Below are positions 1-64,000 of a stretch of DNA of 64,000 nucleotides, in pieces. Below the pieces are notes generated by a model. That model was not told the origin of the DNA, ran no database searches, and was given only the letters and a program-made list of their open reading frames with translations. Both the position numbers and the translations under genes were made by a program. Positions within the stretch are counted from its first letter, which is position 1. Each line of letters starts with the position of its first letter. The DNA is from Candidatus Bathyarchaeia archaeon (GTDB taxonomy: Archaea > Thermoproteota > Bathyarchaeia > Bathyarchaeales > Bathyarchaeaceae): NCBI GenBank assembly GCA_035283685.1, contig DATETJ010000010.1, forward strand, positions 1-64,000, given 5' to 3'.

Positions 1-87
1 CCAACCCATATTGTTGGCTGCTCTAAGCTTAGCTCACGTTTCATTCGATTTTTCGCCTTGGACGATATCATGTTTCCTCCCGTTCCT

Positions 88-273
88 TCAGTCCTTGGTT
101 AAACCATTTACATCCAAATAGTACAATGGAGCTCCTAAGACATAGGCATCAGCTTTATCCACAATCTCATTCAGTTCTCTAGGTGTCTTATGACCTTCAG
201 ACCATTGAGGAATATCATAGTCTATTAAATATATGATCTCTAAAGGATGAAGCTTCCAAGTCTTGATAACCAA
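88..273 (-). pseudogene. NADPH-dependent FMN reductase-like fragment
   Basis: This is a 61-codon remnant on the minus strand. The stretch around IVDKADAYVLGAPLYY resembles the flavodoxin-like core of NADPH-dependent FMN reductases, where an acidic alpha-helix is followed by ADAxVLGxPxYY and a residue run leading to a conserved lysine. The glycine-rich FMN phosphate loop expected at the N-terminus is missing, and the frame stops directly after the VNGLTKD segment, where a complete protein would continue. It lies only about 20 bases downstream of another broken gene, so the area looks like decaying sequence. The family call rests on the motif pattern alone. Confidence 0.4.
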
Positions 274-294
274 TGTGTGTTAGGCTCCAAATTA

Positions 295-882
295 TTATGC
301 AATGAACGTTGTAGGCTTCTGAACTCGTCTAACCTGCTTCATAAACCCTTTATACCATGTTTCCATGTCAGGCAAGATGCTCGGTCCAATCTTTTCCATG
401 GCTTTCTGAAAATTAGCAAGCGTAACCTCTTTTGATTTAACATCTCTACGCAACGCGTGCATAGCAGCCTCACGGCAAAGCGCATCAATATCCGCACCAG
501 AATAACCCTTCGAAGTATTAGCCATATATTCAATGTTCACATCTTTAGCCAGAGGCATGTTTTTCGTGTATAATTTGAAAATCTCCAGCCTTGCTTTTTC
601 ATCAGGCTCAGGAACATAAATCAAACGATCAAACCTACCAGGTCTAAGAACAGCAGGATCAACTATGTCTGGGCGATTGGTCGCAGCAATAATCACCACA
701 TCTTCCAGCGTCATGATTCCATCCATCTCGGTTAGAAGTTGACTAATCACCCGTTCACTAACACCGCTGTCTGCGTAGCCCATTCCACGTCTATGTATCT
801 CGCGCACTGGAAGAAACATCAAAAACTTATGAGGAGATGAGAATGACCGTTGAAAAGCTTTGTAAAATCGCGTCTTCTTCAA
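295..882 (-). pseudogene. Cdc48/VCP-like AAA ATPase, C-terminal remnant
   Basis: The minus-strand reading frame carries the second half of an AAA+ D2 domain of Cdc48/p97: DSGVSERVISQLLTEMDG, then AATNRPDIVDPAVLRPGRFD (sensor 1 and arginine-finger region), then the GYSGADIDALCREAA lid helix. The Walker A loop and the Walker B DEID are absent. Upstream of about residue 30 the frame no longer resembles the family, so the N domain, D1 and the start of D2 are lost. Full-length homologues have over 700 residues; this has at most 195. It could be translated but would lack ATP binding, so I call it a pseudogene. Which ancestral ATPase it came from is inferred. Confidence 0.75.
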
Positions 883-989
883 GGTTCGAAGAGGAAATCC
901 ATATCGCTCCCTTATAAAGCAAAAAAAATCCTGAAGAGAGGTTCTGTTCTATTATTGAGTGCTGTGTTGCAAAATGAGGTTTCTAGCTT

Positions 990-1193
990 CTAGCTTACCT
1001 CTACGAGAAATACCATTCCTTTGGCAGATTTCTTTTTAGTTTTGAAATCTGGAATGGCTTTTGTGGAGGAACTAAGCTGACTATGAGGTCGCATGCATTT
1101 GATTGCTGCCAGTTTCCCGTCTTGCGAAACCCAAACAACACGGGCGCTTCCACCGCATTTCGGACATCTAGAGTGGTCGCCTATCTTAGTCAT
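990..1193 (-). CDS. small zinc-ribbon-like protein
   Basis: A 67-residue protein with an N-terminal CPKC knuckle (Cys10 and Cys13) and a later KCMRPH segment that could supply a third Cys and a His ligand. The layout resembles short archaeal zinc-finger proteins of unknown function. The C-terminal half is basic (KTKKKSAKG) and could contact nucleic acid. No signal peptide or membrane segment is visible. It sits between two gene remnants and has no clear operon partner. I do not recognise a named family. Confidence 0.5.
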   Translation of the reverse strand: MTKIGDHSRCPKCGGSARVVWVSQDGKLAAIKCMRPHSQLSSSTKAIPDFKTKKKSAKGMVFLVEVS

Positions 1194-1283
1194 CTCTGAT
1201 GTTCACGCTCTTTTATAAAAAGAGCAATCTCACTGATAAATCCGTTCTATTGCCATCTCCGCGGGAGCCTTTCCTTTAAGGCT

Positions 1284-1598
1284 TTGATTGGGTCTCACAC
1301 GCGCGCTAATCTTTTTAGCGGCGAAACGCGTATTAATAAACAAAGGCGTTTTCAAGCCAAAATTCACTACATTCTTGTAGCGAAAACTTCAGGCAAGGTA
1401 TTGTCAGAATTGTCCACAAAACCTCGAGTTCCAGAATACGAACCAAGAATAAGCCAAACAGTCGAACAACTGCAACTACTAGACCCTGATCTCGTGGCAC
1501 CTTCCCACTGTATCGGCTGGAGAGGAACCCACGCCATGGCTGAAGCACTCCCGCATGCCTTCGTCTGGAACAGTGTTGGAAACCTTTACCGATTTTGA
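1284..1598 (+). pseudogene. metallo-beta-lactamase-fold hydrolase, C-terminal remnant
   Basis: Only the last 45 or so residues look like a real protein. The stretch LLDPDLVAPSHCIGWRG followed by FVWNSVGNLYRF matches the C-terminal end of archaeal MBL-fold enzymes of the dihydropterin/RFA-P synthase-like group, which close with a PSHCTGW and NSVG pattern. The residues before this (the first 50 or so) do not resemble the fold, and the HxHxDH zinc motif is missing. I read this as a truncated gene. Together with the fragments at 88-882 it suggests the left end of the window is a zone of gene loss. Confidence 0.55.
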
Positions 1599-1917
1599 AA
1601 AGTGATTCTGCAAAACGATACCAACAATCGTCTGTTTAAAACCTCAAAAAAAGGCTCGCTTTATCTTGGAAATTTGCAGCACGATGTATCCTTGGACGCA
1701 AAAGAAAAACGCAAAAAGGGTTGGGGAGCCATAAACTAGTTAACATGTGACAGAAGCTCTAAGACAAACTGGAGACCTGAATCGCGATTGCTTCTATTCC
1801 GAAAAAGATCATAGCGCCTCTTACCGGTAAACTGGTGTTCAAATTGCAGCCCCCACTTACAAAGCCCCTAAATTAAGCTTTTTCCAGTCAAAATAACTCC
1901 TAAATCAGCCTAATTTC
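1599..1917. other. unassigned intergenic stretch
   Basis: About 320 bases without a convincing gene on either strand. I see no tRNA fold, long repeat or strong promoter in it. It separates the MBL remnant from the tRNA-Leu gene and may contain further degraded coding sequence. Confidence 0.4.
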
Positions 1918-2005
1918 TGGTGCGGGGGGTGGGATTTGAACCCACGAACCCCTGCGGGATAGCCGCCTCAGGGCTACGCCTTTGGCCATGCTTGGCAACC
2001 CCCGC
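1918..2005 (-). tRNA. tRNA-Leu (anticodon GAG), CCA encoded
   Basis: Read on the minus strand, a 7-bp acceptor (GCGGGGG with CCCCCGC) encloses a D arm, an anticodon arm with stem TAGCC/GGCTA and loop CTGAGGC, a long class II variable arm and a T arm with loop TTCAAAT. The anticodon GAG reads CTC leucine codons, and the long variable arm agrees with tRNA-Leu. The body is 85 nt and the CCA end is encoded directly after discriminator A. No intron is needed to fold it. Confidence 0.95.
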
Positions 2006-2084
2006 TTACTAATGCGACTAACTGATTCTTTCAACACTTTCAGTTAAATGTTACCCGTGTCCAGCGATGCCAAATTCTGCAGAA

Positions 2085-2500
2085 ACATTGTGAGCTTGCG
2101 TGTTCAACTACAGCATCCAAGCTACTGCTATCTGGATGATGATGTCACTAGAGCGCAGTTTGACGACGACGCCCACACAGCCAATCAAGCACATTCAAAA
2201 AGAGTCGGTATTATTACTGTTTCTAAGCAGAAGTTAACGACACATAAAACAGAAACCAGCTTCGCAATGCCATTGTTGACGAAGCCACGCCTAAACCTGA
2301 CGCAAGACAGGGCGCAAACAGAACCCAGAGCACCATACAAGAACCCAAACAGACCCCAAAATACAAAGCTCAAACTTGTTGATGTCACCCGGAACACTCT
2401 GACGATGACATCCATACAGCCTCTGCCGCAGTCGCAACATGGTAGAAGAAGGCTAAAGGGAATTGGCGCCTTCTTCTTCTGAAATTTCCATTCCCGCAGG
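2085..2500 (+). repeat. dispersed hairpin repeat, copy A
   Basis: This intergenic stretch shares long similarity with 51119-51410 (colinear from about 2208 to 2497) and with 14034-14474 read in reverse. Shared blocks are a GTATTATTACTG motif, a GATGTCAC...GGAACACTCTGACGA block present twice here (near 2140 and 2390), and a terminal hairpin whose 10-bp arms are AGAAGAAGGC at 2444-2453 and GCCTTCTTCT at 2468-2477. The hairpin is followed by a conserved GAAATTTC and a TTCCCGCAG. It lies between tRNA-Leu and the end of the Lrp-type gene. Open frames across it on both strands are probably accidental. Confidence 0.8.
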
Positions 2501-2602
2501 GCATCAGCCATAACCACAGACACTATGCACTCGCATTTCAGCAACAACTCCACGCCAAACAATGAGTGACGCGGAAAAAAAATATTCAGAGAAACTTGAG
2601 CC

Positions 2603-3070
2603 TCACACAAGCCGGAAGTCCTCTTTGATTGTAGTCAACACAACGTGCGTGTTGCTTCTCTCAACGTATGGCAAGGCTAACAAACGCTTTGCGAAAGCAC
2701 TCAGATCCTCACGACTCTTGAACTTAGCTATGACAAACGCGTCAGTCAAGCCCGTGACATCATACACGGCGCAAACGTTGGGCATACGCGCGATTTCGTT
2801 CTCCATTTCCAGTAAGCGTCCTTTCGACACTGTGATTTCAATTAGCGCAGTCAACATGTAACCCAGTTTTTCATGTTCCACCACCGCGGAGTAACCTCTG
2901 ACAATACCATCCTTTTCCATTTTCTTGATCCGCGTGAGTACAGTGCCAATGGATACACCCACGCTCTTTGAGATCTGCCGCGAGGAAAGCCTTGCATCAG
3001 AGATCAAGTTTTTCAGAATCTTGACATCTGTCTCATCCATAACCATGCAGCTATCACCTCCATTTGACAT
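2603..3070 (-). CDS. Lrp/AsnC family transcriptional regulator
   Basis: A 155-residue two-domain protein typical of archaeal Lrp/AsnC regulators. The N-terminal winged helix-turn-helix reads DETDVKILKNLISDARLSSR then ISKSVGVSIGTVLTRIKKME. The C-terminal RAM domain runs from about residue 65, with the YDVTGLTDAFVIAKFKS segment that forms the effector-binding and oligomer surface. Starts at Met9 or Met11 are also possible and would remove a short polar tail that is unusual for the family. It is transcribed away from glnA across a 120-bp intergenic region, so control of glutamine synthetase by nitrogen or amino acid status is a reasonable inference, though the target is not shown by sequence. 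Confidence 0.9.
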   Translation of the reverse strand: MSNGGDSCMVMDETDVKILKNLISDARLSSRQISKSVGVSIGTVLTRIKKMEKDGIVRGYSAVVEHEKLGYMLTALIEITVSKGRLLEMENEIARMPNVCAVYDVTGLTDAFVIAKFKSREDLSAFAKRLLALPYVERSNTHVVLTTIKEDFRLV

Positions 3071-3125
3071 TCATTCGGTCAGCTGCGGTTTTTTTCAACA
3101 TTTGCACTCTAAACCTGTGAAAATC

Positions 3126-3133
3126 TTTATATT
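3126..3133 (+). promoter_or_regulatory. TATA box for glnA
   Basis: TTTATATT lies in the gap between the divergent Lrp-type gene and glnA. Initiation about 25 bases downstream would leave a leader of roughly 30-35 nt before the glnA start, which has an AGAGGA-type ribosome site. The position in a divergent gap also puts it in reach of the neighbouring regulator. Confidence 0.55.
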
Positions 3134-3191
3134 CTATCAGCAAATAAATCTTTCTATTAACACTGAAACTTGCGGATAGAGAGGAATATGA

Positions 3192-4586
3192 ATGAACGGT
3201 CAAGACTTCAAAGCACGAGAAAACATGGCTGTTTGCCTATCTCTCATCAAACACGCCGACCACATAATGCTACACTTTGTAGACTTGCTGGGAGCCTTGA
3301 AAGGCCGAACAGTGCCCGCGCAAGAGGCAGAATCCGTTCTCAGAGACGGAGTAGGCTTCGACGGCTCCTCGATTCCAGGCTATCTCAGCATTCACGAGAG
3401 CGACATGGTCATGAAACCCGACATCTCCACATTTGCGGTCCTGCCTCGCTACTTCTATGACAAAGCAGTTGTAAGCTTCCTATGCGACACGTACTTACCT
3501 GACGGGAGACGTTTCGAAGGCGACTCGCGATACATCTGCTCAAAAAAGGCTGAAGAGGCACGAAGCCATGGCTACGAGCCTACAGCCGCTGCGGAACTCG
3601 AATTCTACCTAGTCGAAAAGGACACAAGCCGAGAGCTTCGACCTGTAGAACATAGAGTCAAAGAAAACCCGAGATATTTCGACATAGCGCCAAACAGAGA
3701 CATTACGGAACCTTACCGCATGGACCTGAGTGATACACTGTCATCAATGGGCATCGTTGTCGAGCGACAACACCACGAAGTCGGCTCAGCACAAAACGAA
3801 ATCACGTTCCAATACTCCAACCCGATTACTACAGCGGACAACATAACCCGCTACAAGCTAGCAGCCAAAGCAGTCGCCGATCGAAAATACAACTGGACAG
3901 CCACATTCATGCCAAAACCATTATTCGGCAAAGCTGGAAACGGCATGCACGTACACTTAGGCTTGTTCTCAACAAAAACGGGCAAGAACCTATTCTACGA
4001 TCCAGAAGGATACGCTTGCCTTTCACAAGCCTGCAGATACTTCATAGGCGGCGTGCTCGAGCACGCACGAGCATTGTCAGCGATTGCCGCTCCTACAGTC
4101 AACAGTTACAAACGACTGGTACCCGGCTATGAGGCGCCTGTGTACTTGGCATGGAGCAGAAAAAACCGCTCAGCCCTAGTTAGAGTGCCCGAGTATTTTC
4201 CAGGCAAAGAGAATGAGGCTCGTATAGAATACAGAAGTCCAGATCCCTTGTGCAACCCATACCTAGCTTACACGGTTCTTTTTGAAGCAGGCTTAGAAGG
4301 AATAAAAAAGAAAACCGAACCAGGTGACCCTGTTGATGAAAACGTCTACCACCTAACAGAGTCACGACGAAAGCAACTGGGAATAAAGACTCTGCCAGCA
4401 ACGCTCAAAGAAGCGTTGGACGAATGGAACAACGATGACATATGCATCAGAGCGCTTGGCAGAGAAAACGCCGAGAAATACAGGAGACTAAAGATGGAAG
4501 AATGGCGCGAGTACCAATTGGCTGCAAAGCCCGCAACTACCAGCAAGGTAACAAAATGGGAAGTGCAAAAATATCTCTTAGCATAG
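3192..4586 (+). CDS. glnA: glutamine synthetase type I
   Basis: Makes glutamine from glutamate, ammonia and ATP in the cytoplasm. The 464-residue protein has the GSI beta-grasp N-terminal domain with GFDGSSI at 55-61 and the catalytic domain with metal ligands in AELEF (Glu135, Glu137), HHEVGSAQNE (Glu196, Glu203) and the MHVHLG loop (His253). NSYKRLVPGYEAP follows, then the EARIEYRSPDP segment. I see no match to the NLYDLPPEE loop that carries the adenylylated tyrosine in enteric bacteria, so control is probably by feedback or transcription. The start follows an AGAGGA ribosome site and agrees with family length. guaA, another glutamine user, follows 196 bases downstream. Confidence 0.97.
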   Translation: MNGQDFKARENMAVCLSLIKHADHIMLHFVDLLGALKGRTVPAQEAESVLRDGVGFDGSSIPGYLSIHESDMVMKPDISTFAVLPRYFYDKAVVSFLCDTYLPDGRRFEGDSRYICSKKAEEARSHGYEPTAAAELEFYLVEKDTSRELRPVEHRVKENPRYFDIAPNRDITEPYRMDLSDTLSSMGIVVERQHHEVGSAQNEITFQYSNPITTADNITRYKLAAKAVADRKYNWTATFMPKPLFGKAGNGMHVHLGLFSTKTGKNLFYDPEGYACLSQACRYFIGGVLEHARALSAIAAPTVNSYKRLVPGYEAPVYLAWSRKNRSALVRVPEYFPGKENEARIEYRSPDPLCNPYLAYTVLFEAGLEGIKKKTEPGDPVDENVYHLTESRRKQLGIKTLPATLKEALDEWNNDDICIRALGRENAEKYRRLKMEEWREYQLAAKPATTSKVTKWEVQKYLLA

Positions 4587-4782
4587 GAGCGACACAGTTG
4601 AACCGCAAAAGACGCAAGAAAACCGGCAGATTGGCAGGTTCTGAACTGCGCATGATGTGGGAATTCGAAAGCTACACTAGAGAACGACTGAGAGCGCTGG
4701 GCATAATTCAGTAAAACGCAAAGCATATTACATCTTCTTTGAGTAGTCGTGTAGACCCTCCAAACCCACAAGGCTTCAAAAG

Positions 4783-6327
4783 ATGAGATACGACACAGTT
4801 CTTGTCCTTGATTTCGGCGGGCAATACTGCCATCTGATAGGCAGAAGAGTGCGTGAGCGAAGTGTCTATTCGGAAATCGTGCCACAAGACATTACTCCGA
4901 AAGAAATCAAGGCATTAGGCGAAAAAGTCAACGTTAAAGGCTTGATTCTTTCTGGCGGACCAGACAGCGTCTACCAAAAAGACGCGCCGAGGTGCAACCC
5001 AAGCATATTAGAGTTGAACCTGCCCATTTTGGGCTTGTGCTATGGTCATCAACTCATCGCACAAATGGTTGGCGGAAAGGTGGAACCTGCCCAACACAAA
5101 GAATATGGCGTCGCCACAGCAGTTATTGACAAGCCTCTAGGCGTGCTGAAGGAATTGGGACCAAAAGAAAAAGTGTGGATGAGCCACGGAGACACAGTCT
5201 TCGCAATGCCTGAAGACTACGTGATTCTGGCACGTTCAGAAAACTCCCCGGTCGCAGCATTCGGAAATGAAGTAAAGCGCGTGTACGGGTTACAGTGGCA
5301 TCCCGAAGTGATCCACACAGAACACGGCAGCCAGATGTTGGGCAACTTCCTATTTGAAGTATGCAAATGTGAGCCTAACTGGCAGATGAAGGATTTCATT
5401 AAGGCTTCGGTTGAAGAGATAAAGCAAAATGCCAATGAGGGCAAGGCAATAGTGGCACTCAGCGGTGGCATAGATTCGAGCACTGCCACAGCTTTGACTG
5501 CGCAAGCTTTGGGCAAGAACTTGACAGCAGTATTTGTAGACCACGGCTTCATGAGGGCTGGGGAACCCGAATTCGTTGAAAGAACCTTTGGCGACATCGG
5601 CATCGATTTCGTCTCTGTAAATGCCCATGAACAGTTTTTGCGGAAGCTGAAAGGTATCACTGACCCTGAGGAGAAACGAAAGATTATAGGCCGAGAATTC
5701 GTGCGAGTTTTTGAAGTTCAAGCTCGAAAAGTGGGCGCTGAGTATCTAGTTCAGGGCACGATATATCCAGACCGCATCGAATCAGGGTTCCGCAAGCACT
5801 CTGACAAGATCAAAACTCACCACAATGTAGCGGGCCTACCCACGAAAATAGGGTTCAAAAGCGTGATTGAACCATTACGAGATCTTTACAAGGACGAAGT
5901 CAGAAAAGTCGCTGAGCAGTTGAAGTTGCCACGGGAAATTGCTTGGCGCCAACCGTTTCCAGGTCCAGGTCTGGCTGTGCGCGTGACTGGCGAAATTACA
6001 GCCGAGAAAGTCGAGGTTCTGCGCAAGGCTGACAAAATAGTAACAGACGAATTTGAGAAAGCGCACTTGCAAGACAGTTTGTGGCAGTACTTTGCGGTTC
6101 TGACTGAAACAAAGTCCACAGGCGTGAAGGGCGACGCTCGAGCATACGGCTATACTGTTGCTGTTAGAGCAGTTGAAAGCCGAGAAGCCATGACTGCCTG
6201 CTTTGCACGCATTCCCTATGACGTTCTGGAGAGAATCTCGACAAGAATAACGAACGAAATTCCGCAAATCGTGAGAGTTGTTTACGACATCACCCACAAA
6301 CCGCCAGCAACGATAGAATGGGAGTAG
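4783..6327 (+). CDS. guaA: GMP synthase (glutamine-hydrolysing), single chain
   Basis: Converts XMP to GMP using ATP and glutamine. The first 200 or so residues form the class I glutamine amidotransferase with the nucleophile in GLCYGHQL (Cys86) and the HPEVIHTE dyad (His173, Glu175). The ATP pyrophosphatase domain follows with the PP-loop SGGIDSS at 227-233, and the C-terminal dimerisation domain ends in TIEWE as is usual. All 514 residues are in one frame. Many Euryarchaeota split this enzyme into two genes; the fused form agrees with a TACK assignment. It sits downstream of glnA on the same strand, so co-expression is possible. Confidence 0.97.
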   Translation: MRYDTVLVLDFGGQYCHLIGRRVRERSVYSEIVPQDITPKEIKALGEKVNVKGLILSGGPDSVYQKDAPRCNPSILELNLPILGLCYGHQLIAQMVGGKVEPAQHKEYGVATAVIDKPLGVLKELGPKEKVWMSHGDTVFAMPEDYVILARSENSPVAAFGNEVKRVYGLQWHPEVIHTEHGSQMLGNFLFEVCKCEPNWQMKDFIKASVEEIKQNANEGKAIVALSGGIDSSTATALTAQALGKNLTAVFVDHGFMRAGEPEFVERTFGDIGIDFVSVNAHEQFLRKLKGITDPEEKRKIIGREFVRVFEVQARKVGAEYLVQGTIYPDRIESGFRKHSDKIKTHHNVAGLPTKIGFKSVIEPLRDLYKDEVRKVAEQLKLPREIAWRQPFPGPGLAVRVTGEITAEKVEVLRKADKIVTDEFEKAHLQDSLWQYFAVLTETKSTGVKGDARAYGYTVAVRAVESREAMTACFARIPYDVLERISTRITNEIPQIVRVVYDITHKPPATIEWE

Positions 6328-6424
6328 CTTCTGAAGCAAAGCACCATGTGGCGCACCAGATCTTTCATAAAAGCTTTAATGAATAGCATTGAAAAGTAGA
6401 TCATCTGCACCAAGGGATCATCGC

Positions 6425-7519
6425 GTGAAGGCTGTAATCATTGCAGGTGGCTTTGGAACTCGACTCCGCCCATTAAGCTGCACTCGCCCAAAGCATCTTT
6501 TCCCAATAGGTGGCAAACCGCTTTTAGACTGGACCCTTGAGCGGCTAGCAGACGCTGGCGTAACAGAAATTGTATTCGCAGTCAACTACATGTCTGGAGC
6601 CTTTGTCAGGCAATATGGAAAATCTGCCTACGGCACGAAAACCCATTACTGCCGCGAATCAAAGCCTCTTGGAACAGGCGGTTGCGTCAAAAACGCCGAA
6701 AGGATCATTGGACACAATGAGTCTTTCCTCCTTCTGAACGGCGACATTCTCTCAAAAATAGATTACGCGGATCTTCTTGCTCAGCATACAAGGAACGGGG
6801 GCATAGCAACGATCGCTCTACATCGAGTTGACGACCCGTCTCGATATGGCGTTGTTGAACTCGCTGACAAAAACCGCGTCAAACGCTTTGTCGAGAAACC
6901 GCCGCATGGAAAAGCTCCTAGCAACCTCATTAACGCAGGCGTCTATGCCCTGAGCACCAAAATTCTTGATTACATACCGAGCAAGCGGCGCGTCTCTATT
7001 GAGCGTGAAGTTTTTCCAGCTTTGGCTCGCGACAACGAATTGTTCGGTTATGAATTCAGTGGACCGTGGATCGACATTGGCGAACCAGCTGATTTCCTGA
7101 AGGGCAATAGGCTTCTACTCGATTCTGAACTCAAGAAAGGGAGCATCGCAAAGACAGCAAGAGTGGCGAGCACAGCAATAATTAACAATCCCGTGGCCAT
7201 CGGGGAGCGCACAAAGATCGGAGCAAGATCGACAGTTGGTCCCCATGTGACCCTAGGTGAAGGCGTGGCTATTGGAAAAAGCGTCCTAGTCAAGAATTCT
7301 GTCATTTTTCCAAGAACAGTGGTCTCAGATTTTTCGCGTATCAAAGACGCAATCATTGGCGAAGGAGTCTCTGTTGGCAAGCGCGTCAAGATCGTTGAAG
7401 GCTGCCTAATAGGGGACCACGTTACCATTCATGACGGGGTGAAGATTGCCAAGGGCGTTACGCTCTGCCCCCACAAGGAGGTCACCGAAGACACTCGCAT
7501 ATCCAAATGCTTAATGTAG
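6425..7519 (+). CDS. sugar-phosphate nucleotidyltransferase with left-handed beta-helix tail
   Basis: Activates a sugar 1-phosphate to an NDP-sugar. From the GTG start chosen here, the protein is 364 residues and opens with VKAVIIAGGFGTRLRPL, the nucleotide-binding signature; a lysine-bearing FVEKP follows in the middle. From about residue 245 the sequence becomes hexapeptide repeats of a left-handed beta-helix, as in GlmU- and mannose-1-phosphate guanylyltransferase-type enzymes. The GTG is preceded by an AAGGGAT ribosome site; a longer TTG start at 6389 adds residues that the family lacks. It heads the first glycan region. The exact sugar and nucleotide cannot be told from sequence. Confidence 0.9.
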   Translation: MKAVIIAGGFGTRLRPLSCTRPKHLFPIGGKPLLDWTLERLADAGVTEIVFAVNYMSGAFVRQYGKSAYGTKTHYCRESKPLGTGGCVKNAERIIGHNESFLLLNGDILSKIDYADLLAQHTRNGGIATIALHRVDDPSRYGVVELADKNRVKRFVEKPPHGKAPSNLINAGVYALSTKILDYIPSKRRVSIEREVFPALARDNELFGYEFSGPWIDIGEPADFLKGNRLLLDSELKKGSIAKTARVASTAIINNPVAIGERTKIGARSTVGPHVTLGEGVAIGKSVLVKNSVIFPRTVVSDFSRIKDAIIGEGVSVGKRVKIVEGCLIGDHVTIHDGVKIAKGVTLCPHKEVTEDTRISKCLM

Positions 7520-7596
7520 GCGACGCATTTTCCCAACGCTTAATAGTACTATCCTCTTATCTGAGGAACAAGCAAGAAGCGGCGAAGTCGTCACAA

Positions 7597-8664
7597 ATGC
7601 ACGTATTCATTGACATACTCACACCCAAACAGTGCATGCTGTTTGCAGAACTGTCAGAACAACTACGCAGTGAAGGTCACAAAGTCTCTGAGACAACCCG
7701 AGAGTACAGAGAAGTAAACCAACTGTTGAAAATGAAGGGCATCGAAGCCCGCGTTGTGGGGAGACATGGTGGCGCAGCTCTTAAGGATAAACTTGAAGCA
7801 AGCGCCCAACGAACACTTGAGTTGGCTTCAATCGTTGCCGAGTCGCAGCCTGACGTTGTTGTTTCCTTCGCTTCGCCTGAGATGTCCCGAGTAGCCTTTG
7901 GCTTGCATCTTCCCCATGTTTGTCTGAACGATTCGCCTCACTCTGAAGCGGTTGCACGTCTAACCGTTCCGTTTGTCAGCTTGCTATTAACGCCGAAATT
8001 TGTTCCTAAGACGGCTTGGACCAAATTTGGCATCGTACCAAGCAGAATAGTTCAGTACAACGCGATAGACCCGTGGGCTTGGTTGAAAGACTTCAAACCA
8101 GACGAGAAGGTCTTGCGACGACTAGGATTGGTGGCGTCCCAACCTATAGTGGTGTTTCGAGCCGAGGAGTCGTTTGCCAGCTACCTCTTGGGAAGAACAT
8201 CGAAGAATCCAACGTGGACACCATTACTTGAGAATATGCTGGAATCGAATCTAAACCTTCAAGCCGTAGTCTTGCCCCGCTACGAGTCTCAGATCGATTT
8301 CTTAACAGAAAAATTCGGACAACATGCCGTTATATGCAGGTCCACAGTTGATGCCCCCAGCCTACTGTCATATACCTCCGTTTTCGTGGGTGCAGGTGGA
8401 ACCATGACCGCTGAGGCAGCGTTGCTTGGAGTACCCACATTCTCATGTTATCCCGGCAAACCTTTTCTTATTGAAGATTACCTTGTCAAGAAGGGGTTAA
8501 TTATTCGAGAAACAAATTGCATGAGAATCAGAGAGAAGGTTTTGAAGACTTTAGATAACATTGAGACAGTAAGGAAGACGCAGGCGATGAAGGCGAGAAA
8601 ACTAACGAACACTTTTGAAGACCCGATCAAGGCTATTGTAAAAGCCATTGAACAAATGTCGTAG
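7597..8664 (+). CDS. DUF354 family protein (GT-B-like)
   Basis: Archaeal DUF354 proteins have a glycosyltransferase-B-like fold and often sit in sugar-nucleotide or glycan gene clusters; their reaction is not settled. The family start MHVFIDILTPKQ is clear, so I use the ATG at 7597 (355 residues) instead of the ATG at 7507, which overlaps the preceding gene and adds 30 atypical residues. The C-terminal VGAGGTMTAEAALLGVPT motif resembles the nucleotide-sugar-binding loop of GT-B enzymes such as UDP-GlcNAc 2-epimerase. It follows the nucleotidyltransferase closely. A role in handling NDP-sugars for the surface glycan is inferred. Confidence 0.85.
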   Translation: MHVFIDILTPKQCMLFAELSEQLRSEGHKVSETTREYREVNQLLKMKGIEARVVGRHGGAALKDKLEASAQRTLELASIVAESQPDVVVSFASPEMSRVAFGLHLPHVCLNDSPHSEAVARLTVPFVSLLLTPKFVPKTAWTKFGIVPSRIVQYNAIDPWAWLKDFKPDEKVLRRLGLVASQPIVVFRAEESFASYLLGRTSKNPTWTPLLENMLESNLNLQAVVLPRYESQIDFLTEKFGQHAVICRSTVDAPSLLSYTSVFVGAGGTMTAEAALLGVPTFSCYPGKPFLIEDYLVKKGLIIRETNCMRIREKVLKTLDNIETVRKTQAMKARKLTNTFEDPIKAIVKAIEQMS

Positions 8665-8747
8665 AACTAGATTCTCAGAATTTTCGAAACTGTTATACAA
8701 TAGCGACTGAGATACTATACAAAAAACCAATCAAGCATGGTGACATC

Positions 8748-10142
8748 GTGGCTGCGTCCGCACCTGACTCAAGGGCTATGAAACTCGACGCCAGAGACTT
8801 GGACACACCGGGGAAACGTGCAAAATACACTGTTTCAATTGTCGGATGCGGACGAATAGGACTGCCTACGGCATGTGCTTTTGCAGAGGCTGGGTTTCAA
8901 GTTATCGGCGTGGACGCAGATCCCAACGTCATCAGCCTTCTGAAGAAGGGTAAAACTCCATTTGTCGAGACGGATCTTAGCGCGATTGTGAAAAAATATG
9001 TGAAAATCAACCGCTTAACGGTGACAGCCGATGCGCAACTAGCTGCGTCGCAAAGTGACGTAATCGTCATTGTTGTCGCCACGACTGTTGATGAAAAAAA
9101 GAAACCTAACTATACCCATGTTGAGAAAGCCTGTAAAGACGTTGGCATGGGACTTCGTCGTGGCTCGCTGGTAATTCTTGCTAGCACTGTAGGCCCTGGA
9201 ATCACTGAGACTCTGGTTAAAGAGGCTTTGGAAAATGCTTCAGGTTTGAGGGCTGGAAGAGACTTTGGACTTGTAAACAGCCCAACCCGTGCAGCTCCAG
9301 GGCGAATACTGCAAGACTTGACGAACTATGCACGTGTGGTAGGCGCCATAAACGAGCAGAGTTACATTGCTGCTAGCCTTTTCCTGAGAACCATAGCAAA
9401 AGGCAGTATAGTCAAAGTTCGGGACTTGAAAACTGCGGAAACGGTTAAACTTTTCGAAAACGTGTATCGTGATGTTTGTTTAGCCTTATCCAACGACTTC
9501 AGTGTGCTGTGCGAGAAGATCAAAGTGGACTATTTGGAAGCTCAAGTCGCTGCCAACTCACAACCGTATTGCCATTTGCTTCGTCCGGGAATCGTCGGCG
9601 GGCATATCCCCAAAGACCCGTACCTTCTTTTGGAAGAGGCTGAAGCCGCTGGCGTCAAACTGAGTTTGGTGGTCTTGGCTAGAAAGGTTAACGATGAAAT
9701 GCCTGCGCGCGCTGTTCAGTTGACGCGTGACGCGTTGAGTAAGTATCAGAAGCCGTTCAGAAGGTCAAAGATTGCTTTGTTGGGTGTTTCGTACTCTTCG
9801 AATACTAAGGAACATAGGGGAAGCGCAGTTGGCAAACTGGTTAAGATGCTTACCGATAAGGGCGCGGTTGTGCGCGTCTTTGATCCGCTTTACACGTATA
9901 AGGAGTTGAAGGATCTGGGCTATTCTGCTGAAAGAACCATAGCGAAGACCATTGAAGGAACGGATTGCATAATCATCGTCGTGGGACACAATCGTTTCAA
10001 GCAGTTGAACCTGAAAAGGCTGAAGTTGCTTATGACTAGAAGTGCGGCTATAGTTGACATGGGGCATGTCATTGAACCTGAAAGGGCTGAAAAAGCAGGT
10101 TTCGTTTATCGTGGAGTGGGTAGAGGAGTGTGGACTAAATGA
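8748..10142 (+). CDS. UDP-glucose/GDP-mannose dehydrogenase family protein lacking the catalytic cysteine
   Basis: The family oxidises NDP-sugars to uronic acids in two NAD-dependent steps. The 464-residue protein has the Rossmann loop VGCGRIGLP at 32-40, the conserved Lys234 in AETVKLFENVYRDV, and the C-terminal UDP-binding domain with SSNTKEHRGS. Where the family has GGHCIPxDP, with the catalytic Cys of the second oxidation, this protein reads GGHIPKDP (284-291): the cysteine is absent and the loop is one residue shorter. The codons GGG CAT ATC CCC are unambiguous. It may stop at the aldehyde or carry out a different dehydrogenation. GTG is the start. It overlaps the next gene by ATGA, indicating translational coupling. 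Confidence 0.88.
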   Translation: MAASAPDSRAMKLDARDLDTPGKRAKYTVSIVGCGRIGLPTACAFAEAGFQVIGVDADPNVISLLKKGKTPFVETDLSAIVKKYVKINRLTVTADAQLAASQSDVIVIVVATTVDEKKKPNYTHVEKACKDVGMGLRRGSLVILASTVGPGITETLVKEALENASGLRAGRDFGLVNSPTRAAPGRILQDLTNYARVVGAINEQSYIAASLFLRTIAKGSIVKVRDLKTAETVKLFENVYRDVCLALSNDFSVLCEKIKVDYLEAQVAANSQPYCHLLRPGIVGGHIPKDPYLLLEEAEAAGVKLSLVVLARKVNDEMPARAVQLTRDALSKYQKPFRRSKIALLGVSYSSNTKEHRGSAVGKLVKMLTDKGAVVRVFDPLYTYKELKDLGYSAERTIAKTIEGTDCIIIVVGHNRFKQLNLKRLKLLMTRSAAIVDMGHVIEPERAEKAGFVYRGVGRGVWTK

Positions 10143-11092
10143 GAAAATTGGGTATTGCTGTTATCGGTGCTGGATTCTGGGGACGAAATCACGCTCGAAA
10201 CTTGAAAGAATTGAGCGAGACACGTTTGGTTGCTATCTGTGACAAAGACGAAGCCAAAGCCAAAGCAGTTGCTGAACTCTTCGGAGTCGACGCTTACAGT
10301 GACAGTCGCAAGATGCTGAAAAGAAAAGATGTGGAAGCAGTCACTGTTTGCACGTGGTCTACTAACTTGGCAGTAGAGGCTATGACGGCACTGAAAGCTG
10401 GAAAACACGTGCTAGTCGAAAAACCGATGGCAAACAATTTGCAGGAAGCTAGGAAGATCGTTGCTTTGGCGGAGAGGAAGCAGCAGCATCTAATGGTGGG
10501 CTTCTTGATGAGGTTTATTCCAGGCTTGCAGCGTATCAAGCAGGCTGTGGAAAAGGGCGAGATCGGCACTGTTGTTTATGCCACGGCTCGAAGGGTTTCG
10601 CAGTGGCCTGAGCGGATCGGCGATGTTGGTGTGGTCAAAGACTTGGCAATACATGACATAGATATTACGCGATACATTTTCAATGATGAGCCAGTAGAGG
10701 TCTACGCTAGAGCCGGCAGTTTTCGCCATAAGAAATTTGAAGACCACGCTCAGATACTGATAACATTCAAGGGGAAGAAAACTGCTTTCATCGAGGCCAA
10801 TTGGTTGACGCCGTACAAGATTAGAAAGTTGACCGTGACTGGAAGCGAAGCCATAATGACGCTGGACTACATTACTCAGGAGATAATAATAGAAACGTCA
10901 GGGCAAACTATGGCGCCTCGATACGATGTGAAAGAACCATTGAAGCTTGAACTGCAACACTTCGCAACTAGCGTTTTAGACGACAAGAGACCCATCATCA
11001 CAGGACTGGACGGCTTGAAAGCCCTGCAGATAGCTGAAGCAGCGCTGAAATCAGCAAGGAAAGGCTCAGCTGTCAAACTCAAACCATTGTAA
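10139..11092 (+). CDS. Gfo/Idh/MocA family NAD(P)-dependent oxidoreductase
   Basis: A 317-residue sugar oxidoreductase. The Rossmann motif GAGFWG is at 10-15, the family EKP signature is at 94-96 (Lys95 catalytic), and the substrate-site DLAIHDIDI pattern is at 168-176 with His172 and Asp173. The C-terminal alpha/beta domain shows EANWLTPYKIR and SEAIMTLDY, seen in UDP-GlcNAc(A) 3-dehydrogenases of the WbpB/WlbA type. Its start overlaps the stop of the nucleotide-sugar dehydrogenase, so the two enzymes probably act in one pathway that makes a 3-keto sugar for amination. That substrate is inferred. Confidence 0.9.
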   Translation: MRKLGIAVIGAGFWGRNHARNLKELSETRLVAICDKDEAKAKAVAELFGVDAYSDSRKMLKRKDVEAVTVCTWSTNLAVEAMTALKAGKHVLVEKPMANNLQEARKIVALAERKQQHLMVGFLMRFIPGLQRIKQAVEKGEIGTVVYATARRVSQWPERIGDVGVVKDLAIHDIDITRYIFNDEPVEVYARAGSFRHKKFEDHAQILITFKGKKTAFIEANWLTPYKIRKLTVTGSEAIMTLDYITQEIIIETSGQTMAPRYDVKEPLKLELQHFATSVLDDKRPIITGLDGLKALQIAEAALKSARKGSAVKLKPL

Positions 11093-11177
11093 GTGCACAT
11101 GCGACTCGATTGTAGAGGTTCGAGTCATTTGGTGTTCTTCAAGTAGAGACGGGGTTTTCTGTTTTGCAGCTTTTGTG

Positions 11178-11438
11178 CTATTTCTTTAGATTGAACGGTT
11201 TGCCTTCGCTGACGATTTTTGGTGGAAACTTGTCTTTCCATTTCTTCATGAAAGGAATTTCATCTTTTTCTTCTCTAAGTTCATCTGGTAACATTTCGGG
11301 GATTTCATCTCTGATTGGATACCACCGCGTGCACTTTGGGCAGATTATGACTCCATCAACGATCTCGTCTTTTTCCTCAAAAACATGAAGTTCGAGTGGG
11401 TAGTATTTGTCGATCGGGCAAGCAAGAATGTCCATCAA
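11178..11438 (-). CDS. trm112: Trm112-like zinc protein
   Basis: Trm112 is a small adaptor that activates several methyltransferases acting on tRNA, rRNA and release factor. The 86-residue protein has LACPIDKYYPLEL (Cys7), then a GVIICPKCTRWYPIRDEIPEMLPD segment with Cys33 and Cys36, the typical ending of the zinc-binding core. The second Cys of the first knuckle is replaced by Asp10, a pattern I recall from archaeal members. A short basic tail follows. It is transcribed convergently with the oxidoreductase gene and lies just downstream of rpoP and aglB on the minus strand. Confidence 0.9.
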   Translation of the reverse strand: MMDILACPIDKYYPLELHVFEEKDEIVDGVIICPKCTRWYPIRDEIPEMLPDELREEKDEIPFMKKWKDKFPPKIVSEGKPFNLKK

Positions 11439-11509
11439 CTTGCGCTTGATACTATTGTCCCTCCAAATGAATCTGATTTAGAGAAGGAGTCATAAAAGAC
11501 TTGCTAGGA

Positions 11510-11692
11510 CTACTGCGTCTTTATGCGTTTCACAATGGGTGGTCTGATCTTCTTCAACACGCGGTAACCGCAGTATGTGCATTTGACTCCGCCGCCGCGA
11601 AGCTCAAGTTCATCGTTTGAAACCACAGCGCCGCACTTGACGCATTCGTAAGCAATACCCTGTTCGTCTTGTCCCTTTTGTGGATCAGCCAT
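11510..11692 (-). CDS. rpoP: DNA-directed RNA polymerase subunit P (Rpb12 homologue)
   Basis: Small zinc-ribbon subunit of archaeal RNA polymerase that helps hold Rpo3 and Rpo10. The core YECVKCGAVVSNDEL then GGGVKCTYCGYRVLKK gives four zinc ligands at Cys17, Cys20, Cys38 and Cys41. I start at the ATG at 11692 (60 residues), which agrees with the usual length; the open frame continues upstream into the aglB 3' end but that extension is not family-like. The gap to aglB is only 14 bases, so it is probably co-transcribed with it. Confidence 0.93.
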   Translation of the reverse strand: MADPQKGQDEQGIAYECVKCGAVVSNDELELRGGGVKCTYCGYRVLKKIRPPIVKRIKTQ

Positions 11693-11706
11693 AGGCTCAC
11701 TTTCTG

Positions 11707-13956
11707 CTAGCGCTTTACTCTCCATACAGTCACGAGTGCGTGTACGCCTCCAGCGGTGACCACTGGAGACCTGTCTTTTTGAGACCAAAAGATGAGTTCA
11801 AAGTGCTCGGGTTCGGTCGCAGTGATTGATTCAACTCTCTGTTTCTTTCCCCATTGCATCATCTTGTACATGGTGGTGTTCTCGCCGAGTGGATTACTGA
11901 TTAGCTCATCTTGTTCAGGTTGTCCGTTTTGGTTCTTGTCAGTCCAGTTTCTTCCTAGGGAGAAGTTGCCGTAGCGTTCGTGAGCTGTCAAATTCTTGAA
12001 AGCAATGTTTGCCATCCATCGCCACTTGCTTTCTTCGCCATATCCCACGTCGTTGCCTTGATTGTCAAAAGTGAAGAATGCTACGACATAATCAACCTTG
12101 GATGAGGATCCGCGATTCTGACCCAATTCGTTGAACCTGTCAAGCACTTCTATTGAGCCAGTTTCGTTTGACATGAACATCAAGCCGACCTGTTCTATTT
12201 GGGTTGTGTTGAAGGTTGCGTTGTCCACAAGCGATCGTTTGTCTGCAATGGTTGTGATCCAGTAGCCATAGTCCCACCAGCTTGCAATAACAGCGTCTGA
12301 CGGCAGGTTATAATACATCCAATTCAATGCGTCAAACCAGTCGGGCACTGTTTGATCGGGCTTAATCGGCAAGCTTGCTGCTGCTATCGTAACTGGCACG
12401 TAGGCCTGTTCCATGACTCTTGGGAAGGGGTCTCCTCTTATTCTGGATTCAGTGCTTGGGAAGACGAAGGTCACTGTGAGCAGAAGGAATATGAGTATTA
12501 GGAGTGCAGCGCTGAATTCTCTTCCTACATGTCCCTCCAGCCGCATCTTAGCCTTAAACGTTAGTGGTTTCTCTCTCAGAAGTGTGATGAACGGTTTTAA
12601 GACCCTTGTGAGTGCCAGCGCCCAGAGGATGCACAGGGCTGGAGCCAGAATTAGTGTTAAGCGGACAAAGGTGCTGGCGAAGTATATTGAAGTCAAGCCG
12701 AATAGAATCAGGTATATGTTGCGGTTTGTTGGGTTCTGGGCAGCGAAGTAGAAACCTACGGGAATGAAGAGTATGCCAACTCCAAGGTCGTAATAGAGTG
12801 TTCCCCACGCAGCGGGTCTGTGCTCTTGCACTGAAACAATAATTGGGTTTGCCTCGCGCGCGCCTACATCAAAGGGGTTGATAACTGACAGGTACCTGCC
12901 AGCTATTGGCTGTATGTATCCAAACGCGTAGAGTGTCGCAAATGCTGCTACGCCCACAGCAATCGTGCCTAGCACAAAGATGCTCTTCATTCTGGGCGTC
13001 TTTATTCGATGGCCCATCTCAAATGCGCAGAGTAATGCGAATACTCCAAACACTGCAATGTTAGTTATCTCCAGCAGAAATCTGATACCCTGCAGGTGTG
13101 GCACGTTTATGGCGATTGCCAATGCGACAGCGTAGGTTATGCCATAAGATACAAGCAGGTTAGTTGAATATCTTCGCAAGAAAAGCAAAACCATAACGAA
13201 CAACAAAGTCACTCCAACCGGGTACCTTGAGGCGCCCCACGCAGTGAACAGGAGACCAAGTGAAAGGCCTCCTGCTATTGAGTAGAGTATGCTGCTTTTG
13301 ATCGGTCTTTCTTTCTCTACTGCTCTCAGGAAGAATAGAGAATACATGATGATGCTGAAGACGCCTATGGTTTCGTCGTCGAAAAATCCTAGGGCTGTTC
13401 TGCCTATGTAAGATCCATTTAACGCCAGGAAAAAGGCCGTGAATAACCCAACTTCCTTTCCGCCGATGTCTTTGCCCCAGAAGTATATGGCTAAGCAAGT
13501 TAGAGTTGCCATCACCACCGGGAACATAATTACGAAGTTATAGACAGGGTCAGAGGCAAGCGGGCCCGCTGCATAAGATGGGACCATGGGCACGCCTAAC
13601 GCGTTGAATATATTGTAGAGTGTGGCTGCAACAATCGCTAGTCCAGGAAAAGCTGTATAGCCTACGTCTCGTCCCCAAGGCCACCAACTCATTGTGTCTT
13701 GCCAAGTCAACCAATGACCGTAGCCATTCTGTACAATGTCTTTAGTCAAACGATACTGAAAGTACGGGTCGAATTCTGATAGGTAGTAGCCCCATCGCAT
13801 GGGGAGAAGTCTAACTGTGAAGGCGAGCATGAGAATTAGGGTTAGAAGGGAGAGCTCCAATAAGGCAGCGTGCGTCAGTCTGACGCGGATAAAGCCTAAA
13901 CGTCCAAATGCATCCGTGATATTTTCGCGGCTGAAGACCTTCCGAATTCTGCTCAT
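11707..13956 (-). CDS. aglB: AglB-type oligosaccharyltransferase (STT3 family)
   Basis: Transfers lipid-linked glycan to Asn in N-X-S/T sequons on the outer face of the membrane. From the ATG at 13956 the protein has 749 residues: about a dozen membrane segments in the first 500 and a soluble C-terminal domain. Seen motifs are the metal-binding SEFDPYF in the first external loop (Asp63), SVQEHRP at about 375-381 with its catalytic-loop glutamate, and WWDYG at about 560-564, the sequon-binding signature. The start is chosen because a GAGGGAGC ribosome site precedes it; the longer start at 13986 has none. It is flanked by two glycan gene runs that can supply its substrate. Confidence 0.96.
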   Translation of the reverse strand: MSRIRKVFSRENITDAFGRLGFIRVRLTHAALLELSLLTLILMLAFTVRLLPMRWGYYLSEFDPYFQYRLTKDIVQNGYGHWLTWQDTMSWWPWGRDVGYTAFPGLAIVAATLYNIFNALGVPMVPSYAAGPLASDPVYNFVIMFPVVMATLTCLAIYFWGKDIGGKEVGLFTAFFLALNGSYIGRTALGFFDDETIGVFSIIMYSLFFLRAVEKERPIKSSILYSIAGGLSLGLLFTAWGASRYPVGVTLLFVMVLLFLRRYSTNLLVSYGITYAVALAIAINVPHLQGIRFLLEITNIAVFGVFALLCAFEMGHRIKTPRMKSIFVLGTIAVGVAAFATLYAFGYIQPIAGRYLSVINPFDVGAREANPIIVSVQEHRPAAWGTLYYDLGVGILFIPVGFYFAAQNPTNRNIYLILFGLTSIYFASTFVRLTLILAPALCILWALALTRVLKPFITLLREKPLTFKAKMRLEGHVGREFSAALLILIFLLLTVTFVFPSTESRIRGDPFPRVMEQAYVPVTIAAASLPIKPDQTVPDWFDALNWMYYNLPSDAVIASWWDYGYWITTIADKRSLVDNATFNTTQIEQVGLMFMSNETGSIEVLDRFNELGQNRGSSSKVDYVVAFFTFDNQGNDVGYGEESKWRWMANIAFKNLTAHERYGNFSLGRNWTDKNQNGQPEQDELISNPLGENTTMYKMMQWGKKQRVESITATEPEHFELIFWSQKDRSPVVTAGGVHALVTVWRVKR

Positions 13957-14033
13957 GATTTTTTGCTCCCTCTGGCATGAAGACAATGATTCGGTTTTAT
14001 TTAGTTTGTGGTTAGAGGCTAGTACGTTGAGTG

Positions 14034-14474
14034 CTGAAAAATTTTTTTGTGGTGAAAGTGGGGCTTTTCTGGGTGCGTTCTGGGTTCTGTTTTTGGTTCT
14101 GATTTGTGGTTTGGTCGCTGTTTGCTGGTGTTTTAGTGTGACGTTCTATGTTGTTATGCGTGACGTTTAATGTTGTCAAGCGTGACGTTTGCGTATGTTG
14201 CCTGCTCTGCGGGAAAGAGATTTCAAAAGAAGAAGGCGGCTTTTACCTTTAGCCTTCTTCTACCATGTTTCGGCTGTGTTTAGCAGGGTGAAGGCTGTGT
14301 GGATGTCGTCGTCAGAATGTTCCGAGTGACATCATCATCCAGCATGCTAGGCTGGGATCGCTTGGACAGTTGTAATTGAACACGCAGCGTAGACTGTTTG
14401 TGGGTTGAGGGGTTTTTCAGTTGTTATTAACTTCGGCTTGGAATCAGTAATAATACGGAGCTGGTTTCTGTTCA
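14034..14474 (-). repeat. dispersed hairpin repeat, copy B
   Basis: Read on the minus strand this copy has, in order: a GTATTATTACTG block, a GTTCAATTACAACTGTCCAAGC block, the GATGTCAC...GGAACA...TCTGACGACGACATC block, the hairpin (arms at 14228-14237 and 14252-14261), GAAATCTCTTTCCCGCAG, three roughly 22-bp tandem units each starting with a form of AACGTCAC (about 14133-14196), and a tail CACAAAAAAATTTTTCAGCAC. It lies between the divergent aglB and amidotransferase genes. The tandem units and the tail are also in copy C; the first two blocks are also in copy A. No protein-coding frame is convincing here. Confidence 0.8.
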
Positions 14475-14659
14475 GACGAAATCGCTTTAGGCGGCTTCAG
14501 ACTGTTTTTGCCAAATTTTTGAATCGTGTGGGGATCAGTTTTTGTCTGCAACCTGTGGGCGCAGAGGTTACAGGCAGAGCCTAAGAGCAAACGTTATTTT
14601 AATGAGGCGAAGAATCTCTACTCTAGTTTGTTTGAAATTCTCGAAAGGAGTCTAATCGT

Positions 14660-15904
14660 TTGGGTGAACAAGAACTGATGAAGTCTAAGAGAGTTGAGGA
14701 TTCCAGTTTGATCAACTTGGATGAACTGCGTTACATTCTGACATTGCGCTATTATCCGAAAGGCTCAACATTCTTGCCAAAGCTGACTTGGAAAGACTTT
14801 GTGCCTTACACAGGCATCGAAGCCGGCTTGCAGCCTATGATAGAAGGCGCAATCAAGTCAGCCATCGATTATGGAAACCCTAAGAAAGTCGGCATAGCTA
14901 TTAGCGGGGGCGTTGACAGCACTTCAGTTCTGGCGTTGGCTAGAAAGCTTTACCCGCGACTTAACATCAAGACTTTGTGCATTACGTTTGGCGAGGATGA
15001 GCGGGAATCTCAAGATGCAGAGCAGGTGTCCGACGTGTTTGGAACACATCACTTTCACTTCCATATAGAGAACCCGCTTAGAGAACTCCCTCAACAAATC
15101 GCAGTGCTCGGTGTGCCACGCTGGAATGCGTACACCTACTATATTTTCGAGTATTTTGACCGTTACAAGGTGGACATGCTTCTAACTGGAGATGGTGGCG
15201 ACGAAATGTTTGGAGGCTACGCGTTTCGTTACAAGGAAATCCTCGATTCAAACGCAAGAACACTTGATTCAAAAGCCTACGTGAATACTCACAAAATGGA
15301 TTGGGTACCCGATCAAGAGAGAATGTTTGGTTCAAAAATCAAGTTTCGGTGGGAAGACATCTATGCTACTCTCTCGGAGCATTTCAAAAACCCGCTCAGC
15401 AAACTAGGACAGACTTTCTTGGCTGACTACAATGGCAAACTCCTTTACGATTTTGCCCCAACTAACATCGCGTTCGCAAAGCATTTCAAACAGAATATGT
15501 TCGCCCCACTGCTCAACAACGAGGTCATTTACACAGCTGCTCACTTGCCCTATCACCTGAAATACGACCACAAGAACAACGTTGGAAAGATATTTCTTAG
15601 GCAAATCCTCATGGAGAATTTTGCATACAAGTCGGCGACAAAACCAAAAATAGGCTTTGGCATGAACAGAATCGAGATGTGGCAAAAAACTAGGGACAGC
15701 GCAATCGGGCTTTTCGACGATGCCCGATGCTGTGAAATGGAGCTAATAAACAAAGCATGGCTGGTCAAAGCCCAGAAGCAGGCTGATTCAGGAAGAGACG
15801 GGACTAGGCTGCGTTATGTTACTAGGCTTTTCATGATTCTAGCGCTTGAAGTTTGGCTGAGGCTTTTCGTCACCAAGGAACTGAAGGCAAGCGATAAACT
15901 GTGA
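14660..15904 (+). CDS. asparagine-synthase-like amidotransferase without glutaminase domain
   Basis: The 414-residue protein matches the C-terminal synthetase domain of AsnB: PP-loop ISGGVDSTSV with SGGVDS at 82-87, and LLTGDGGDEMFGGY at about 175-187. The usual N-terminal Ntn glutaminase with Cys2 is absent, so it would need ammonia from another source or use free ammonia. In this place, at the head of a run of glycosyltransferases, it may amidate a sugar carboxylate rather than aspartate; that is inference. The TTG start is supported by a GAAAGGAGTC ribosome site. The stop overlaps the next GTG start. First gene after repeat copy B. Confidence 0.88.
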   Translation: MGEQELMKSKRVEDSSLINLDELRYILTLRYYPKGSTFLPKLTWKDFVPYTGIEAGLQPMIEGAIKSAIDYGNPKKVGIAISGGVDSTSVLALARKLYPRLNIKTLCITFGEDERESQDAEQVSDVFGTHHFHFHIENPLRELPQQIAVLGVPRWNAYTYYIFEYFDRYKVDMLLTGDGGDEMFGGYAFRYKEILDSNARTLDSKAYVNTHKMDWVPDQERMFGSKIKFRWEDIYATLSEHFKNPLSKLGQTFLADYNGKLLYDFAPTNIAFAKHFKQNMFAPLLNNEVIYTAAHLPYHLKYDHKNNVGKIFLRQILMENFAYKSATKPKIGFGMNRIEMWQKTRDSAIGLFDDARCCEMELINKAWLVKAQKQADSGRDGTRLRYVTRLFMILALEVWLRLFVTKELKASDKL

Positions 15905-16740
15905 GGGAAAGGTCAAGGTCGTCAGGGCGGCAAGGACCCAGGGTTGAAGCTTCTTATGCGGTTTTAATCCCCTCTAAGAATGGGGAAGCAACCATTGAAC
16001 AGACTCTGCGGTCTGTTTTTTCTCAGACTGTTTCAGCTCGGGAAATAGTTGTCATCGATGACGCTTCAACCGACGCGACGCCGCGGATTCTTGAGAGGTT
16101 TCCTCAAGTAACCAAGATTCGATTAGAGCACAAGCTGCCCAGAGATTTTGCCCGGGTCCCCAAACTGATTAATCTGGGGTTAAGCCGCGTATCAGAACCA
16201 TGCAGTTACGTGATGATTTCTGGAGACGACAGCTTATATCCAAACAACTATGTTCAACTTGTACTGGAAGAGTTCAAGAAAGATTCTCAACTCTATGTGT
16301 GCTCTGGAAGCCACACTAAGCAAAAGGTATTCGATCAAGCTAGTCCTCACGGGTCTGGCAGAATAATTCGATACAGCTTCTTGAAGGAAGTTCTCCCCTT
16401 TCCTGAATCCATCGGTTGGGAAAGTTGGATTCTGTTCAAGGCCCAGCAGAAGGGTGGACGGATCAAGAGAATTGCAAGTGCGTCTTATCAACACCTGAGA
16501 CCTTATGGCAGCAGTTCTGTTTGGACATTTGGGCAAAGCATGTACGAGTTGGGTTACCCTTTCTGGTTTATTCTCGTAAGGCTCGCAAAGAACATCATGA
16601 CTGAGCCTAACAAACTCCAGCAGCTGACAATGCTCGGCGGCTTCTTGGAGTTTAAGTTGAAAAGAAAACCTAAATTGGACATCTCTGATTTCGTGGGTAG
16701 AAGTCAGGTCCAAAGAATCAGAAAAATACTTAGAAGATGA
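15901..16740 (+). CDS. family 2 glycosyltransferase
   Basis: A 279-residue GT-A enzyme. After a short basic N-terminus the core begins YAVLIPSKNGEATIEQTLRSV, followed by EIVVIDDASTDATP, the nucleotide-sugar-binding strand, and MISGDDS, which supplies the acidic metal site. The C-terminal third is basic and may contact the membrane, but there is no clear membrane span. The GTG start overlaps the amidotransferase stop and its own stop overlaps the next ATG, so the three genes are translationally coupled. It probably adds one sugar of the surface glycan; donor and acceptor cannot be predicted. Confidence 0.9.
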   Translation: MRERSRSSGRQGPRVEASYAVLIPSKNGEATIEQTLRSVFSQTVSAREIVVIDDASTDATPRILERFPQVTKIRLEHKLPRDFARVPKLINLGLSRVSEPCSYVMISGDDSLYPNNYVQLVLEEFKKDSQLYVCSGSHTKQKVFDQASPHGSGRIIRYSFLKEVLPFPESIGWESWILFKAQQKGGRIKRIASASYQHLRPYGSSSVWTFGQSMYELGYPFWFILVRLAKNIMTEPNKLQQLTMLGGFLEFKLKRKPKLDISDFVGRSQVQRIRKILRR

Positions 16741-17882
16741 CGGCGGGCGAAAAACTGGACAAAACCGTGGCTCACTTTGGCAACTTGGCTAACGACGCCT
16801 TTCCAGTCGTTGAAGAATTGCAGGCTTTGGGGGAAAATGTGCAACTTTACATCCCAACCCAAAGCCACGTCACGGCGCTACCACAGTGGGAACTGCTGAA
16901 ATTCCAAGTTGAAGATATTGGTGAACCTTACCGTCCGAACTGGGAAAGGTTAAACCAAGACTTTGTCAAGCCTGATTGGCTGCATTTTCTTGACCTGAGA
17001 AGCAACATAATGAGCAAACTGAACAGAATAAGAAAGGAGATGAAAAAATATGATCTGATTGTCGCTCACGTTCCGTTTTTCATATACTCCTATCTGCTGA
17101 GACGCGACTACATTCCATTTGAAGCTGGAGCGATAAGATACTTCGGGGAAGCTAGGATCTCGTACAAGGGAATTAGATATTGGCTGATGAAAAAAAGCTA
17201 CCAACACGCTAAGATGATCCTCATGACAAACCCCGACACGCTTGACCTATGCGATAAGTACCGGTTAAACTGGGTTTTTATGCCCTTCGCCATCAACATG
17301 CAAAGATATAGACCCATGAAAGTTGACCCATTGAACTATGAAAACGTGATATTCTGCTATTCGAGACAAGACTGGAAAGAAAAGGGCCAGGACAAAATGA
17401 TCAAGGCCTTCGCTGCCTTTCTGAAGGAACAAGCGGATTCTCTACTTGTCTTGGTTAATTGGGGGGTTGACCAGCAAAAATCGAAGAGCCTGATAGCAGA
17501 CTTTGGCATTGAAAAACATGTTCACTGGGTTCCTCTGATGAGCAAACCTTGCCTTGTGGAATGGATTAACAAGTCCACAGTGATTGCAGATCAGTTCAAC
17601 TTAGGAAGCAGCGGAACTGCTGGGTTTGAGGCCATGGCATGCGGAAAACCGTTAATCATTTTCCTTTCTAAATCGCATTTCTCTAGGGTCTATGATGAGT
17701 TTCCACCTGTCCTTAATGCAGGAACTGAAAAGGAGATCCTTTTTTCTCTCAGTCTCTGCAACGACAAAAAGAAAAGAGACGATGCAGGGCGCAGGTCGAG
17801 GCAATGGGTGGCAAAACATCATGATTCTGCTGTGGTTGCTAGGAAGCATATGGAAATTTATGTGAAAATGCTTGGAGGCTAA
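16737..17882 (+). CDS. GT-B glycosyltransferase (GT4-like)
   Basis: A 381-residue protein with the two-domain GT-B pattern. The second half has NVIFCYSRQDWKEKGQDKMIKAF, the usual first strand and helix of the donor-binding domain, and the GSSGTAGFEAMACGKPLIIF region that corresponds to the EX7E-type donor site, here with a single clear Glu. No membrane segments are seen. It starts in ATGA overlap with the preceding glycosyltransferase. It is followed by an 81-base gap before the next glycosyltransferase, which has its own strong ribosome site. Confidence 0.85.
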   Translation: MTAGEKLDKTVAHFGNLANDAFPVVEELQALGENVQLYIPTQSHVTALPQWELLKFQVEDIGEPYRPNWERLNQDFVKPDWLHFLDLRSNIMSKLNRIRKEMKKYDLIVAHVPFFIYSYLLRRDYIPFEAGAIRYFGEARISYKGIRYWLMKKSYQHAKMILMTNPDTLDLCDKYRLNWVFMPFAINMQRYRPMKVDPLNYENVIFCYSRQDWKEKGQDKMIKAFAAFLKEQADSLLVLVNWGVDQQKSKSLIADFGIEKHVHWVPLMSKPCLVEWINKSTVIADQFNLGSSGTAGFEAMACGKPLIIFLSKSHFSRVYDEFPPVLNAGTEKEILFSLSLCNDKKKRDDAGRRSRQWVAKHHDSAVVARKHMEIYVKMLGG

Positions 17883-17963
17883 GAAAATTGTGGACTCAAG
17901 GCGGCTTCACATCATTCCATTCAATAGAGTGCATGAAATGAGAGTAAACGGAGGTCATAGATC

Positions 17964-18860
17964 ATGAAGATTCTTCATTACCAGCACATGGGAGTCGGAG
18001 TGATATTGACCCAAGCTCTTAGACGGCTTGGCGTGGAGAGTCATGTTCTGTCGGCTGCTCCTCATCCCTTTGGCTTCAATGAGGATTTTCTCCTTCCAAG
18101 ACGGGCAAAGCTTGGGAGACCTCTTAGATACTTCGACTGGAAGCGATTCTTCAAGTTCGACATTCTGCACAGTCATCACACAGGACGTCTTCCTAGCTTT
18201 GTTCAAAAACATTGGAAAAGCAGGCTCATTCAGCATTATCACGACCCTAACACGACTAAGCATCTGTACGGTTATGAAGTGCCATCATTCGTGTCCCTTC
18301 CAAGTCTGCTAAAAGTGGTTCCTGAAGCAACTTGGATACCTCTTCCAGTGGATACAGCAAGATTCTCACCCGAGAAACTCGTTGCACATGAAGGCGTTAA
18401 CGTTGGCTACTGCGCCCAGCAAGTTGATCCTGTGAAACAGCCTTTCATTCCAATCGCTGAAATAAAATCTGCCATAGAGGAGTCCAACAAAGCTTTGGAT
18501 CGCCCGTTGGAGAAAGTCATGAACCATAATGATATGGAAAGCTATTATGCTTTGATTGACATCTGGGTGGATCGTGTTGGATTGGGTTTTTATGGATTCA
18601 GTGCCATCGAAGCCGCTGCTATGGGAATACCCGTGATAACTCAGATTGGTGAGGATGCGTCCGCCTTTGTTCCTAGCTGCCCCTTCATCAATGCCAAGAA
18701 AAAACAATTTGTTGAGAGGGAAATACTCAGATTGGTTGAGGATGATGATCTCCGTCGGGAGCTGGGCGCTCGATCAAGGGATTATGTGGCCAGAATGCAT
18801 GATTCTCTTATCTGTGCGAAGCTATGTTTAGAGAAATATCAGGCGATGTATCATGACTGA
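17964..18860 (+). CDS. glycosyltransferase, short GT-B type
   Basis: A 298-residue protein with an N-terminal domain starting MKILHYQHMGVG and containing DILHSHHTGRLP, and a donor-binding domain with GFYGFSAIEAAAMGIPVITQI, the typical EX7E-like segment of GT4 enzymes. It is shorter than most GT4 members (about 350-400), mainly through a compact linker. A GGAGGTCAT ribosome site precedes the ATG. The end overlaps the next gene by 8 bases. It is the third glycosyltransferase of the first cluster. Confidence 0.85.
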   Translation: MKILHYQHMGVGVILTQALRRLGVESHVLSAAPHPFGFNEDFLLPRRAKLGRPLRYFDWKRFFKFDILHSHHTGRLPSFVQKHWKSRLIQHYHDPNTTKHLYGYEVPSFVSLPSLLKVVPEATWIPLPVDTARFSPEKLVAHEGVNVGYCAQQVDPVKQPFIPIAEIKSAIEESNKALDRPLEKVMNHNDMESYYALIDIWVDRVGLGFYGFSAIEAAAMGIPVITQIGEDASAFVPSCPFINAKKKQFVEREILRLVEDDDLRRELGARSRDYVARMHDSLICAKLCLEKYQAMYHD

Positions 18861-19958
18861 GAAAAAACCGAAGAAAGCAAAACTTGAGATGAAGTTTCAC
18901 ACCAAGGTCTACAGGAAAATGTGGAGGGAAGCTGCAAGTTTCCTATATAAGATGCATAGTGAATACGCCATCCCGACAACTTTGGGTGTTTGTCTTACTC
19001 ACCTCTGTAACATCCGATGTCCTTACTGTATGAGAGAATCCTTCCATCCGCAAGAGGGGCCCCTGACTCGAGACATTGTCAAGGGAATGTTACATAGAAT
19101 GCCATACATTAGTGGTATTTGTGTCATGGGCTTATGCGAACCTTTCATGAACGTTGAAGCGCCGAAGATCGTGCGTTGGCTCAAAGATGTGGGCGGTTAC
19201 AAGATGGCCTTGACAACCAATGGAATGGTGCCTCTAACTGAGGATAGATTAGACTGTCTTCTTCGAGTGGACGACTTCGTTATTAGCATAGACACGTATG
19301 ATTCCAAAACATTCAAGCACCTCAGAGGTGGGGCTGATCTGAACAGGGTTATGAATAGCCTAGAGAACGTCATAGAGTTCAAACGCTCTAGAGGTCTTGG
19401 TCGATACGATAACCCGCCTATCCACATAAACTCAGTGATAACCACGCTCAACTTTCATCAGATCCCAGGACTGATAAAGATGCTTGAACCATATGCCAAA
19501 GATCTAACGTACTTGATGGTTGACCCGGTTTCTAGACCGGACTACTCGAAGTTTGAAGAGCCGTTGGCTCTTGTTCACAACAAAGAGTTTGAAGAATCAA
19601 TAAACAAGTACCGAAAAATTGCGAAAAAGTCTCCGTTGCAGGTTGTTGTCTCGACTACATGCTTGTTCCCAGCTACAATTGGGCTAATTGCGGCCTTACC
19701 TGGTTGACAATGTGGGTTGAGCCTAATGGTGATGCATACTTCTGTTATGACTACAGAAACGTTTTGGGGAATGTGCTTGCTGAGAATCCGCTTAGAGTTT
19801 GGAACAGTCCGAGGGCGAGATCTTTTCGCAAACACCTTGCGACATGCAATTCGCCTCTTCAACAATGTCGCGCTTGTAACTTCGCACGAGAAGGATGGCA
19901 AATAGGAGGGACATATTATGGCGAGCCAAAAGACACAGGAGAAAATACTAATGCCTAA
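18853..19958 (+). pseudogene. radical SAM/SPASM protein interrupted by a frameshift
   Basis: The first frame (18853-19707) encodes a radical SAM domain with CNIRCPYC (Cys52, Cys56, Cys59 for the 4Fe-4S cluster), then LCEPFMN and TTNGM typical of the fold. It stops shortly after STTCLFP. The SPASM-type C-terminus continues in another frame up to 19958: NCGLTWLTMWVEPNGDAYFCYDYRNVLGNV, VWNSPRARSF and CNSPLQQCRACNFA. A shift of one deleted base or two inserted bases between about 19655 and 19680 joins them into a normal protein of about 367 residues. It may be a real mutation, an assembly error or a programmed shift. Neighbours suggest a glycan- or peptide-modifying role. Confidence 0.82.
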
Positions 19959-20889
19959 GTTCTTCAAAGGAAAACACATTTTCATCACTGGCGGAACCGG
20001 AAGCTTCGGACACACAATTGTCGGCGAATTGCTGAAGCTTGATGTTTCGAAGGTCACTGTTTACAGTAGAGATGAGGAGAAACAGCTTGATATGGAAGGG
20101 GAGTTCTCAGATCCGAGGTTAGACTTTGTTATTGGAGATGTCCGGGACTACGATCGACTCCGAGAGACCATCAAGCCAAGAACTGACATCGTTTATCATG
20201 CGGCTGCCCTGAAAGTCATTCCAACGTGCGAAAAGCACCCGTTGGAAGCAGTCAAAACGAATCTACTTGGCTCTATTAATGTGCGAAAAGCATGTCTTGA
20301 GAAAGATGTAGGCAAAGCCTTGCTCATAAGCACTGACAAGGCTGTTAAACCCGTGAACGCTTATGGCATGACGAAAGCGCTAGCCGAGAAGATCTGGATC
20401 TCCGACATGAAAGGATTGTCCACGCTCTTCAGTGTGGTTCGTTATGGAAATGTCGTGGGGTCAAGAGGCTCAGTAGTTCCCTACTTCCAAAACCTAATGT
20501 CCCAGAAAAAGCCGCTTCCTATAACTGATCGTCGGATGAGCAGGTTCCTCATAACATTGAAGCAGGCAATCAATTTGGTTTTCAAAGCAACGGCAACGAT
20601 GGTTGGGGGCGAAATTTTTGTGCCCAAAATTCCTGCATGTAAAGTAACCGATTTGGCTGAAGCCATGGGTGGAAACGATTACCCAATTACAATAACTGGA
20701 ATTAGACCTGGCGAGAAAATCGCTGAAGTGCTCATCTCCGAAGAGGAAATTAGAAGAACGAAGGATTTGGAGAAGTACTTCGTCATAGAACCACACGGCT
20801 CGGCAAAAACTCAGGAACTACTTGAAGAATACACAAGCGAAAACACTACCCAACTGAAGATTGAAGAAATAAAGGAGTTGATCAGCTGA
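19918..20889 (+). CDS. CapD/FlaA1-like NDP-sugar 4,6-dehydratase
   Basis: An extended SDR of 323 residues. GGTGSFG at 25-31 binds the cofactor, AAALKVIP follows, STDK is at 138-141 and the catalytic YGMTK pair is Tyr149 and Lys153. The pattern GTGSFG, RDEEKQ and AALKVIPTCE is that of UDP-GlcNAc 4,6-dehydratases (PseB, CapD short form), which make 4-keto-6-deoxy sugars. The start has a strong GGAGGGA ribosome site 6 bases upstream, and lies inside the tail of the frameshifted radical SAM gene. The stop TGA overlaps the next start. It likely supplies a deoxy- or aminosugar. Confidence 0.9.
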   Translation: MASQKTQEKILMPKFFKGKHIFITGGTGSFGHTIVGELLKLDVSKVTVYSRDEEKQLDMEGEFSDPRLDFVIGDVRDYDRLRETIKPRTDIVYHAAALKVIPTCEKHPLEAVKTNLLGSINVRKACLEKDVGKALLISTDKAVKPVNAYGMTKALAEKIWISDMKGLSTLFSVVRYGNVVGSRGSVVPYFQNLMSQKKPLPITDRRMSRFLITLKQAINLVFKATATMVGGEIFVPKIPACKVTDLAEAMGGNDYPITITGIRPGEKIAEVLISEEEIRRTKDLEKYFVIEPHGSAKTQELLEEYTSENTTQLKIEEIKELIS

Positions 20890-21653
20890 GAATATGCATC
20901 ACAGGTGGCTCAGGCAAGCTTGGAAGTCAGCTGAAGCTTGTGTTTCCAAACGGTCTCTCCCCAACTCATGAAAGCCTAGACATCACGAATAAGGACGCTA
21001 CAGCCCACTATTTACGCAAGGAATCCATAGACACCGTATTACATTGCGCGGCTTTGACCAACATTAGATACTGCGAGGAACATCGAGAAGAAGCGTTCAA
21101 CGTCAACGTTAACGGTACTCGATTCCTGCTCGAAGCCTTGGAATCTTCGAGCGTTGATCGACCATATTTCGTATATGTTAGCACAGCTTGTGTGTTTCCC
21201 GGAGATCTCCCGGACAAATACTATTCTGAGGAGGACGTCCCGTATCCGAAGAATTTCTACGCAGTGACTAAACTCTTTGGCGAGTGTATTTCGAACAGCT
21301 TGTCGAAACGCCTCGAAGTGCTTGTTGTTAGAACGAACTTCATTGAACGGATGAAATGGCCGTATCCAAAGGCTTTCACTGATAGATTTGCAACCTATTT
21401 GTATTCCGATCAGGTAGCCAAAGCTATCAAGGGTCTGGTGGACACAAGAACAGCGGGTCTAGTTCATGTTTGTGGAGACAAGAGAATGAATATGTTCAAT
21501 TTTGCTAAGCTTACAGACCCCGAAGTCAAACCCATGACATTGCAGGACTATAATGGACCACCGTTAACTGTGAACATGAGCCTGACTTCAAACAAGATTC
21601 CCTTGATACATTTTGAAACCAGTCGGCGAAGCGCTGGTGAACAAAGAAAATGA
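20886..21653 (+). CDS. RmlD-like NAD-dependent sugar reductase/epimerase with a CTG start
   Basis: The obvious ATG at 20940 would remove the Rossmann loop. In the same frame the sequence upstream reads L-RICITGGSGKLGSQLK, exactly the expected beginning. The only usable codon there is CTG at 20886, which overlaps the stop of the previous gene as CTGA and has AAGGAG about nine bases upstream. I therefore annotate a CTG start (255 residues). Downstream features are HCAALTNIRYCEE, VSTACVFPGD and the catalytic YAVTK (Tyr125, Lys129). It follows the 4,6-dehydratase and may reduce or epimerise its 4-keto product. A sequencing error from ATG is the alternative. Confidence 0.8.
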   Translation: MRICITGGSGKLGSQLKLVFPNGLSPTHESLDITNKDATAHYLRKESIDTVLHCAALTNIRYCEEHREEAFNVNVNGTRFLLEALESSSVDRPYFVYVSTACVFPGDLPDKYYSEEDVPYPKNFYAVTKLFGECISNSLSKRLEVLVVRTNFIERMKWPYPKAFTDRFATYLYSDQVAKAIKGLVDTRTAGLVHVCGDKRMNMFNFAKLTDPEVKPMTLQDYNGPPLTVNMSLTSNKIPLIHFETSRRSAGEQRK

Positions 21654-22594
21654 AGATTCTTGTGACCGGCGGAGCAGGATTCATAGGCAGCCATCTTGTC
21701 GAAAAACTGGTGACTTCAAACCATGAAGTTGATGTTCTAGATAATCTAAGCAATGGCAAGAAAGAAAACCTCAAAACCGTATGGAAACGAATTCGGTTCC
21801 ATGAACTCGATGTTTCTCAATCTTTAGTTGAGAAATTGCCCAACTTCAGATTCGACGCGATTTACCATCTGCCCTGTTTTCCTAGAAGTCGAAGTTTCGA
21901 CGACCCTAAACGCGACGTCGAAGTCAATGTTATCGGCATGGTGAACATTCTAGAGCTAGCGAAGAAAGACAAGCCAAAGGTCATTTTCAGTTCAAATTCT
22001 GGGATATACAATACTTCAAAGATGCCTATCGACGAGAATACTCCTGACGACCCAAAAACTCCCTATGACTTGGATAAGCTACAAGCTGAGAAATACTTGA
22101 AGCTCTATCGCGACACATTCGGAATAGAACACGTGATCTTTCGTTTTGCAACCGTTTACGGACCACGACAAAGCCTGTCTCCGCTATGGAAGCCCGTGGT
22201 TTTAGAGTTTGTCACCTCTCTGTTGAAACGTGAACAACCAGTCATTCACTGGGATGGTGAACAAACAAGGGACTTCATCTACGTTAGCGACGTCGTGAAA
22301 GCCCTAGTCTCGGCGCTAAGTAACAAGAACGCAAACGGAGAAACCATGATACTGGGATCTGGAATCGAAACAAGCATAAACGGGCTTTACAGCACTGTCA
22401 GCAGAATTCTTGGAGTGAACGTAAAGCCGATCCGTGAGTCGAAGAAACTTGGGGACATAAGACGAATGCGCTACAACTGTAAGAAAGCCGAGCGGATTCT
22501 GGGGTGGAAAGCCATTACAACTCTTGAGGAAGGCGTCAAAAGAACCATTGATTTTCAAAAGGCAAGAGTGGAAAATAAGCTTTCCAAATCCTGA
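21650..22594 (+). CDS. NAD-dependent sugar epimerase/dehydratase
   Basis: A 314-residue extended SDR, UDP-glucose 4-epimerase-like. MKILVTGGAGFIGSHLVEKL is the cofactor loop, FSSNSGIYN the serine strand and TPYDLDKLQAEK the catalytic Tyr-x3-Lys. RFATVYGPRQ and DFIYVSDVVKAL follow, typical of the C-terminal substrate domain. It starts in ATGA overlap with the RmlD-like gene. Together with the two genes upstream it makes a three-enzyme NDP-sugar module. The C4 or other epimerisation site is not defined by the sequence. Confidence 0.9.
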   Translation: MKILVTGGAGFIGSHLVEKLVTSNHEVDVLDNLSNGKKENLKTVWKRIRFHELDVSQSLVEKLPNFRFDAIYHLPCFPRSRSFDDPKRDVEVNVIGMVNILELAKKDKPKVIFSSNSGIYNTSKMPIDENTPDDPKTPYDLDKLQAEKYLKLYRDTFGIEHVIFRFATVYGPRQSLSPLWKPVVLEFVTSLLKREQPVIHWDGEQTRDFIYVSDVVKALVSALSNKNANGETMILGSGIETSINGLYSTVSRILGVNVKPIRESKKLGDIRRMRYNCKKAERILGWKAITTLEEGVKRTIDFQKARVENKLSKS

Positions 22595-22711
22595 ATATCT
22601 TGAACCATTGCCCAAGCGCTTTTGCTTTCCCAAGAGTTACTGTGCATAAGTGAGTTTAAATTGCCCCCATGATACCTATATGCCAACTCCGCTAACTAGG
22701 TGAGCTAAACC

Positions 22712-24307
22712 TTGTCCAATCTGCGTCCAACTGCTCGTGTGGCTCGCGGCGCAACATACTTGTTCCTGCAAGGATTCGCCACAGCCTTCATCGGCTTAGT
22801 GTACTTTGCTTTTCTAGCCCACACCTTCGGTTCTCCTGCTGAGCAGTGGCAGATGGGCGCCTACGCGTTATTGTCCTTTATTCTGTCTCTGTCTTCGGTT
22901 CTGGGCACCCTTGCGCTTCAGTATTCCTCAGTCAAATACATCGCTCAATATCAGGCGCAGGGCGAGATGGAGAAGGCTAAGGGAGTCGCTGCGCGAGTGC
23001 TGCAGATAGGTTTGCTCACATCGGTTGTCGCGTTTTCCGCCTTGTTCTTCCCAGCCGAATGGCTGTCGACCTTGCTGTTCAACACGCCAGACCACGCCCT
23101 TCTCATTCGCGTAGTTGCCGTCTGCTCCATATTTGCGATATTGCAGACCAGTGCTTCAGGTATTCTCCAAGGACTGCAACGAATGCGCGAAGTAGCCTTC
23201 TTGGGATTGACGATAAGCCTGACTCATACATTTGTAGGCATTGGCCTACTCCTTGCCGGTTGGCGGCTGTACGCTGTGGTTATCGGGTGGCTAGCGGGCT
23301 GGGTCATAACAGCAGCATGTAGTCTATTTCTGTCATATAGGTATCTCGGCTTTCGTGGAAAACCTCATCCCGTACGTCCTCTGTTGAGCTTCTCTTTTCC
23401 GTTGTATATTTCAACGAACTTAGGGTTCTTCATAGCTTGGGCTGATCAGCTTCTTCTTGTGTCTTACATGAGTCTGCTCCACGGCACAATTGAAGCTCAA
23501 AGCATACTTGGAATCTACTATGTAGCCATACGCGCCTCGGTTGTCCCAAGTATTTTTTCAAACGCTGTGGTCACCGCGCTGTTTCCTTCTCTCTCGGGGC
23601 TTTATGCGCAACAAGGCTTGGGCAGTTTGAAAGATGCTTTTCGCATGTCAACTCGCTACGCAGTTCTATTAGGTTTCCCACTAGTGACAGGTGTGGCAAC
23701 GTTAGCGTTTCCAGTGATAATTCTGTTTGGCGGATGGTCGTACATCGGCGCAGCTGAACCCTTAATTATCATTTCACTAGGAGTCCTAATTGGAACGTTA
23801 GGATTAGCCATAGGTCCCATCTTGATGACGCTGGAACGCACATCTGTTGTTTCCATGCTGTCTGTTATCGGCGTGGCGCTCAATCTTTCTCTGTCATATG
23901 CTACAGTGGTTTTGCTCAGTTTAGGCATGATTGGAGCTGCATGGGCAAGAACCTTAGCTGCCATAATTGGTTTACTCGTGACACTGTACGCTGTCACACG
24001 CTATGTCAAGATAGCTTTTGACAGAGAAGCCATTTGGAAGTCTCTTGTCGCCTCAGCCTTGCTGACTCTAGCTATTATTGGAGTTGACTTGGTACGAATG
24101 TTGCTGTCGCCTTCAGATTATCAGTTTCTTGTCATCAGACTTCATCTGCTTCCAATTTACGTCTTGGCAGGCGCCGCGGCTTATGCCATCGGTTTAGTCC
24201 TGCTGAAAGCCATCAAGCAGCACGATGTAGAAATTTTCGAAGATTATCTGCCGGGCAAACTGAAATGGGTCGCGACATGGGCAAGTCGATTCGCGTCAGC
24301 AAAATAG
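22712..24307 (+). CDS. polysaccharide flippase (Wzx/MATE-like, MOP superfamily)
   Basis: A 531-residue polytopic protein with about 12-14 hydrophobic segments evenly spread. The N-terminus, ARVARGATYLFLQGFATAFI, matches the first helix of archaeal polysaccharide biosynthesis proteins, and internal repeats of the MOP fold can be seen in the two halves. The family moves lipid-linked oligosaccharides across the membrane. It could hand its cargo to AglB, encoded 9 kb upstream. The TTG start has an AGGTGAGC ribosome site. The last gene of the first glycan run; composition is T-rich as for membrane proteins. Confidence 0.9.
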   Translation: MSNLRPTARVARGATYLFLQGFATAFIGLVYFAFLAHTFGSPAEQWQMGAYALLSFILSLSSVLGTLALQYSSVKYIAQYQAQGEMEKAKGVAARVLQIGLLTSVVAFSALFFPAEWLSTLLFNTPDHALLIRVVAVCSIFAILQTSASGILQGLQRMREVAFLGLTISLTHTFVGIGLLLAGWRLYAVVIGWLAGWVITAACSLFLSYRYLGFRGKPHPVRPLLSFSFPLYISTNLGFFIAWADQLLLVSYMSLLHGTIEAQSILGIYYVAIRASVVPSIFSNAVVTALFPSLSGLYAQQGLGSLKDAFRMSTRYAVLLGFPLVTGVATLAFPVIILFGGWSYIGAAEPLIIISLGVLIGTLGLAIGPILMTLERTSVVSMLSVIGVALNLSLSYATVVLLSLGMIGAAWARTLAAIIGLLVTLYAVTRYVKIAFDREAIWKSLVASALLTLAIIGVDLVRMLLSPSDYQFLVIRLHLLPIYVLAGAAAYAIGLVLLKAIKQHDVEIFEDYLPGKLKWVATWASRFASAK

Positions 24308-24333
24308 TCCTTTATTTTATAGGATATACGTGA

Positions 24334-24681
24334 TTGGAAAACCAGTTGAAACCTCCAAGAAAAGTGGAGTCTAAACCGCTTAAGCGAGACGTCAAACCGT
24401 CATCTTATGATGTCGTCGGCGACATGCCATTGCCCATGAAAGCCTATGCTTATCTTGACCACGCCGTTATGGCTCTGAAACCTTCAGGCGGCTGGATTCA
24501 CAACTACGATTTCGAACATGCTTCCAAAACAGGGGATCCAGTAGAGAAAGTTAAGGTCAGAGTAGAGGAGAAACTGCGAAAATTTGGCTTGAGCTTCAAA
24601 GTTTCCTTTGGTCGAGTTGTGCAGTCTATTGGACCTAACTGGCATCAAGTTGTGCTGGATGTTTTTGTCAGTAAGAAATGA
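24334..24681 (+). pseudogene. Trm5-type tRNA methyltransferase, C-terminal fragment
   Basis: A 115-codon frame whose second half reads DMPLPMKAYAYLDHAVMALKP then GGWIHNYDFEHA and FGRVVQSIGPNWHQVVLDVFV. This is the C-terminal part of a class I SAM methyltransferase of the Trm5/TYW2 group, where LPMKA follows the catalytic NPP(Y) motif. The D1/D2 recognition domains and most of the SAM site are missing, so a full enzyme of 300 or more residues is reduced to one third. The TTG start has no clear ribosome site. I think it is a remnant; a short stand-alone product cannot be excluded. Confidence 0.55.
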
Positions 24682-24694
24682 TGTGCGGCTGAGA

Positions 24695-25579
24695 TCACGC
24701 CTTCACATAGCTCAGCGCATCTTCCAACGTAGTTCTAGTCTTGAATTTTCTTCTGAAAAATACGACAACGTTTTTCACATCTCGTTCAAGTAGCCGATCA
24801 GCGTGGGGTTCCTCCTTTCTCACGTATTGTGGCCAGTCTATAATGAGTGTGTGCCAGCCGGGCTGCATGATGATGTTGAATTCGCTTAGATCAGCGTGAA
24901 CCACGCCAGATTTATGGTAGGCTTTGCGCACGTTTGACAAGATTTCCTTCAGTGTTTTTTCAGGATTTGGGATTTCACTGAATTCAGCAAGTTCGGCGCC
25001 CTGAATCATTCCCATAACGACTAAGTGGCGGTTTTGACTGATTGGTTTTGGCACTGCCACATGGTGAGGGTAGACTATGTTTAGGGCTTCAAATTCCTTC
25101 TCAGCTGCCAATCGTGACTGATACAGCCAGCTTATGTGGTGGCGTTGAGCTACGTAGCCCCGTGTTCGTCTGGTTGTGCGGAAACTTATTCTTCCCAGCC
25201 GATGAAATTTGACTGCCACCTGTTCGCCTTTTGGTGCAAGTGCGTCGTAAACGTCTGATTCTTTTCCAACGCCTAATGGTTTGCCGAAGGCTTCGAGCAC
25301 GCCGGCTTTGACTAGAGCGTTTATGGCTAGGCAGTCGTAGCCTGCAGTGTAGAGTACGTAGCCAGTGTAGGGTCCAACCCAGTGTTCCACTAAACCGAAT
25401 TTGGTTAATCGAGGCAATCTGAAATCAAGCTCTCGCTTAGTGAGTTTGGTAAGTCTCGGCAAATCGTTTTCTGGAACATACCTGTGACGAGCCATGTGTG
25501 CCTCGATGACTTGCAGTACGCGAAAGTCTTCAGGTTGCAGTTGGCGGATTGCTTTAACCGCAGTATCAGCGCTTGACAT
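24695..25579 (-). CDS. rio2: RIO2 atypical protein kinase/ATPase
   Basis: RIO2 acts in late maturation of the small ribosomal subunit. The 294-residue protein has an N-terminal winged helix (about 1-90, with NDLPRLTKLTKRELDFRLPRL), then the kinase domain: GVGKESDVY at 103-111 as the P-loop, VAVKFHRLG with the ATP lysine, the catalytic HADLSEFNI at 228-236 (Asp230) and the metal-binding IDWPQ at 247-251 (Asp248). Order and length are those of archaeal Rio2. It ends 14 bases from the methyltransferase fragment, convergently. Confidence 0.95.
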   Translation of the reverse strand: MSSADTAVKAIRQLQPEDFRVLQVIEAHMARHRYVPENDLPRLTKLTKRELDFRLPRLTKFGLVEHWVGPYTGYVLYTAGYDCLAINALVKAGVLEAFGKPLGVGKESDVYDALAPKGEQVAVKFHRLGRISFRTTRRTRGYVAQRHHISWLYQSRLAAEKEFEALNIVYPHHVAVPKPISQNRHLVVMGMIQGAELAEFSEIPNPEKTLKEILSNVRKAYHKSGVVHADLSEFNIIMQPGWHTLIIDWPQYVRKEEPHADRLLERDVKNVVVFFRRKFKTRTTLEDALSYVKA

Positions 25580-25647
25580 GGCAAGAAAAGGGAAGGCTCT
25601 GCGAGACCATTTAAGACTAACTACCAGCCATGTAGCCTTGTATGAGC

Positions 25648-26835
25648 TTAGATTTTCAAAACTCGAAGTGACTTGACGGCGTCGCCAACCAGCATTTCAA
25701 TATTCAACTTGTTCTCAATTCGCCTGACATCTTCAAGCTTGATTTGGCTTACCTTGACCTGTTTGACCTTGGCTCTGTTTTTTTTTCGCCTAGGCGCAGC
25801 TTCCTTCAAACCGACCATTACTGCCATCTCCGCGATCACGGCGGCGTCGAACCCTAACAGTGGGCGATAGATGGGGAAGCCTCTTACTGCTTCATCGTGC
25901 AAGTTGATGGCGTGCACAGCGTGTTTTGCATCGTTCTCAAGCGAGTCGCCCGTGACTATGCCTTCTGCCCCGATTGCTTCTGCGATGCGCTGAGCTATTC
26001 GAAACATGAGGCGCTTGTGCACAAGGCTAACTAACTCACTTGGAGAAGTCTGAGTCAACCTCTGAAAAGGTGAACTGTTTTCTATTACGTGCAGTTTTCT
26101 CGGAAACCCAATGTTCCACTCCATCAGTTTCTGAGCGAGGGCTACAGCCTGTTCGGCGTTTGAACGCCTTTGGATGAGGCTGGGCTCTCCAAAATGGACT
26201 AGCACAGGCGGGCAACCGCGTTTCATCGTCATCCAGCAGGCAACTGTTGATTGCACATCGCCTTTGAGCAGACAAACGAGTTTGGGTTGTGTGCCCAAGG
26301 GTAAGCCACCTACGCCTTTGACCGTGTTGGTGAACAGGTAGGCTTTTTCTTCTCTGACTTCGACTTGCAGCGTTTGTTCTGGGCGGGTCAGATCAACGTG
26401 CAGTTTCAGATCTGGAAGAGACGCGTTTATGCGCTCTCCAACTTTCACGCAGACATCTTGGCTTGTGTAGAGATGTGTTCCAACTCTGCGGCAACGCACA
26501 GCGAAGCTCTTTCCTAGCTTGAACTGTGAGCCTGCAAGTTCAGCGCTGGTGGTGAGAATGTCGTCGAGTTGGGAAGACGTCTCTATTGCTGGTGACGAGG
26601 ATGAAACTCCGAAAATTTGGCTGAGCTTTTCCGTGGCTTCGGCAGCCCGGTCTGTCTTTATGTAGAGTCGCCCTGCTTTCTTGACAAAGGCGGAACATTG
26701 GATGGCATGGTGTTTCAGTGCTGCTTTTATGTTACTGGTTAGGCGGCGTTCATATTGCTTCCTCGTCCACAGGGCTTTGATGCCTATCTCGCCTCCGAAA
26801 CGGACGATAACGGTGTCAAACGCTTGTTGAGGCAA
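25648..26835 (-). CDS. ThiI-like THUMP protein with altered PP-loop
   Basis: ThiI makes 4-thiouridine in tRNA (position 8) by adenylating the base. The 395-residue protein has the ferredoxin-like and THUMP regions (about 1-175: VIVRFGGEIGIK, then FAVRCRRVG) and an adenylation-type domain ending near residue 345 with GDSLENDAKHAVHAI and PLLGFDA. The PP-loop, usually SGGIDSPVA, here reads LKGDVQSTVA (190-199), losing the glycine pair and the Asp-Ser pair that bind ATP. The rest is intact, including a late lysine-rich tail (KKNRAKVKQVKVSQIK). There is no rhodanese domain. It may bind tRNA without thiolating it, or use a divergent loop. Confidence 0.82.
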   Translation of the reverse strand: MPQQAFDTVIVRFGGEIGIKALWTRKQYERRLTSNIKAALKHHAIQCSAFVKKAGRLYIKTDRAAEATEKLSQIFGVSSSSPAIETSSQLDDILTTSAELAGSQFKLGKSFAVRCRRVGTHLYTSQDVCVKVGERINASLPDLKLHVDLTRPEQTLQVEVREEKAYLFTNTVKGVGGLPLGTQPKLVCLLKGDVQSTVACWMTMKRGCPPVLVHFGEPSLIQRRSNAEQAVALAQKLMEWNIGFPRKLHVIENSSPFQRLTQTSPSELVSLVHKRLMFRIAQRIAEAIGAEGIVTGDSLENDAKHAVHAINLHDEAVRGFPIYRPLLGFDAAVIAEMAVMVGLKEAAPRRKKNRAKVKQVKVSQIKLEDVRRIENKLNIEMLVGDAVKSLRVLKI

Positions 26836-26931
26836 CTGCTGGACAATGCTCCTCTGAGCTTAGCTAGTATTCAGGGCGCCCATATTAAGTATCGATAGAG
26901 GCTTTGAACAATGTTCGCTTGCTGAGTAAAC

Positions 26932-26939
26932 TTAAATAT
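26932..26939 (+). promoter_or_regulatory. TATA box for tRNA-Asn
   Basis: TTAAATAT about 37 bases before the mature 5' end. Initiation about 25 bases downstream would give a short leader removed by RNase P. Preceding purine-rich bases could act as a BRE. Confidence 0.55.
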
Positions 26940-26975
26940 GATTGAAGGTTCTCAAGATTAGCAACGCATGGATTT

Positions 26976-27082
26976 GCCGCCGTAGCTCAGCACGGTAGTA
27001 GCAGCTGACTTCAAACCAAGTTGGTGAGAGGCTGAAGCTGTTAACCAGTTGGTCGTAGGTTCAAGTCCTACCGGCGGCGCCA
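26976..27082 (+). tRNA. tRNA-Asn (anticodon GTT) with a 29-nt intron at position 30/31
   Basis: Acceptor GCCGCCG/CGGCGGC, T arm GTAGG-TTCAAGT-CCTAC and encoded CCA (27080-27082) are clear. The 3' half reads CTGTTAA-CCAGT, an anticodon loop with GTT. The 5' stem is completed as GCTG+G only when 27008-27036 is removed; the mature body is then 75 nt. The junctions form a bulge-helix-bulge: central helix CAGC (27002-27005) with GCTG (27031-27034), bulge TGA cut after TG, and bulge AAG cut after AA. The intron itself folds as ACCA-AGT-TGGT. The site, 30/31, is not the usual 37/38. The D stem has one weak pair. Confidence 0.9.
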
Positions 27083-27115
27083 TCCCCCGAGAAACGGGTC
27101 GCGAAATGCTGTGTG

Positions 27116-27322
27116 TTACTTCTCTTTTTCTCCAGCCCTTGCCATGAGGAGCAAAAAGCCAAGGACTGCGAGGATTACGCCTGCGGCTAGGAATGGCACG
27201 GGGTTAGGAGCGCTGCCGAGGTTGGTGTAAGTTACGTAAAATGTGATTGCTCCTATGGCTATCATGACTAAGCCGATGAGTTTTTCCATGATAGCTAAAC
27301 CAACTGGTGCTTCACTGCTCAA
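27116..27322 (-). CDS. small two-helix membrane protein
   Basis: A 68-residue protein with two hydrophobic segments: LIGLVMIAIGAITFYVTYTN (about 15-34) and PVPFLAAGVILAVLGFLLLM (about 41-60), joined by a GSAPN turn and closed by a charged tail ARAGEKEK. It resembles short archaeal membrane proteins of unknown function. It is downstream of top6A on the same strand with a 49-base gap, so it may be read from the topoisomerase operon. No function is proposed. Confidence 0.6.
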   Translation of the reverse strand: MSSEAPVGLAIMEKLIGLVMIAIGAITFYVTYTNLGSAPNPVPFLAAGVILAVLGFLLLMARAGEKEK

Positions 27323-27371
27323 TTCTCATACCTCAGGGTTTGTGCGCGTATCTACGTTGTGAGGCTTTGTT

Positions 27372-28466
27372 TTAAAGTTTTTCAGATTCCTCTAGTTTAG
27401 CGGGCAGGTATTCATCAACGATGTAGGTCAGACCGTAGCGGCTGAACGCCTCTTGCTCCGCCTTCTTCCTGATCTTGAAGAATGTTTTTGTTTCTCGTTG
27501 CCACAGGGCGCCGTCGTAGCGTGGATCCTTTTGTAACTCATTGAGGCGTTTGATGTCCATGTCAGTTAATGGGTCACTTGGCAGTTTGTAGTCAACAATG
27601 TCAGTGGCCCAGACTCCGCTCCATTTGGCGTCTGGTGTGGTTAAATCCCGCAGGTGTGCGGCGTTGGCTGAGCCTGAGATTATGACCATGGCGATGTGCA
27701 TTCCCCATGGGTCGCCGTCGGTGAAAATGAAGACTGGCAGGTCGAGTTCCTGGTTTAGCCTTCGTATCATGTGGCGTGTGGCTCGCGGCGCCTGTCCAGC
27801 CGTGAGCACCAGTACTGCGTTGTATTTTTTGTGCACTTGCTCCTCGATGAATCTTGTGAATAAGCCGCCTTTCTCGATGGCTATGACTTTGTCGGCGCTT
27901 GTTTTGACAAACTCCGATGAAGTTAATGCTGGGCCTATCATAACGCCGTCGGGGTGTGAGGTTAGATTGAGGCGTTTTCCCTCATAGCCGGGCACAGTGT
28001 ATTCGATTGTCAAGTCGCCAAATATGGCTGAGCGTTCTTCTGGAAACACGTTGAAGTCTTCTCGGGCGTATCTGGACACGGTTTCAAGGTCTGTAATGAC
28101 GTTGTCGGATTCCGCCTGGTCCTTGAAGGTCATTTCGTAGGCTTGGGCTGAATAATAGACGTCCCTCAACGTAGACGTTTTTCTGTGTTTGGTCAATTCG
28201 TCTGCGAAGCGTGCTACCCATACGAGTTGGGTGAAGGGGCGTATGTGGCGTATGTTTCTGCTGGTTCGGCGCACTGATTTGTCGCCTAGCACGTATTGTC
28301 TGAGTTTTTGGTCGTAGTATATGTTTTCTATGCTGCGGCTGGGCATCTTTATCCACGGAAACGTGCCCTTCTCCATCTGTCCATATAGAGTACTGCCGAA
28401 GTCTTTGAGGTTGGCCAAAACCTCTTTTTTTCGATCTACCGCTGAGTACTTATTCCGTTTCTTCAT
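27372..28466 (-). CDS. top6A: DNA topoisomerase VI subunit A
   Basis: The DNA-cleaving subunit of the type IIB topoisomerase, related to Spo11. In 364 residues it has the winged-helix catalytic domain with LRDVYYSAQ at 100-108, where Tyr105 (or Tyr104) forms the DNA link, and the Toprim domain with IEKGG (Glu198) and DGDPWG at 250-255 for magnesium. Family length is about 350-390. It overlaps the end of top6B by 17 bases, so the two subunits are made together. Confidence 0.97.
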   Translation of the reverse strand: MKKRNKYSAVDRKKEVLANLKDFGSTLYGQMEKGTFPWIKMPSRSIENIYYDQKLRQYVLGDKSVRRTSRNIRHIRPFTQLVWVARFADELTKHRKTSTLRDVYYSAQAYEMTFKDQAESDNVITDLETVSRYAREDFNVFPEERSAIFGDLTIEYTVPGYEGKRLNLTSHPDGVMIGPALTSSEFVKTSADKVIAIEKGGLFTRFIEEQVHKKYNAVLVLTAGQAPRATRHMIRRLNQELDLPVFIFTDGDPWGMHIAMVIISGSANAAHLRDLTTPDAKWSGVWATDIVDYKLPSDPLTDMDIKRLNELQKDPRYDGALWQRETKTFFKIRKKAEQEAFSRYGLTYIVDEYLPAKLEESEKL

Positions 28467-30069
28467 ACACTTTCACACTCTTCAACAACTTACTTATGTC
28501 AGGTGGATACTTCTTCTTGGCAAGTTCAGTTGAGAACTGCGCGATTTTGGGCAGGTACTTGGAGAACGTGCTTAATCGTTTTCTTTCTCGCTCCACGTTC
28601 TCCCGTCGCGACAGGAAATGCTGGATGTCACGTGCGGCGTCTCGTATGGCGTTTAGTATTTCCCTTTTGATTTCGGGTCGGTCAGCGATGAATTCTTTGC
28701 CCACCGTTTTGTAAGGCACTTTAGTGCTGCACAGGTGGACCAGTATGGCAATGGGCAGGTCTGGCGATACTCTATATCGGCGCCAATTCATTGATTTGAT
28801 GATTCTCCAGCTCACGTCGCTGGCCTCATCGTACAAAAGTGGAATGCGATTTGCGAATCTGTAGAGAACGAAGTCGTTTTTTTTCGGTATGTTGCCGCCG
28901 TATGCGATTGCGGCTTCGACGATAAATGGGTGTCCCGAATAGGTTGCAGGTGGCCGCTGGCTGATGGAGATGAATTCGGGCTGAAGTTCTTTGAGTATGC
29001 CTGTCTTCAACAGCTCAGTGCCCAGCGGGGAGAGGCAGCTGGCGTCTGGTGCCAGGAATCCGTCATATCTTTTCAGCATGTGGACTAGGCGCACGATTTC
29101 TTCGGGTTTGAGTTTGCGTGGGTCTTTGGTTTTACCTAGGCCTGAGAATTCTAGGAATCGGTGTGCTGTTTTTTCGCCTACGCGGAGGAAGTGGTATCGC
29201 ATGAAGTCAACCATGTTGCGGCACGGTGTTATGCGCATCATGCGCTGTATCGTTTCCACATCAACGCCGTATGGATGCGGTTTCGTTTCTTTGGGAGGCG
29301 GCGGCATCTTTGTTGTTGCCCGAGTGAACTTGTACAGCCTGCCTTTTGGGTCGATGAAAGTGATATTAGCGTATGGGTTGACTAATGCGGTCTGCTTGAG
29401 GTATTCGATTATGCGTGGCATGGCCTTGCTGTAGTCAGCTTCAAGTGTGAAGTCGACGACTGTGCCACGCCAGCCTTCCTTATTGAAAAGGATTTTGCGG
29501 TCCAAAATCACTGGGCGGTTACGCTGGATGTCCACCATCAGCTTGCAGAAGTAGATCTTGGCTCCGCCTGTGCCCGAAATCACCGATGCGGGCTTATGCG
29601 TTGTGATTTGTCCGTACAACAGCGCCATGGTGCCGCCTAAACCAAACGTGCCTCGTGCCTGCTTCAGCTTGTATTTTGAACCGAATAAGACTTGGCCGAA
29701 GGCGGCTGGTATGTGCCTTGCGGGAACGCCTGAGCCGTTGTCTTCTATGCGCAGTCGGTAAACGCCCGTCTCGAAGGTCTCAGCTACTTCTTCCTCTTCT
29801 TCGTCTTCGCCTTTTTTTTCGTTTTCAAGTGCGCTTATGAATTTCTCTTGGTCTTCATATGAGAGTCGAACGTAGATGTCTGGGGGGATGCCCGTAGCGT
29901 CTGCCGCGTCTAAAGAGTTTTCAATCAGTTCACGTATTGAGCTGAAAATGGCGCGCGCGGGGTTAGTAAAGCCAGCGATGTCTCTGTTTCTGTAGAAGAA
30001 GTCGGCAGCTGAGATCTCTTCAAATGTGGTTTCAGCCACACGTATCCGCTCGAATGGTGAAAGTTCCAT
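28450..30069 (-). CDS. top6B: DNA topoisomerase VI subunit B
   Basis: The ATP-driven clamp subunit. The GHKL fold gives ELIENSLDAAD (Glu47, Asn51), EDNGSGVP at 109-116 and the ATP lid GTFGLGG at 140-146. The H2TH and transducer domains follow (LGTELLKTG, then an SFRxP-like region). At about 86-98 there is a very acidic insert (EKKGEDEEEEEVAE) between the two ATP motifs. The 539 residues agree with family size. The first gene of the minus-strand pair with top6A; the upstream TTTTTAACTTTTTAAC region may hold the promoter. Confidence 0.97.
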   Translation of the reverse strand: MELSPFERIRVAETTFEEISAADFFYRNRDIAGFTNPARAIFSSIRELIENSLDAADATGIPPDIYVRLSYEDQEKFISALENEKKGEDEEEEEVAETFETGVYRLRIEDNGSGVPARHIPAAFGQVLFGSKYKLKQARGTFGLGGTMALLYGQITTHKPASVISGTGGAKIYFCKLMVDIQRNRPVILDRKILFNKEGWRGTVVDFTLEADYSKAMPRIIEYLKQTALVNPYANITFIDPKGRLYKFTRATTKMPPPPKETKPHPYGVDVETIQRMMRITPCRNMVDFMRYHFLRVGEKTAHRFLEFSGLGKTKDPRKLKPEEIVRLVHMLKRYDGFLAPDASCLSPLGTELLKTGILKELQPEFISISQRPPATYSGHPFIVEAAIAYGGNIPKKNDFVLYRFANRIPLLYDEASDVSWRIIKSMNWRRYRVSPDLPIAILVHLCSTKVPYKTVGKEFIADRPEIKREILNAIRDAARDIQHFLSRRENVERERKRLSTFSKYLPKIAQFSTELAKKKYPPDISKLLKSVKVYEETE

Positions 30070-30350
30070 TACGTCAGTTAATCCGCAAGAATATGCAGAT
30101 CGCTTCTTTTTAACTTTTTAACACAAAAAACGCTAAAAACGCCACAAACGCCTCCAGCGTGGGTGTGTCTTAGCTAAGATATCTGCAGCAATTCGACTGC
30201 CTCACTGGATAGCTCTTCTTGCTCAAAGATTTAAATCCGAAAAACGTGGCTTTCTATAACTGACTCAAACACGAATGTAAACGGTGACTTGCAATCAAGG
30301 CCAAGTACATTAGGAAGGTTCTGCGCGAGTGCTTACACTCGAGTCGTTTT

Positions 30351-31313
30351 GTGAATCTTTTCGTGACTTCCGCCTGCACCTGCAAGTGCATCATGTGTGG
30401 CGTTTGGAGGCAAGGTGCCAATTACATTTCTGATGAGACTTTCAATGACACGGTGGAAGTTCTCGAGAGTCTGGGATTCTACAATTTTTCTTTGACAGGA
30501 GGAGAGCCGCTTCTGCACCCAAAGTACTTCGATTACATGAAGTACTTGGACAGGAGAGGGCTCTACACTAATTCGCCTACTAATGGAACACTATTGAATG
30601 AAAAAAATGTGTCGAGATTAAGGGAGGCAAATGTTGACTCGATTTTTGTTTCCATTGACTCGCTTAAGGCGGAGACCGCTGGCTTCATTAGGCATTACCC
30701 CGACCAACTAAGTAAGGCATTGAATGGATTGAAGCTGCTGAAGAAACATGGGATTCCCAGAGCTGCCATTCTTGTCCTCTCCAATTATAACATCGACGAT
30801 TATGTTAGAATGATTACTGAATTGGACGAGAAATATGATGCTCCGAGCATCCTCTGCTTTCCTGATTGGGGTGTTGGCCCTTTGGACAAGATACTGGGGC
30901 ATCCGCTAGATGTGAACGGCTCGCTGATACCTGCCATTGATAGAAACAAGTTGATTCGGCTGGTTGACGACTTGATTGACTTGAAAAAACGCGGCTATCG
31001 TTTATTCAACGCTACGGAGTACCTGTTAGACGTTAAGCGTACCTATTTGGGTGAGCCTAGGCGGATAACTTGTTACGGTGGCTACCACGTTCTAAACGTG
31101 GACTGGAATGGCAATGTTACAGCGTGCTTCAACAAGAAGACCCCGTTATGCCACGTCACGCATCTGGCTGATGCTCCATTGGTTAAGGACCCTTGTTTCC
31201 AATGCCTAAACCAATGTTTTGTGGAGCTCTCCTACGTAGCCGAGAACATGGCGCGAAAACGTTTCTGGACAGTTCTGGACGACTGGTCGACAATTTTCAA
31301 AACACTGCACTAG
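30351..31313 (+). CDS. radical SAM protein with a SPASM-like C-terminus
   Basis: A 320-residue protein with ACTCKCIMCGVW giving Cys9, Cys13 and Cys16 for the SAM cluster, SLTGGEPLLHP as the next motif, and a C-terminal region ITCYGGYHVLNVDWNGNVTAC with later CFQCLNQC that looks like an auxiliary-cluster domain. The GTG start used here may be too short: the same frame is open to 30288 (KYIRKVLREC precedes) but without a standard start. It stands alone on the plus strand between two minus-strand operons. Related proteins modify peptides, lipids or sugars; the substrate is unknown. Bases 30070-30287 upstream hold no gene I can see. Confidence 0.82.
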   Translation: MNLFVTSACTCKCIMCGVWRQGANYISDETFNDTVEVLESLGFYNFSLTGGEPLLHPKYFDYMKYLDRRGLYTNSPTNGTLLNEKNVSRLREANVDSIFVSIDSLKAETAGFIRHYPDQLSKALNGLKLLKKHGIPRAAILVLSNYNIDDYVRMITELDEKYDAPSILCFPDWGVGPLDKILGHPLDVNGSLIPAIDRNKLIRLVDDLIDLKKRGYRLFNATEYLLDVKRTYLGEPRRITCYGGYHVLNVDWNGNVTACFNKKTPLCHVTHLADAPLVKDPCFQCLNQCFVELSYVAENMARKRFWTVLDDWSTIFKTLH

Positions 31314-31380
31314 GGCTTCGCTTGCTGGAAAAGGAAGGACAACTCTCAAATACAACCTTGTATGGACACACGCTTACACA

Positions 31381-31968
31381 TCATTTTTTAAGTTCTTCAG
31401 GCAGTTTTTCCCATAGTTCCAGTTTCTTTTTCTTCAAGTCTCGTCTTTTTCTGTGCAGGTAGCGGTAGACTGTGCTGTGCTCGCTTCCTCGTAGAAGCAT
31501 TTTGATGGCTTCTCGGGCTACTTCCATCTCATCCATGTTGGCGATTAATGCAACTGTGTGACCGTGAACCGACACATCAGCCTCGGTCAACTCTTCCACT
31601 ATGCGCCTTGTCTTGCCTTCTTGCCCTATAATTCTGCCTTTCACTCGCTGCAGTTCAGCTTGTGAGCTGCCGAACATTTCGCGCAGGTCAATTACCTCAA
31701 GCACCGCGTCTTCATCATTGATTAGGCGGAAGGCTCGTTCAGGCGAGAAGCCGCGTCCAATGGCGGTTATGACCTCTTGCGTCCTGAAGAGTTGAGACGG
31801 GTCTTCTGCTCCAGACGCCAGCATGATGGTTACATCGCCTGATTCGCTGTCAATTGCTAGCTCAACTTTGAGTCGTTTCTCTATGACTTGTTTGACTTTG
31901 CCCTCTGGACCGATCAAGGCGCCTATGCGGTCTCTTGGAATCTTTATGAACGTGCTAGCGCGCGCCAC
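31381..31968 (-). CDS. KH-domain RNA-processing protein (Dim2/Pno1-like)
   Basis: Archaeal Dim2 works with RIO1 and binds 16S rRNA near its 3' end during small-subunit maturation. The 195-residue protein has two KH domains: IKIPRDRIGALIGPEGKVKQ in the first and VKGRIIGQEGKTRRIVEE, with the GxxG loop, in the second. The basic tail LHRKRRDLKKKKLE is typical. It overlaps rio1 by 14 bases on the same strand, the conserved aIF1A-RIO1-KH arrangement of archaea. Confidence 0.95.
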   Translation of the reverse strand: MARASTFIKIPRDRIGALIGPEGKVKQVIEKRLKVELAIDSESGDVTIMLASGAEDPSQLFRTQEVITAIGRGFSPERAFRLINDEDAVLEVIDLREMFGSSQAELQRVKGRIIGQEGKTRRIVEELTEADVSVHGHTVALIANMDEMEVAREAIKMLLRGSEHSTVYRYLHRKRRDLKKKKLELWEKLPEELKK

Positions 31969-32752
31969 TACTTGTCACCTTCCTGTAAGCTTCCTCTGGA
32001 GAAAGCACTTCTATGCCCAGCCGCTTAAAAAATCTATTCAAGTTCTCCAGATCTCTGCGCAGTAGCTGCTCTGCCATCGGATGCTCCAAAGGGACAGCCT
32101 GCGAAACGTCGAACAGGACTGGCTGGTTTTTCCAAAGCATTATGTTGTATTCGCTTAGGTCTCCGTGCACCAGCTTCGCCTTCTGATACAGTTTTCTCAC
32201 GCTGCTGAGAACTTGATTGTAGACGCGTCCTGGATTTTTGATTTCGGTTTCTCTGAGCAAAGGCGCACTTTCGCCTTCGTCTCCAATGAACTCCATAATC
32301 AACACGTTGTGTTTCACATCTATTGGCTTAGGCACCCTGACGCTAACCTTAACAGCCTGCGTCAAATTCTTGAATTCCTTCTGAGCCCAAGCATAAACCA
32401 GCGAACGCGTGTCACGCTTAACATGCGAGAAACGTGGATCACCTACAATGTATGGTATCATACCTCGTTTGAACTCAGCTGAAATGGTGAGGAAGATTTT
32501 GATAGCTAAAGTGTTGCCCTCTCTATCTTTGCCCCAGTAGAGTTTTGATTCTTTTCCAGCCTTAACTGCGCCAAAAATCTGGTCTATTATGCCCTTGTTC
32601 AGAAAACCGTACACGGTCATTAACGTTGAGCGGTCGAAAACCTCTTCAAGAGCTTCATATTCCTCGCTGCGCTTCGTCTTCATCAACTGCTCAGTTTCGT
32701 AGCGCCGTTCTTTCCGCTTAAGCTTCGCATCCACCCGTTTCCGAAAAGACAC
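31955..32752 (-). CDS. rio1: RIO1 atypical serine kinase
   Basis: Ribosome-biogenesis kinase/ATPase. In 265 residues: AGKESKLYWG (about 65-74) P-loop, LAIKIF with the ATP lysine, VHGDLSEYNI at about 195-204 as the catalytic loop, and LFDVSQAV at about 213-220 with the metal aspartate. A basic N-terminus (RKRVDAKLKRKERR) agrees with archaeal RIO1. It lies between aIF1A (28-base gap) and the KH protein (overlap). Confidence 0.96.
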   Translation of the reverse strand: MSFRKRVDAKLKRKERRYETEQLMKTKRSEEYEALEEVFDRSTLMTVYGFLNKGIIDQIFGAVKAGKESKLYWGKDREGNTLAIKIFLTISAEFKRGMIPYIVGDPRFSHVKRDTRSLVYAWAQKEFKNLTQAVKVSVRVPKPIDVKHNVLIMEFIGDEGESAPLLRETEIKNPGRVYNQVLSSVRKLYQKAKLVHGDLSEYNIMLWKNQPVLFDVSQAVPLEHPMAEQLLRRDLENLNRFFKRLGIEVLSPEEAYRKVTSSGAR

Positions 32753-32780
32753 AACCAGTCTCCTAAACGTTCAAGAGAAC

Positions 32781-33086
32781 TTAGAGCGCGAGGTAGCCCT
32801 TCTTCCTAAGCCAGTCAACCTGTCCCCTCGTGTAACGCCAGATGATGTCGCCTCGACTGTCAGCTTGAAAGTCCCATGGCGAAACTAGGACTATGTCGCC
32901 TTCACGAATCCATACACGCCGCTTGATCTTGCCTCTAATGCGGCACAAGCGTTCATGCCCGTCTTGGCACTTGACCATGATGCGGTCGAAACCCAGCATC
33001 TTCACAGCCACGCCTAGAACATCAGTCGTAGCAGGCAATATCATGTTTTGAAAGTCAGTCTCGCTTACGACCTTCTTTTTGCCCAA
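32781..33086 (-). CDS. eif1A: translation initiation factor aIF1A
   Basis: Binds the A site of the 30S subunit during initiation. The 101-residue protein has the S1-like OB fold with MLGFDRIMVKCQDGHERLCRI then GKIKRRVWIREGDIVLVSPW, the most conserved part of the family. The C-terminal region (GDIIWRYTRGQVDWLRKKGYL) is typical. It is the first gene of the aIF1A-rio1-KH operon and has a TATA box about 60 bases upstream. Confidence 0.97.
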   Translation of the reverse strand: MGKKKVVSETDFQNMILPATTDVLGVAVKMLGFDRIMVKCQDGHERLCRIRGKIKRRVWIREGDIVLVSPWDFQADSRGDIIWRYTRGQVDWLRKKGYLAL

Positions 33087-33145
33087 CCAGTCACCTCAAC
33101 TGTAACCGTGATAGCCTATGCTACAACACAAACAACAAATCTAGC

Positions 33146-33153
33146 TTAAATAT
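33146..33153 (-). promoter_or_regulatory. TATA box for the aIF1A operon
   Basis: On the minus strand this reads ATATTTAA, about 60 bases before the aIF1A start. The distance fits a transcription start near 33120 and a leader of about 35 nt. Confidence 0.5.
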
Positions 33154-33219
33154 CTTAACTGAAGCCAAGTCCGCAGGCGTTCAATCAAGTCGTCTGTCGT
33201 ATGGTCGTTGGTCGCTAAA

Positions 33220-33921
33220 TTATTGTGTCACTGTCTTCGACGGGAATGAGTTGCCGTTTCTGGACGATGGCTTTTTGTCTCCGTTTTGGTTTCGTCCTTC
33301 GACGCGTGCACCGGAGGGCATGGTCTCGTTGCAGAATGGACAGATATTTACCACGCGGGGTCTGTCACCTTGAAAGTCAAGCATGCGTAGGGGTTGGGTA
33401 AACGACTTGCCGCAGTGTGGGCACCTACTGGCTTCAGTTGCATCTGAAGACATATGTGGAGACGAGGGAACTACTGGCGTCTGTGTGGTGGAGGGTCCAT
33501 GCCATTGTGGGGTCTCTGAAGTTTGTTGCTGTGTTTGGCGTTGGGGCGGAGTTACCGTCTCAGGTGATGACTGCGGGGGCGGTGTGGCGTACGTGTGTGA
33601 GGGCTTCTCCACATTATATGTTACAGCTGGGGCTTTCCTCGTTGTTTTTGGGATCGGTGCGATCTTAATGGGTTGTTTCACAGCGTTGAGAAAGCCTCGA
33701 AGCGAGAATGCCATGCCTACAACTGTGGTTATGATGGTGATGATCAAGAGGGCCTGTACGACTCTTAGCAGCAACCAGTATTGATTTGCCCAGTCATAGC
33801 TAAACTGTAATCCGTAATAGTAGAGGGTGCCATGGACGATTTGGTCTAGCAGGTTCAAGGTGTATGCTGCGCCAGCTGTAGCTGCTAACGCGATGATGGC
33901 GAGCAATACACGCTTTATCAT
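33220..33921 (-). CDS. orphan membrane protein with zinc ribbon (YGLQF family, member 1)
   Basis: A 233-residue protein I cannot name. It has a first hydrophobic helix (about 4-24), the motif LLDQIVHGTLYYYGLQF with a following DWANQYW, and a second helix (about 50-72). After a Pro/Gln/Thr-rich linker (about 95-165) comes a zinc ribbon: CPHCGKSF then NICPFCNETM. The same motif with the same two-helix layout occurs at 49531 and 49951. The predicted topology puts the shared motif between the helices, outside, and the ribbon inside, if the N-terminus is in. It is downstream of a 66-residue zinc protein on the same strand with a 16-base gap. Confidence 0.7.
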   Translation of the reverse strand: MIKRVLLAIIALAATAGAAYTLNLLDQIVHGTLYYYGLQFSYDWANQYWLLLRVVQALLIITIITTVVGMAFSLRGFLNAVKQPIKIAPIPKTTRKAPAVTYNVEKPSHTYATPPPQSSPETVTPPQRQTQQQTSETPQWHGPSTTQTPVVPSSPHMSSDATEASRCPHCGKSFTQPLRMLDFQGDRPRVVNICPFCNETMPSGARVEGRNQNGDKKPSSRNGNSFPSKTVTQ

Positions 33922-33937
33922 GGGCTTATCAGTCCGT

Positions 33938-34138
33938 TTACGCCTCTAAATGATTAGTGAGCTGCGAAGGTGAAGCCAGTTCGTAGATGACCTTTGTTTC
34001 GCCGCACTCTTGGCACTCGTATTTTTCTTCAATTTCGCCTTTCTTGACTGTGGCGCTGCTCACTAGAACGTGGTCAGTTTTGCGATTGCATTTCTTGCAG
34101 CGAAGAAAAACGTATGGTCTAAAGATCGGTATGGTCAT
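33938..34138 (-). CDS. small zinc-ribbon protein
   Basis: A 66-residue protein with two knuckles, RCKKCNRKTDH and YECQECGETK, forming a four-cysteine zinc ribbon like those of ribosomal or transcription-factor zinc proteins. FRPYVFLRC precedes it. No membrane segment is seen. It is the first gene of a possible pair with the membrane zinc-ribbon protein. Function unknown. Confidence 0.65.
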   Translation of the reverse strand: MTIPIFRPYVFLRCKKCNRKTDHVLVSSATVKKGEIEEKYECQECGETKVIYELASPSQLTNHLEA

Positions 34139-34394
34139 AGTGTTCGCCTTGATTCATGAAACAACTTGATCTGTAAATGATTAAAACATTATGAACTCGC
34201 AATACGGATTACGAGGCACGTAAGCTTCTGTGTTTCAGGTTTGATGTCTTTTACTTGACGTGTCAAATTGCGGACAGCTGCTTCGGGTTTTAGGCATGAA
34301 TTGGTTCATTGCAATGGCGTTTCGAGGGTGTTCATGTTATGTTGGCATACTGCATCATGTTAGCTAGTCTTTTGCTGTCGAAAAACGTTAAAAA

Positions 34395-34568
34395 ATGTCG
34401 CTTGGCGTCGTGATGATTTTGCCTGAGACTAGTGATTCTGTTGAGTTCACTTCGTACGTGCGTAAGGAGGGTAGGATAACGCTTCCAAAGGAGGTCAGAG
34501 ATGTGCTTGGCATTGAAGAGGGCAGTCTAGTGCGGTGCAAGATTGAGAGGGTGAAGTCTAAGAAATGA
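34395..34568 (+). CDS. AbrB/SpoVT-like swapped-hairpin DNA-binding protein
   Basis: A short gene of about 57 codons. The translation SYVRKEGRITLPKEVRDVLGIEEGSLVRCKIERV matches the AbrB/MazE swapped-hairpin fold: a strand, RITLPKEVR with its conserved proline, LGIEEGS and a last strand. ATG codons at 34395 and 34413 are both possible; neither has a clear ribosome site. The stop overlaps the start of the 128-residue gene that follows (ATGA), so the two are coupled. Such proteins act as antitoxins or as local repressors. Which applies here is unknown. Confidence 0.75.
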   Translation: MSLGVVMILPETSDSVEFTSYVRKEGRITLPKEVRDVLGIEEGSLVRCKIERVKSKK

Positions 34569-34951
34569 TTCGCACAGGTTCAGCGCAGCTTCGTGTTTCG
34601 CGTTTGGAGATTGTCAAGATGAGGACGTTGGCTGTGCGGAGAGGTGTTTGGTATCGTGTCTTGACTAGAATTGAGCGGAGTTGTGTGGATTTGACGATTC
34701 GGGTTGTGGATGAAGTGCGTAGTCAAGCTCTCGTGGGTGTGTTGTTTTCGGTGTTGAAGAAGCTTGAGGAGGCTGTGGAGAGCGGGGTGGCTCGTTTGAT
34801 GCGTGGTGTTGGTGTGACAGCAGCGGGTAGGCTTGGCTCTCTTGCCCAGTCTTGGGGCAACAAGTCAGCTGCTAGCTGGGGAGCTGACTCTCAGTTTGCA
34901 AGGTTTCTAGCTGTGAGTTACATGAATTTGCCAGCTGCGTTCAGGGGTTAG
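34565..34951 (+). CDS. uncharacterised basic protein coupled to the AbrB-like gene
   Basis: A 128-residue protein with pI well above neutral. It contains RRGVWYRVLTRIERSCVDL, then a helical LFSVLKKLEEAVESGV region and a WGNKSAASWGADSQFARFLAV segment. I do not know a named family; the pattern W-G-N followed by an ASW could be a signature. There is no membrane segment or known nuclease motif. The ATGA overlap with the upstream antitoxin-like gene gives the form of a two-gene cassette, but toxin activity has no sequence support. Confidence 0.6.
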   Translation: MIRTGSAQLRVSRLEIVKMRTLAVRRGVWYRVLTRIERSCVDLTIRVVDEVRSQALVGVLFSVLKKLEEAVESGVARLMRGVGVTAAGRLGSLAQSWGNKSAASWGADSQFARFLAVSYMNLPAAFRG

Positions 34952-35019
34952 AGTTGACTTCGTGGTTCTCGTCGGGTTTGCGTTGTTTGTCATATTGGGT
35001 TAGTAGGTTATCTTAGGCT

Positions 35020-36327
35020 TTGAATTTTTTTGAGTTTATTCTGTTCGCTGGGTTTTTTGAAACTGTGGTTTTGTTCTTGTATGCGGTGCGGTGGTATTTG
35101 TTTTCGTTTGCGGCTTTGAGGGCTGGTCGGGTTGTGAATTCCTCTGGGAGCAGTGAATGCGAGCGCGTGTCGAGTGAGGGTTGTTATGTTAGTGTTCTAT
35201 TGCCTGTTTATAATGAACCCAATGTTGTTGATCGTTTGTTGAATGCTTGTACGAGTTTTAATTCGCCTCCGTATGAGGTTGTTGTTGTTGATGACTCGGA
35301 TGATGGCGTAACTACTGAGCGATTGCGGGCTTGGGAAATGCGCGTTAGTCGTGTTAAGGTTGTTCATCGTGATTCTCGGAAGGGTTGGAAGGGTGGCGCC
35401 TTGAATGTTGGTTTGGATCATTTAGATCCTCGCAGCAGTCATGTTTTGGTTTTCGACGCGGATTTTGTTCCGCCTAGTGATTTGATTAGTCGTTTTGTTG
35501 GCAGGTTCGAGGAGTTGAATGGTGACGAGAGCGTTGTGGCTGTTCAGGGTTATCAGCGGCATGATTTGAATGGTGATGAGAATTGGGTTACTCGCGGTGT
35601 GCGCGTGTGGCATAGTTTGTATAATATGGTTGAGTTGAATGGGCAGAGTCGTTTGGGTTTGCTTTCTTTGTTAACTGGCAGTGTGTACATGATTCGTACG
35701 GGTGTGCTTAGGCGTTTTCGGTTTGGTGAGGTGACAACTGAGGATACGGAGTTGACTGTGCGTCTACATGAGGCTGGTTTTAGGGTTGTTTTTGATTCGG
35801 GTTTGGCGGCGTCTGGTGAGTGTCCGAATACGTTGCGTCGTTTGTTTAGGCAGCAGATGCGTTGGGCTGAGGGGCATACGCGGACTTATCGGGATCATTT
35901 TTTGAAGATTTTGTGTTGTCGTTCTATTAGTTTGCGTGATAAAGTGAACTTTGTGTTTGTTGGGTTTTCCTTTTTGAATAATGTGTTGGTGGCTGGCTTG
36001 ATGGTGGCTTGGTTGATGACTTTTCTGTTTCCTGCGTATTTTCTGCCTCAGCCTGTAATGCAGGCTAGTTTATTGTTGTTCTTGGCTATTGTGCCATCTG
36101 GGGTTTTTTCTTCTTTGGTTGCTCTTTGGCTTGAGGATGCTAAGGGGGATTTTAGGAAGATTGGGTATGCTTGGTTTTTGAATTTGCTAATGGCTCCAGT
36201 TGTGGCTTATGCGGCGCTGAAAGGATTGTTCACAAGGAAAGGATACTTCCACAGAACACACAAAACTGGAAAGATAGTGGCGAAGGGTGATTTGGGTTTG
36301 AGATTGGTGCAGCATGAAGCTGCTTGA
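35020..36327 (+). CDS. membrane family 2 glycosyltransferase, processive type
   Basis: A 435-residue GT2 protein. One helix at 5-24, then the GT-A domain with SVLLPVYNEP, VVVVDDSDDG, FDADFVPP (DxD) and TEDTELTVRLHEAG, and the QQMRW motif (QxxRW) typical of cellulose-synthase-like processive enzymes. Three or four helices follow (NFVFVGFSFLNNVLVAGL onwards). Such enzymes extend a chain and thread it across the membrane, though some add single sugars. The TTG start (35020) has no strong ribosome site. Codon use is very rich in G and T (GTT, TTG), like the next two genes. Confidence 0.88.
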   Translation: MNFFEFILFAGFFETVVLFLYAVRWYLFSFAALRAGRVVNSSGSSECERVSSEGCYVSVLLPVYNEPNVVDRLLNACTSFNSPPYEVVVVDDSDDGVTTERLRAWEMRVSRVKVVHRDSRKGWKGGALNVGLDHLDPRSSHVLVFDADFVPPSDLISRFVGRFEELNGDESVVAVQGYQRHDLNGDENWVTRGVRVWHSLYNMVELNGQSRLGLLSLLTGSVYMIRTGVLRRFRFGEVTTEDTELTVRLHEAGFRVVFDSGLAASGECPNTLRRLFRQQMRWAEGHTRTYRDHFLKILCCRSISLRDKVNFVFVGFSFLNNVLVAGLMVAWLMTFLFPAYFLPQPVMQASLLLFLAIVPSGVFSSLVALWLEDAKGDFRKIGYAWFLNLLMAPVVAYAALKGLFTRKGYFHRTHKTGKIVAKGDLGLRLVQHEAA

Positions 36328-37133
36328 TTTGTGCGGTTGAGAGCTTGACTGAACTGAGTTTGGTTGAAAGGAAGCATCCTGCAGTTGAGGGTTCATTGGT
36401 TTCTCATTCTTTCTTGGATAGGCGGGTTTGTGTTGCGTTGACCGCGTTTAATGATGAGGAGGCGATTTCTGGGGCTGTGAGGGAGTTTCTTTCTCAGAAG
36501 AATGTTGTTGAGGTGGTTGTTGTTGATAATAATAGTTTGGATAGGACGACCACAGAGGCGTTAGGTGCTGGTGCTCGTGTGGTTCATGAGGGGAAGCAGG
36601 GTTATGGTTTTGCGTGTATTCGTGGTTTACGTGAGGCTTTGCGTTGTACTGATGGTGATGTTGTTGTGTTGGCAGAGGGTGATATGACTTTTCGTGCTGG
36701 TGATGTTTGGAAGATGCTTCCTTATTTGGATGATGTGGATATGGTTGTGGGGAGTAGGACGCATAGTCAGTTGGTTGATCGTGACTCGCAGTTGGATTGG
36801 TTTTATATTTGGGGGAATCTGTTTTTGGCTAAGGTGTTGCAGTTTAGGTTTTTTGATTTGAAGTTTTTTGGGAGGATTCGTTTGACTGATGTTGGGTGTA
36901 CGATGCGTGCTATTAGAACGGAGGCTTTGGCTGAGATAATTAATGAGTTGACGGTGGGAGGCCATCATTTTTCTCCTCACATGACTTTGGTGGCGCTTAA
37001 GCGAGGATTGAGGGTAGTGGAGGTTCCTTTGACGTTTAGGAGAAGGGTGGGAGTGTCGAAAGGCGCCGGAGGAAATAAAAAACTAGCGATGAAGGTTGGA
37101 CTCAAGATGTTGTGGCACATCTTGACTGGTTGA
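36324..37133 (+). CDS. family 2 glycosyltransferase (DPM1/DPG-like)
   Basis: A 269-residue soluble GT-A enzyme: VCVALTAFNDEEAISGAV, VVVVDNNSLDRT, KQGYGFACIRGL and LAEGDMTF, all typical of polyprenyl-phosphate mannosyl- or glucosyltransferases. Such enzymes charge dolichol phosphate with one sugar for use outside. There is no C-terminal membrane domain. The TTG start overlaps the previous stop (TTGA). Strongly G/T-rich codons. It may supply donor to the GT-C proteins encoded downstream. Confidence 0.88.
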   Translation: MICAVESLTELSLVERKHPAVEGSLVSHSFLDRRVCVALTAFNDEEAISGAVREFLSQKNVVEVVVVDNNSLDRTTTEALGAGARVVHEGKQGYGFACIRGLREALRCTDGDVVVLAEGDMTFRAGDVWKMLPYLDDVDMVVGSRTHSQLVDRDSQLDWFYIWGNLFLAKVLQFRFFDLKFFGRIRLTDVGCTMRAIRTEALAEIINELTVGGHHFSPHMTLVALKRGLRVVEVPLTFRRRVGVSKGAGGNKKLAMKVGLKMLWHILTG

Positions 37134-37158
37134 CAGTTTTTCGGAAGGCTCTTGGAAT

Positions 37159-38304
37159 TTGCGTTTCTTGTTTCTTGCTTTTCGTGATTTGAAGAATCCG
37201 GCTGCGGTTGGTGGAGATTTTTATCTTTGGGAGTTGGCTAAGGGTTTGTCTCGGTTAGGGCACAGTGCTGCTTTTGTTTGCAGTAGGTTTGAAGGTTCGA
37301 GACCTAGTGAAATTGTTGATGGTGTTGAAGTTGTCAGATTCGCTGGCGGGCTGAGTTTGCCTTTTAGGATTTTGAATGAGTATGTGAAGAGGTTTAGGGG
37401 TCGAGTTGATGTTGTTGTTGAGGAGGCGATTGGTGGTCAGCGGATTCCTTTTTTGGCTGGGGCTTATGTTCGGGAGCCTTTGGTTGCGGTTTGGCATCAG
37501 AGGCATGATAAGATTTTTCGTGAGCAGTATCCGTTTCCTGTCGCGGTTGTTCTTTCTTTTTTTGAAAGGTTTCTGGCCAGATTGTATCGGAGTCGTACTG
37601 TTGTGACTCCTTCTAAGGGTGCGAGAGAGAAGCTTATGCAGCTTGGGTTTAGAAGGGAGAATTTGAAGGTCGTCTATGATGGAGTCGATGAGATTTTTCA
37701 TGATGCTATGCCAAACGAGAAAAGGGAGGATTTGATTGTTTGTTTGGGGAAGCTGCGCAGATATAAGCGGGCTGATCATGCGATTTTGGCTCTTGAACGT
37801 GTTGTTCATCAGGCTAATAGACCTTGTAGACTTGTTATCGCTGGGAAGGTTAGTGAAATAGACAGGGGCTATGTTGACGGGTTGCATAATCTTGCCGAGC
37901 GGCTTCGTGTTGCTGATCTTGTTGAGTTTAAGGTTAATATTCCAGAGAAAGAGAAACTGGAATTGTTAGAGAAGGCGCGGGTTTTGGTTCAGCCTTCTCC
38001 GGTTGAGGGTTTTAGCATTGTTGTTGTGGAAGCTAATAGGTGCGGTACTCCCGTTGTTGTCAGCGATGGAGTTCCAAGCGACGTTGTAGTCAATGGTCAT
38101 AACGGGCTTGTCTATCCTTTTGGCGATGTTGAGGCTTTAGCCTCCGCTATTACTGAATTGATGAAAGATGATGCTATCTGGAACAAAATGTCGAAAAACG
38201 CCCACGAATGGGCTCAGCAGTTCAATTGGGAACGTTCAGTTTTCACGTTCCAAAGAATTTTGAAGCTAGTTAATGCAGATTCGGCCAGAGTTCGTGCTAA
38301 ATGA
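37159..38304 (+). CDS. GT4 family glycosyltransferase
   Basis: A 381-residue GT-B enzyme. The N-terminal domain starts RFLFLAFRDLKNPAAVGGDFYLWELAKGL (residues 2-30, acceptor side) and the donor domain has IVCLGKLRRYKRADHAILAL then SPVEGFSIVVVEANRCGTPVVV with the EX7E motif (Glu-Gly-Phe...Glu-Ala). A TTG start is preceded by GGAAGG. It continues the G/T-rich run, and the skew eases towards its end. Donor unknown. Confidence 0.9.
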   Translation: MRFLFLAFRDLKNPAAVGGDFYLWELAKGLSRLGHSAAFVCSRFEGSRPSEIVDGVEVVRFAGGLSLPFRILNEYVKRFRGRVDVVVEEAIGGQRIPFLAGAYVREPLVAVWHQRHDKIFREQYPFPVAVVLSFFERFLARLYRSRTVVTPSKGAREKLMQLGFRRENLKVVYDGVDEIFHDAMPNEKREDLIVCLGKLRRYKRADHAILALERVVHQANRPCRLVIAGKVSEIDRGYVDGLHNLAERLRVADLVEFKVNIPEKEKLELLEKARVLVQPSPVEGFSIVVVEANRCGTPVVVSDGVPSDVVVNGHNGLVYPFGDVEALASAITELMKDDAIWNKMSKNAHEWAQQFNWERSVFTFQRILKLVNADSARVRAK

Positions 38305-38322
38305 AGATTCGAGTGTAAGAAT

Positions 38323-39351
38323 TTGATTTCTAAAGTTGCAGTTTTGATTTTGAACTTCAATGGCAAGCAATTTTTGGGAGAGTGTTTCAAGTCTTTGAGA
38401 ATCACAGAATACCCTTGTTACGAGGTATATCTTGTGGATAACGGAAGTAGCGACAATTCAGTTGAATACGTACAGGAAAATTTCCCTTGGGTGAAAATAA
38501 TAAAACATCGAAAAAATTATGGGTTCTGTGAGGGTTACAACAAAGCCATTCGACAGATTGATGCAAAGTATGTTATGTTGCTTAACAATGACATCAAAGT
38601 TTTGAAGAAGGACTGGTTGATAAACCTTGTTGAAGTCCTTGAAGGTGATGATAAGATAGCGGCTGTCGGAGCTAAGCTCATATTTGCGAATTTTCCTTCC
38701 ATAATCAATTCTGTTGGAGGGAGGTTGTATAGGTGGAGTGGAGCAGCTGATATTGGAGCCCGGGAGAGTGATTTTGGTCAATATGACCGACCTCCAATAG
38801 AGCCATTTTACAATTGTGGCGGAGCAATGTTACTTCGGCGTGACATTTTCTTGTCTGTTGGGGGATTTGACAGCAAAATGTTTGCTTACTCTGAAGACTT
38901 GGACTTGTGTTGGAGATTTCGACTAGCTGGGTTCAGAATTGTTTATTGTCCAAAGGTGACCATTCATCATATTTTTTCTGCCTCATGGCACTCATATGGA
39001 CTGTACAAGATGTATTTGTCAAATAGAAACCTAATACGCGCAATGGGAAAAAATTATTCTCTATCTTCTCTTTGCAAAAATGCGCCGTTATTCATCCTGA
39101 ATGGCTTAGTACAGACTATGCTTTTCTCATTAGTATTCAGAAAAACCCTTGCATTCTATTTCAACCTCAAAGCTCTGGCGTGGAACATAGCAAACTTACC
39201 CAGCACAATGAAAGAGAGATACAAAATACAGACCAGCCGAAAAACTCCCGAAAATGCAGTCCTTACTGCTATGGGACAAGAAAAATTTGAGAAAGTGACA
39301 GAAATTCTGAGGAAAATACGTTTTGACCGAAAATACTCTGGCATGAGGTAA
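38323..39351 (+). CDS. family 2 glycosyltransferase (rhamnosyltransferase-like)
   Basis: A 342-residue GT-A protein: KVAVLILNFNGKQFLGECF, VYLVDNGSSDNSVEYV, NYGFCEGYN, LLNNDIKV (DxD-like) and CGGAMLLRRDIFLSVGGFD then EDLDLCWRFRLAGF. This is the wbbL-type layout of rhamnosyl- and galactofuranosyltransferases. A C-terminal amphipathic region (about 260-290) may touch the membrane. TTG start 18 bases after the previous stop. It ends one base before the methyltransferase gene. Confidence 0.9.
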   Translation: MISKVAVLILNFNGKQFLGECFKSLRITEYPCYEVYLVDNGSSDNSVEYVQENFPWVKIIKHRKNYGFCEGYNKAIRQIDAKYVMLLNNDIKVLKKDWLINLVEVLEGDDKIAAVGAKLIFANFPSIINSVGGRLYRWSGAADIGARESDFGQYDRPPIEPFYNCGGAMLLRRDIFLSVGGFDSKMFAYSEDLDLCWRFRLAGFRIVYCPKVTIHHIFSASWHSYGLYKMYLSNRNLIRAMGKNYSLSSLCKNAPLFILNGLVQTMLFSLVFRKTLAFYFNLKALAWNIANLPSTMKERYKIQTSRKTPENAVLTAMGQEKFEKVTEILRKIRFDRKYSGMR

Positions 39352-39352
39352 T

Positions 39353-40222
39353 ATGGTGGAGTTAAGCAAGATTCTCTGGCAGAATGTAAAGAAGCTAAGA
39401 GATGGCGTCAGAAACTCAGGCATCTTGGGTACAATGGATCCTATGATAGACAAACTCGTCGATTATACGTTTAGGCCGCCTTCGCATGAAACCGAGGCAA
39501 CTTTACCTCTGAGACTGAAACTAATGATACCGCAATCTTGCAGAGTTTTTCGTGATCTGGCCGCAGGGGTTTACGAGAAGGAACTTACGCTTTTGTTCAT
39601 GCGATTGGCCAAAAATGGGATGAATATCGTCGACTTGGGCGCACATGTCGGGTACTACACGGTCTTGGCATCTCGATTGGTCGGACCTAAGGGGAAAGTG
39701 TACGCATTTGAGCCAGACCCCTTTAATATGGACTACTTGCTGAAGAATATCAAAAGGAATGATTGTTCAAATGTGATCGCTGTAAGGAAGGCGGTTTCCA
39801 ATAGAACTGGACTGGCTTATTTCTCGGTCGATCCATACCATGGCCAGAGTCACTTGTCAACAATTGCATCGGAGAACTCCGTTATGGTTCAAACTGTGAG
39901 ACTAGATAGTTTTCTTAAAGATGAGGAATGGCCTCGCATAGACTTGATTAAGGCCGATATCGAAGGTGGAGAAAGAGCAGCTATCGAGGGCATGAGAGAA
40001 ATCTGTCGAAGGAACCCTGAAATATTGCTTATTATGGAGTGCAACCTGAATGCTCTGCATCGGTTCGGCACTACACGCGAGGACTTGATTGCCGTACTCT
40101 TAAGCTTGGATTTTCGTAAGGGGTATGTAATTGAGCGCAAGATGGAGCCGTTTGGCGTTGCAAAAAACTTTCCAAACAGAAGTTCAACGACATACAACCT
40201 ATTACTTCAAAGGCAAGAGTAG
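39353..40222 (+). CDS. FkbM family methyltransferase
   Basis: A SAM-dependent methyltransferase of 289 residues. NIVDLGAHVGYYTVLASRLVG is motif I, KVYAFEPDP motif II, and RIDLIKADIEGGERAAIEGM the FkbM signature. In surface glycan clusters these enzymes O-methylate sugars. It starts one base after the preceding glycosyltransferase stop and is followed by another glycosyltransferase at 11 bases, so it belongs in the operon. The methylated sugar is unknown. Confidence 0.92.
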   Translation: MVELSKILWQNVKKLRDGVRNSGILGTMDPMIDKLVDYTFRPPSHETEATLPLRLKLMIPQSCRVFRDLAAGVYEKELTLLFMRLAKNGMNIVDLGAHVGYYTVLASRLVGPKGKVYAFEPDPFNMDYLLKNIKRNDCSNVIAVRKAVSNRTGLAYFSVDPYHGQSHLSTIASENSVMVQTVRLDSFLKDEEWPRIDLIKADIEGGERAAIEGMREICRRNPEILLIMECNLNALHRFGTTREDLIAVLLSLDFRKGYVIERKMEPFGVAKNFPNRSSTTYNLLLQRQE

Positions 40223-40233
40223 GCAGGGGTGCT

Positions 40234-41172
40234 ATGGCTGGCATTGCGGCCATCGTACTGACTTACAATGAAGAATGTCATATCCGAGACTGTCTTGAGT
40301 CTCTGACATGGTGTGATGAGGTTTGGATAGTAGACTCGGGTAGCACGGATAATACATTGGATATTTGCATGCGATATACTCAAAACATTGTTAAGCATCC
40401 CTTCATAAGCTTCTTTGAATCACGAAATTGGGCGCTGAATAACCTACCCATATGCGCCGAGTGGGTACTCTTCGTTGATAGTGACGAGAGAATCACTCCT
40501 GAATTGCAGAAGGAAATAATTAGAACCATCTCCACGCAACGTTTGGCCGCTGATGGATACTACATACCGATGAAGCAATATTTTTGGGGTCAATGGTTGA
40601 AGCATGGTGAAGCTTGGCCCAACTATGTACTAAGGTTATTTAGAAAGAGAAAAGCGTACTACTCGAACCATCATGAGGTACATGAGTACGTTAAATTATG
40701 GGGCAAGGTCGGATTTTTGCGGAGTCCGTTCATACATATTTCACGGTCGTCAATGTCCGAAACGCTGGCAAAACTGAATTTCTATACCACCCTAGATGCT
40801 ATCAGGATGTATCGAACCGGAGAGGGGCTATATCCTGCCAAGTTTGATGATTCAATGCGTAAGAGGATTCTGAAGGGGTTGTTCAATTCCATGCCTTTTA
40901 AGCCTCAGATAAAATTTGTCTGGGACTATGTAATCTTGCAGGGATTCAGGGATGGCTATATAGGACTCATTTGGGCGCGTATTCAAGCCCTCTATGTGTC
41001 CACTGCTTATATCAAACTCTGGGAGCTAAGAAGGGGACTTGTAAATGCTGAAAACCTCCAACATCGTGTTTCAAAAGAGGAAAATGATGGCAAACACTTG
41101 AGAAATGCTTCTTCACAAAGGTCTATGAAAGTGCCTTCAAGGCAACTTCAAGAATTCAAGATATCTGACTGA
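40234..41172 (+). CDS. family 2 glycosyltransferase (WaaE/KdtX-like)
   Basis: A 312-residue GT-A enzyme with AAIVLTYNEECHIRDCLESL, EVWIVDSGSTDNTLDI, SRNWALNN and LFVDSDERI, then HHEVHEYVKLWGKVGFL. The layout is that of WaaE/KdtX-type glucosyltransferases that add a sugar to a lipid-linked core. A polar C-terminus (LQHRVSKEENDGKH...) is unlike the family. Sixth gene of the 35-41 kb run. Confidence 0.9.
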   Translation: MAGIAAIVLTYNEECHIRDCLESLTWCDEVWIVDSGSTDNTLDICMRYTQNIVKHPFISFFESRNWALNNLPICAEWVLFVDSDERITPELQKEIIRTISTQRLAADGYYIPMKQYFWGQWLKHGEAWPNYVLRLFRKRKAYYSNHHEVHEYVKLWGKVGFLRSPFIHISRSSMSETLAKLNFYTTLDAIRMYRTGEGLYPAKFDDSMRKRILKGLFNSMPFKPQIKFVWDYVILQGFRDGYIGLIWARIQALYVSTAYIKLWELRRGLVNAENLQHRVSKEENDGKHLRNASSQRSMKVPSRQLQEFKISD

Positions 41173-41214
41173 ACTCAAGAAGAGCATCCAAATGGTAACA
41201 AATTCATAAGAGGA

Positions 41215-43977
41215 TTGAATGCTTTGGGCCTCATGATTCGGAGAATGCAGGTGAGGACTGATTGCTTTCGCCTAGGTCTAGAAGTTGCCTCAATTCTCGT
41301 AGCGTTGCTCATGCTTGCTCTTTTAGTGATGCCTTTAGACACTTGGCGGCTACCGCAAAACCAAGCGGTATATGAGGGCTTTGATCCAAACCTTATTTTT
41401 TTGAGACAAACAGGTTCCCCAGTTGATGCAGTCGTAGACGTTTCGGAAAATGCGGTGAGGCTTAAAGCCTTACACAATTCTAATTTAGATGTTAACTTGC
41501 TGACATTTTCTTATGGAGGGGATCTTAGAGCGGAGTTTGATATGCAGGTTCTTGACAACCAGCAAGTCTCGAAACCGCTAAGTATTATTCTATGGAATTG
41601 GAGAGACCGAGTGAAGTATTCTCTGGACTTTGATTCTTCACCTACTAATTTACTCATTGCACGTACAACAATTGAAGATGCGGTCGTCAGGGAACGCATA
41701 TTGGGCAACTACACGCGAGGTTATCTTTATCATGCGGAGATTAGTCGTCACAAAGAAGCAGGCATAATAACTGTCGAGATTTCGGGGACCGACGCTGAAA
41801 AGCCCCCATCTGGGCACGGTGCTCTTTTGCTCGTAGGAGGCCCCAACGAACCTGGTTATCGTGAGGTTGTCTCAGAGCGTATGATGATCGAAGGAGGAGA
41901 AAAGTACCTATTTGGAGCAGTAGTGAAATTGGCGTCTGGGGAGGGCTGGTATAAGCTAGTTGTTGATTGGCTAGACAAAGAGGGTAGAAAACTATCTTCC
42001 TCCAATGATTGGCAACTTCTCGGCAAACTCCCCGAGTGGAAAGCAATGACCTTTGAAGGAACTGCGCCCCCAGCTGCCGCCTTTGCGGAATTAAGACTCG
42101 GTGCAGGGAATGGTAGAACCGTCATATTGTTGAGCGATGTATTCCTAAGGAAAGCAAATGAGCCTGGAGTTAACTTTGTGCGAAATGCTGCGTTCGAAGG
42201 AGACCGTGGATGGTTTCTGGTTGGAAATGAGCCAATAGAACCAAGCGAAAGACCCCAAGTAGTGAATAATTTACCAGAAATGAACGACTCCATAACAATT
42301 GATCAAGCACCTCTACTATTTGCTCCTTTGCCAGTTAGCATTACCTTAGCCAGTTCGTCAACCTCCGGTGCCACTAATGTTTACGTAGAGAATTTCAAAG
42401 TCGTTGTACCATCGCAGAGGATGAGTGCGATGAGAATAGAGGAACCTCTGGCTCAGACAATGGTAATCATCCTTGGGGCTGTAGGGGGGATACTGATTAC
42501 GATCTACGGCTTTCTTTCGCTTAGGCGTCTGCTTAAGAAAAACCGAATAGTTGGATTGTTAGGTAAGCCTTTCTTCGTTAGAAGCCGAGCTCGGGCACTG
42601 TTGATATTGGGTTCATTGTTTTCTTATCTTGTTCCGAATATTTTGCTTTTCAAATTAGGTAGTCACTTTTACGATTTCACTTCTTCCAAAATCTGGACGT
42701 ACATCACGGCCAAATACGGCTTTGCTGAGCTCTATCATTTGTCCAGTCTTGTGACTCTGCCTCACCACATTACCGGAGAACCCGTCGGGTCTGCAGCTTT
42801 TCCTTATGGGCCAGCAATGGCGTATGTTTTTACAGCAATTGGGTCGATAATGAATGCTCTTTTGCCAAGTCAGACGCATTTAGACAGCTTCCTATTTGAT
42901 ATAGCCATAAAGTTGACGAACGTGTTATTCGGCCTTTTTTCCAGCATGCTAATCTACTCAATCTTACGTCATGCAGGAGGAAGCGATCGTCAGAGTCTGA
43001 TAGGTGCAATGCTGTACCTATTCAATCCAGCTATCTGGTTCATGGCCTCCGTGTGGGGCGAAACCCACACGATTAGTACCTTCTTTCTGCTTGGGTCTAT
43101 CTGGCTGGCACAAAATGCGCGCCTAGGCACTTTAAGTTTAGCATGGGCAAGCTTGTTCGCGTCGGCACTTACAAGACCTCAGATGCTTGTGCCTGCACTT
43201 CTCTTGGGTCTTATATATCTGAAGAGCTTCTCGTTAAGGAAAACTTTCCTTGCGTTCTCGTTTGGAGTTATCACTACCTTCATAATGCTTGCACCCTTTT
43301 TATTGGCGTTTAGTCCGTCATTACCTTCGGACTTATACACTCACCAAAGTGCCGTTCAACAGGCAGGGGACGCTGCGGTTTCAAGATACATGTTCCTTTC
43401 AAATGATGCATATAACATATGGCCTCTTGTAACCCGTTTAGCGCCAGGCCTCGAAGGACCATCACGGATTTATTTGCCATCAAGGACTCCTTTTCTTGGA
43501 TCATTAACTTTCTTAGATGTTTCTAACGCGATTTTCTTAGTCGTGTTTGCACTATTAGCAATTACGATTCTTGCGCAACGTAATTCAGGACAGCTGAGAG
43601 GCGACATGTTTGGTCTCGTAGCTACAGGGATGTTGGCGTTTACGATGATAAGGACGGGTGGCTCCGTGCACCACTTCACATTAGCTTTACCGCTGGTGCT
43701 TATTTCTATAAAATCCTTGAAAGAATATGAACGTCATTCAATATTTCTCATCTTGAGCATAACGACACTGCTAACTATGTGGGGGAGCATACCTCCAGCT
43801 CTCCCTCCGACATCATTGCTTCAGCCTTCCATCAACCCACTGACTAGGCTCTTTACTGAACTTTACATCTCCGACTGGTTTATCACCTTGGGCACGCTTG
43901 TTAACACGGTGGCGCTTTTGTGGCTAGGGTCAGAGGCCATGCGGGCAGTATTGAGTTTAAGGAAACGCGAAAAGTGA
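41215..43977 (+). CDS. large GT-C-like membrane protein with extracellular domain
   Basis: A 920-residue protein of two parts. After a helix at about 24-40 comes a soluble, probably external region (about 42-407) with beta-rich segments such as TRGYLYHAEISRHKEAG and VEISGTDAEK, which looks like one or two jelly-roll carbohydrate-binding modules. From about 409 there are ten or more membrane helices; after the second helix a loop has LVPNILLFKLGSHFYDFTSSK, and NPAIWFMASVWGETHTIS is a GT-C-like acidic motif. I infer a dolichol-phosphate-sugar-dependent transferase with a lectin-like outer domain. No exact family is recognised. It ends the plus-strand run. Confidence 0.65.
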   Translation: MNALGLMIRRMQVRTDCFRLGLEVASILVALLMLALLVMPLDTWRLPQNQAVYEGFDPNLIFLRQTGSPVDAVVDVSENAVRLKALHNSNLDVNLLTFSYGGDLRAEFDMQVLDNQQVSKPLSIILWNWRDRVKYSLDFDSSPTNLLIARTTIEDAVVRERILGNYTRGYLYHAEISRHKEAGIITVEISGTDAEKPPSGHGALLLVGGPNEPGYREVVSERMMIEGGEKYLFGAVVKLASGEGWYKLVVDWLDKEGRKLSSSNDWQLLGKLPEWKAMTFEGTAPPAAAFAELRLGAGNGRTVILLSDVFLRKANEPGVNFVRNAAFEGDRGWFLVGNEPIEPSERPQVVNNLPEMNDSITIDQAPLLFAPLPVSITLASSSTSGATNVYVENFKVVVPSQRMSAMRIEEPLAQTMVIILGAVGGILITIYGFLSLRRLLKKNRIVGLLGKPFFVRSRARALLILGSLFSYLVPNILLFKLGSHFYDFTSSKIWTYITAKYGFAELYHLSSLVTLPHHITGEPVGSAAFPYGPAMAYVFTAIGSIMNALLPSQTHLDSFLFDIAIKLTNVLFGLFSSMLIYSILRHAGGSDRQSLIGAMLYLFNPAIWFMASVWGETHTISTFFLLGSIWLAQNARLGTLSLAWASLFASALTRPQMLVPALLLGLIYLKSFSLRKTFLAFSFGVITTFIMLAPFLLAFSPSLPSDLYTHQSAVQQAGDAAVSRYMFLSNDAYNIWPLVTRLAPGLEGPSRIYLPSRTPFLGSLTFLDVSNAIFLVVFALLAITILAQRNSGQLRGDMFGLVATGMLAFTMIRTGGSVHHFTLALPLVLISIKSLKEYERHSIFLILSITTLLTMWGSIPPALPPTSLLQPSINPLTRLFTELYISDWFITLGTLVNTVALLWLGSEAMRAVLSLRKREK

Positions 43978-44019
43978 ATGAAGATTCGCCTCGGTCAACT
44001 CTTCTAGGAGCAAATTCAA

Positions 44020-45516
44020 TCACTTTATAAGATTAATATACCATACTCCCAGCCTATCTGTTGTCACCAAGGCTTCAATACTGGTATTATTTCCTATATC
44101 ATCAATATAGTACAGCGCGTAAGCTGAATGTTCACTTGAACTGATAATGTTGATTGCAGTACTTAGATTCATCAGAGCGGGAGCGACAAGTATTCTCAGG
44201 TCGCGTCGTAAGAAAATAAAGGCTAATCCGTGGAATTTTTCTTGTACAATTACTTGCGAGTTTAGTGGTACATTATCATTTATCCATTCCATCGCATTTC
44301 TTATGTTGGGAATGTCCCCGAAAGAAATTGAAGACTCAACAAGCCCTGAAGGAATGTAGGAATTAGAGTGGAAATAACCAATACGAATATTGGATGTTGC
44401 ATAACCAAAAGCCAACAAACCTAACAAAACAGAAACTGCAGCAGCTGTCTTGAAGAGTTTTGTGTTACTGAAAATTCTAGGATTCTCAAGACCTTTCCCA
44501 AAGTAGACCGTTAAAGGAACCGGCAGCAGTAAGGTCCACCACCAATAGTTCGAAAAGGCATATGCGGGATATACAACGATGCCATAAGATGCTGCACATA
44601 ACCAAACCAAGATTGGAGTAAAAACTTTATCTTTAGAAAATCCTTTCCAGGCAATGGGAACCAAAGGAACAACAACATACAACGATAGACTGGTCACATA
44701 ACTCAATACCTTCCAATAATCTCCATCTAGAAAACGTGGATCACTAAGAAAATAATTAGTGAAAATGAAATTGCCAGTGCCATTAGGCAACTGAATGGGA
44801 GCAAAATGAGAACTGAAGCCCGGATTCACGAACTGGCTATAAAGCTGCCAAACAAAAACAAAAGCAGCGGGAACGAAGACAACAAAACTCTTCCAAAAAG
44901 AACCCTGCCTCTTCATTAACGGGTCAACTAGTTGCCAAAGAACTACAACCAACAATAGAATCGTCACAAGCTGATGCGAAAACACAATCAGCAAAGAAAA
45001 AGCAAGAACCGTTAGAGACTTGGATCTCGCACTGCCCACAACGTCGCATTTAGTCTTAGCTAACAAAAGAAAGAAAAAAACCAACCCCAACTCCTCGCGA
45101 AATTGATCCCAACCCGTCCTCAAAACCGCAGGCTGCAACAAAAAAATCAAAGCCACAAAAAAACTCTTCTTAACACCCCAACCAAGCCCCTTCAAAACCA
45201 TATAATAAAAAGAAGCAACAAACAAACCATAAAAAACAGGACCAGCAACCTTCATCAACAGATAAACGTCAACACCAGTTAACAGCCGGATGAACCACAA
45301 CAAAACCAAGGCTAAAGGCGACCAAGCCCAGCCAAATAACCTCATAGGGGAAACATCAGGCAGCGCCATCACAGCCGGAACATAACCCGCCAAAACATCA
45401 AAGCCAACAGGATAAGGACCACTCAATAACTCAGGCAAGCCCCTCAGAATAAAACCTAGCAAAAAAACCCAAAAACCCAGAAACCTACCGCTCACAAAAG
45501 ACCTTGAACCACTCAT
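44020..45516 (-). CDS. polytopic GT-C-like membrane protein
   Basis: A 498-residue protein with about ten membrane helices in the first 400 residues and a soluble C-terminal part beginning near NIRNAMEWINDNVPLNSQVIV. The first external loop, GPYPVGFDVLAGYVP, has the acidic residue expected of GT-C enzymes, and the C-terminal IRNAMEWINDN pattern resembles the tail domain of archaeal STT3/PMT-like proteins. The start used is the ATG at 45516, which puts the first helix near the N-terminus; a GTG at 45558 overlapping the upstream gene is the alternative. Function inferred only. Confidence 0.6.
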   Translation of the reverse strand: MSGSRSFVSGRFLGFWVFLLGFILRGLPELLSGPYPVGFDVLAGYVPAVMALPDVSPMRLFGWAWSPLALVLLWFIRLLTGVDVYLLMKVAGPVFYGLFVASFYYMVLKGLGWGVKKSFFVALIFLLQPAVLRTGWDQFREELGLVFFFLLLAKTKCDVVGSARSKSLTVLAFSLLIVFSHQLVTILLLVVVLWQLVDPLMKRQGSFWKSFVVFVPAAFVFVWQLYSQFVNPGFSSHFAPIQLPNGTGNFIFTNYFLSDPRFLDGDYWKVLSYVTSLSLYVVVPLVPIAWKGFSKDKVFTPILVWLCAASYGIVVYPAYAFSNYWWWTLLLPVPLTVYFGKGLENPRIFSNTKLFKTAAAVSVLLGLLAFGYATSNIRIGYFHSNSYIPSGLVESSISFGDIPNIRNAMEWINDNVPLNSQVIVQEKFHGLAFIFLRRDLRILVAPALMNLSTAINIISSSEHSAYALYYIDDIGNNTSIEALVTTDRLGVWYINLIK

Positions 45517-45532
45517 ACTAATAGACCCAAAC

Positions 45533-46606
45533 CTATATCGTGATCTTCGATCGTTCACCGATCACAAACCTGTAACCCTTTGGCTTGTGAGTCTGATTCT
45601 TAAGAATCTCCGAATGTGGGCCAACAAGACTGTCCGTAATCCTATCATCAACCTCGACAACGCAATCGTCCATGATAATTGAATTCTCAATCTCTCCCCG
45701 CTTGATGACCACATTGTTACCTATGCTCGTATAAGGACCCACATACACGCCTCCTTCAACGATTGAATCCATCCCAATTGAAGCAGGTCCTCTGACAATT
45801 GCTCCATGCTTGATCACCGAGCCCTTGCCAACATACACTCTGCCCTGAATTGACGCATCATTCTCCACAATGCCCAAGATCTCACACTTCAGCTCGTCCA
45901 GAATCAGTCTATTCGACTCTAAAATGTTCTCAGGAGTCCCAGTGTCCTTCCACCAGCCCTCAACAAACCTGTGACCTACATTTCCCGTGCTATCCAGCAA
46001 AAGTTGAATCGCATCCGTAATCTCCAACTCGCCTCTCCACGAAGGCTTCAACTTCTCAATCATTTGAAAAAACGCTGGTCTAAAAAAGTAAACCCCACTC
46101 AGAGCATAGTCGCTCAATGGCTCCTTCGGCTTCTCAACCAACCTAACAAGATTCCCACCGCCGTCGAACTCGGCTACACCGAAGCGGTGCGGCTCATCAA
46201 CTCTGCACAGAAGAACCATCCCGTCATAAGAAGAATTCTTAAACTCCTCAACATACTTCGAAACCCCTCCCTTAATCAAGTCATCACCAAGATGGACAAC
46301 AAAGGGATCGTCACCCACAAAAGCCCGGCAACAACCCACAGCATGGGCAATCCCTAGAGGCTTACCCTGATAAACATAAGTTATCTTAACACCGAACCTA
46401 CTTCCATCCCCATAATACTCCTTAACCATCTCAGAATAAACATCACCAAGCACAATCGCGATATCAACTATCCCAGCTTCCCGCAAACTCTCCAGCACAT
46501 GCTGAGAAATCGGCTTATTCGCCACAGGAATCAACTGCTTAGGCCCAGTGTGAGTTAAAGGTCTAAGCCTAGTCCCATGCCCACCGTGCAAAATAACACC
46601 CTTCAA
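45533..46606 (-). CDS. glucose-1-phosphate thymidylyltransferase-like enzyme, long form
   Basis: Makes an NDP-sugar, probably dTDP-glucose. LKGVILHGGHGTRLRPLTHTGPKQLIPVANKP (residues 1-32) is the signature of archaeal long RmlA/Agl-type enzymes; YALSGVYFF and WWKDTGTPENILESNRLIL follow. From about 255 a hexapeptide beta-helix (KGSVIKHGAIVRGPASIG) forms the tail. I use the TTG at 46606 (357 residues), which has a GGGTG ribosome site; the ATG at 46678 adds 24 residues that the family lacks. It is divergent from the RmlC-like gene. Together with that run it forms a dTDP-deoxyhexose module. Confidence 0.9.
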   Translation of the reverse strand: MKGVILHGGHGTRLRPLTHTGPKQLIPVANKPISQHVLESLREAGIVDIAIVLGDVYSEMVKEYYGDGSRFGVKITYVYQGKPLGIAHAVGCCRAFVGDDPFVVHLGDDLIKGGVSKYVEEFKNSSYDGMVLLCRVDEPHRFGVAEFDGGGNLVRLVEKPKEPLSDYALSGVYFFRPAFFQMIEKLKPSWRGELEITDAIQLLLDSTGNVGHRFVEGWWKDTGTPENILESNRLILDELKCEILGIVENDASIQGRVYVGKGSVIKHGAIVRGPASIGMDSIVEGGVYVGPYTSIGNNVVIKRGEIENSIIMDDCVVEVDDRITDSLVGPHSEILKNQTHKPKGYRFVIGERSKITI

Positions 46607-46720
46607 ATCAGAACACCCTAAAGACAGTTTACACAGTAAGTTTTTATTGTTTGCGTAAACTTTAGCCAGAAATCGCAATTAATTGCACGCCTGAAAACAG
46701 ATTTTGTTCGATAGGCAATC

Positions 46721-46728
46721 TTAATATG
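46721..46728 (+). promoter_or_regulatory. TATA box for the rmlC-like operon
   Basis: TTAATATG lies about 30 bases before the ATG at 46758. The short distance predicts a very short leader or none, which would explain the lack of a ribosome site. Confidence 0.5.
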
Positions 46729-46757
46729 ATGTTCAGCAAAGATACAAGAAAAACCGA

Positions 46758-47288
46758 ATGCACGTAACTTCAAGGGCGCCTTTTATGCAAGACGGAATAA
46801 GAATATTCGAGCTTAAGAAATTCCCCGATGAAAGAGGATTCTTCTCAGAAATTCTGCGACAAGACTGGAAAGACCTACTCGAAAACGACTGGATAACCCA
46901 AGCAAACCTATCCTACAGTTACCCAGAAATGATAAGAGCATGGCACCGACACCTAAAAGGACAAATAGACTACTTCGTAGTAGCCAAAGGCACAGTAAAA
47001 ATCTGCGCCTACGAAGACAAAACACAAAAACTCGATGAAATAATAGCCAGCGAACACAAACTCCAAGCAATAAGAATCCCTGGACACTACTGGCACGGAA
47101 CTCAAACCGTTGGAAACGAACCCTCAATCACAATATACTTCGTCACAAAACTATACAACTACACACAACCAGACGAAGAAAGAAGACCATGGAACGACCC
47201 AACAATAGTTCCAAAAGAAATAAACGGCAAAAAAGACGACCCACGCACAAACAAGCCCTGGGACTGGTTCTACCCACCTCACAAATAA
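46758..47288 (+). CDS. dTDP-4-dehydrorhamnose 3,5-epimerase-like protein
   Basis: A 176-residue cupin of the RmlC group: IRIFELKKFPDERGFFSEIL, WITQANLSYSYPEMIRAWHRH with the catalytic His, GTVKICAYED and IRIPGHYWHGTQTV. It epimerises carbons 3 and 5 of 4-keto-6-deoxy sugars. The start might be the second ATG at 46785. The C-terminal KKDDPRTNKPWDWFYPP is typical of archaeal members. Codons are A/C-rich, opposite to the run at 35-38 kb. First gene of the rmlC-epimerase-rmlD run. Confidence 0.9.
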   Translation: MHVTSRAPFMQDGIRIFELKKFPDERGFFSEILRQDWKDLLENDWITQANLSYSYPEMIRAWHRHLKGQIDYFVVAKGTVKICAYEDKTQKLDEIIASEHKLQAIRIPGHYWHGTQTVGNEPSITIYFVTKLYNYTQPDEERRPWNDPTIVPKEINGKKDDPRTNKPWDWFYPPHK

Positions 47289-47301
47289 CAGGCGACAAAA
47301 A

Positions 47302-48318
47302 ATGAAAATTCTAATAACAGGCGGAGCCGGCTACATAGGCTCAATTCTATGCAAGCTCCTACTAGAAAAAGGCTACAACATAACATGTCTCGACAGGCTC
47401 TTCTTCGGCTACGACCCAATCAATGACATAGTCGACAAAATAACTCTGATAAAAGACGACATAAGATGGTTCAAACCTGAAACTCTAAAAGGAATTGACG
47501 CAGTACTCGACCTAGCCTCACTCTCAAACGATCCCACCGGTGAACTAGACCCACAAAAAACCCTAGAAATAAACCACAAAGGAAGAGTCAGAGTCGCCCA
47601 ACTCTCTAAGAAACACGGCGTTCGCACGTACATCTTAGCCAGCACCTGCAGCATTTACGGATTTCAAGAAGATCTCATCACAGAAGAATCCGCACCCAAC
47701 CCACTAACAACATACGCAAAAGCCAACCTAATGGCTGAAAAAGAAATCCTGCCCTTAGCAGACAGAGACTTCACAGTAACTGCCCTACGACAAGCCACAG
47801 TATACGGAGCATCCGGAAGAATGAGATTCGACCTCGCAATCAACGGCATGGTCTTAGGCTTCTTCAAAAACGGCAAAATCCCAATAATGAGAGACGGAAA
47901 ACAATGGCGCCCCTTCATACACGTAAAAGACACATCCAACGCCTTCATAAAAGCCCTAGAATCAGACCCAGAACTAGTCAACGGCCAAATCTTCAACACA
48001 GGCAGCAACGAACAAAATATCCAAATCTTTGACCTAGCCAAACTCGTAGCAGAAGCCATCAACATGCCCTTCAACTACGAATGGTACGGCTCACCGGACA
48101 ACAGAAGCTACAAAGTAAGCTACAACAAAATCCAAAAAACACTAAACTTCAAACCAAACCACACCCTAAACCAAGGAGCAAAAGAAGTATTCGACGCACT
48201 CAAAGAAGGAAAACTAAACCCAGACGACCCAAAAACAATAACGGTCAAATGGTACAAACACCTGCTGGAAATGCACGCTTTCCTGAAGAACACCGAAATC
48301 AACGGAGCACTTCTATGA
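47302..48318 (+). CDS. NAD-dependent sugar epimerase/dehydratase
   Basis: A 338-residue extended SDR: MKILITGGAGYIGSILCKLL, LDLASLSNDPTG, LASTCSIYGF and TYAKANLMAEKE with the catalytic Tyr-x3-Lys pattern (TTYAKAN). ALRQATVYGASGRMRFD and FIHVKDTSNAFIKAL follow. It is more like 4-epimerases/reductases than RmlB since the RmlB active-site TDEVYG is replaced by TCSIYG. It overlaps the RmlD-like start by ATGA. Confidence 0.88.
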   Translation: MKILITGGAGYIGSILCKLLLEKGYNITCLDRLFFGYDPINDIVDKITLIKDDIRWFKPETLKGIDAVLDLASLSNDPTGELDPQKTLEINHKGRVRVAQLSKKHGVRTYILASTCSIYGFQEDLITEESAPNPLTTYAKANLMAEKEILPLADRDFTVTALRQATVYGASGRMRFDLAINGMVLGFFKNGKIPIMRDGKQWRPFIHVKDTSNAFIKALESDPELVNGQIFNTGSNEQNIQIFDLAKLVAEAINMPFNYEWYGSPDNRSYKVSYNKIQKTLNFKPNHTLNQGAKEVFDALKEGKLNPDDPKTITVKWYKHLLEMHAFLKNTEINGALL

Positions 48319-49175
48319 AGATAGCCATAATCGGCGCAACAGGACAACTCGGCACAGACCTCGTCAAGACGCTCAACGATAAACATCAAATCACAAGCCT
48401 AACACACCAAAACCTAGAAGTCACAGACCACAACAGCTGCCAAATTCTAAAGGAACACCAACCAGACATCATAATAAACACCGCAGCATTCCACAAAACA
48501 GATCAATGCGAAGAAGAACCCCTAAAAACATTCTCGGTAAACGCCATAGGCGCCAGAAACATAGCAACAATATCCAAAGAACTCAACGCCACAACCATCT
48601 TCATCAGCACAGACTACGTCTTTGACGGCTCCAAAAACCAGCCCTACACAGAAGACGACACGCCAAACCCAATCAACACGTACGGAATCTCGAAACTAGC
48701 AGGCGAACTCTACACAAAGCAAAACCCCAAGTACTATGTCATCCGAGTTGCGAGCCTGTTCGGAGCCGCAGGAGCAAGCGGAAAAGGAGGAAACTTCGTC
48801 GAAACAATGATATCAAAAGCCAAACAAAACGAAACCATAAGCGTAGTGGACGACATGTGGATGAGCCCAACATACACCAAAGACGCAGCCGAAACAATAA
48901 GAAAAATAATTGAGAACAGACTGCCATTCGAAACCTACCACGCAACGAACCAAGGATACTGCACATGGTTTGAATTCGCCACAGAAATATTCAAAGCTAC
49001 CGGCCAAAAACCCACTCTCACGCCTTCAAAAACAAATCAACTACAAGCCAAAGCTCAAAGACCAAGATTCTCAGCTCTGAAAAGCATACCACTGCAAGAA
49101 AACGGCATAACGATGAGAGAATGGAGAACAGCCCTCCGAGACTACCTAATCGAGAAAGGACACATACAACATTAG
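48315..49175 (+). CDS. dTDP-4-dehydrorhamnose reductase-like protein
   Basis: A 286-residue RmlD-type SDR: MKIAIIGATGQLGTDLVKTL, INTAAFHKTDQCEEEP, FISTDYVFDGSKNQPYTEDD and the catalytic TYGISKLAGE, then RVASLFGAAGASGKGGNF. The start at 48315 overlaps the previous stop (ATGA); a longer frame opening at 48081 runs inside the upstream gene and is not real. With the nucleotidyltransferase and RmlC-like genes it completes most of a dTDP-rhamnose-like pathway; a separate RmlB may be one of the SDRs. Confidence 0.93.
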   Translation: MKIAIIGATGQLGTDLVKTLNDKHQITSLTHQNLEVTDHNSCQILKEHQPDIIINTAAFHKTDQCEEEPLKTFSVNAIGARNIATISKELNATTIFISTDYVFDGSKNQPYTEDDTPNPINTYGISKLAGELYTKQNPKYYVIRVASLFGAAGASGKGGNFVETMISKAKQNETISVVDDMWMSPTYTKDAAETIRKIIENRLPFETYHATNQGYCTWFEFATEIFKATGQKPTLTPSKTNQLQAKAQRPRFSALKSIPLQENGITMREWRTALRDYLIEKGHIQH

Positions 49176-49189
49176 CTAAATATCCAGCA

Positions 49190-49437
49190 ACATGATAGAA
49201 GAAGGTGTAAGGGGTATAGTGCCTTCTTCTTTTGAAATTTCTTTTCCCGCAGAGCCGCTCAACATACTCAAACGTCACGCATACCAACATTAAACGTCAC
49301 GCATGCCAACATTGAAAGTCACCACAAAACACGAGCCAACAGACCCCAACCCATCAATCAAAGCAAGAACAGAACCCAAAACACCAACAGAAAAACAGAA
49401 CTTTCACCACAAAAAAATTTTCCAGCACCCATACTAA
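49190..49437 (+). repeat. dispersed hairpin repeat, copy C
   Basis: Begins 20 bases after the RmlD-like stop. The hairpin has AGAAGAAGG at 49197-49205 and CCTTCTTCT at 49222-49230, followed by TTTGAAATTTCTTTTCCCGC, then three units of about 22 bp starting AAACGTCAC (about 49269-49325), and a tail CACCACAAAAAAATTTTCC. It matches the second half of copy B in the opposite orientation. The first blocks of copies A, B and D are absent. Its place after a gene end would also allow use as a terminator. Confidence 0.8.
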
Positions 49438-49530
49438 CCCTAACCGTACACAGTTCCCAGTTGTGTCGGTTAACCAAAACACATATTTTATTGACCGCAA
49501 ACCTCTACCTCAGGGGATGCTTACTAATTT

Positions 49531-49932
49531 ATGAAAAGCAAATGGCTCTGGCCACTCGCTCCATTCCTACTTGCAGACACGTTGTTGGCATCCGCCGCAC
49601 TAATATTCCTACAACTAGACCTCATCGTGAACAAAACACTCTACGAATACGGACTCACATTCAACACCAACTGGGCACAACCCTACTGGACAACCATTCG
49701 CCTCGGCCTAGGAGTTCTCGGCATCACCATGATCATCATCGCCTCCATCGGCTACCTATCCATCAGACACACAGGTGAGCAGACTGACAAAGCCAAAGTC
49801 TATATCTGCAAATCCTGCGGAGAATCATGGTGTAAGCCTGACAAGATCCCAAAGGTCAACGGCAAGTTACCCATGCTCAACGTTCTCAAATCATGCGCCT
49901 CATGCAACGAGAAACTCCTAGACATAACCTAA
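49531..49932 (+). CDS. orphan membrane protein with zinc ribbon (YGLQF family, member 2)
   Basis: A 133-residue protein with a first helix (about 8-30), the motif LDLIVNKTLYEYGLTF with NWAQPYW, a second helix (about 57-76), and a zinc ribbon ICKSCGESW...SCASCNEKL. The pattern is that of the 233-residue protein at 33220 without its long linker. A weak TATA at 49483-49490 lies upstream. It follows repeat copy C and precedes member 3, which lacks the ribbon. CCGGT-CCC-ACCGG after the stop can fold as a hairpin. Function unknown. Confidence 0.7.
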   Translation: MKSKWLWPLAPFLLADTLLASAALIFLQLDLIVNKTLYEYGLTFNTNWAQPYWTTIRLGLGVLGITMIIIASIGYLSIRHTGEQTDKAKVYICKSCGESWCKPDKIPKVNGKLPMLNVLKSCASCNEKLLDIT

Positions 49933-49950
49933 ACACCGGTCCCACCGGGC

Positions 49951-50631
49951 TTGCCATCATATGCGCAGGGTCTGCACGCATTGCACAACAGGTGCTGCAA
50001 CCTCCAAACACACAGCCACAGCCTAGCACCCTGCATTCAGCTCAATCCTTATCTGAACTTCATATTGCCAAGACGCAACCCTAATCGACCAAGAAAAGCA
50101 AAGAGATTAACCAACTGTATCAATAAAAGGTGGTTCGCCACGAAATCCACTGACGCCAGCCCAATTTCACTGGTAGTCGTCCTAATGGCAGCCTCCTCAA
50201 TGATGTCAATGATAAGCATGCTCCTACTAGACCAGATCGTCCACGGCGAACTCTACGACTACGGCCTCCAATTCAACCGCAACTGGGCAGAATCCTACTG
50301 GACCCTAACAAAAATCATATTCGCCCTAGGATGGTTCAACATAATCGCCGCCATAGGAGTACACTTATACTCACTCGCCTTCAAACGAAAAGAAGTACAA
50401 CAACTCGTAACCGCAGTCCAAGAGGAAATAAACAGAGAACGAACCGCCCAACACCAAAAACCCAGAGAACCACCAATTCTACCCGGACTACCCGAGAAAG
50501 AATACCTAAACCTAGCAAACCCTGAGCCACAACACGAACCAACAAAACAAGAAATAATCGTCACCCAAAACGTCCGCACCACAGGCTTGAAAACGCAAAA
50601 CCCCAAGGAAACATCCACGAACGATTCGTGA
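49951..50631 (+). CDS. orphan membrane protein (YGLQF family, member 3)
   Basis: The conserved part begins near 50125: a helix rich in Ser and Met, LLLDQIVHGELYDYGLQF, NWAESYW, a second helix (FALGWFNIIAAIGVHLYSL), then a Pro/Glu/Lys-rich cytoplasmic tail without zinc ligands. It aligns best with member 1 at 33220. The start is unclear: the longest frame begins at ATG 49951, but its first 55 or so residues look non-coding; an ATG at 50185 would cut into the first helix. The true start may be a rare codon near 50125. Confidence 0.6.
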   Translation: MPSYAQGLHALHNRCCNLQTHSHSLAPCIQLNPYLNFILPRRNPNRPRKAKRLTNCINKRWFATKSTDASPISLVVVLMAASSMMSMISMLLLDQIVHGELYDYGLQFNRNWAESYWTLTKIIFALGWFNIIAAIGVHLYSLAFKRKEVQQLVTAVQEEINRERTAQHQKPREPPILPGLPEKEYLNLANPEPQHEPTKQEIIVTQNVRTTGLKTQNPKETSTNDS

Positions 50632-50639
50632 ACAATGCA

Positions 50640-50951
50640 CTATATTTTGACTATTTGCGCGTGCGGCACCCCATTTATCTTCAGAACGGCATCAGGATGC
50701 ACCAACCCAGCTTTAACAGCGTGGCGCACTATACATTTGCCAACCATGTTCACAATAGATGACTGCCTGCACAAATCAAGGGCTTCCTCAACCGTCACCT
50801 TCATACCCTTATAGAAATCCTCACGAACCTCAAACACAATCTTACCATCACGCAACGTCTTACCACACAAATTGCAGTCACAAGCGGCTAAAATAATCTG
50901 GTTGCCGTGTCTGCGCACGTTCACGTAAACATCCGTCAACATCATTGCCAT
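50640..50951 (-). CDS. DUF424 family protein
   Basis: A 103-residue archaeal protein of unknown function. DVYVNVRRHGNQIILAACD, LCGKTLRDGKIVFEVREDFYKG and the C-terminal INGVPHAQIVKI match the DUF424 pattern. In other archaea the gene is often near translation factors such as aIF2-beta, which is also present here at 51716. Cys residues at CDCNLC may bind metal. It converges with the membrane protein gene at 8 bases. Confidence 0.9.
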   Translation of the reverse strand: MAMMLTDVYVNVRRHGNQIILAACDCNLCGKTLRDGKIVFEVREDFYKGMKVTVEEALDLCRQSSIVNMVGKCIVRHAVKAGLVHPDAVLKINGVPHAQIVKI

Positions 50952-51118
50952 CTACACTGCTATTTCCATGTTGAAATACGCATAAACGCGACAATATAGC
51001 TTTCGGAACCCCTTATCTCCATGCAACCAAGCCTTCCAGCACAACATAGAAGTAGTTCTCAACAAACACGAGACACAGACTACTTCCAAACAGGAACTCA
51101 GCCGCCGACAAACAACCT

Positions 51119-51410
51119 CGGTATTATTACTGATTCTAAGCGTGAGTTAATAACATCTGAAACAGAAACCAGCTCCACAACGCCATCGTTGACGAAGCCA
51201 TGCCTAAACTTGACGCAAGACAGCGCGCAAACAGAACCCACAGCATCATACAAAAACCCAAACAGACCCCAAAAACACAATGCTCACACTTGTTGATGTC
51301 ACCGGGAACACTCTGACGACGATGTCCACACAGCCTCTGCCACACCAAAGGTAGAAGAAGGCTAAAGGGAAATGGCACCTTCTTCTTCCGAAATTTCTTT
51401 TCCCGCACAA
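51119..51410 (+). repeat. dispersed hairpin repeat, copy D
   Basis: Colinear over almost its whole length with 2208-2497: GTATTATTACTG start, ACAGAAACCAGCT, TTGACGAAGCCA, a CAAGACAG...CGCAAACAGAACCCA block, GTTGATGTCACC...GGAACACTCTGACGACG and the hairpin (AGAAGAAGG at 51353-51361, CCTTCTTCT at 51378-51386), ending GAAATTTCTTTTCCCGCA. The tandem 22-bp units of copies B and C are missing. It is in the gap between DUF424 and the 37-codon gene, so it is again intergenic. Confidence 0.8.
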
Positions 51411-51492
51411 TCTCGTGAAACTAACAACTTGTGGCTACAACCGATGAGCCCCACCTGTAACCGCAAAATGCGTTCTCCCCATATGCGTCGCC

Positions 51493-51499
51493 TTTTATA
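51493..51499 (+). promoter_or_regulatory. TATA box for the 37-codon gene
   Basis: TTTTATA with a start expected about 25 bases downstream, near 51523. This leaves a leader of about 35 nt with an AGAGGTGA ribosome site in front of the ATG at 51558. Confidence 0.6.
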
Positions 51500-51557
51500 C
51501 CCTCCAACGCCCATCCACCCAATCAGACAAAAAAACAACACAAAGAGGTGAAACAAC

Positions 51558-51671
51558 ATGGCAACCATAACTCGAAACGGATGGAAAGCAGCTCCCGACG
51601 CTGCACAGATGGAAGCTGAATGGGCCAAGGCGGAAGCCCAAGCTCGCTTCTACACGAACCGAATGATGTAA
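51558..51671 (+). CDS. 37-residue microprotein
   Basis: MATITRNGWKAAPDAAQMEA then EWAKAEAQARFYTNRMM. It has a TATA box 59 bases upstream and AGAGGTGA seven bases before the ATG, stronger signals than many larger genes here. The sequence from about residue 12 could form one amphipathic helix (AAQMEAEWAKAEAQARF). There are no cysteines and no membrane span. I know no family. It lies between repeat copy D and convergent aIF2-beta, so it has no operon partner. A coding role is inferred from the signals. Confidence 0.6.
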   Translation: MATITRNGWKAAPDAAQMEAEWAKAEAQARFYTNRMM

Positions 51672-51715
51672 ACCGCCTAACCCTTCTTTCTCTAAATCAT
51701 CCCAGAACTCTTGTT

Positions 51716-52126
51716 CTAAATGGTTCTAACGCTTGATTTTGCTCCACACGCCTCACAGGCTAAAAACGAAAAACGCTTCTCCTTAACAATCTTCGTGTCC
51801 GGACGCTTACACACAGGACAGATCAAATACGCCTGCGCATAATGCTGAACCAAACTCTCCAAACTGTCATTCTTAAACTTCCCATGAAAAATCGCGCGAG
51901 CACTATCCATAGAACCCGCAGTAGCCATCTCCCGAGACAAATAACGCAGTAAGTGCAGAGGATCACGATTCATCGCCTCAGCAATCTCCCTGAAATTAAC
52001 AATGTAAGTGCGCATACCAATATTCCCACTTCTCACCCTAGGAACCTCAAACCGCTTATGCTCAAAAATCTCACGCGGCAACTGACTATGCGCACGTTTA
52101 AGCAGCTCCCTATAATCGCTTTGCAT
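51716..52126 (-). CDS. eif2b: translation initiation factor aIF2 subunit beta
   Basis: The beta subunit of the initiator-tRNA carrier aIF2. From the ATG at 52126 it has 136 residues: an N-terminal helix that binds gamma, a core with VRSGNIGMRTYIVNFREIAEAMNR and the C-terminal zinc ribbon YLICPVCKRPDTKIV, then ACEACGAKSSVR. The longer start at 52150 adds eight residues; the ATG has a GAGAGTGAG ribosome site. The family is normally 130-145 residues. Confidence 0.95.
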   Translation of the reverse strand: MQSDYRELLKRAHSQLPREIFEHKRFEVPRVRSGNIGMRTYIVNFREIAEAMNRDPLHLLRYLSREMATAGSMDSARAIFHGKFKNDSLESLVQHYAQAYLICPVCKRPDTKIVKEKRFSFLACEACGAKSSVRTI

Positions 52127-52194
52127 CAAGCTCACTCTCCATCCAATCATACACGAACGTTAACGAACCATCCTTTAAAGGCAACCACCTTCAC

Positions 52195-52203
52195 TTAAAT
52201 ATT
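52195..52203 (+). promoter_or_regulatory. TATA box for the DUF3786 gene
   Basis: TTAAATATT 47 bases before the ATG at 52250, a good distance for a leader of about 20-25 nt, which contains CAAGGAAC as a possible ribosome site. Confidence 0.5.
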
Positions 52204-52249
52204 TTCAAAACACTCATGCCAAGCTAAACTCAGCAAGGAACACAGTCGA

Positions 52250-52834
52250 ATGGGCGCCGACATTTGGACATGGGAAAAATGCAAGAACAAACTCAAAACG
52301 CTACGAGGCAGACTAGGCTTCCCAGACTCAACAAACCTGCATTTTCTGAAACTGGCGCTATCACTCGAAACTGGAGAAATGCAGGACGAAATGAGAAACC
52401 AGCCATACCCCGAAGCAAAACCAACAATCTATTGCATACTCTCAGGATACGCCGACGCCAAACCAACCCCAGAAACCAAGCAGCTGATCTCTTATTCTCA
52501 AGTGCCCGGAGGCGTAGGCTACAATGCAGCTTTCATCCGCCGCGCCGTGCAGCCACTGGAACGCATCTTCGGATCAAACGTCCAGCGCTTATGGACTGCC
52601 GCGCAGCTCTTTGACGCCGAGAAACTAGACTACGGCGACTGCTCAGCGAAAATCCACGCTCTACCACTTGTGCCTCTCGTTGTCATCTTGCGCGCCGCGT
52701 CACCAGAGTTCTCAGCCTCAGCCAACATGCTCTTCGACTCCACCATCAGCAACTACCTCTCAACAGAACAGGTCGCCATGCTCAGCCAACTCACAGCGCT
52801 CCGATTAGCCCGCGCCAATGAAGCGATAACTTAA
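52250..52834 (+). CDS. DUF3786 domain protein
   Basis: A 194-residue protein with SYSQVPGGVGYNAAFIRRAVQPLERIFG, the DUF3786 core in which a PGG-x-Y-x2-AF pattern precedes an FG. The family is found in archaea and some sulfate reducers and has no set function. The C-terminal half has LPLVPLVVILRAASPEFSASANMLFDSTISNYL, also family-like. The gene has its own promoter and is followed at about 50 bases by gcvPA. No cysteines form a clear cluster motif. Confidence 0.75.
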   Translation: MGADIWTWEKCKNKLKTLRGRLGFPDSTNLHFLKLALSLETGEMQDEMRNQPYPEAKPTIYCILSGYADAKPTPETKQLISYSQVPGGVGYNAAFIRRAVQPLERIFGSNVQRLWTAAQLFDAEKLDYGDCSAKIHALPLVPLVVILRAASPEFSASANMLFDSTISNYLSTEQVAMLSQLTALRLARANEAIT

Positions 52835-52887
52835 AACCCGCTCAGCCGAAATACTACCGTTCTACCAGCCCTCGGTGAAAGCCACAC

Positions 52888-54294
52888 TTGCCCAAAACGC
52901 ACGCTCACCCATACATACCCAACACTACGCCGGAAACCAAACGAGGAATGATGCAGCAAATCGGCATCAAGGCAATAGACGAACTCTACTCTGACGTGCC
53001 ACAAAAACTCCGCCTAAAACGGAAACTAAACCTGCCCAAAGCCATGTCAGAGCAAGAGGTCAAAAAACACGTTGAGGCTCTTCTAAGCAAGAACACAAGC
53101 ACACGCGACATGCCCACTTTTCTAGGCGCAGGCTGCTGGCCACACTACGTTCCAGCCGCTGTCGACAACATTATGCAACGAAGCGAACTGCTAACCTCAT
53201 ACACACCCTATCAACCCGAAATCTCACAGGGCATGCTTCAGGCGTTATTCGAGTATCAAAGCATGATATGCGAGTTAACCGCCATGGACGCCGCCAACTC
53301 ATCCATGTACGACTGGGCCTCAGCCCTAGGCGAAGCAGTCCGCATGGCCGTGCGCGTCAACAACCGCACGGAAGCAATCGTGCCCAAACTCATACACCCA
53401 GAAAGACTTGCCACTCTCCAAACTTACGTTGAGCCACTCAAAATGCACATAAGAAAAGCCGAATACAACCGAGAAACCGGCTTGATCAACATTGAAAACC
53501 TAAAGCAACTTGTCTCAAACAAAACCGCCGCAGTCTACATAGAGAATCCATCTTACCTAGGATTCATCGAATCTCAAGTCAACGAGATCGCAGAAATAAC
53601 CCACGACCGTAGAGCATTATTCATCGTGGGCGTCGACCCTACCTCACTCGGAATCCTGAAACCACCAGGCGACTACGACGCCGACATAGCCATAGGCGAA
53701 GGACAACCCCTCGGAAACCACCTCAACTACGGCGGACCACTCCTCGGCTTATTCGCCTGCAAAGGCGAAACAGAGCTAATTAGACAGATGCCAGGCCGCG
53801 TCATCGGCATGACTACAACGCTCAAGGGAGACAAAACAGGCTTCTGCATGGCCTTGCAGACTCGCGAGCAACATATACGCCGCGAAAGAGCAACGTCGAA
53901 CATCTGCACAAACGAAGCCCTATGCGCCGTTGCCTCAACCGTGTACCTAGCTCTACTCGGACCAGACGGTCTAAGGGAACTCGGCGAAACCATAATGACC
54001 CGCTCACAATACGCAATGCACAAACTAAACCAGATGGCAGGCGTCAAAGCGCCCCTATTCAGCTCAGCACACTTCAAAGAATTCACAGTTAACTTTGACA
54101 AAACCGGAAAGAAAGTTCACACCATACATGAGGCACTCTTGAAACAGCATAAGATCCACGGAGGCAAAGACATCTCGAAGGAATTCCCAGAGCTTGGACA
54201 AACCTCGCTCTACTGCATCACAGAAACTCACTCCAGAAACGAAATCGACCGCCTAGCAAAAAGCCTGAAAGCTGTCTTAGGGAGGAAGAGGTGA
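52888..54294 (+). CDS. gcvPA: glycine dehydrogenase (decarboxylating) subunit 1
   Basis: The first half of the P protein of the glycine cleavage system, which decarboxylates glycine and passes aminomethyl to lipoyl-H protein. The 468-residue chain begins HPYIPNTTPETKRGMMQQIG, followed by LGAGCWPHYVPAAVD and TPYQPEISQGMLQALFEYQS and ends with helices before the overlap. PLP lysine is in subunit 2, as expected. TTG is the start. It overlaps gcvPB by four bases (GTGA). Its codons are A/C-rich, in contrast with gcvPB. Confidence 0.95.
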   Translation: MPKTHAHPYIPNTTPETKRGMMQQIGIKAIDELYSDVPQKLRLKRKLNLPKAMSEQEVKKHVEALLSKNTSTRDMPTFLGAGCWPHYVPAAVDNIMQRSELLTSYTPYQPEISQGMLQALFEYQSMICELTAMDAANSSMYDWASALGEAVRMAVRVNNRTEAIVPKLIHPERLATLQTYVEPLKMHIRKAEYNRETGLINIENLKQLVSNKTAAVYIENPSYLGFIESQVNEIAEITHDRRALFIVGVDPTSLGILKPPGDYDADIAIGEGQPLGNHLNYGGPLLGLFACKGETELIRQMPGRVIGMTTTLKGDKTGFCMALQTREQHIRRERATSNICTNEALCAVASTVYLALLGPDGLRELGETIMTRSQYAMHKLNQMAGVKAPLFSSAHFKEFTVNFDKTGKKVHTIHEALLKQHKIHGGKDISKEFPELGQTSLYCITETHSRNEIDRLAKSLKAVLGRKR

Positions 54295-55850
54295 AACCCT
54301 TGTACAGACAAGCGCAGTGGAACGAGCCAGTCATCTTCAAGCTTGGGGGCAAAGGCAGACGAGGATGCACTCTGCCCACCGTTGATGATGATGTGGGCAA
54401 GCTCGTTGGCAACGTTGCAGACACATTGCCCAAATCCATTAGGCGTAGTCAACGGCCCCGGTTGCCCGAGCTTTCAGAGGTTGAGGTGGTGCGCCACTTC
54501 ACTAGGCTTTCACAGATGAACTATGGCGTTGATTCAGGCTTCTATCCTTTGGGCAGTTGCACGATGAAATACAACCCAAAAATCAACGACTTGTTGGCTG
54601 GAGCCACTGGCTTAAGCGAGCTTCACCCGGATCAAAGTGAAGAGACTGTTCAGGGCATACTGGAAATCCTGTACACGCTTTCTCAGTGGCTTGCCGAAAT
54701 CACGGGCACCGACGAAGTTTGCCTTCAACCGTCAGCTGGCGCACACGGCGAATTGCTCGGCGCCTTGCTCATGCGAGCTTGCCACAAACGGAACGGTGAC
54801 TCTGACAAGCGAACTGAACTGATCGTGCCAGATTCAGCTCATGGCACTAATCCTGCGAGCGGAACCATGGCTGGCTTCAAAATCGTCGTCGTGCCCTCTA
54901 ATTCGAATGGTACAGTGGATTTGAAGGCTTTGAAAGCAGCAGTTTCAGAAAAAACCGCTGGCTTGATGCTCACAAATCCGAATACGCTGGGAATCTTTGA
55001 GGAAGACATCGCTGAAATCGCTGATATCATTCATGAGGCTGGTGGCTTGCTCTATTATGACGGTGCCAACCTCAACGCAATCATGGGTAAGACGCGTCCA
55101 GGTGACATGGGCTACGACGTAGTGCACATTAACATACACAAGACCTTTGGGACACCTCACGGCGGAGGCGGACCAGGCGCGGGTCCAATAGGCGTTTGCA
55201 AGGAGTTAGCCAAGTTCTTGCCTGTGCCTCAAATCGCCTATGATACGAAGCGCAAGCGTTACCACTTGGATTACAACCGACCTGAGAGTGTGGGCAAGGT
55301 TCGAGGTTTCTATGGCAGTGTGGCAGTCTTGCTGCGCGCTTTCGCTTACATTTTGAGCATGGGAGCTGAAGGCTTGGAGGAAGCGGCTGAGATTTCGGTG
55401 TTGAACGCCAACTACTTGGTTAAGAAGCTAAGCGAGATTCGAGGCTTTGAGCTACCTTATGCGAAAGGTCGTCCACGAAAGCATGAATGCGTTTTCAGCG
55501 TGAAGCCTATGAGCAAAGAGACGGGTGTACGAGCTGCGGATGTGGCCAAAAGACTACTCGACTATGGCTTGCATTCGCCTACCACGTATTTTCCGTTAGT
55601 TGTAGAGGAGGCGTTGATGATTGAGCCAACTGAATCCATTGAAAAGGAAGAGTTGGACCGCTTCGTTGAGGCTTTGAGGCAGATTTCTGACGAAGCCTAT
55701 TCTGATCCCAACTTGGTTAAGAATGCACCCTACAACGCGGCTATAACTCGGCTGGACGAGGTTAAGGCTTCGCATCCGAAAACCATGGCTTTGAGCTGGC
55801 GTATGCATCAAAATCGCAATGTTATTAAAGCCGCCGCCTCTAAGGTTTAG
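54291..55850 (+). CDS. gcvPB: glycine dehydrogenase (decarboxylating) subunit 2
   Basis: The PLP-binding half of the P protein, 519 residues. FYPLGSCTMKYNP, PSAGAHGE, DSAHGTNPAS and the PLP site in VHINIHKTFGTPHGGGGPGAGP, where Lys of HKTF binds PLP. The C-terminal ALMIEPTESIEKEELDRF is typical. The GTG start overlaps gcvPA. T and H protein genes are not in the window. The nucleotide composition changes sharply at this junction. Confidence 0.96.
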   Translation: MKPLYRQAQWNEPVIFKLGGKGRRGCTLPTVDDDVGKLVGNVADTLPKSIRRSQRPRLPELSEVEVVRHFTRLSQMNYGVDSGFYPLGSCTMKYNPKINDLLAGATGLSELHPDQSEETVQGILEILYTLSQWLAEITGTDEVCLQPSAGAHGELLGALLMRACHKRNGDSDKRTELIVPDSAHGTNPASGTMAGFKIVVVPSNSNGTVDLKALKAAVSEKTAGLMLTNPNTLGIFEEDIAEIADIIHEAGGLLYYDGANLNAIMGKTRPGDMGYDVVHINIHKTFGTPHGGGGPGAGPIGVCKELAKFLPVPQIAYDTKRKRYHLDYNRPESVGKVRGFYGSVAVLLRAFAYILSMGAEGLEEAAEISVLNANYLVKKLSEIRGFELPYAKGRPRKHECVFSVKPMSKETGVRAADVAKRLLDYGLHSPTTYFPLVVEEALMIEPTESIEKEELDRFVEALRQISDEAYSDPNLVKNAPYNAAITRLDEVKASHPKTMALSWRMHQNRNVIKAAASKV

Positions 55851-55872
55851 GCTCAAGGCATAGGGATGAGCT

Positions 55873-56163
55873 TTGACTGAACTGGAAACCAAAGTCAAAA
55901 GCGAAGTTGAAAAAATCATCGACCCCGAAACCGGCTTAACGTTTGGACAGATGGAGCTAATTCAAAGCGTGAAAGAACAGGAGCCAGGCGTGATTAAAAT
56001 TGAATTTGTACCCACCAGCCCCTTCTGCCCAATTGCCTTCAAATTCGCCTTGGACATTAAGACAACTGCCAAAACGGTGGCGGGCATTAAGAAAGCCCTT
56101 GTATATGTGCATGGACATACAATGGAAGAGAGCATCAACCAAACCGTTAACAAAGCTGAATAG
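55873..56163 (+). CDS. MIP18/DUF59-type iron-sulfur assembly protein
   Basis: A 96-residue protein: VEKIIDPETGLTFGQMELIQSV, then a VIKIEFVPTSPFCPIAFKFAL segment containing the conserved cysteine of the family (SPFCP), and a last helix. Such proteins act in Fe-S cluster delivery. TTG start, 22 bases after gcvPB, so probably in the same operon; the lipoyl synthesis needed by the glycine system uses Fe-S enzymes, a possible link. Confidence 0.88.
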   Translation: MTELETKVKSEVEKIIDPETGLTFGQMELIQSVKEQEPGVIKIEFVPTSPFCPIAFKFALDIKTTAKTVAGIKKALVYVHGHTMEESINQTVNKAE

Positions 56164-56181
56164 GCTTCAGCGGAAGACAAG

Positions 56182-56472
56182 TTGACCGTTAAAGTAAGTG
56201 TTAAGTTTTTCACCACGCTGCGGGAGATCGTTGGAAAGAAAGAGGAACAGATCGAGTTTTCCAAGCCCATCAACGTGAACGCTGTGCTGAAGCAGTTGTC
56301 TAAGAAGTATGGAAAGGACTTTGACGACTACATGTTTGACGAGTTAGGCGACGTGCGAGGGCACTTACAGGTCTTGGTTAACGGACAAAGCGTCACAACC
56401 ATGAATGACCTGAGAACACAATTGAACAATGGCGATCAAGTGGCTATTCTGCCGCCGGTTGGCGGAGGCTGA
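56182..56472 (+). CDS. MoaD/SAMP-type ubiquitin-like protein
   Basis: A 96-residue beta-grasp protein: KVSVKFFTTLREIVGKKEEQI and LQVLVNGQSV, ending DQVAILPPVGGG. The C-terminal Gly-Gly is that of MoaD (molybdopterin sulfur carrier) and of archaeal SAMPs, which are thiocarboxylated or joined to lysines. The end has one extra Gly. TTG start, 18 bases after the MIP18-type gene. No E1 (ElsA/MoeB-like) gene is in the window. Confidence 0.9.
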   Translation: MTVKVSVKFFTTLREIVGKKEEQIEFSKPINVNAVLKQLSKKYGKDFDDYMFDELGDVRGHLQVLVNGQSVTTMNDLRTQLNNGDQVAILPPVGGG

Positions 56473-56534
56473 GCACCCTGCTTAAATGCCTATTAGTTCA
56501 GGCTTAAATGACAAGATAACTCCAAGTTTGTGGG

Positions 56535-57344
56535 TTGAAGGATTATTTGAAGTGTCAGCGGTGCGGCAAGGAAGAGGTTTTACCCTTCAAATGCCCTTTC
56601 TGTAGTGGGCTTTTCTGCGGTGAGCATCGCTTACCAGAAAACCATAATTGCTCGGAGATTTGGAGGGCGAAAACGCCGAAGGAGGAGGCACCGCCGTCAT
56701 ATGAGTTTAAGGTTACGTACCAGTCTCGGCGAGGCGCGCTGAGGTTTAGGTTTAGCCCAACTGAGATTAGAGACTTGGCGCTGAGTGCGTTGTTGGTTTC
56801 TGGTGTGGGGCTTTCGTTTTTGGGGTTGAGTCTTGTGGATAGTCCACCACACATTGTGGCAGTATTGGTGGCTGTTTTCACTGGCTCCTTTCTTGTACAT
56901 GAGATGGCGCACAAGTTTGTTGCTCAACGTTACGGGTTGTGGGCTGAGTTTCGCTTGACGCTTTTTGGAGCGCTTCTAACTTTGATATCGATTGTTTTGC
57001 CTTTCAAATTCATCTCTCCAGGAGCAGTAATGATTGCTGGATCTGCTGGTAAAGATACAATTGGGAAAACCGCAGTTTCCGGGTCCGTCACAAATCTGAC
57101 AATATGCGCTGTCTCTTTCGCGTTTACTTTCATAATCCCTTGGAGCAATCCCTTCTTTGAAGTGGCATTGTTCTCCGCGGCTTTCAACGCCTTCATTGCT
57201 GCTTTGAACCTGCTTCCGTTTGGGATGCTTGATGGATGGAAGGTTTTTCAATGGAGCAGACTTATCTGGGTCTTGGCTTTTCTTTCCGCGGTTGCTTTGC
57301 TGGCTGAAATCTTATGGTTGTATTCTGATTTTATCCGGTTCTGA
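56535..57344 (+). CDS. AN1-type zinc finger fused to a site-2-protease-like membrane protein
   Basis: A 269-residue fusion. Residues 1-45 form an AN1-like finger: CQRC, CPFC, FCGEHRLPENHNC supplies Cys28, His31, His37 and Cys39. From about 75 there are six or so helices; HEMAH at 122-126 (HExxH) and NLLPFGMLDGWKVF at 225-238 (LDG) are the two zinc motifs of S2P/rhomboid-unrelated M50 proteases. The finger would be cytoplasmic and could recruit substrate, since AN1 fingers are linked with ubiquitin-type systems; the SAMP-like gene is its upstream neighbour. TTG start. Confidence 0.85.
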   Translation: MKDYLKCQRCGKEEVLPFKCPFCSGLFCGEHRLPENHNCSEIWRAKTPKEEAPPSYEFKVTYQSRRGALRFRFSPTEIRDLALSALLVSGVGLSFLGLSLVDSPPHIVAVLVAVFTGSFLVHEMAHKFVAQRYGLWAEFRLTLFGALLTLISIVLPFKFISPGAVMIAGSAGKDTIGKTAVSGSVTNLTICAVSFAFTFIIPWSNPFFEVALFSAAFNAFIAALNLLPFGMLDGWKVFQWSRLIWVLAFLSAVALLAEILWLYSDFIRF

Positions 57345-57380
57345 AAAGAAGATTGTCTCTTGAAGGGCGACGTGCAAGTT

Positions 57381-57695
57381 TTACAGTAGCTCGATGCTTA
57401 CGAAAACTTCTTCGGGTACGCGGATGCGCATGATGCGGCGCATGACTCGTTCTTCAGAATCTATGTCGATGAGGCGTTTGTGAATTCGCATTTCCCATTT
57501 GTCCCATGTTTGTGTGCCTTCACCGCAAGGTGTTTTCAAAACGGGCACACGCAAGTGTTTGGTTGGTAGTGGTACGGGTCCAACCATTTTGACGCCTGTT
57601 TTATCGGCGATGGCCTTCAGTTCCATGCACACCTCTTCTAACTTCTTGAAGTCAGTGCTTGTTAAGCGAATCCGTGCTTTTCTAGCCATCGCCAC
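57381..57695 (-). CDS. rps10: small ribosomal subunit protein uS10
   Basis: A 104-residue protein: ARIRLTSTDFKKLEEVCMELKAIAD, VKMVGPVPLPTKHLRVPV then GEGTQTWDKWEMRIHKRLIDI. This is archaeal S10; the usual length is 102. In many archaea it follows EF-1 alpha (tuf), but here it is alone. A TATTTAAAA element at 57736-57744 on the minus strand is about 40 bases before the start. Confidence 0.97.
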   Translation of the reverse strand: MAMARKARIRLTSTDFKKLEEVCMELKAIADKTGVKMVGPVPLPTKHLRVPVLKTPCGEGTQTWDKWEMRIHKRLIDIDSEERVMRRIMRIRVPEEVFVSIELL

Positions 57696-57853
57696 GCTTC
57701 CTCATTCTAAGTTGCGTTAACTCCACAACCCCACCTTTTAAATACTTTTCCTTTAAGTTCCGCATGCGACTGCTGAGCGCATTTTTCTCAGGTGCTTCTT
57801 TGGACTTTCAGGACACGAGCATATGCCCCTTTTCTAGTCCGAATTGCAGAAGG

Positions 57854-57912
57854 TTTATAAGGAAATGTCATTGTTGATATCGATATTGATATCGGAGGTG
57901 ATATCGATATTG
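57854..57912 (+). promoter_or_regulatory. PadR promoter with repeated GATATCGATATTG sites
   Basis: TTTATAA at 57854-57860 is the TATA box; the start would fall near 57882. The 13-bp GATATCGATATTG occurs at 57876-57888 and again at 57900-57912, with a further GATATC at 57888-57893. These repeats cover the expected start site and the GGAGGTGAT ribosome site, and each contains palindromes. The spacing of 24 bases between copies is about two helical turns, suitable for two PadR dimers, so self-repression is likely. No experiment supports it. Confidence 0.65.
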
Positions 57913-58458
57913 TTTCCATTCAGGCATTGGATGAGACACATGGCGATGGTCCCTAAAGGCTTCTTACGCTATCAAGTCTTGAAGTTGCTTGATGAAAAAC
58001 CTATGTCGGGTTCAGAGTTGATGGCTGAAATCGAAAAGCAGACCGAAGGTCGTTGGCGACCAAGCCCTGGCTCCATCTACCCACTACTCTCGTGGCTACA
58101 AGATAAAGGCTACATCAAAGAAGCTGACGGTCAGGAAGCAGGAGTAAAGCGTTACGCACTTTCAGATTCAGGGAAAGCTTTGCTCGTCGAACATGGCAAA
58201 AGGCAAGTAGAAATGCGCAAGCGGTTCCCGCACTTTGGTCCTGGTCCGGGCTTCATGGGGCCAATGTGGTTTGAGTTCTATCCTGAGAGGGCTAAGGAGC
58301 TGCGCCGAGCCACCAAAGACTTGGCCATGGCCATTTGGAAGCTCCGCGATAAGATTAGAGAAGAGTACTCTGAAAAAGCTGTTCAAGATGCCGCGAAAGC
58401 TTTAGAAGAGACCGCCAAAAAGATTGAGGAAATAGCAGGGAAGCTTAGAGGCGAGTAG
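57910..58458 (+). CDS. PadR family transcriptional regulator
   Basis: A 182-residue regulator. Winged helix: FLRYQVLKLLDEKPMSGSELMAEIE then WRPSPGSIYPLLSWLQDKGYI, the PadR signature, and YALSDSGKALL. The C-terminal half is helical and charged (about 100-180, with EYSEKAVQDAAKALEETAKKIEEI), likely a dimerisation coil. I use the TTG at 57910 since GGAGGTGAT precedes it by eight bases; a longer frame starts at 57844 in promoter sequence. ATGs at 57931 and 57940 are possible too. It heads the two ABC transporters and probably represses them. Confidence 0.9.
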   Translation: MFPFRHWMRHMAMVPKGFLRYQVLKLLDEKPMSGSELMAEIEKQTEGRWRPSPGSIYPLLSWLQDKGYIKEADGQEAGVKRYALSDSGKALLVEHGKRQVEMRKRFPHFGPGPGFMGPMWFEFYPERAKELRRATKDLAMAIWKLRDKIREEYSEKAVQDAAKALEETAKKIEEIAGKLRGE

Positions 58459-58462
58459 CTAA

Positions 58463-59476
58463 TTGTCGCATGACGCCATAATGGTTGAAGGTTTGACCAG
58501 AGTCTTCAACAAGAACTTGGTTGCCGTAGATCACATCAACTTCAGCGTTCAAGAAGGGGAAATCTTGGGCTTCCTCGGACCAAACGGGGCAGGCAAAACC
58601 ACAACCATCAACATGCTCATAACCGTACTGAAGCCCACCGAAGGCAACGCCAAAGTCTGCGGCTATGACATAAACAAGCAATCTAGCGAAGTCAGAAACT
58701 GCATAGGCGTAGTCCCGCAGGAATACACAGCTGATGAGGATTTAACAGGTCTAGAGAACATTTTGCTCTGCGCTGACCTGTACGGGATACCACGCGAAGT
58801 CTCAAAGAAACGAGCGGAGGAGCTCTTAGCGCTTATTGAGTTGACTAAGTTCAAAGACAAGCAGGTGGCTACGTACTCGGGGGGCATGAGACGAAGGCTT
58901 GAACTTGCTTGCGGTTTGATCAATCGCCCTCATGTTTTTTTCTTAGATGAGCCTACTCTTGGCTTGGATGTTCAGACTAGGGCAGCCACATGGAATTATA
59001 TCAGGTTGCTCAAGAAGGAATTCGGCATGACCATTTTCATGACTACACACTATTTGGAGGAGGCAGACATGCTCTGCGACCGCATAGCCATAATCGATCA
59101 TGGAAAGATCGTCACAGTGGGCGCTCCGGAGCAGTTGAAGGAAGGCTTGGGCGGAGACATCATGACCCTAAGCATCAAAGACGCCAAAGCCGACATCACT
59201 GGTGTAATTCAGAAGGTTCCCAAAGTGAAGGAAGTGCGAAAGCAGGATGGCACTTACCGAATCAAATTGCAGGACGGCGAGGAAACAGCTCCAACCATCA
59301 TTGATGCAGTGAGAGCAGAAGGATACACAGTCACGCGGCTTTCGTTGACAAAGCCAACACTGGACGAAGTCTATCTTGAATTCACAGGCAAGACCATGCG
59401 AGAGGAAGAGGAAGCTAAAGAACAGATTTTCACGCAGAGAATCACCATGAGACGGGCAAGAGGTGAACGAAGATGA
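58463..59476 (+). CDS. ABC transporter ATP-binding protein (DrrA-like)
   Basis: A 337-residue ATPase: FLGPNGAGKTTTINML (Walker A), YSGGMRRRLELACGL (signature), VFFLDEPTLGLD (Walker B) and TTHYLEEADMLCDRI (H-loop), then a DrrA-type C-terminal domain from about 225 (LTKPTLDEVYLEFTG). This group exports drugs or lipids with an ABC-2 permease. TTG start five bases after padR. It overlaps the permease by ATGA. Confidence 0.95.
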   Translation: MSHDAIMVEGLTRVFNKNLVAVDHINFSVQEGEILGFLGPNGAGKTTTINMLITVLKPTEGNAKVCGYDINKQSSEVRNCIGVVPQEYTADEDLTGLENILLCADLYGIPREVSKKRAEELLALIELTKFKDKQVATYSGGMRRRLELACGLINRPHVFFLDEPTLGLDVQTRAATWNYIRLLKKEFGMTIFMTTHYLEEADMLCDRIAIIDHGKIVTVGAPEQLKEGLGGDIMTLSIKDAKADITGVIQKVPKVKEVRKQDGTYRIKLQDGEETAPTIIDAVRAEGYTVTRLSLTKPTLDEVYLEFTGKTMREEEEAKEQIFTQRITMRRARGERR

Positions 59477-60372
59477 GTGACAAGAACAGCGGCAATTCTA
59501 GGAATCCGTTACATGGGCTTTGGGCCTTAACTAACCGAGAGCTGAAAAAATGGTACAAGAACCCGTTTCTCTTGTTCATGAGTATACTTCAACCCATAAT
59601 CTGGATGGGCTTGTTCGGAAAAGCCATGAACTTAGGCGCGGTGTTTACCAACTTCAACCCAACTTTGCCACCCACAGTTCCCGTCGAAGTTCGACCCCTT
59701 ATTGAGCAGGCAATGTCTGAATTGTCAAAGCAATTGCTTGTGGACACATTCGGTACTCAGGATTACTTCTCCTACATGTCGGTGGGCATACTCACATTTG
59801 TCGTACTGTTCACAACAATGTTCAGCGGCATATCAATTGTCTGGGATCGCCGCTTGGGCTTCTTGAACAAAGTCTTAAGCACACCCGTGGCTAGAGGCTC
59901 GATAATAATGTCTAAAGTGTTGTCAGCTGTGATGCGCTCACTACTGCAAGCAGCCATAATCTTAGGCTTCGCCTCTCTCCTAGGCTTGACACCAAGCGCA
60001 ACGTTCAGTCCGATAAATCTACTAGGAGTTTTCGCAGCATTATTCCTCATCAGCATAGGTTTGTCTGCGATTTTCATTTTGATTGCCATACGCTCGACGA
60101 GATGGGAAACTCAGATGGCTGTTATGAATCTGCTCAACCTGCCTCTGCTATTCTCAAGCAATACGTTGTTTCCGATTCACCTGATGCCTGACTGGCTGCA
60201 AACCGTAGCGAGAGTAAACCCAATAACCTATGTTAATGATGCAACTCGGCAACTCATCCTCTACGAACTAGACATGCAGAAACTTCTCTTTGACTTTACG
60301 TACTTGGGCGTATTCGCATTAGTCTTCACATCAATCGGCATATTGCTCTCATGGAAATACCTAACCCGGTAG
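59473..60372 (+). CDS. ABC-2 type permease
   Basis: A 299-residue permease: a first helix at about 28-48 (NPFLLFMSILQPIIWMGLFG), a large external loop (about 55-100), and five further helices, with the ABC-2 signature in the RLGFLNKVLSTPVARGSIIMSKVL region. PLLFSSNTLFPIHLMPDWLQTVARVNPITYV is also typical. It partners the upstream ATPase. Substrate unknown. Its end is 17 bases before the second transporter. Confidence 0.95.
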   Translation: MSDKNSGNSRNPLHGLWALTNRELKKWYKNPFLLFMSILQPIIWMGLFGKAMNLGAVFTNFNPTLPPTVPVEVRPLIEQAMSELSKQLLVDTFGTQDYFSYMSVGILTFVVLFTTMFSGISIVWDRRLGFLNKVLSTPVARGSIIMSKVLSAVMRSLLQAAIILGFASLLGLTPSATFSPINLLGVFAALFLISIGLSAIFILIAIRSTRWETQMAVMNLLNLPLLFSSNTLFPIHLMPDWLQTVARVNPITYVNDATRQLILYELDMQKLLFDFTYLGVFALVFTSIGILLSWKYLTR

Positions 60373-60389
60373 TATAGGCGTGACCAGAA

Positions 60390-61088
60390 ATGACAACAGT
60401 CGTTGAAGCAGTTGACCTGAAGAAAACCTACGTGCTTGGCAAGGTACCTGTAGATGCTCTCTGCGGCATTGACTTGAAGGTTGATAAAGGCGATTTCCTA
60501 GCCATCCTTGGCCCCTCTGGAAGCGGCAAATCCACGCTACTAAACATGATAGGAGCCTTGGACAAACCGACTAACGGCAAGATCCTAATCGAAGGCATTG
60601 ACGTTTCAACACTAAGCGACAATCAACTGGCAGATTTGCGGCGCAATATTGGCTTCGTGTTTCAATTCTTCAATCTCATACCGCGATTCAGCGCCCGCGA
60701 AAACGTTGAGCTGGCCATGGCTGTCACCGACATCGGTAGAAACGAGAGAAAAAAACGAGCTGACCAGCTTCTTGAATCTGTGGGCTTGAAAGAAAGAACA
60801 AGTCACAAGCCAACTGAACTGAGTGGCGGCGAACAGCAAAGAGTTGCGATTGCACGAGCGTTGGCAAACAATCCCAAGTTCTTGATCATGGACGAGCCCA
60901 CGGGAAACATCGACTCCAAAACAGCTGGCGAAATAGTTGAGTTGATTAAGCGGCTAAACGAAGAGCAAGGAGTCACGATAATCTTGGTTACCCATGATGC
61001 CCACATGGCGGCTAAAGCCAAGCGAATGGTGCAGATGCTTGACGGCGTCATAGTGCAGGAGACGGTTAATGAACATGAAAGCAAATGA
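60390..61088 (+). CDS. ABC transporter ATP-binding protein (MacB/LolD-like)
   Basis: A 232-residue ATPase: LGPSGSGKSTLLNMIGALDKPT, LSGGEQQRVAIARALA, FLIMDEPTGNID and ILVTHDAHMAAKAKR. It is of the LolD/MacB class, which works with FtsX-like permeases in mechanotransmission rather than classical transport. It overlaps the permease gene by 20 bases. Confidence 0.96.
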   Translation: MTTVVEAVDLKKTYVLGKVPVDALCGIDLKVDKGDFLAILGPSGSGKSTLLNMIGALDKPTNGKILIEGIDVSTLSDNQLADLRRNIGFVFQFFNLIPRFSARENVELAMAVTDIGRNERKKRADQLLESVGLKERTSHKPTELSGGEQQRVAIARALANNPKFLIMDEPTGNIDSKTAGEIVELIKRLNEEQGVTIILVTHDAHMAAKAKRMVQMLDGVIVQETVNEHESK

Positions 61089-62352
61089 CATCTTCTCGTA
61101 TGCTTTCAGCGCGATCAAGTTGAGAAAACTGCGTGCCGGTTTGACAACCTTGGGCGTGGTTATCGGCATCGCTGCAATAGTCGCTTTGCTGTCGCTTGGA
61201 CAAGGATTCCAAGATGCAATTACAGCGCAGTTTGAGAAAGGCTTTGCGACGAACACGTTGATTGTTTCTCCACGCGGCTTTCAGGGCGAGTCCAGCTACC
61301 AGTTGCTTGTAAACGACACCGCGACAATTGAGAGCATTGAAAACGTGACCTTGGCGGTGCCGGTGATCCAGAAGACCGTCTACGCGAAAATAGGCGAAAG
61401 AACCTTCATAATCAATGTGGCAGGAGTCGACTTTTCAGAATACGGCGGCATTTTCGACTCTACCTTCATTGCTGAAAGCGGAAACATTCCATCGAACCCC
61501 AAAAGCGACGCGATCGTAGTTGGCGCACGCATACACGATCCATGGCAGAATGGCACAACGCTGGCCAATGTAGGCGACTCCGTAGAAATCATCTGGACCA
61601 CATTCAGTAGCGGTTTCACACGCAAGAATGAAACCTACACTGGCCATGTTGTAGCTGTTTTGAAAGAGGTTGGCGGCTTCAGCTTTGGCGGGCCTTCAGA
61701 CATAGGCGTTTACATTCCAATTTCGAAGGCTGAAGACTTCTTTGGCAGTCAGGAAGTCAACTCAATTATTGCGCAGTTGAAGGACAGTGAAGACGCTACT
61801 ATTAATGATGTTTCGGAAGCGATCAGAAATGCTTTCGGTGGTCAAGTGTCTGTGACTTCGTCAACCGCTGTTTTGGGCACTATTGCGTCGGTCTTCTCTT
61901 TCATTGAGCTTTTCCTCGCGGGCGTTGCTGGCATCTCGCTTCTGGTGGCTGGCATAGGCATAATGAACATCATGATCGTGTCATTAATGGAGCGGACAAG
62001 AGAAATAGGCATACTGAAAGCTCTCGGAATGAAAGGACGAACCGTTCTGTTGATCTTCCTAAGCGAAGCCATAATCATCGGTCTCTTGGGAGCAATAATC
62101 GGCATTGCGTTAGGCGTAGGCTTGGCTGAAGGAGTTGCACGATTCGGTTTCTTAGCCATGGAAGGGCAAGGCTTCAGGCAGGGCGGACCCATGAATCAAG
62201 ATACAACTGATCTTACGATAACGCCTGTTCTGACGCCCACGGTTTTTGTTGGAGCTTTTTCCTTCGGCTTGCTGGTCAGCATGATTTTCGCGTTGTACCC
62301 AGCTTGGCGGGCTTCAAAACTTAAACCAGTGGATGCTTTAAGATACGAATAA
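61069..62352 (+). CDS. MacB-like ABC permease (FtsX superfamily)
   Basis: A 427-residue protein with four helices: one at about 20-42, then after a large outer domain (about 45-270) three at about 275-300, 330-355 and 390-415. SLMERTREIGILKALGMKGRTVL is the conserved coupling segment and the C-terminal YPAWRASKLKPVDALRYE the usual end. The outer domain resembles the MacB periplasmic core. It works with the ATPase just upstream. Confidence 0.95.
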   Translation: MNMKANDIFSYAFSAIKLRKLRAGLTTLGVVIGIAAIVALLSLGQGFQDAITAQFEKGFATNTLIVSPRGFQGESSYQLLVNDTATIESIENVTLAVPVIQKTVYAKIGERTFIINVAGVDFSEYGGIFDSTFIAESGNIPSNPKSDAIVVGARIHDPWQNGTTLANVGDSVEIIWTTFSSGFTRKNETYTGHVVAVLKEVGGFSFGGPSDIGVYIPISKAEDFFGSQEVNSIIAQLKDSEDATINDVSEAIRNAFGGQVSVTSSTAVLGTIASVFSFIELFLAGVAGISLLVAGIGIMNIMIVSLMERTREIGILKALGMKGRTVLLIFLSEAIIIGLLGAIIGIALGVGLAEGVARFGFLAMEGQGFRQGGPMNQDTTDLTITPVLTPTVFVGAFSFGLLVSMIFALYPAWRASKLKPVDALRYE

Positions 62353-62373
62353 AACCGAACCTATACGTGTGAA

Positions 62374-63066
62374 GTGAGACCCCTGTCGCCCGCCAGACTG
62401 AAAGTGAAGGCTTTGCTCCTAGATTTGGACGGCACTCTGGTAGACTCTACTGAAGCCCTTAAAGAAGCTGGCAGAGCTGGATTCATTGCTTTGGGCTTGT
62501 CCAATGTCGATTATGGCAAAACAGCGTTTGAGGTTGCCCGCAGACTTGAACAGGACTTGCCGATAGATGAGTTGTTTTCCAAGTTTCGCATGGGAAAGGA
62601 AGCTGAGGAGAGGTTTCTTCCAGCATACTTGGACGCCTATTATTCGGCAGTCATAACGAAGAGTAAGCCTTTCCCCAAGATTAGAGAAACGTTGGCGGCT
62701 CTCTCAACGCGTTTCCCCTTAGGCTTGATAACTCTGCGCTACGTTGTCCGAGAACAGATAATCGATGAACTGGAGCATTTGGGGTTGAGGAAATTCTTCC
62801 GAGTTGTGGTCACAGCCCTAGACGTAGAGAAGCCTAAACCGTCGCCAGACGCATTGCTCGTGGCTGCCAAAAAACTTGGCGTTCCCATCAGCCAATGCGC
62901 CATAGTGGGCGATTCAATCGTGGATGTTCAAGCGGGAAAAGCGGCGGGAGCTAAGACCATTGCTGTATTGACAGGCTTATTTAGCCGCAAAGAGTTGGCC
63001 ACCATGAGACCAGACCTGGTGCTAAAGAGTGCGGGTGAGCTTCCAACACATATATCTACAAGTTAG
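62374..63066 (+). CDS. HAD superfamily hydrolase (phosphatase)
   Basis: A 230-residue HAD protein: LLLDLDGTLVDSTEALKEAG (motif I, two Asp), LGLITLRY (motif II, with Thr), KPKPSPDALLVAAKKLG (motif III Lys) and IVGDSIVDVQAGKAAGAKTI (motif IV). The helical cap is of C1 type, as in phosphoglycolate phosphatases. The substrate cannot be told. GTG start 21 bases after the permease. It may be co-transcribed by position only. Confidence 0.93.
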   Translation: MRPLSPARLKVKALLLDLDGTLVDSTEALKEAGRAGFIALGLSNVDYGKTAFEVARRLEQDLPIDELFSKFRMGKEAEERFLPAYLDAYYSAVITKSKPFPKIRETLAALSTRFPLGLITLRYVVREQIIDELEHLGLRKFFRVVVTALDVEKPKPSPDALLVAAKKLGVPISQCAIVGDSIVDVQAGKAAGAKTIAVLTGLFSRKELATMRPDLVLKSAGELPTHISTS

Positions 63067-63107
63067 GCAAATGTTCAATATTCGGGAAAAGAGGACGGAA
63101 AAATAGC

Positions 63108-63692
63108 ATGAATGGAAAATTGTTGGCAGTTGGAGTAATATTAGCTGTCGTCATCGCAGTCGGCATCTTCGCCTTTCTCTACTACGGAACCTACAACAGT
63201 CTCGTCGGCTATGAAGCATCCGTTGACGAAAAGTGGGCGCAAGTGCAGGGGGCGCTTCAGAGGCGCTATGATCTGATACCAAGGGTTGTCAACGTAACAA
63301 GACAATACTTGGGATATGAAGCAGCAATCCTCACAGAGATAACTGCGCTTAGAAGCCAATGGGCAGCTGCCCTTCAATCGGGAAACCCTGATACAATCAC
63401 CAATGCGACGGGGAATATGGAAGACGGCCTGTCCAGACTGATCGTGGTCGTCGAGTCATATCCTGAACTTAAAGCCTCAGAGGTCATGGTGGGTCTTATA
63501 TCCGAGCTAGAAGGCACAGAAAACAGGATCCAAACCGAACGCATGAGGTTTAACGAGGCTGTCAGGGATTACAACCGTGGCATCAAACTCTTCCCAGCTA
63601 ATCTCTGGGCAGGTGGCTGGGGATTCGAGAGGAGAGAGTATTTCCAAGCTAAAGTTGGAGCAGAAGAACCGCCGCCAGTACCATCTGATTAA
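63108..63692 (+). CDS. LemA family protein
   Basis: A 194-residue protein with a membrane helix at 5-26 and LemA helices: YNSLVGYEASVDEKWAQVQG, LQRRYDLIPRVVNVTRQYLGYE and GLISELEGTENRIQTERMRFNEAVRDYNRGIKLFP. The last part is the family signature. LemA proteins are often encoded beside TPM-domain proteins, as here. The cellular role is not known; a membrane stress function is suggested for some. Confidence 0.95.
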   Translation: MNGKLLAVGVILAVVIAVGIFAFLYYGTYNSLVGYEASVDEKWAQVQGALQRRYDLIPRVVNVTRQYLGYEAAILTEITALRSQWAAALQSGNPDTITNATGNMEDGLSRLIVVVESYPELKASEVMVGLISELEGTENRIQTERMRFNEAVRDYNRGIKLFPANLWAGGWGFERREYFQAKVGAEEPPPVPSD

Positions 63693-63715
63693 GCTTCGTT
63701 GAAGAAGGACGCGGA

Positions 63716-64000
63716 ATGCCCGAATCATCGAGGCGCCGATTCTTCTTTGCCTTTTTCATAGTCCTCATTTTTGCCGCTGCACCACTGACCACCGCGCAAG
63801 TCGTCGATGAATTGTGGGTTGACGAAATTGAGACCTATCTTTTCCAAGTGGATTATGACACAACGGCTGAGATTGTCGTGTACATTGTGCAGTCGCTTCG
63901 AGGACACGGCATCAAGGACAGCGATGGAAACGAAATTAATGAGATAGTCCAGCTTGGTGTTCACATCTTTAATGAAGTGCCTTTGCCCACTCCGAACGGA
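63716..64000 (+). CDS. TPM-domain protein (YgcG-like), cut by window end
   Basis: The first 95 codons of a gene that runs out of the window. A signal helix (RRFFFAFFIVLIFAAAPLTT) is followed by the start of what looks like a TPM domain: VDELWVDEIETYLFQVDYDTTAEIVVYIVQSL. TPM proteins commonly follow lemA. The ATG at 63716 is 24 bases after the lemA stop. A GAAGAAGGA ribosome site is present. The C-terminus cannot be judged. Confidence 0.75.
   Translation, partial: MPESSRRRFFFAFFIVLIFAAAPLTTAQVVDELWVDEIETYLFQVDYDTTAEIVVYIVQSLRGHGIKDSDGNEINEIVQLGVHIFNEVPLPTPNG

Follow-up and report, generated by a model that had tools for sequence, protein, structure and literature searches.

The stretch of DNA under study (the window) comprises positions 1 to 64,000 of contig DATETJ010000010.1, from the assembly GCA_035283685.1 of a Candidatus Bathyarchaeia archaeon, and holds four copies, A to D, of an intergenic repeat family. 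Its gene content agrees with this label to the extent of being archaeal. An earlier inspection of the letters (hereafter the sequence-only reading) had reported one hairpin, followed by shared sequence, at four places; we find the hairpin (H) at all four, with GAAATTTC/TTTCCCGCA after it in each. The spans given for the copies held up in part, in that the hairpins were placed correctly but not every copy fills its span; H alone, or H with its tail and U block, is common. H belongs to a series of palindromic modules that follow one another in order on the same strand; it is the last palindrome of this array and precedes a tail (T) and U. The features in the window are listed below, with the basis of each assignment in brackets.

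2080-2500, + strand: copy A, M4 - M5b/M5-like - M2 - W - M5 - H - tail T, without U (sequence).
2445-2476, + strand: H of copy A, loop class A (CTAAAGGGAATTGGCG) (arm pattern, covariance model).
2477-2500, + strand: tail T of copy A; the family consensus is SSFEISFPAE in the terS frame (family consensus, viral TerS linker).
14010-14467, - strand: copy B, M2 - M4 - M5 - H - T - U (module order).
14229-14260, - strand: H of copy B (arm pattern, covariance model).
49188-49450, + strand: copy C, H - T - U without further modules, ahead of the gene at 49531 (module order).
49198-49229, + strand: H of copy C, with a class B-like loop (arm pattern, covariance model).
49254-49450, + strand: U block of copy C, A/C-rich, with three repeats of ~22 nt (CAACATNNNAAACGTCACGC) and a sharp right end AAAAATTTTCC..CATACTAA (sequence).
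51048-51408, + strand: copy D, M1 - M2 - W - M5 - H - T, without U (module order).
51048-51088, + strand: M1 of copy D (AGAAGTAGT..ACTACTTC type); family consensus EVVV..TTTS (family consensus).
51118-51162, + strand: M2 of copy D (TATTATTAC..GTTAATAAC), with a loop of 15 nt (family consensus).
51291-51335, + strand: M5 of copy D (GTTGATGTC..GACGATGTCC type); family consensus VDV..TTTS (family consensus).
51354-51385, + strand: H of copy D, class A loop (arm pattern, covariance model).

Between copies C and D lie two adjacent, paralogous small membrane-protein-like ORFs (49531-49932 and 50185-50631) without a known Pfam family. Two secreted-type proteins that are 88% identical are encoded upstream of arrays R07 and R44 elsewhere (L049:3914-4432 and L081:3465-3956).

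That other blocks occur in different combinations had been recognized, and this was right but understated: the blocks are palindromic modules in one orientation and in a nearly fixed order, usually [M5b]-M1-M2-[M3/W/M4]-M5-H-tail T-[U or M8]. Spacing is nearly fixed as well (M1-9-M2; M5-20/23-H). M1 (AGAAGTAGTAGTC/GACTACTACTTCT), M2, M3 (GAAGTTGTTGT/AACAACAACTTC), M5b, M8 and H are inverted repeats with triplet-like arms and rigid loop lengths: 15 nt in 60/60 copies of M2, 17 in 27/31 of M1, 14 in 7/7 of M8, and 16 nt in 67/76 of H, whose loops, described beforehand as variable in sequence and similar in length, fall into four classes. The array has a sharp right end, either after T or after a U block of ~180 bp that ends in AAAAAATTTTTC..CATACTAA, and this end usually lies 50-90 bp ahead of the next gene start. 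Some U blocks in G000 (L258-L260; C2:277300, C2:72000, C12:64200) lack H and are preceded by a different common segment, CTGATAAAACAGAGCGAAATT.., apparently a further module.

The family is not confined to the window. The arm motif of H is AGAAGAAGG, and exact GAAGAAGG-N8-24-CCTTCTTC arm pairs number 59 genome-wide, against 0 for a reversed-pattern control; with at most 2 mismatches the numbers are 80 and 1. A covariance model of H built from 17 copies, a kind of search that the sequence-only reading had proposed, gave ~64 strong matches in the genome, corresponding to ~64 full copies. About 80 copies were fetched with their flanks, as stretches rather than whole genomes. Based on approximate gene calls made with a simple codon-usage script, all copies lie between genes, as had been claimed for the four, the sole exception being one weak copy beside a tRNA. 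The types of intergenic region occupied match those of the background (p=0.40); copies are slightly biased towards co-orientation with tandem gene pairs (31:13, p=0.01), and no gene family common to the neighbours of the copies was found. Array density is ~1 per 35 kb, a spacing similar to the length of the longer viral contigs, possibly by coincidence. To date, we have found no archaeal interspersed repeat of this kind described in the literature.

By DNA similarity, the full element was found in this genome alone: 0/26 family members contain it, nor does any of 256 class members convincingly, two g29 matches in that class being ascribed to chance in A/C-rich sequence. Intergenic palindromes that share the arms but not the loops do occur in other genera (G016, G012, G020, G022, G011, G002, G017). 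A triplet-arm pattern, which does not demand complementarity and serves as an index only, was found 65 times in this genome versus 8 for the reversed control, 29 versus 3 times in G012, and 60 versus 1 in G119, which belongs to another family; enrichment is patchy, being near background in most genomes, and copy number likewise varies between related species (65, 29, 21, 16, 7, 0-1). At one orthologous intergenic region in g13, the AGAAGAAGG arms are kept in both G012 and G017, with the loop and most of the flanks diverged past alignment. Many triplet-arm hairpins, shared between species of the genus g13, are clustered within 15 kb (L265/L268, G012:C1:1023001-1038461, G022:C1:247992-263360). 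G119, from another family of the order, has a dispersed element of ~130 bp (L238-L249) composed of a GTTGTTGTTG..CAACAACAAC hairpin (VVVV..YTTTT) and a TTGTG..CACAA hairpin, which follows T-rich stretches and, once each, a 5S rRNA-like and a tRNA-like sequence.

Within the genome, the arms are the constrained part of the element. Among the 37 copies with both M5 and H, arms differ at 8.5% of sites versus 33.6% elsewhere, and between the closest copies 0-1 of 37 arm sites but 15-30 of 105 other sites have changed. It should be noted that the conservation of the H arms is partly ascertained, the copies having been fetched by H; the arms of M1, M2, M3 and M5, which were not used for fetching, are also more conserved than their spacers, with M5 less extreme (identity 0.83-0.86 versus 0.69 for the spacer). 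Compensatory changes in the hairpin, which the sequence-only reading had suggested looking for, occur only in about the number expected by chance: among 318 arm changes there are only 3 Watson-Crick pairs in which both bases have changed (3/2403 cells), and A-C mismatches (99) occur no less often than G-T (78), so that there is no G-U bias. Within the genome, the conservation of the arms is thus a constraint on sequence and not on pairing. The idea of a family of structured RNAs gained no support here from the pair counts on every module, from folding of the whole element, or from Rfam, in which the hairpin family had no match at two thresholds.

The origin of the palindromes is indicated by viral DNA. 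The M1 pattern matched three IMG/VR contigs, each time inside a gene adjoining that of the large terminase, and searches with this gene yielded 23 and then 58 relatives, nearly all of which carry an in-frame palindrome in the linker after a helix-turn-helix (HTH). The codon types include AGAAGTAGTAGTC..GACTACTACTTCT (EVVV..TTTS), AAGTTGTTGTT..AACAACAACTT (KVVV..TTTS), GTAGAAGAAGG..CCTTCTTCTTC (VEEG..PSSS) and AGAACAACAACA..TGTTGTTGTTCT (KEQQQ..CCCS), so that at the protein level the arms covary as VVV/TTT, EEE/SSS and QQQ/CCC. The palindrome is selected at the nucleic-acid level: 45/54 viral palindromes surpass at least 95% of 60 synonymous recodings, and pairing stands at 90.7% for the nine arm pairs counted across 20 viruses, whose covariation scores 0.311 versus 0.078 when shuffled (0/500) and at most 0.225 in slid controls. 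Other patterns were less productive. The exact H-plus-tail pattern was absent from genome contigs and viral contigs, and it missed the viral genes because it used the host tail, while these genes have the arms with a different tail; 11/12 viral matches to the H pattern were unrelated sequence, and ~100 matches of the M2 pattern in viruses were taken as AT-rich chance.

The palindrome-bearing gene lies just upstream of, and overlaps, that of TerL (PF03237, PHROG 2). The HTH of its product is GcrA/Myb-like (PF07750 at 27 bits; PDB GcrA chains), and an AlphaFold2 model predicts this HTH, a disordered linker at residues 51-64 (pLDDT <50) that coincides with the palindrome codons, and a helical hairpin. 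A layout of HTH, linker and helical part has been described for TerS (PMC9611059). The protein had no match to a small-terminase family; its position, predicted layout and GcrA/Myb-like HTH indicate that it is probably the small terminase, TerS. The amino acid at residue 41 changes with the arm triplet (GTA-K 9/14, GTT-M 7/8, CAA-Q 4/4), and no other column carries as much mutual information; the residue falls within the helix modelled at 36-45, which is predicted to be the recognition helix. When C-terminal identity is matched, pairs with the same arms are more alike in their HTH (30/2000 label shuffles). Both relationships are confounded by phylogeny.

Host and viral sequences are homologous. 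Host H copies of loop class D match viral terS DNA over 47/49 (R65), 47/50 (R67) and 44/47 nt (R78), with E values down to 2e-16; R60 and R84 match over 78 nt at 81%, including terS sequence upstream of the palindrome; and the viral segment GAAGAAGGCCTTAAGGGTATGTCACCTTCTTC recurs over all of its 32 nt in the host at C3:7120-7151. M1 and M3 share arm matches of 16-21 nt with viral terS, homology beyond the arms being restricted to H, and no viral counterparts were found by DNA for M2, M4, M5, M5b, M8, W or U. The host tail consensus TTTTGAAATTTCTTTTCCCGCAGAG with its preceding codons reads SSFEISFPAE, like the viral SSSFQLPAELPS and TSEIRLPAELPS, and the consensus readings of M1, M3 and M5 are EVVVNKHAAQTTTSEQKP, EVVVANPSTSTTTSKQPQP and VDV..TTTSTQ, short pieces for which HMM support is weak. 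In G012, an intergenic hairpin (L275) reads NVVVDPPYPPTTTN and is followed by a frameshifted TerS C-terminus (HMM E 3e-15), and weaker TerS traces were detected at two more loci of the genus (L278 of G022, 6e-7; L162 of G012, 4e-4); by HMM, the G000 stretches contained no TerS coding remnants. In many host copies the terS frame holds stop codons, such as TAA in loop class A, showing that their coding sense has been lost, and conservation is higher in the arms than in the spacers. Together, the DNA matches and the G012 hairpin fused to a decayed TerS C-terminus argue that the family derives from viral terS palindromes, and for H, M1 and M3 we regard a terS origin as very probable.

The view that we favour, and hold to be somewhat probable as a whole, is that the host hairpins are chromosomal copies of the terS palindrome of head-tailed viruses, probably pac-like and still read, most likely by viral terminase. 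In the viruses, the palindrome, encoded in-frame between the HTH and the helical core, would be a recognition site of the terminase bound by the TerS HTH, and by analogy with known packaging systems we consider such a pac function likely. Segments of several terS types (at least those with GTA, GTT and GAA arms) may then have been copied into intergenic DNA, where, no longer coding, they would have multiplied into ordered composite arrays. We infer that the host copies would serve as terminase-binding sites of several specificities, which could titrate viral terminase or start packaging on host DNA, possibly to the benefit of the host; since the arms have outlasted the spacers, these sites are probably still read. 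Among the options of the sequence-only reading, a multi-protein binding site comes nearest to this proposal, given the palindromic arms, the rigid spacing, the sequence-level constraint and the viral HTH helix that tracks the arm type, although the viral terS origin had not been foreseen. Whether the host copies act as decoys or are relics, each is no more than a tentative possibility, and it is rather doubtful that the arrays are a standing antiviral device in which packaging-site palindromes of several virus types divert the terminase of an invading virus into binding or cutting host DNA.

Several other explanations deserve consideration. The copies could be neutral relics, that is, terS fragments that came with viral DNA and were duplicated by recombination or by transposition of an unstated kind, having no present function and owing their conserved arms to the search definition and to recent common sources. 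Such an account, which we consider rather doubtful too, fits the U blocks without H, which imply that arms can decay, as well as the background-like intergenic types, the patchy copy numbers and the lack of a common neighbouring gene family. However, the arms that were not used for fetching also surpass their spacers in conservation, the closest copies differ almost only outside the arms, and the g13 hairpin has kept its arms at an orthologous place between flanks that no longer align. Less likely still is that the family is a composite non-autonomous mobile element of the BOX/NIME type, spread by a palindrome-recognizing enzyme, with terS being its viral home or one of its insertion places. 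The ordered and partly optional modules, the sharp right end and the ~64 dispersed copies confined to one genus would suit such an element, and the mobile element that the sequence-only reading had proposed may survive as a mode of spread, but the hallmarks of mobility were not found. In 33 U-type copies, whose left ends are uncertain, there were no target-site duplications (mean longest match 6.18 versus 6.36 when shuffled), nor did we find terminal inverted repeats spanning the whole element, near-identical recent copies, or, in g13 at 93-94% identity, a clean empty site, orthologous hairpins being conserved instead. A Y1 (RAYT) transposase, PF01797, had no match in the 98% complete genome, in which control searches were positive. 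Moreover, among dozens of divergent terS genes the viral palindrome is not scattered but occupies a single, fixed codon position. A 9-bp direct repeat, ATCAGTTCA, does flank a hairpin segment in G017 (L122, ~2860-2960) that is missing from the orthologous region of G012, and this single case could be a target duplication or chance.

The view that the palindrome works as RNA, in terS mRNA and in host transcripts as structured RNAs or mRNA hairpins, may be supported by the location of all modules on one strand, their A+C-rich linkers (0.62), the co-orientation with tandem genes, a fold z of -2.0 and the covarying arms of the viral palindromes. We nevertheless consider it improbable in light of the chance level of compensatory changes in the host genome, where A-C mismatches are as common as G-T, the rigid loop lengths and the empty Rfam search. 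Finally, the direction of transfer might be reversed, with a site of the host DNA-binding architecture existing first and viruses subsequently building it into terS. The far higher copy number in the host and the presence of the arms across genera of two families are in line with this scenario, but fossil TerS coding sequence lies beside the palindrome at host loci and the host tail reads as a terS linker, making it the most improbable of these explanations.

Packaging sites provide a close parallel to the terS-derived copies that we favour. The gene terS contains the pac sequence in phage P22 (PMC9611059) and its relatives, and packaging of host DNA can begin at pseudo-pac sites on the chromosome (PMC6687093). 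The palindrome of the archaeal viruses would likewise lie in a putative small-terminase gene beside TerL. It differs, however, in being a palindrome with variable arms, and the host sites here form dozens of intergenic arrays, ordered and of several types, whose sequence points to descent from terS DNA and not to chance resemblance. In architecture alone, the family resembles BOX of Streptococcus pneumoniae (PMC3049150), which is also composite, modular, intergenic and palindromic, with a fixed order and scores of copies; the ends of BOX resemble an insertion sequence (PMC3049150), but the present modules lead back to a viral gene. REP/BIME sequences with RAYT are GTAG-tagged, short intergenic palindromes (PMC2817692, PMC3733652). 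A GTAG head is present at H in 51/76 copies and absent from M1 and M3, and at H it is accounted for by the terS codons GTA-GAA. REP/BIME form head-head/tail-tail pairs, unlike the co-oriented modules in ordered arrays seen here, and the lack of a PF01797 match in the genome speaks against REP/RAYT. The family shares with prokaryotic MITEs (PMC10969869) its small, dispersed and non-coding nature, but neither target duplications nor element-spanning terminal inverted repeats were found.

How TerS recognizes DNA is an open question in genome packaging. A palindrome coded in the terminase gene itself, a protein sequence that varies with the palindrome and a candidate specificity residue could make this question approachable.

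In summary, here we have tied an unexplained family of intergenic repeats to a viral gene and arrived at a reading that is testable. The hairpins also tie uncultured head-tailed viruses to archaeal hosts, the hosts being assigned from shared sequence. Depending on their role, the dozens of host copies would represent an antiviral decoy of a novel kind, a means of packaging host DNA that is built into the genome, or an extensive fossil record of earlier infections. If the first of these is true, the arrays would constitute a heritable decoy memory of multiple viruses that functions without spacers or nucleases.
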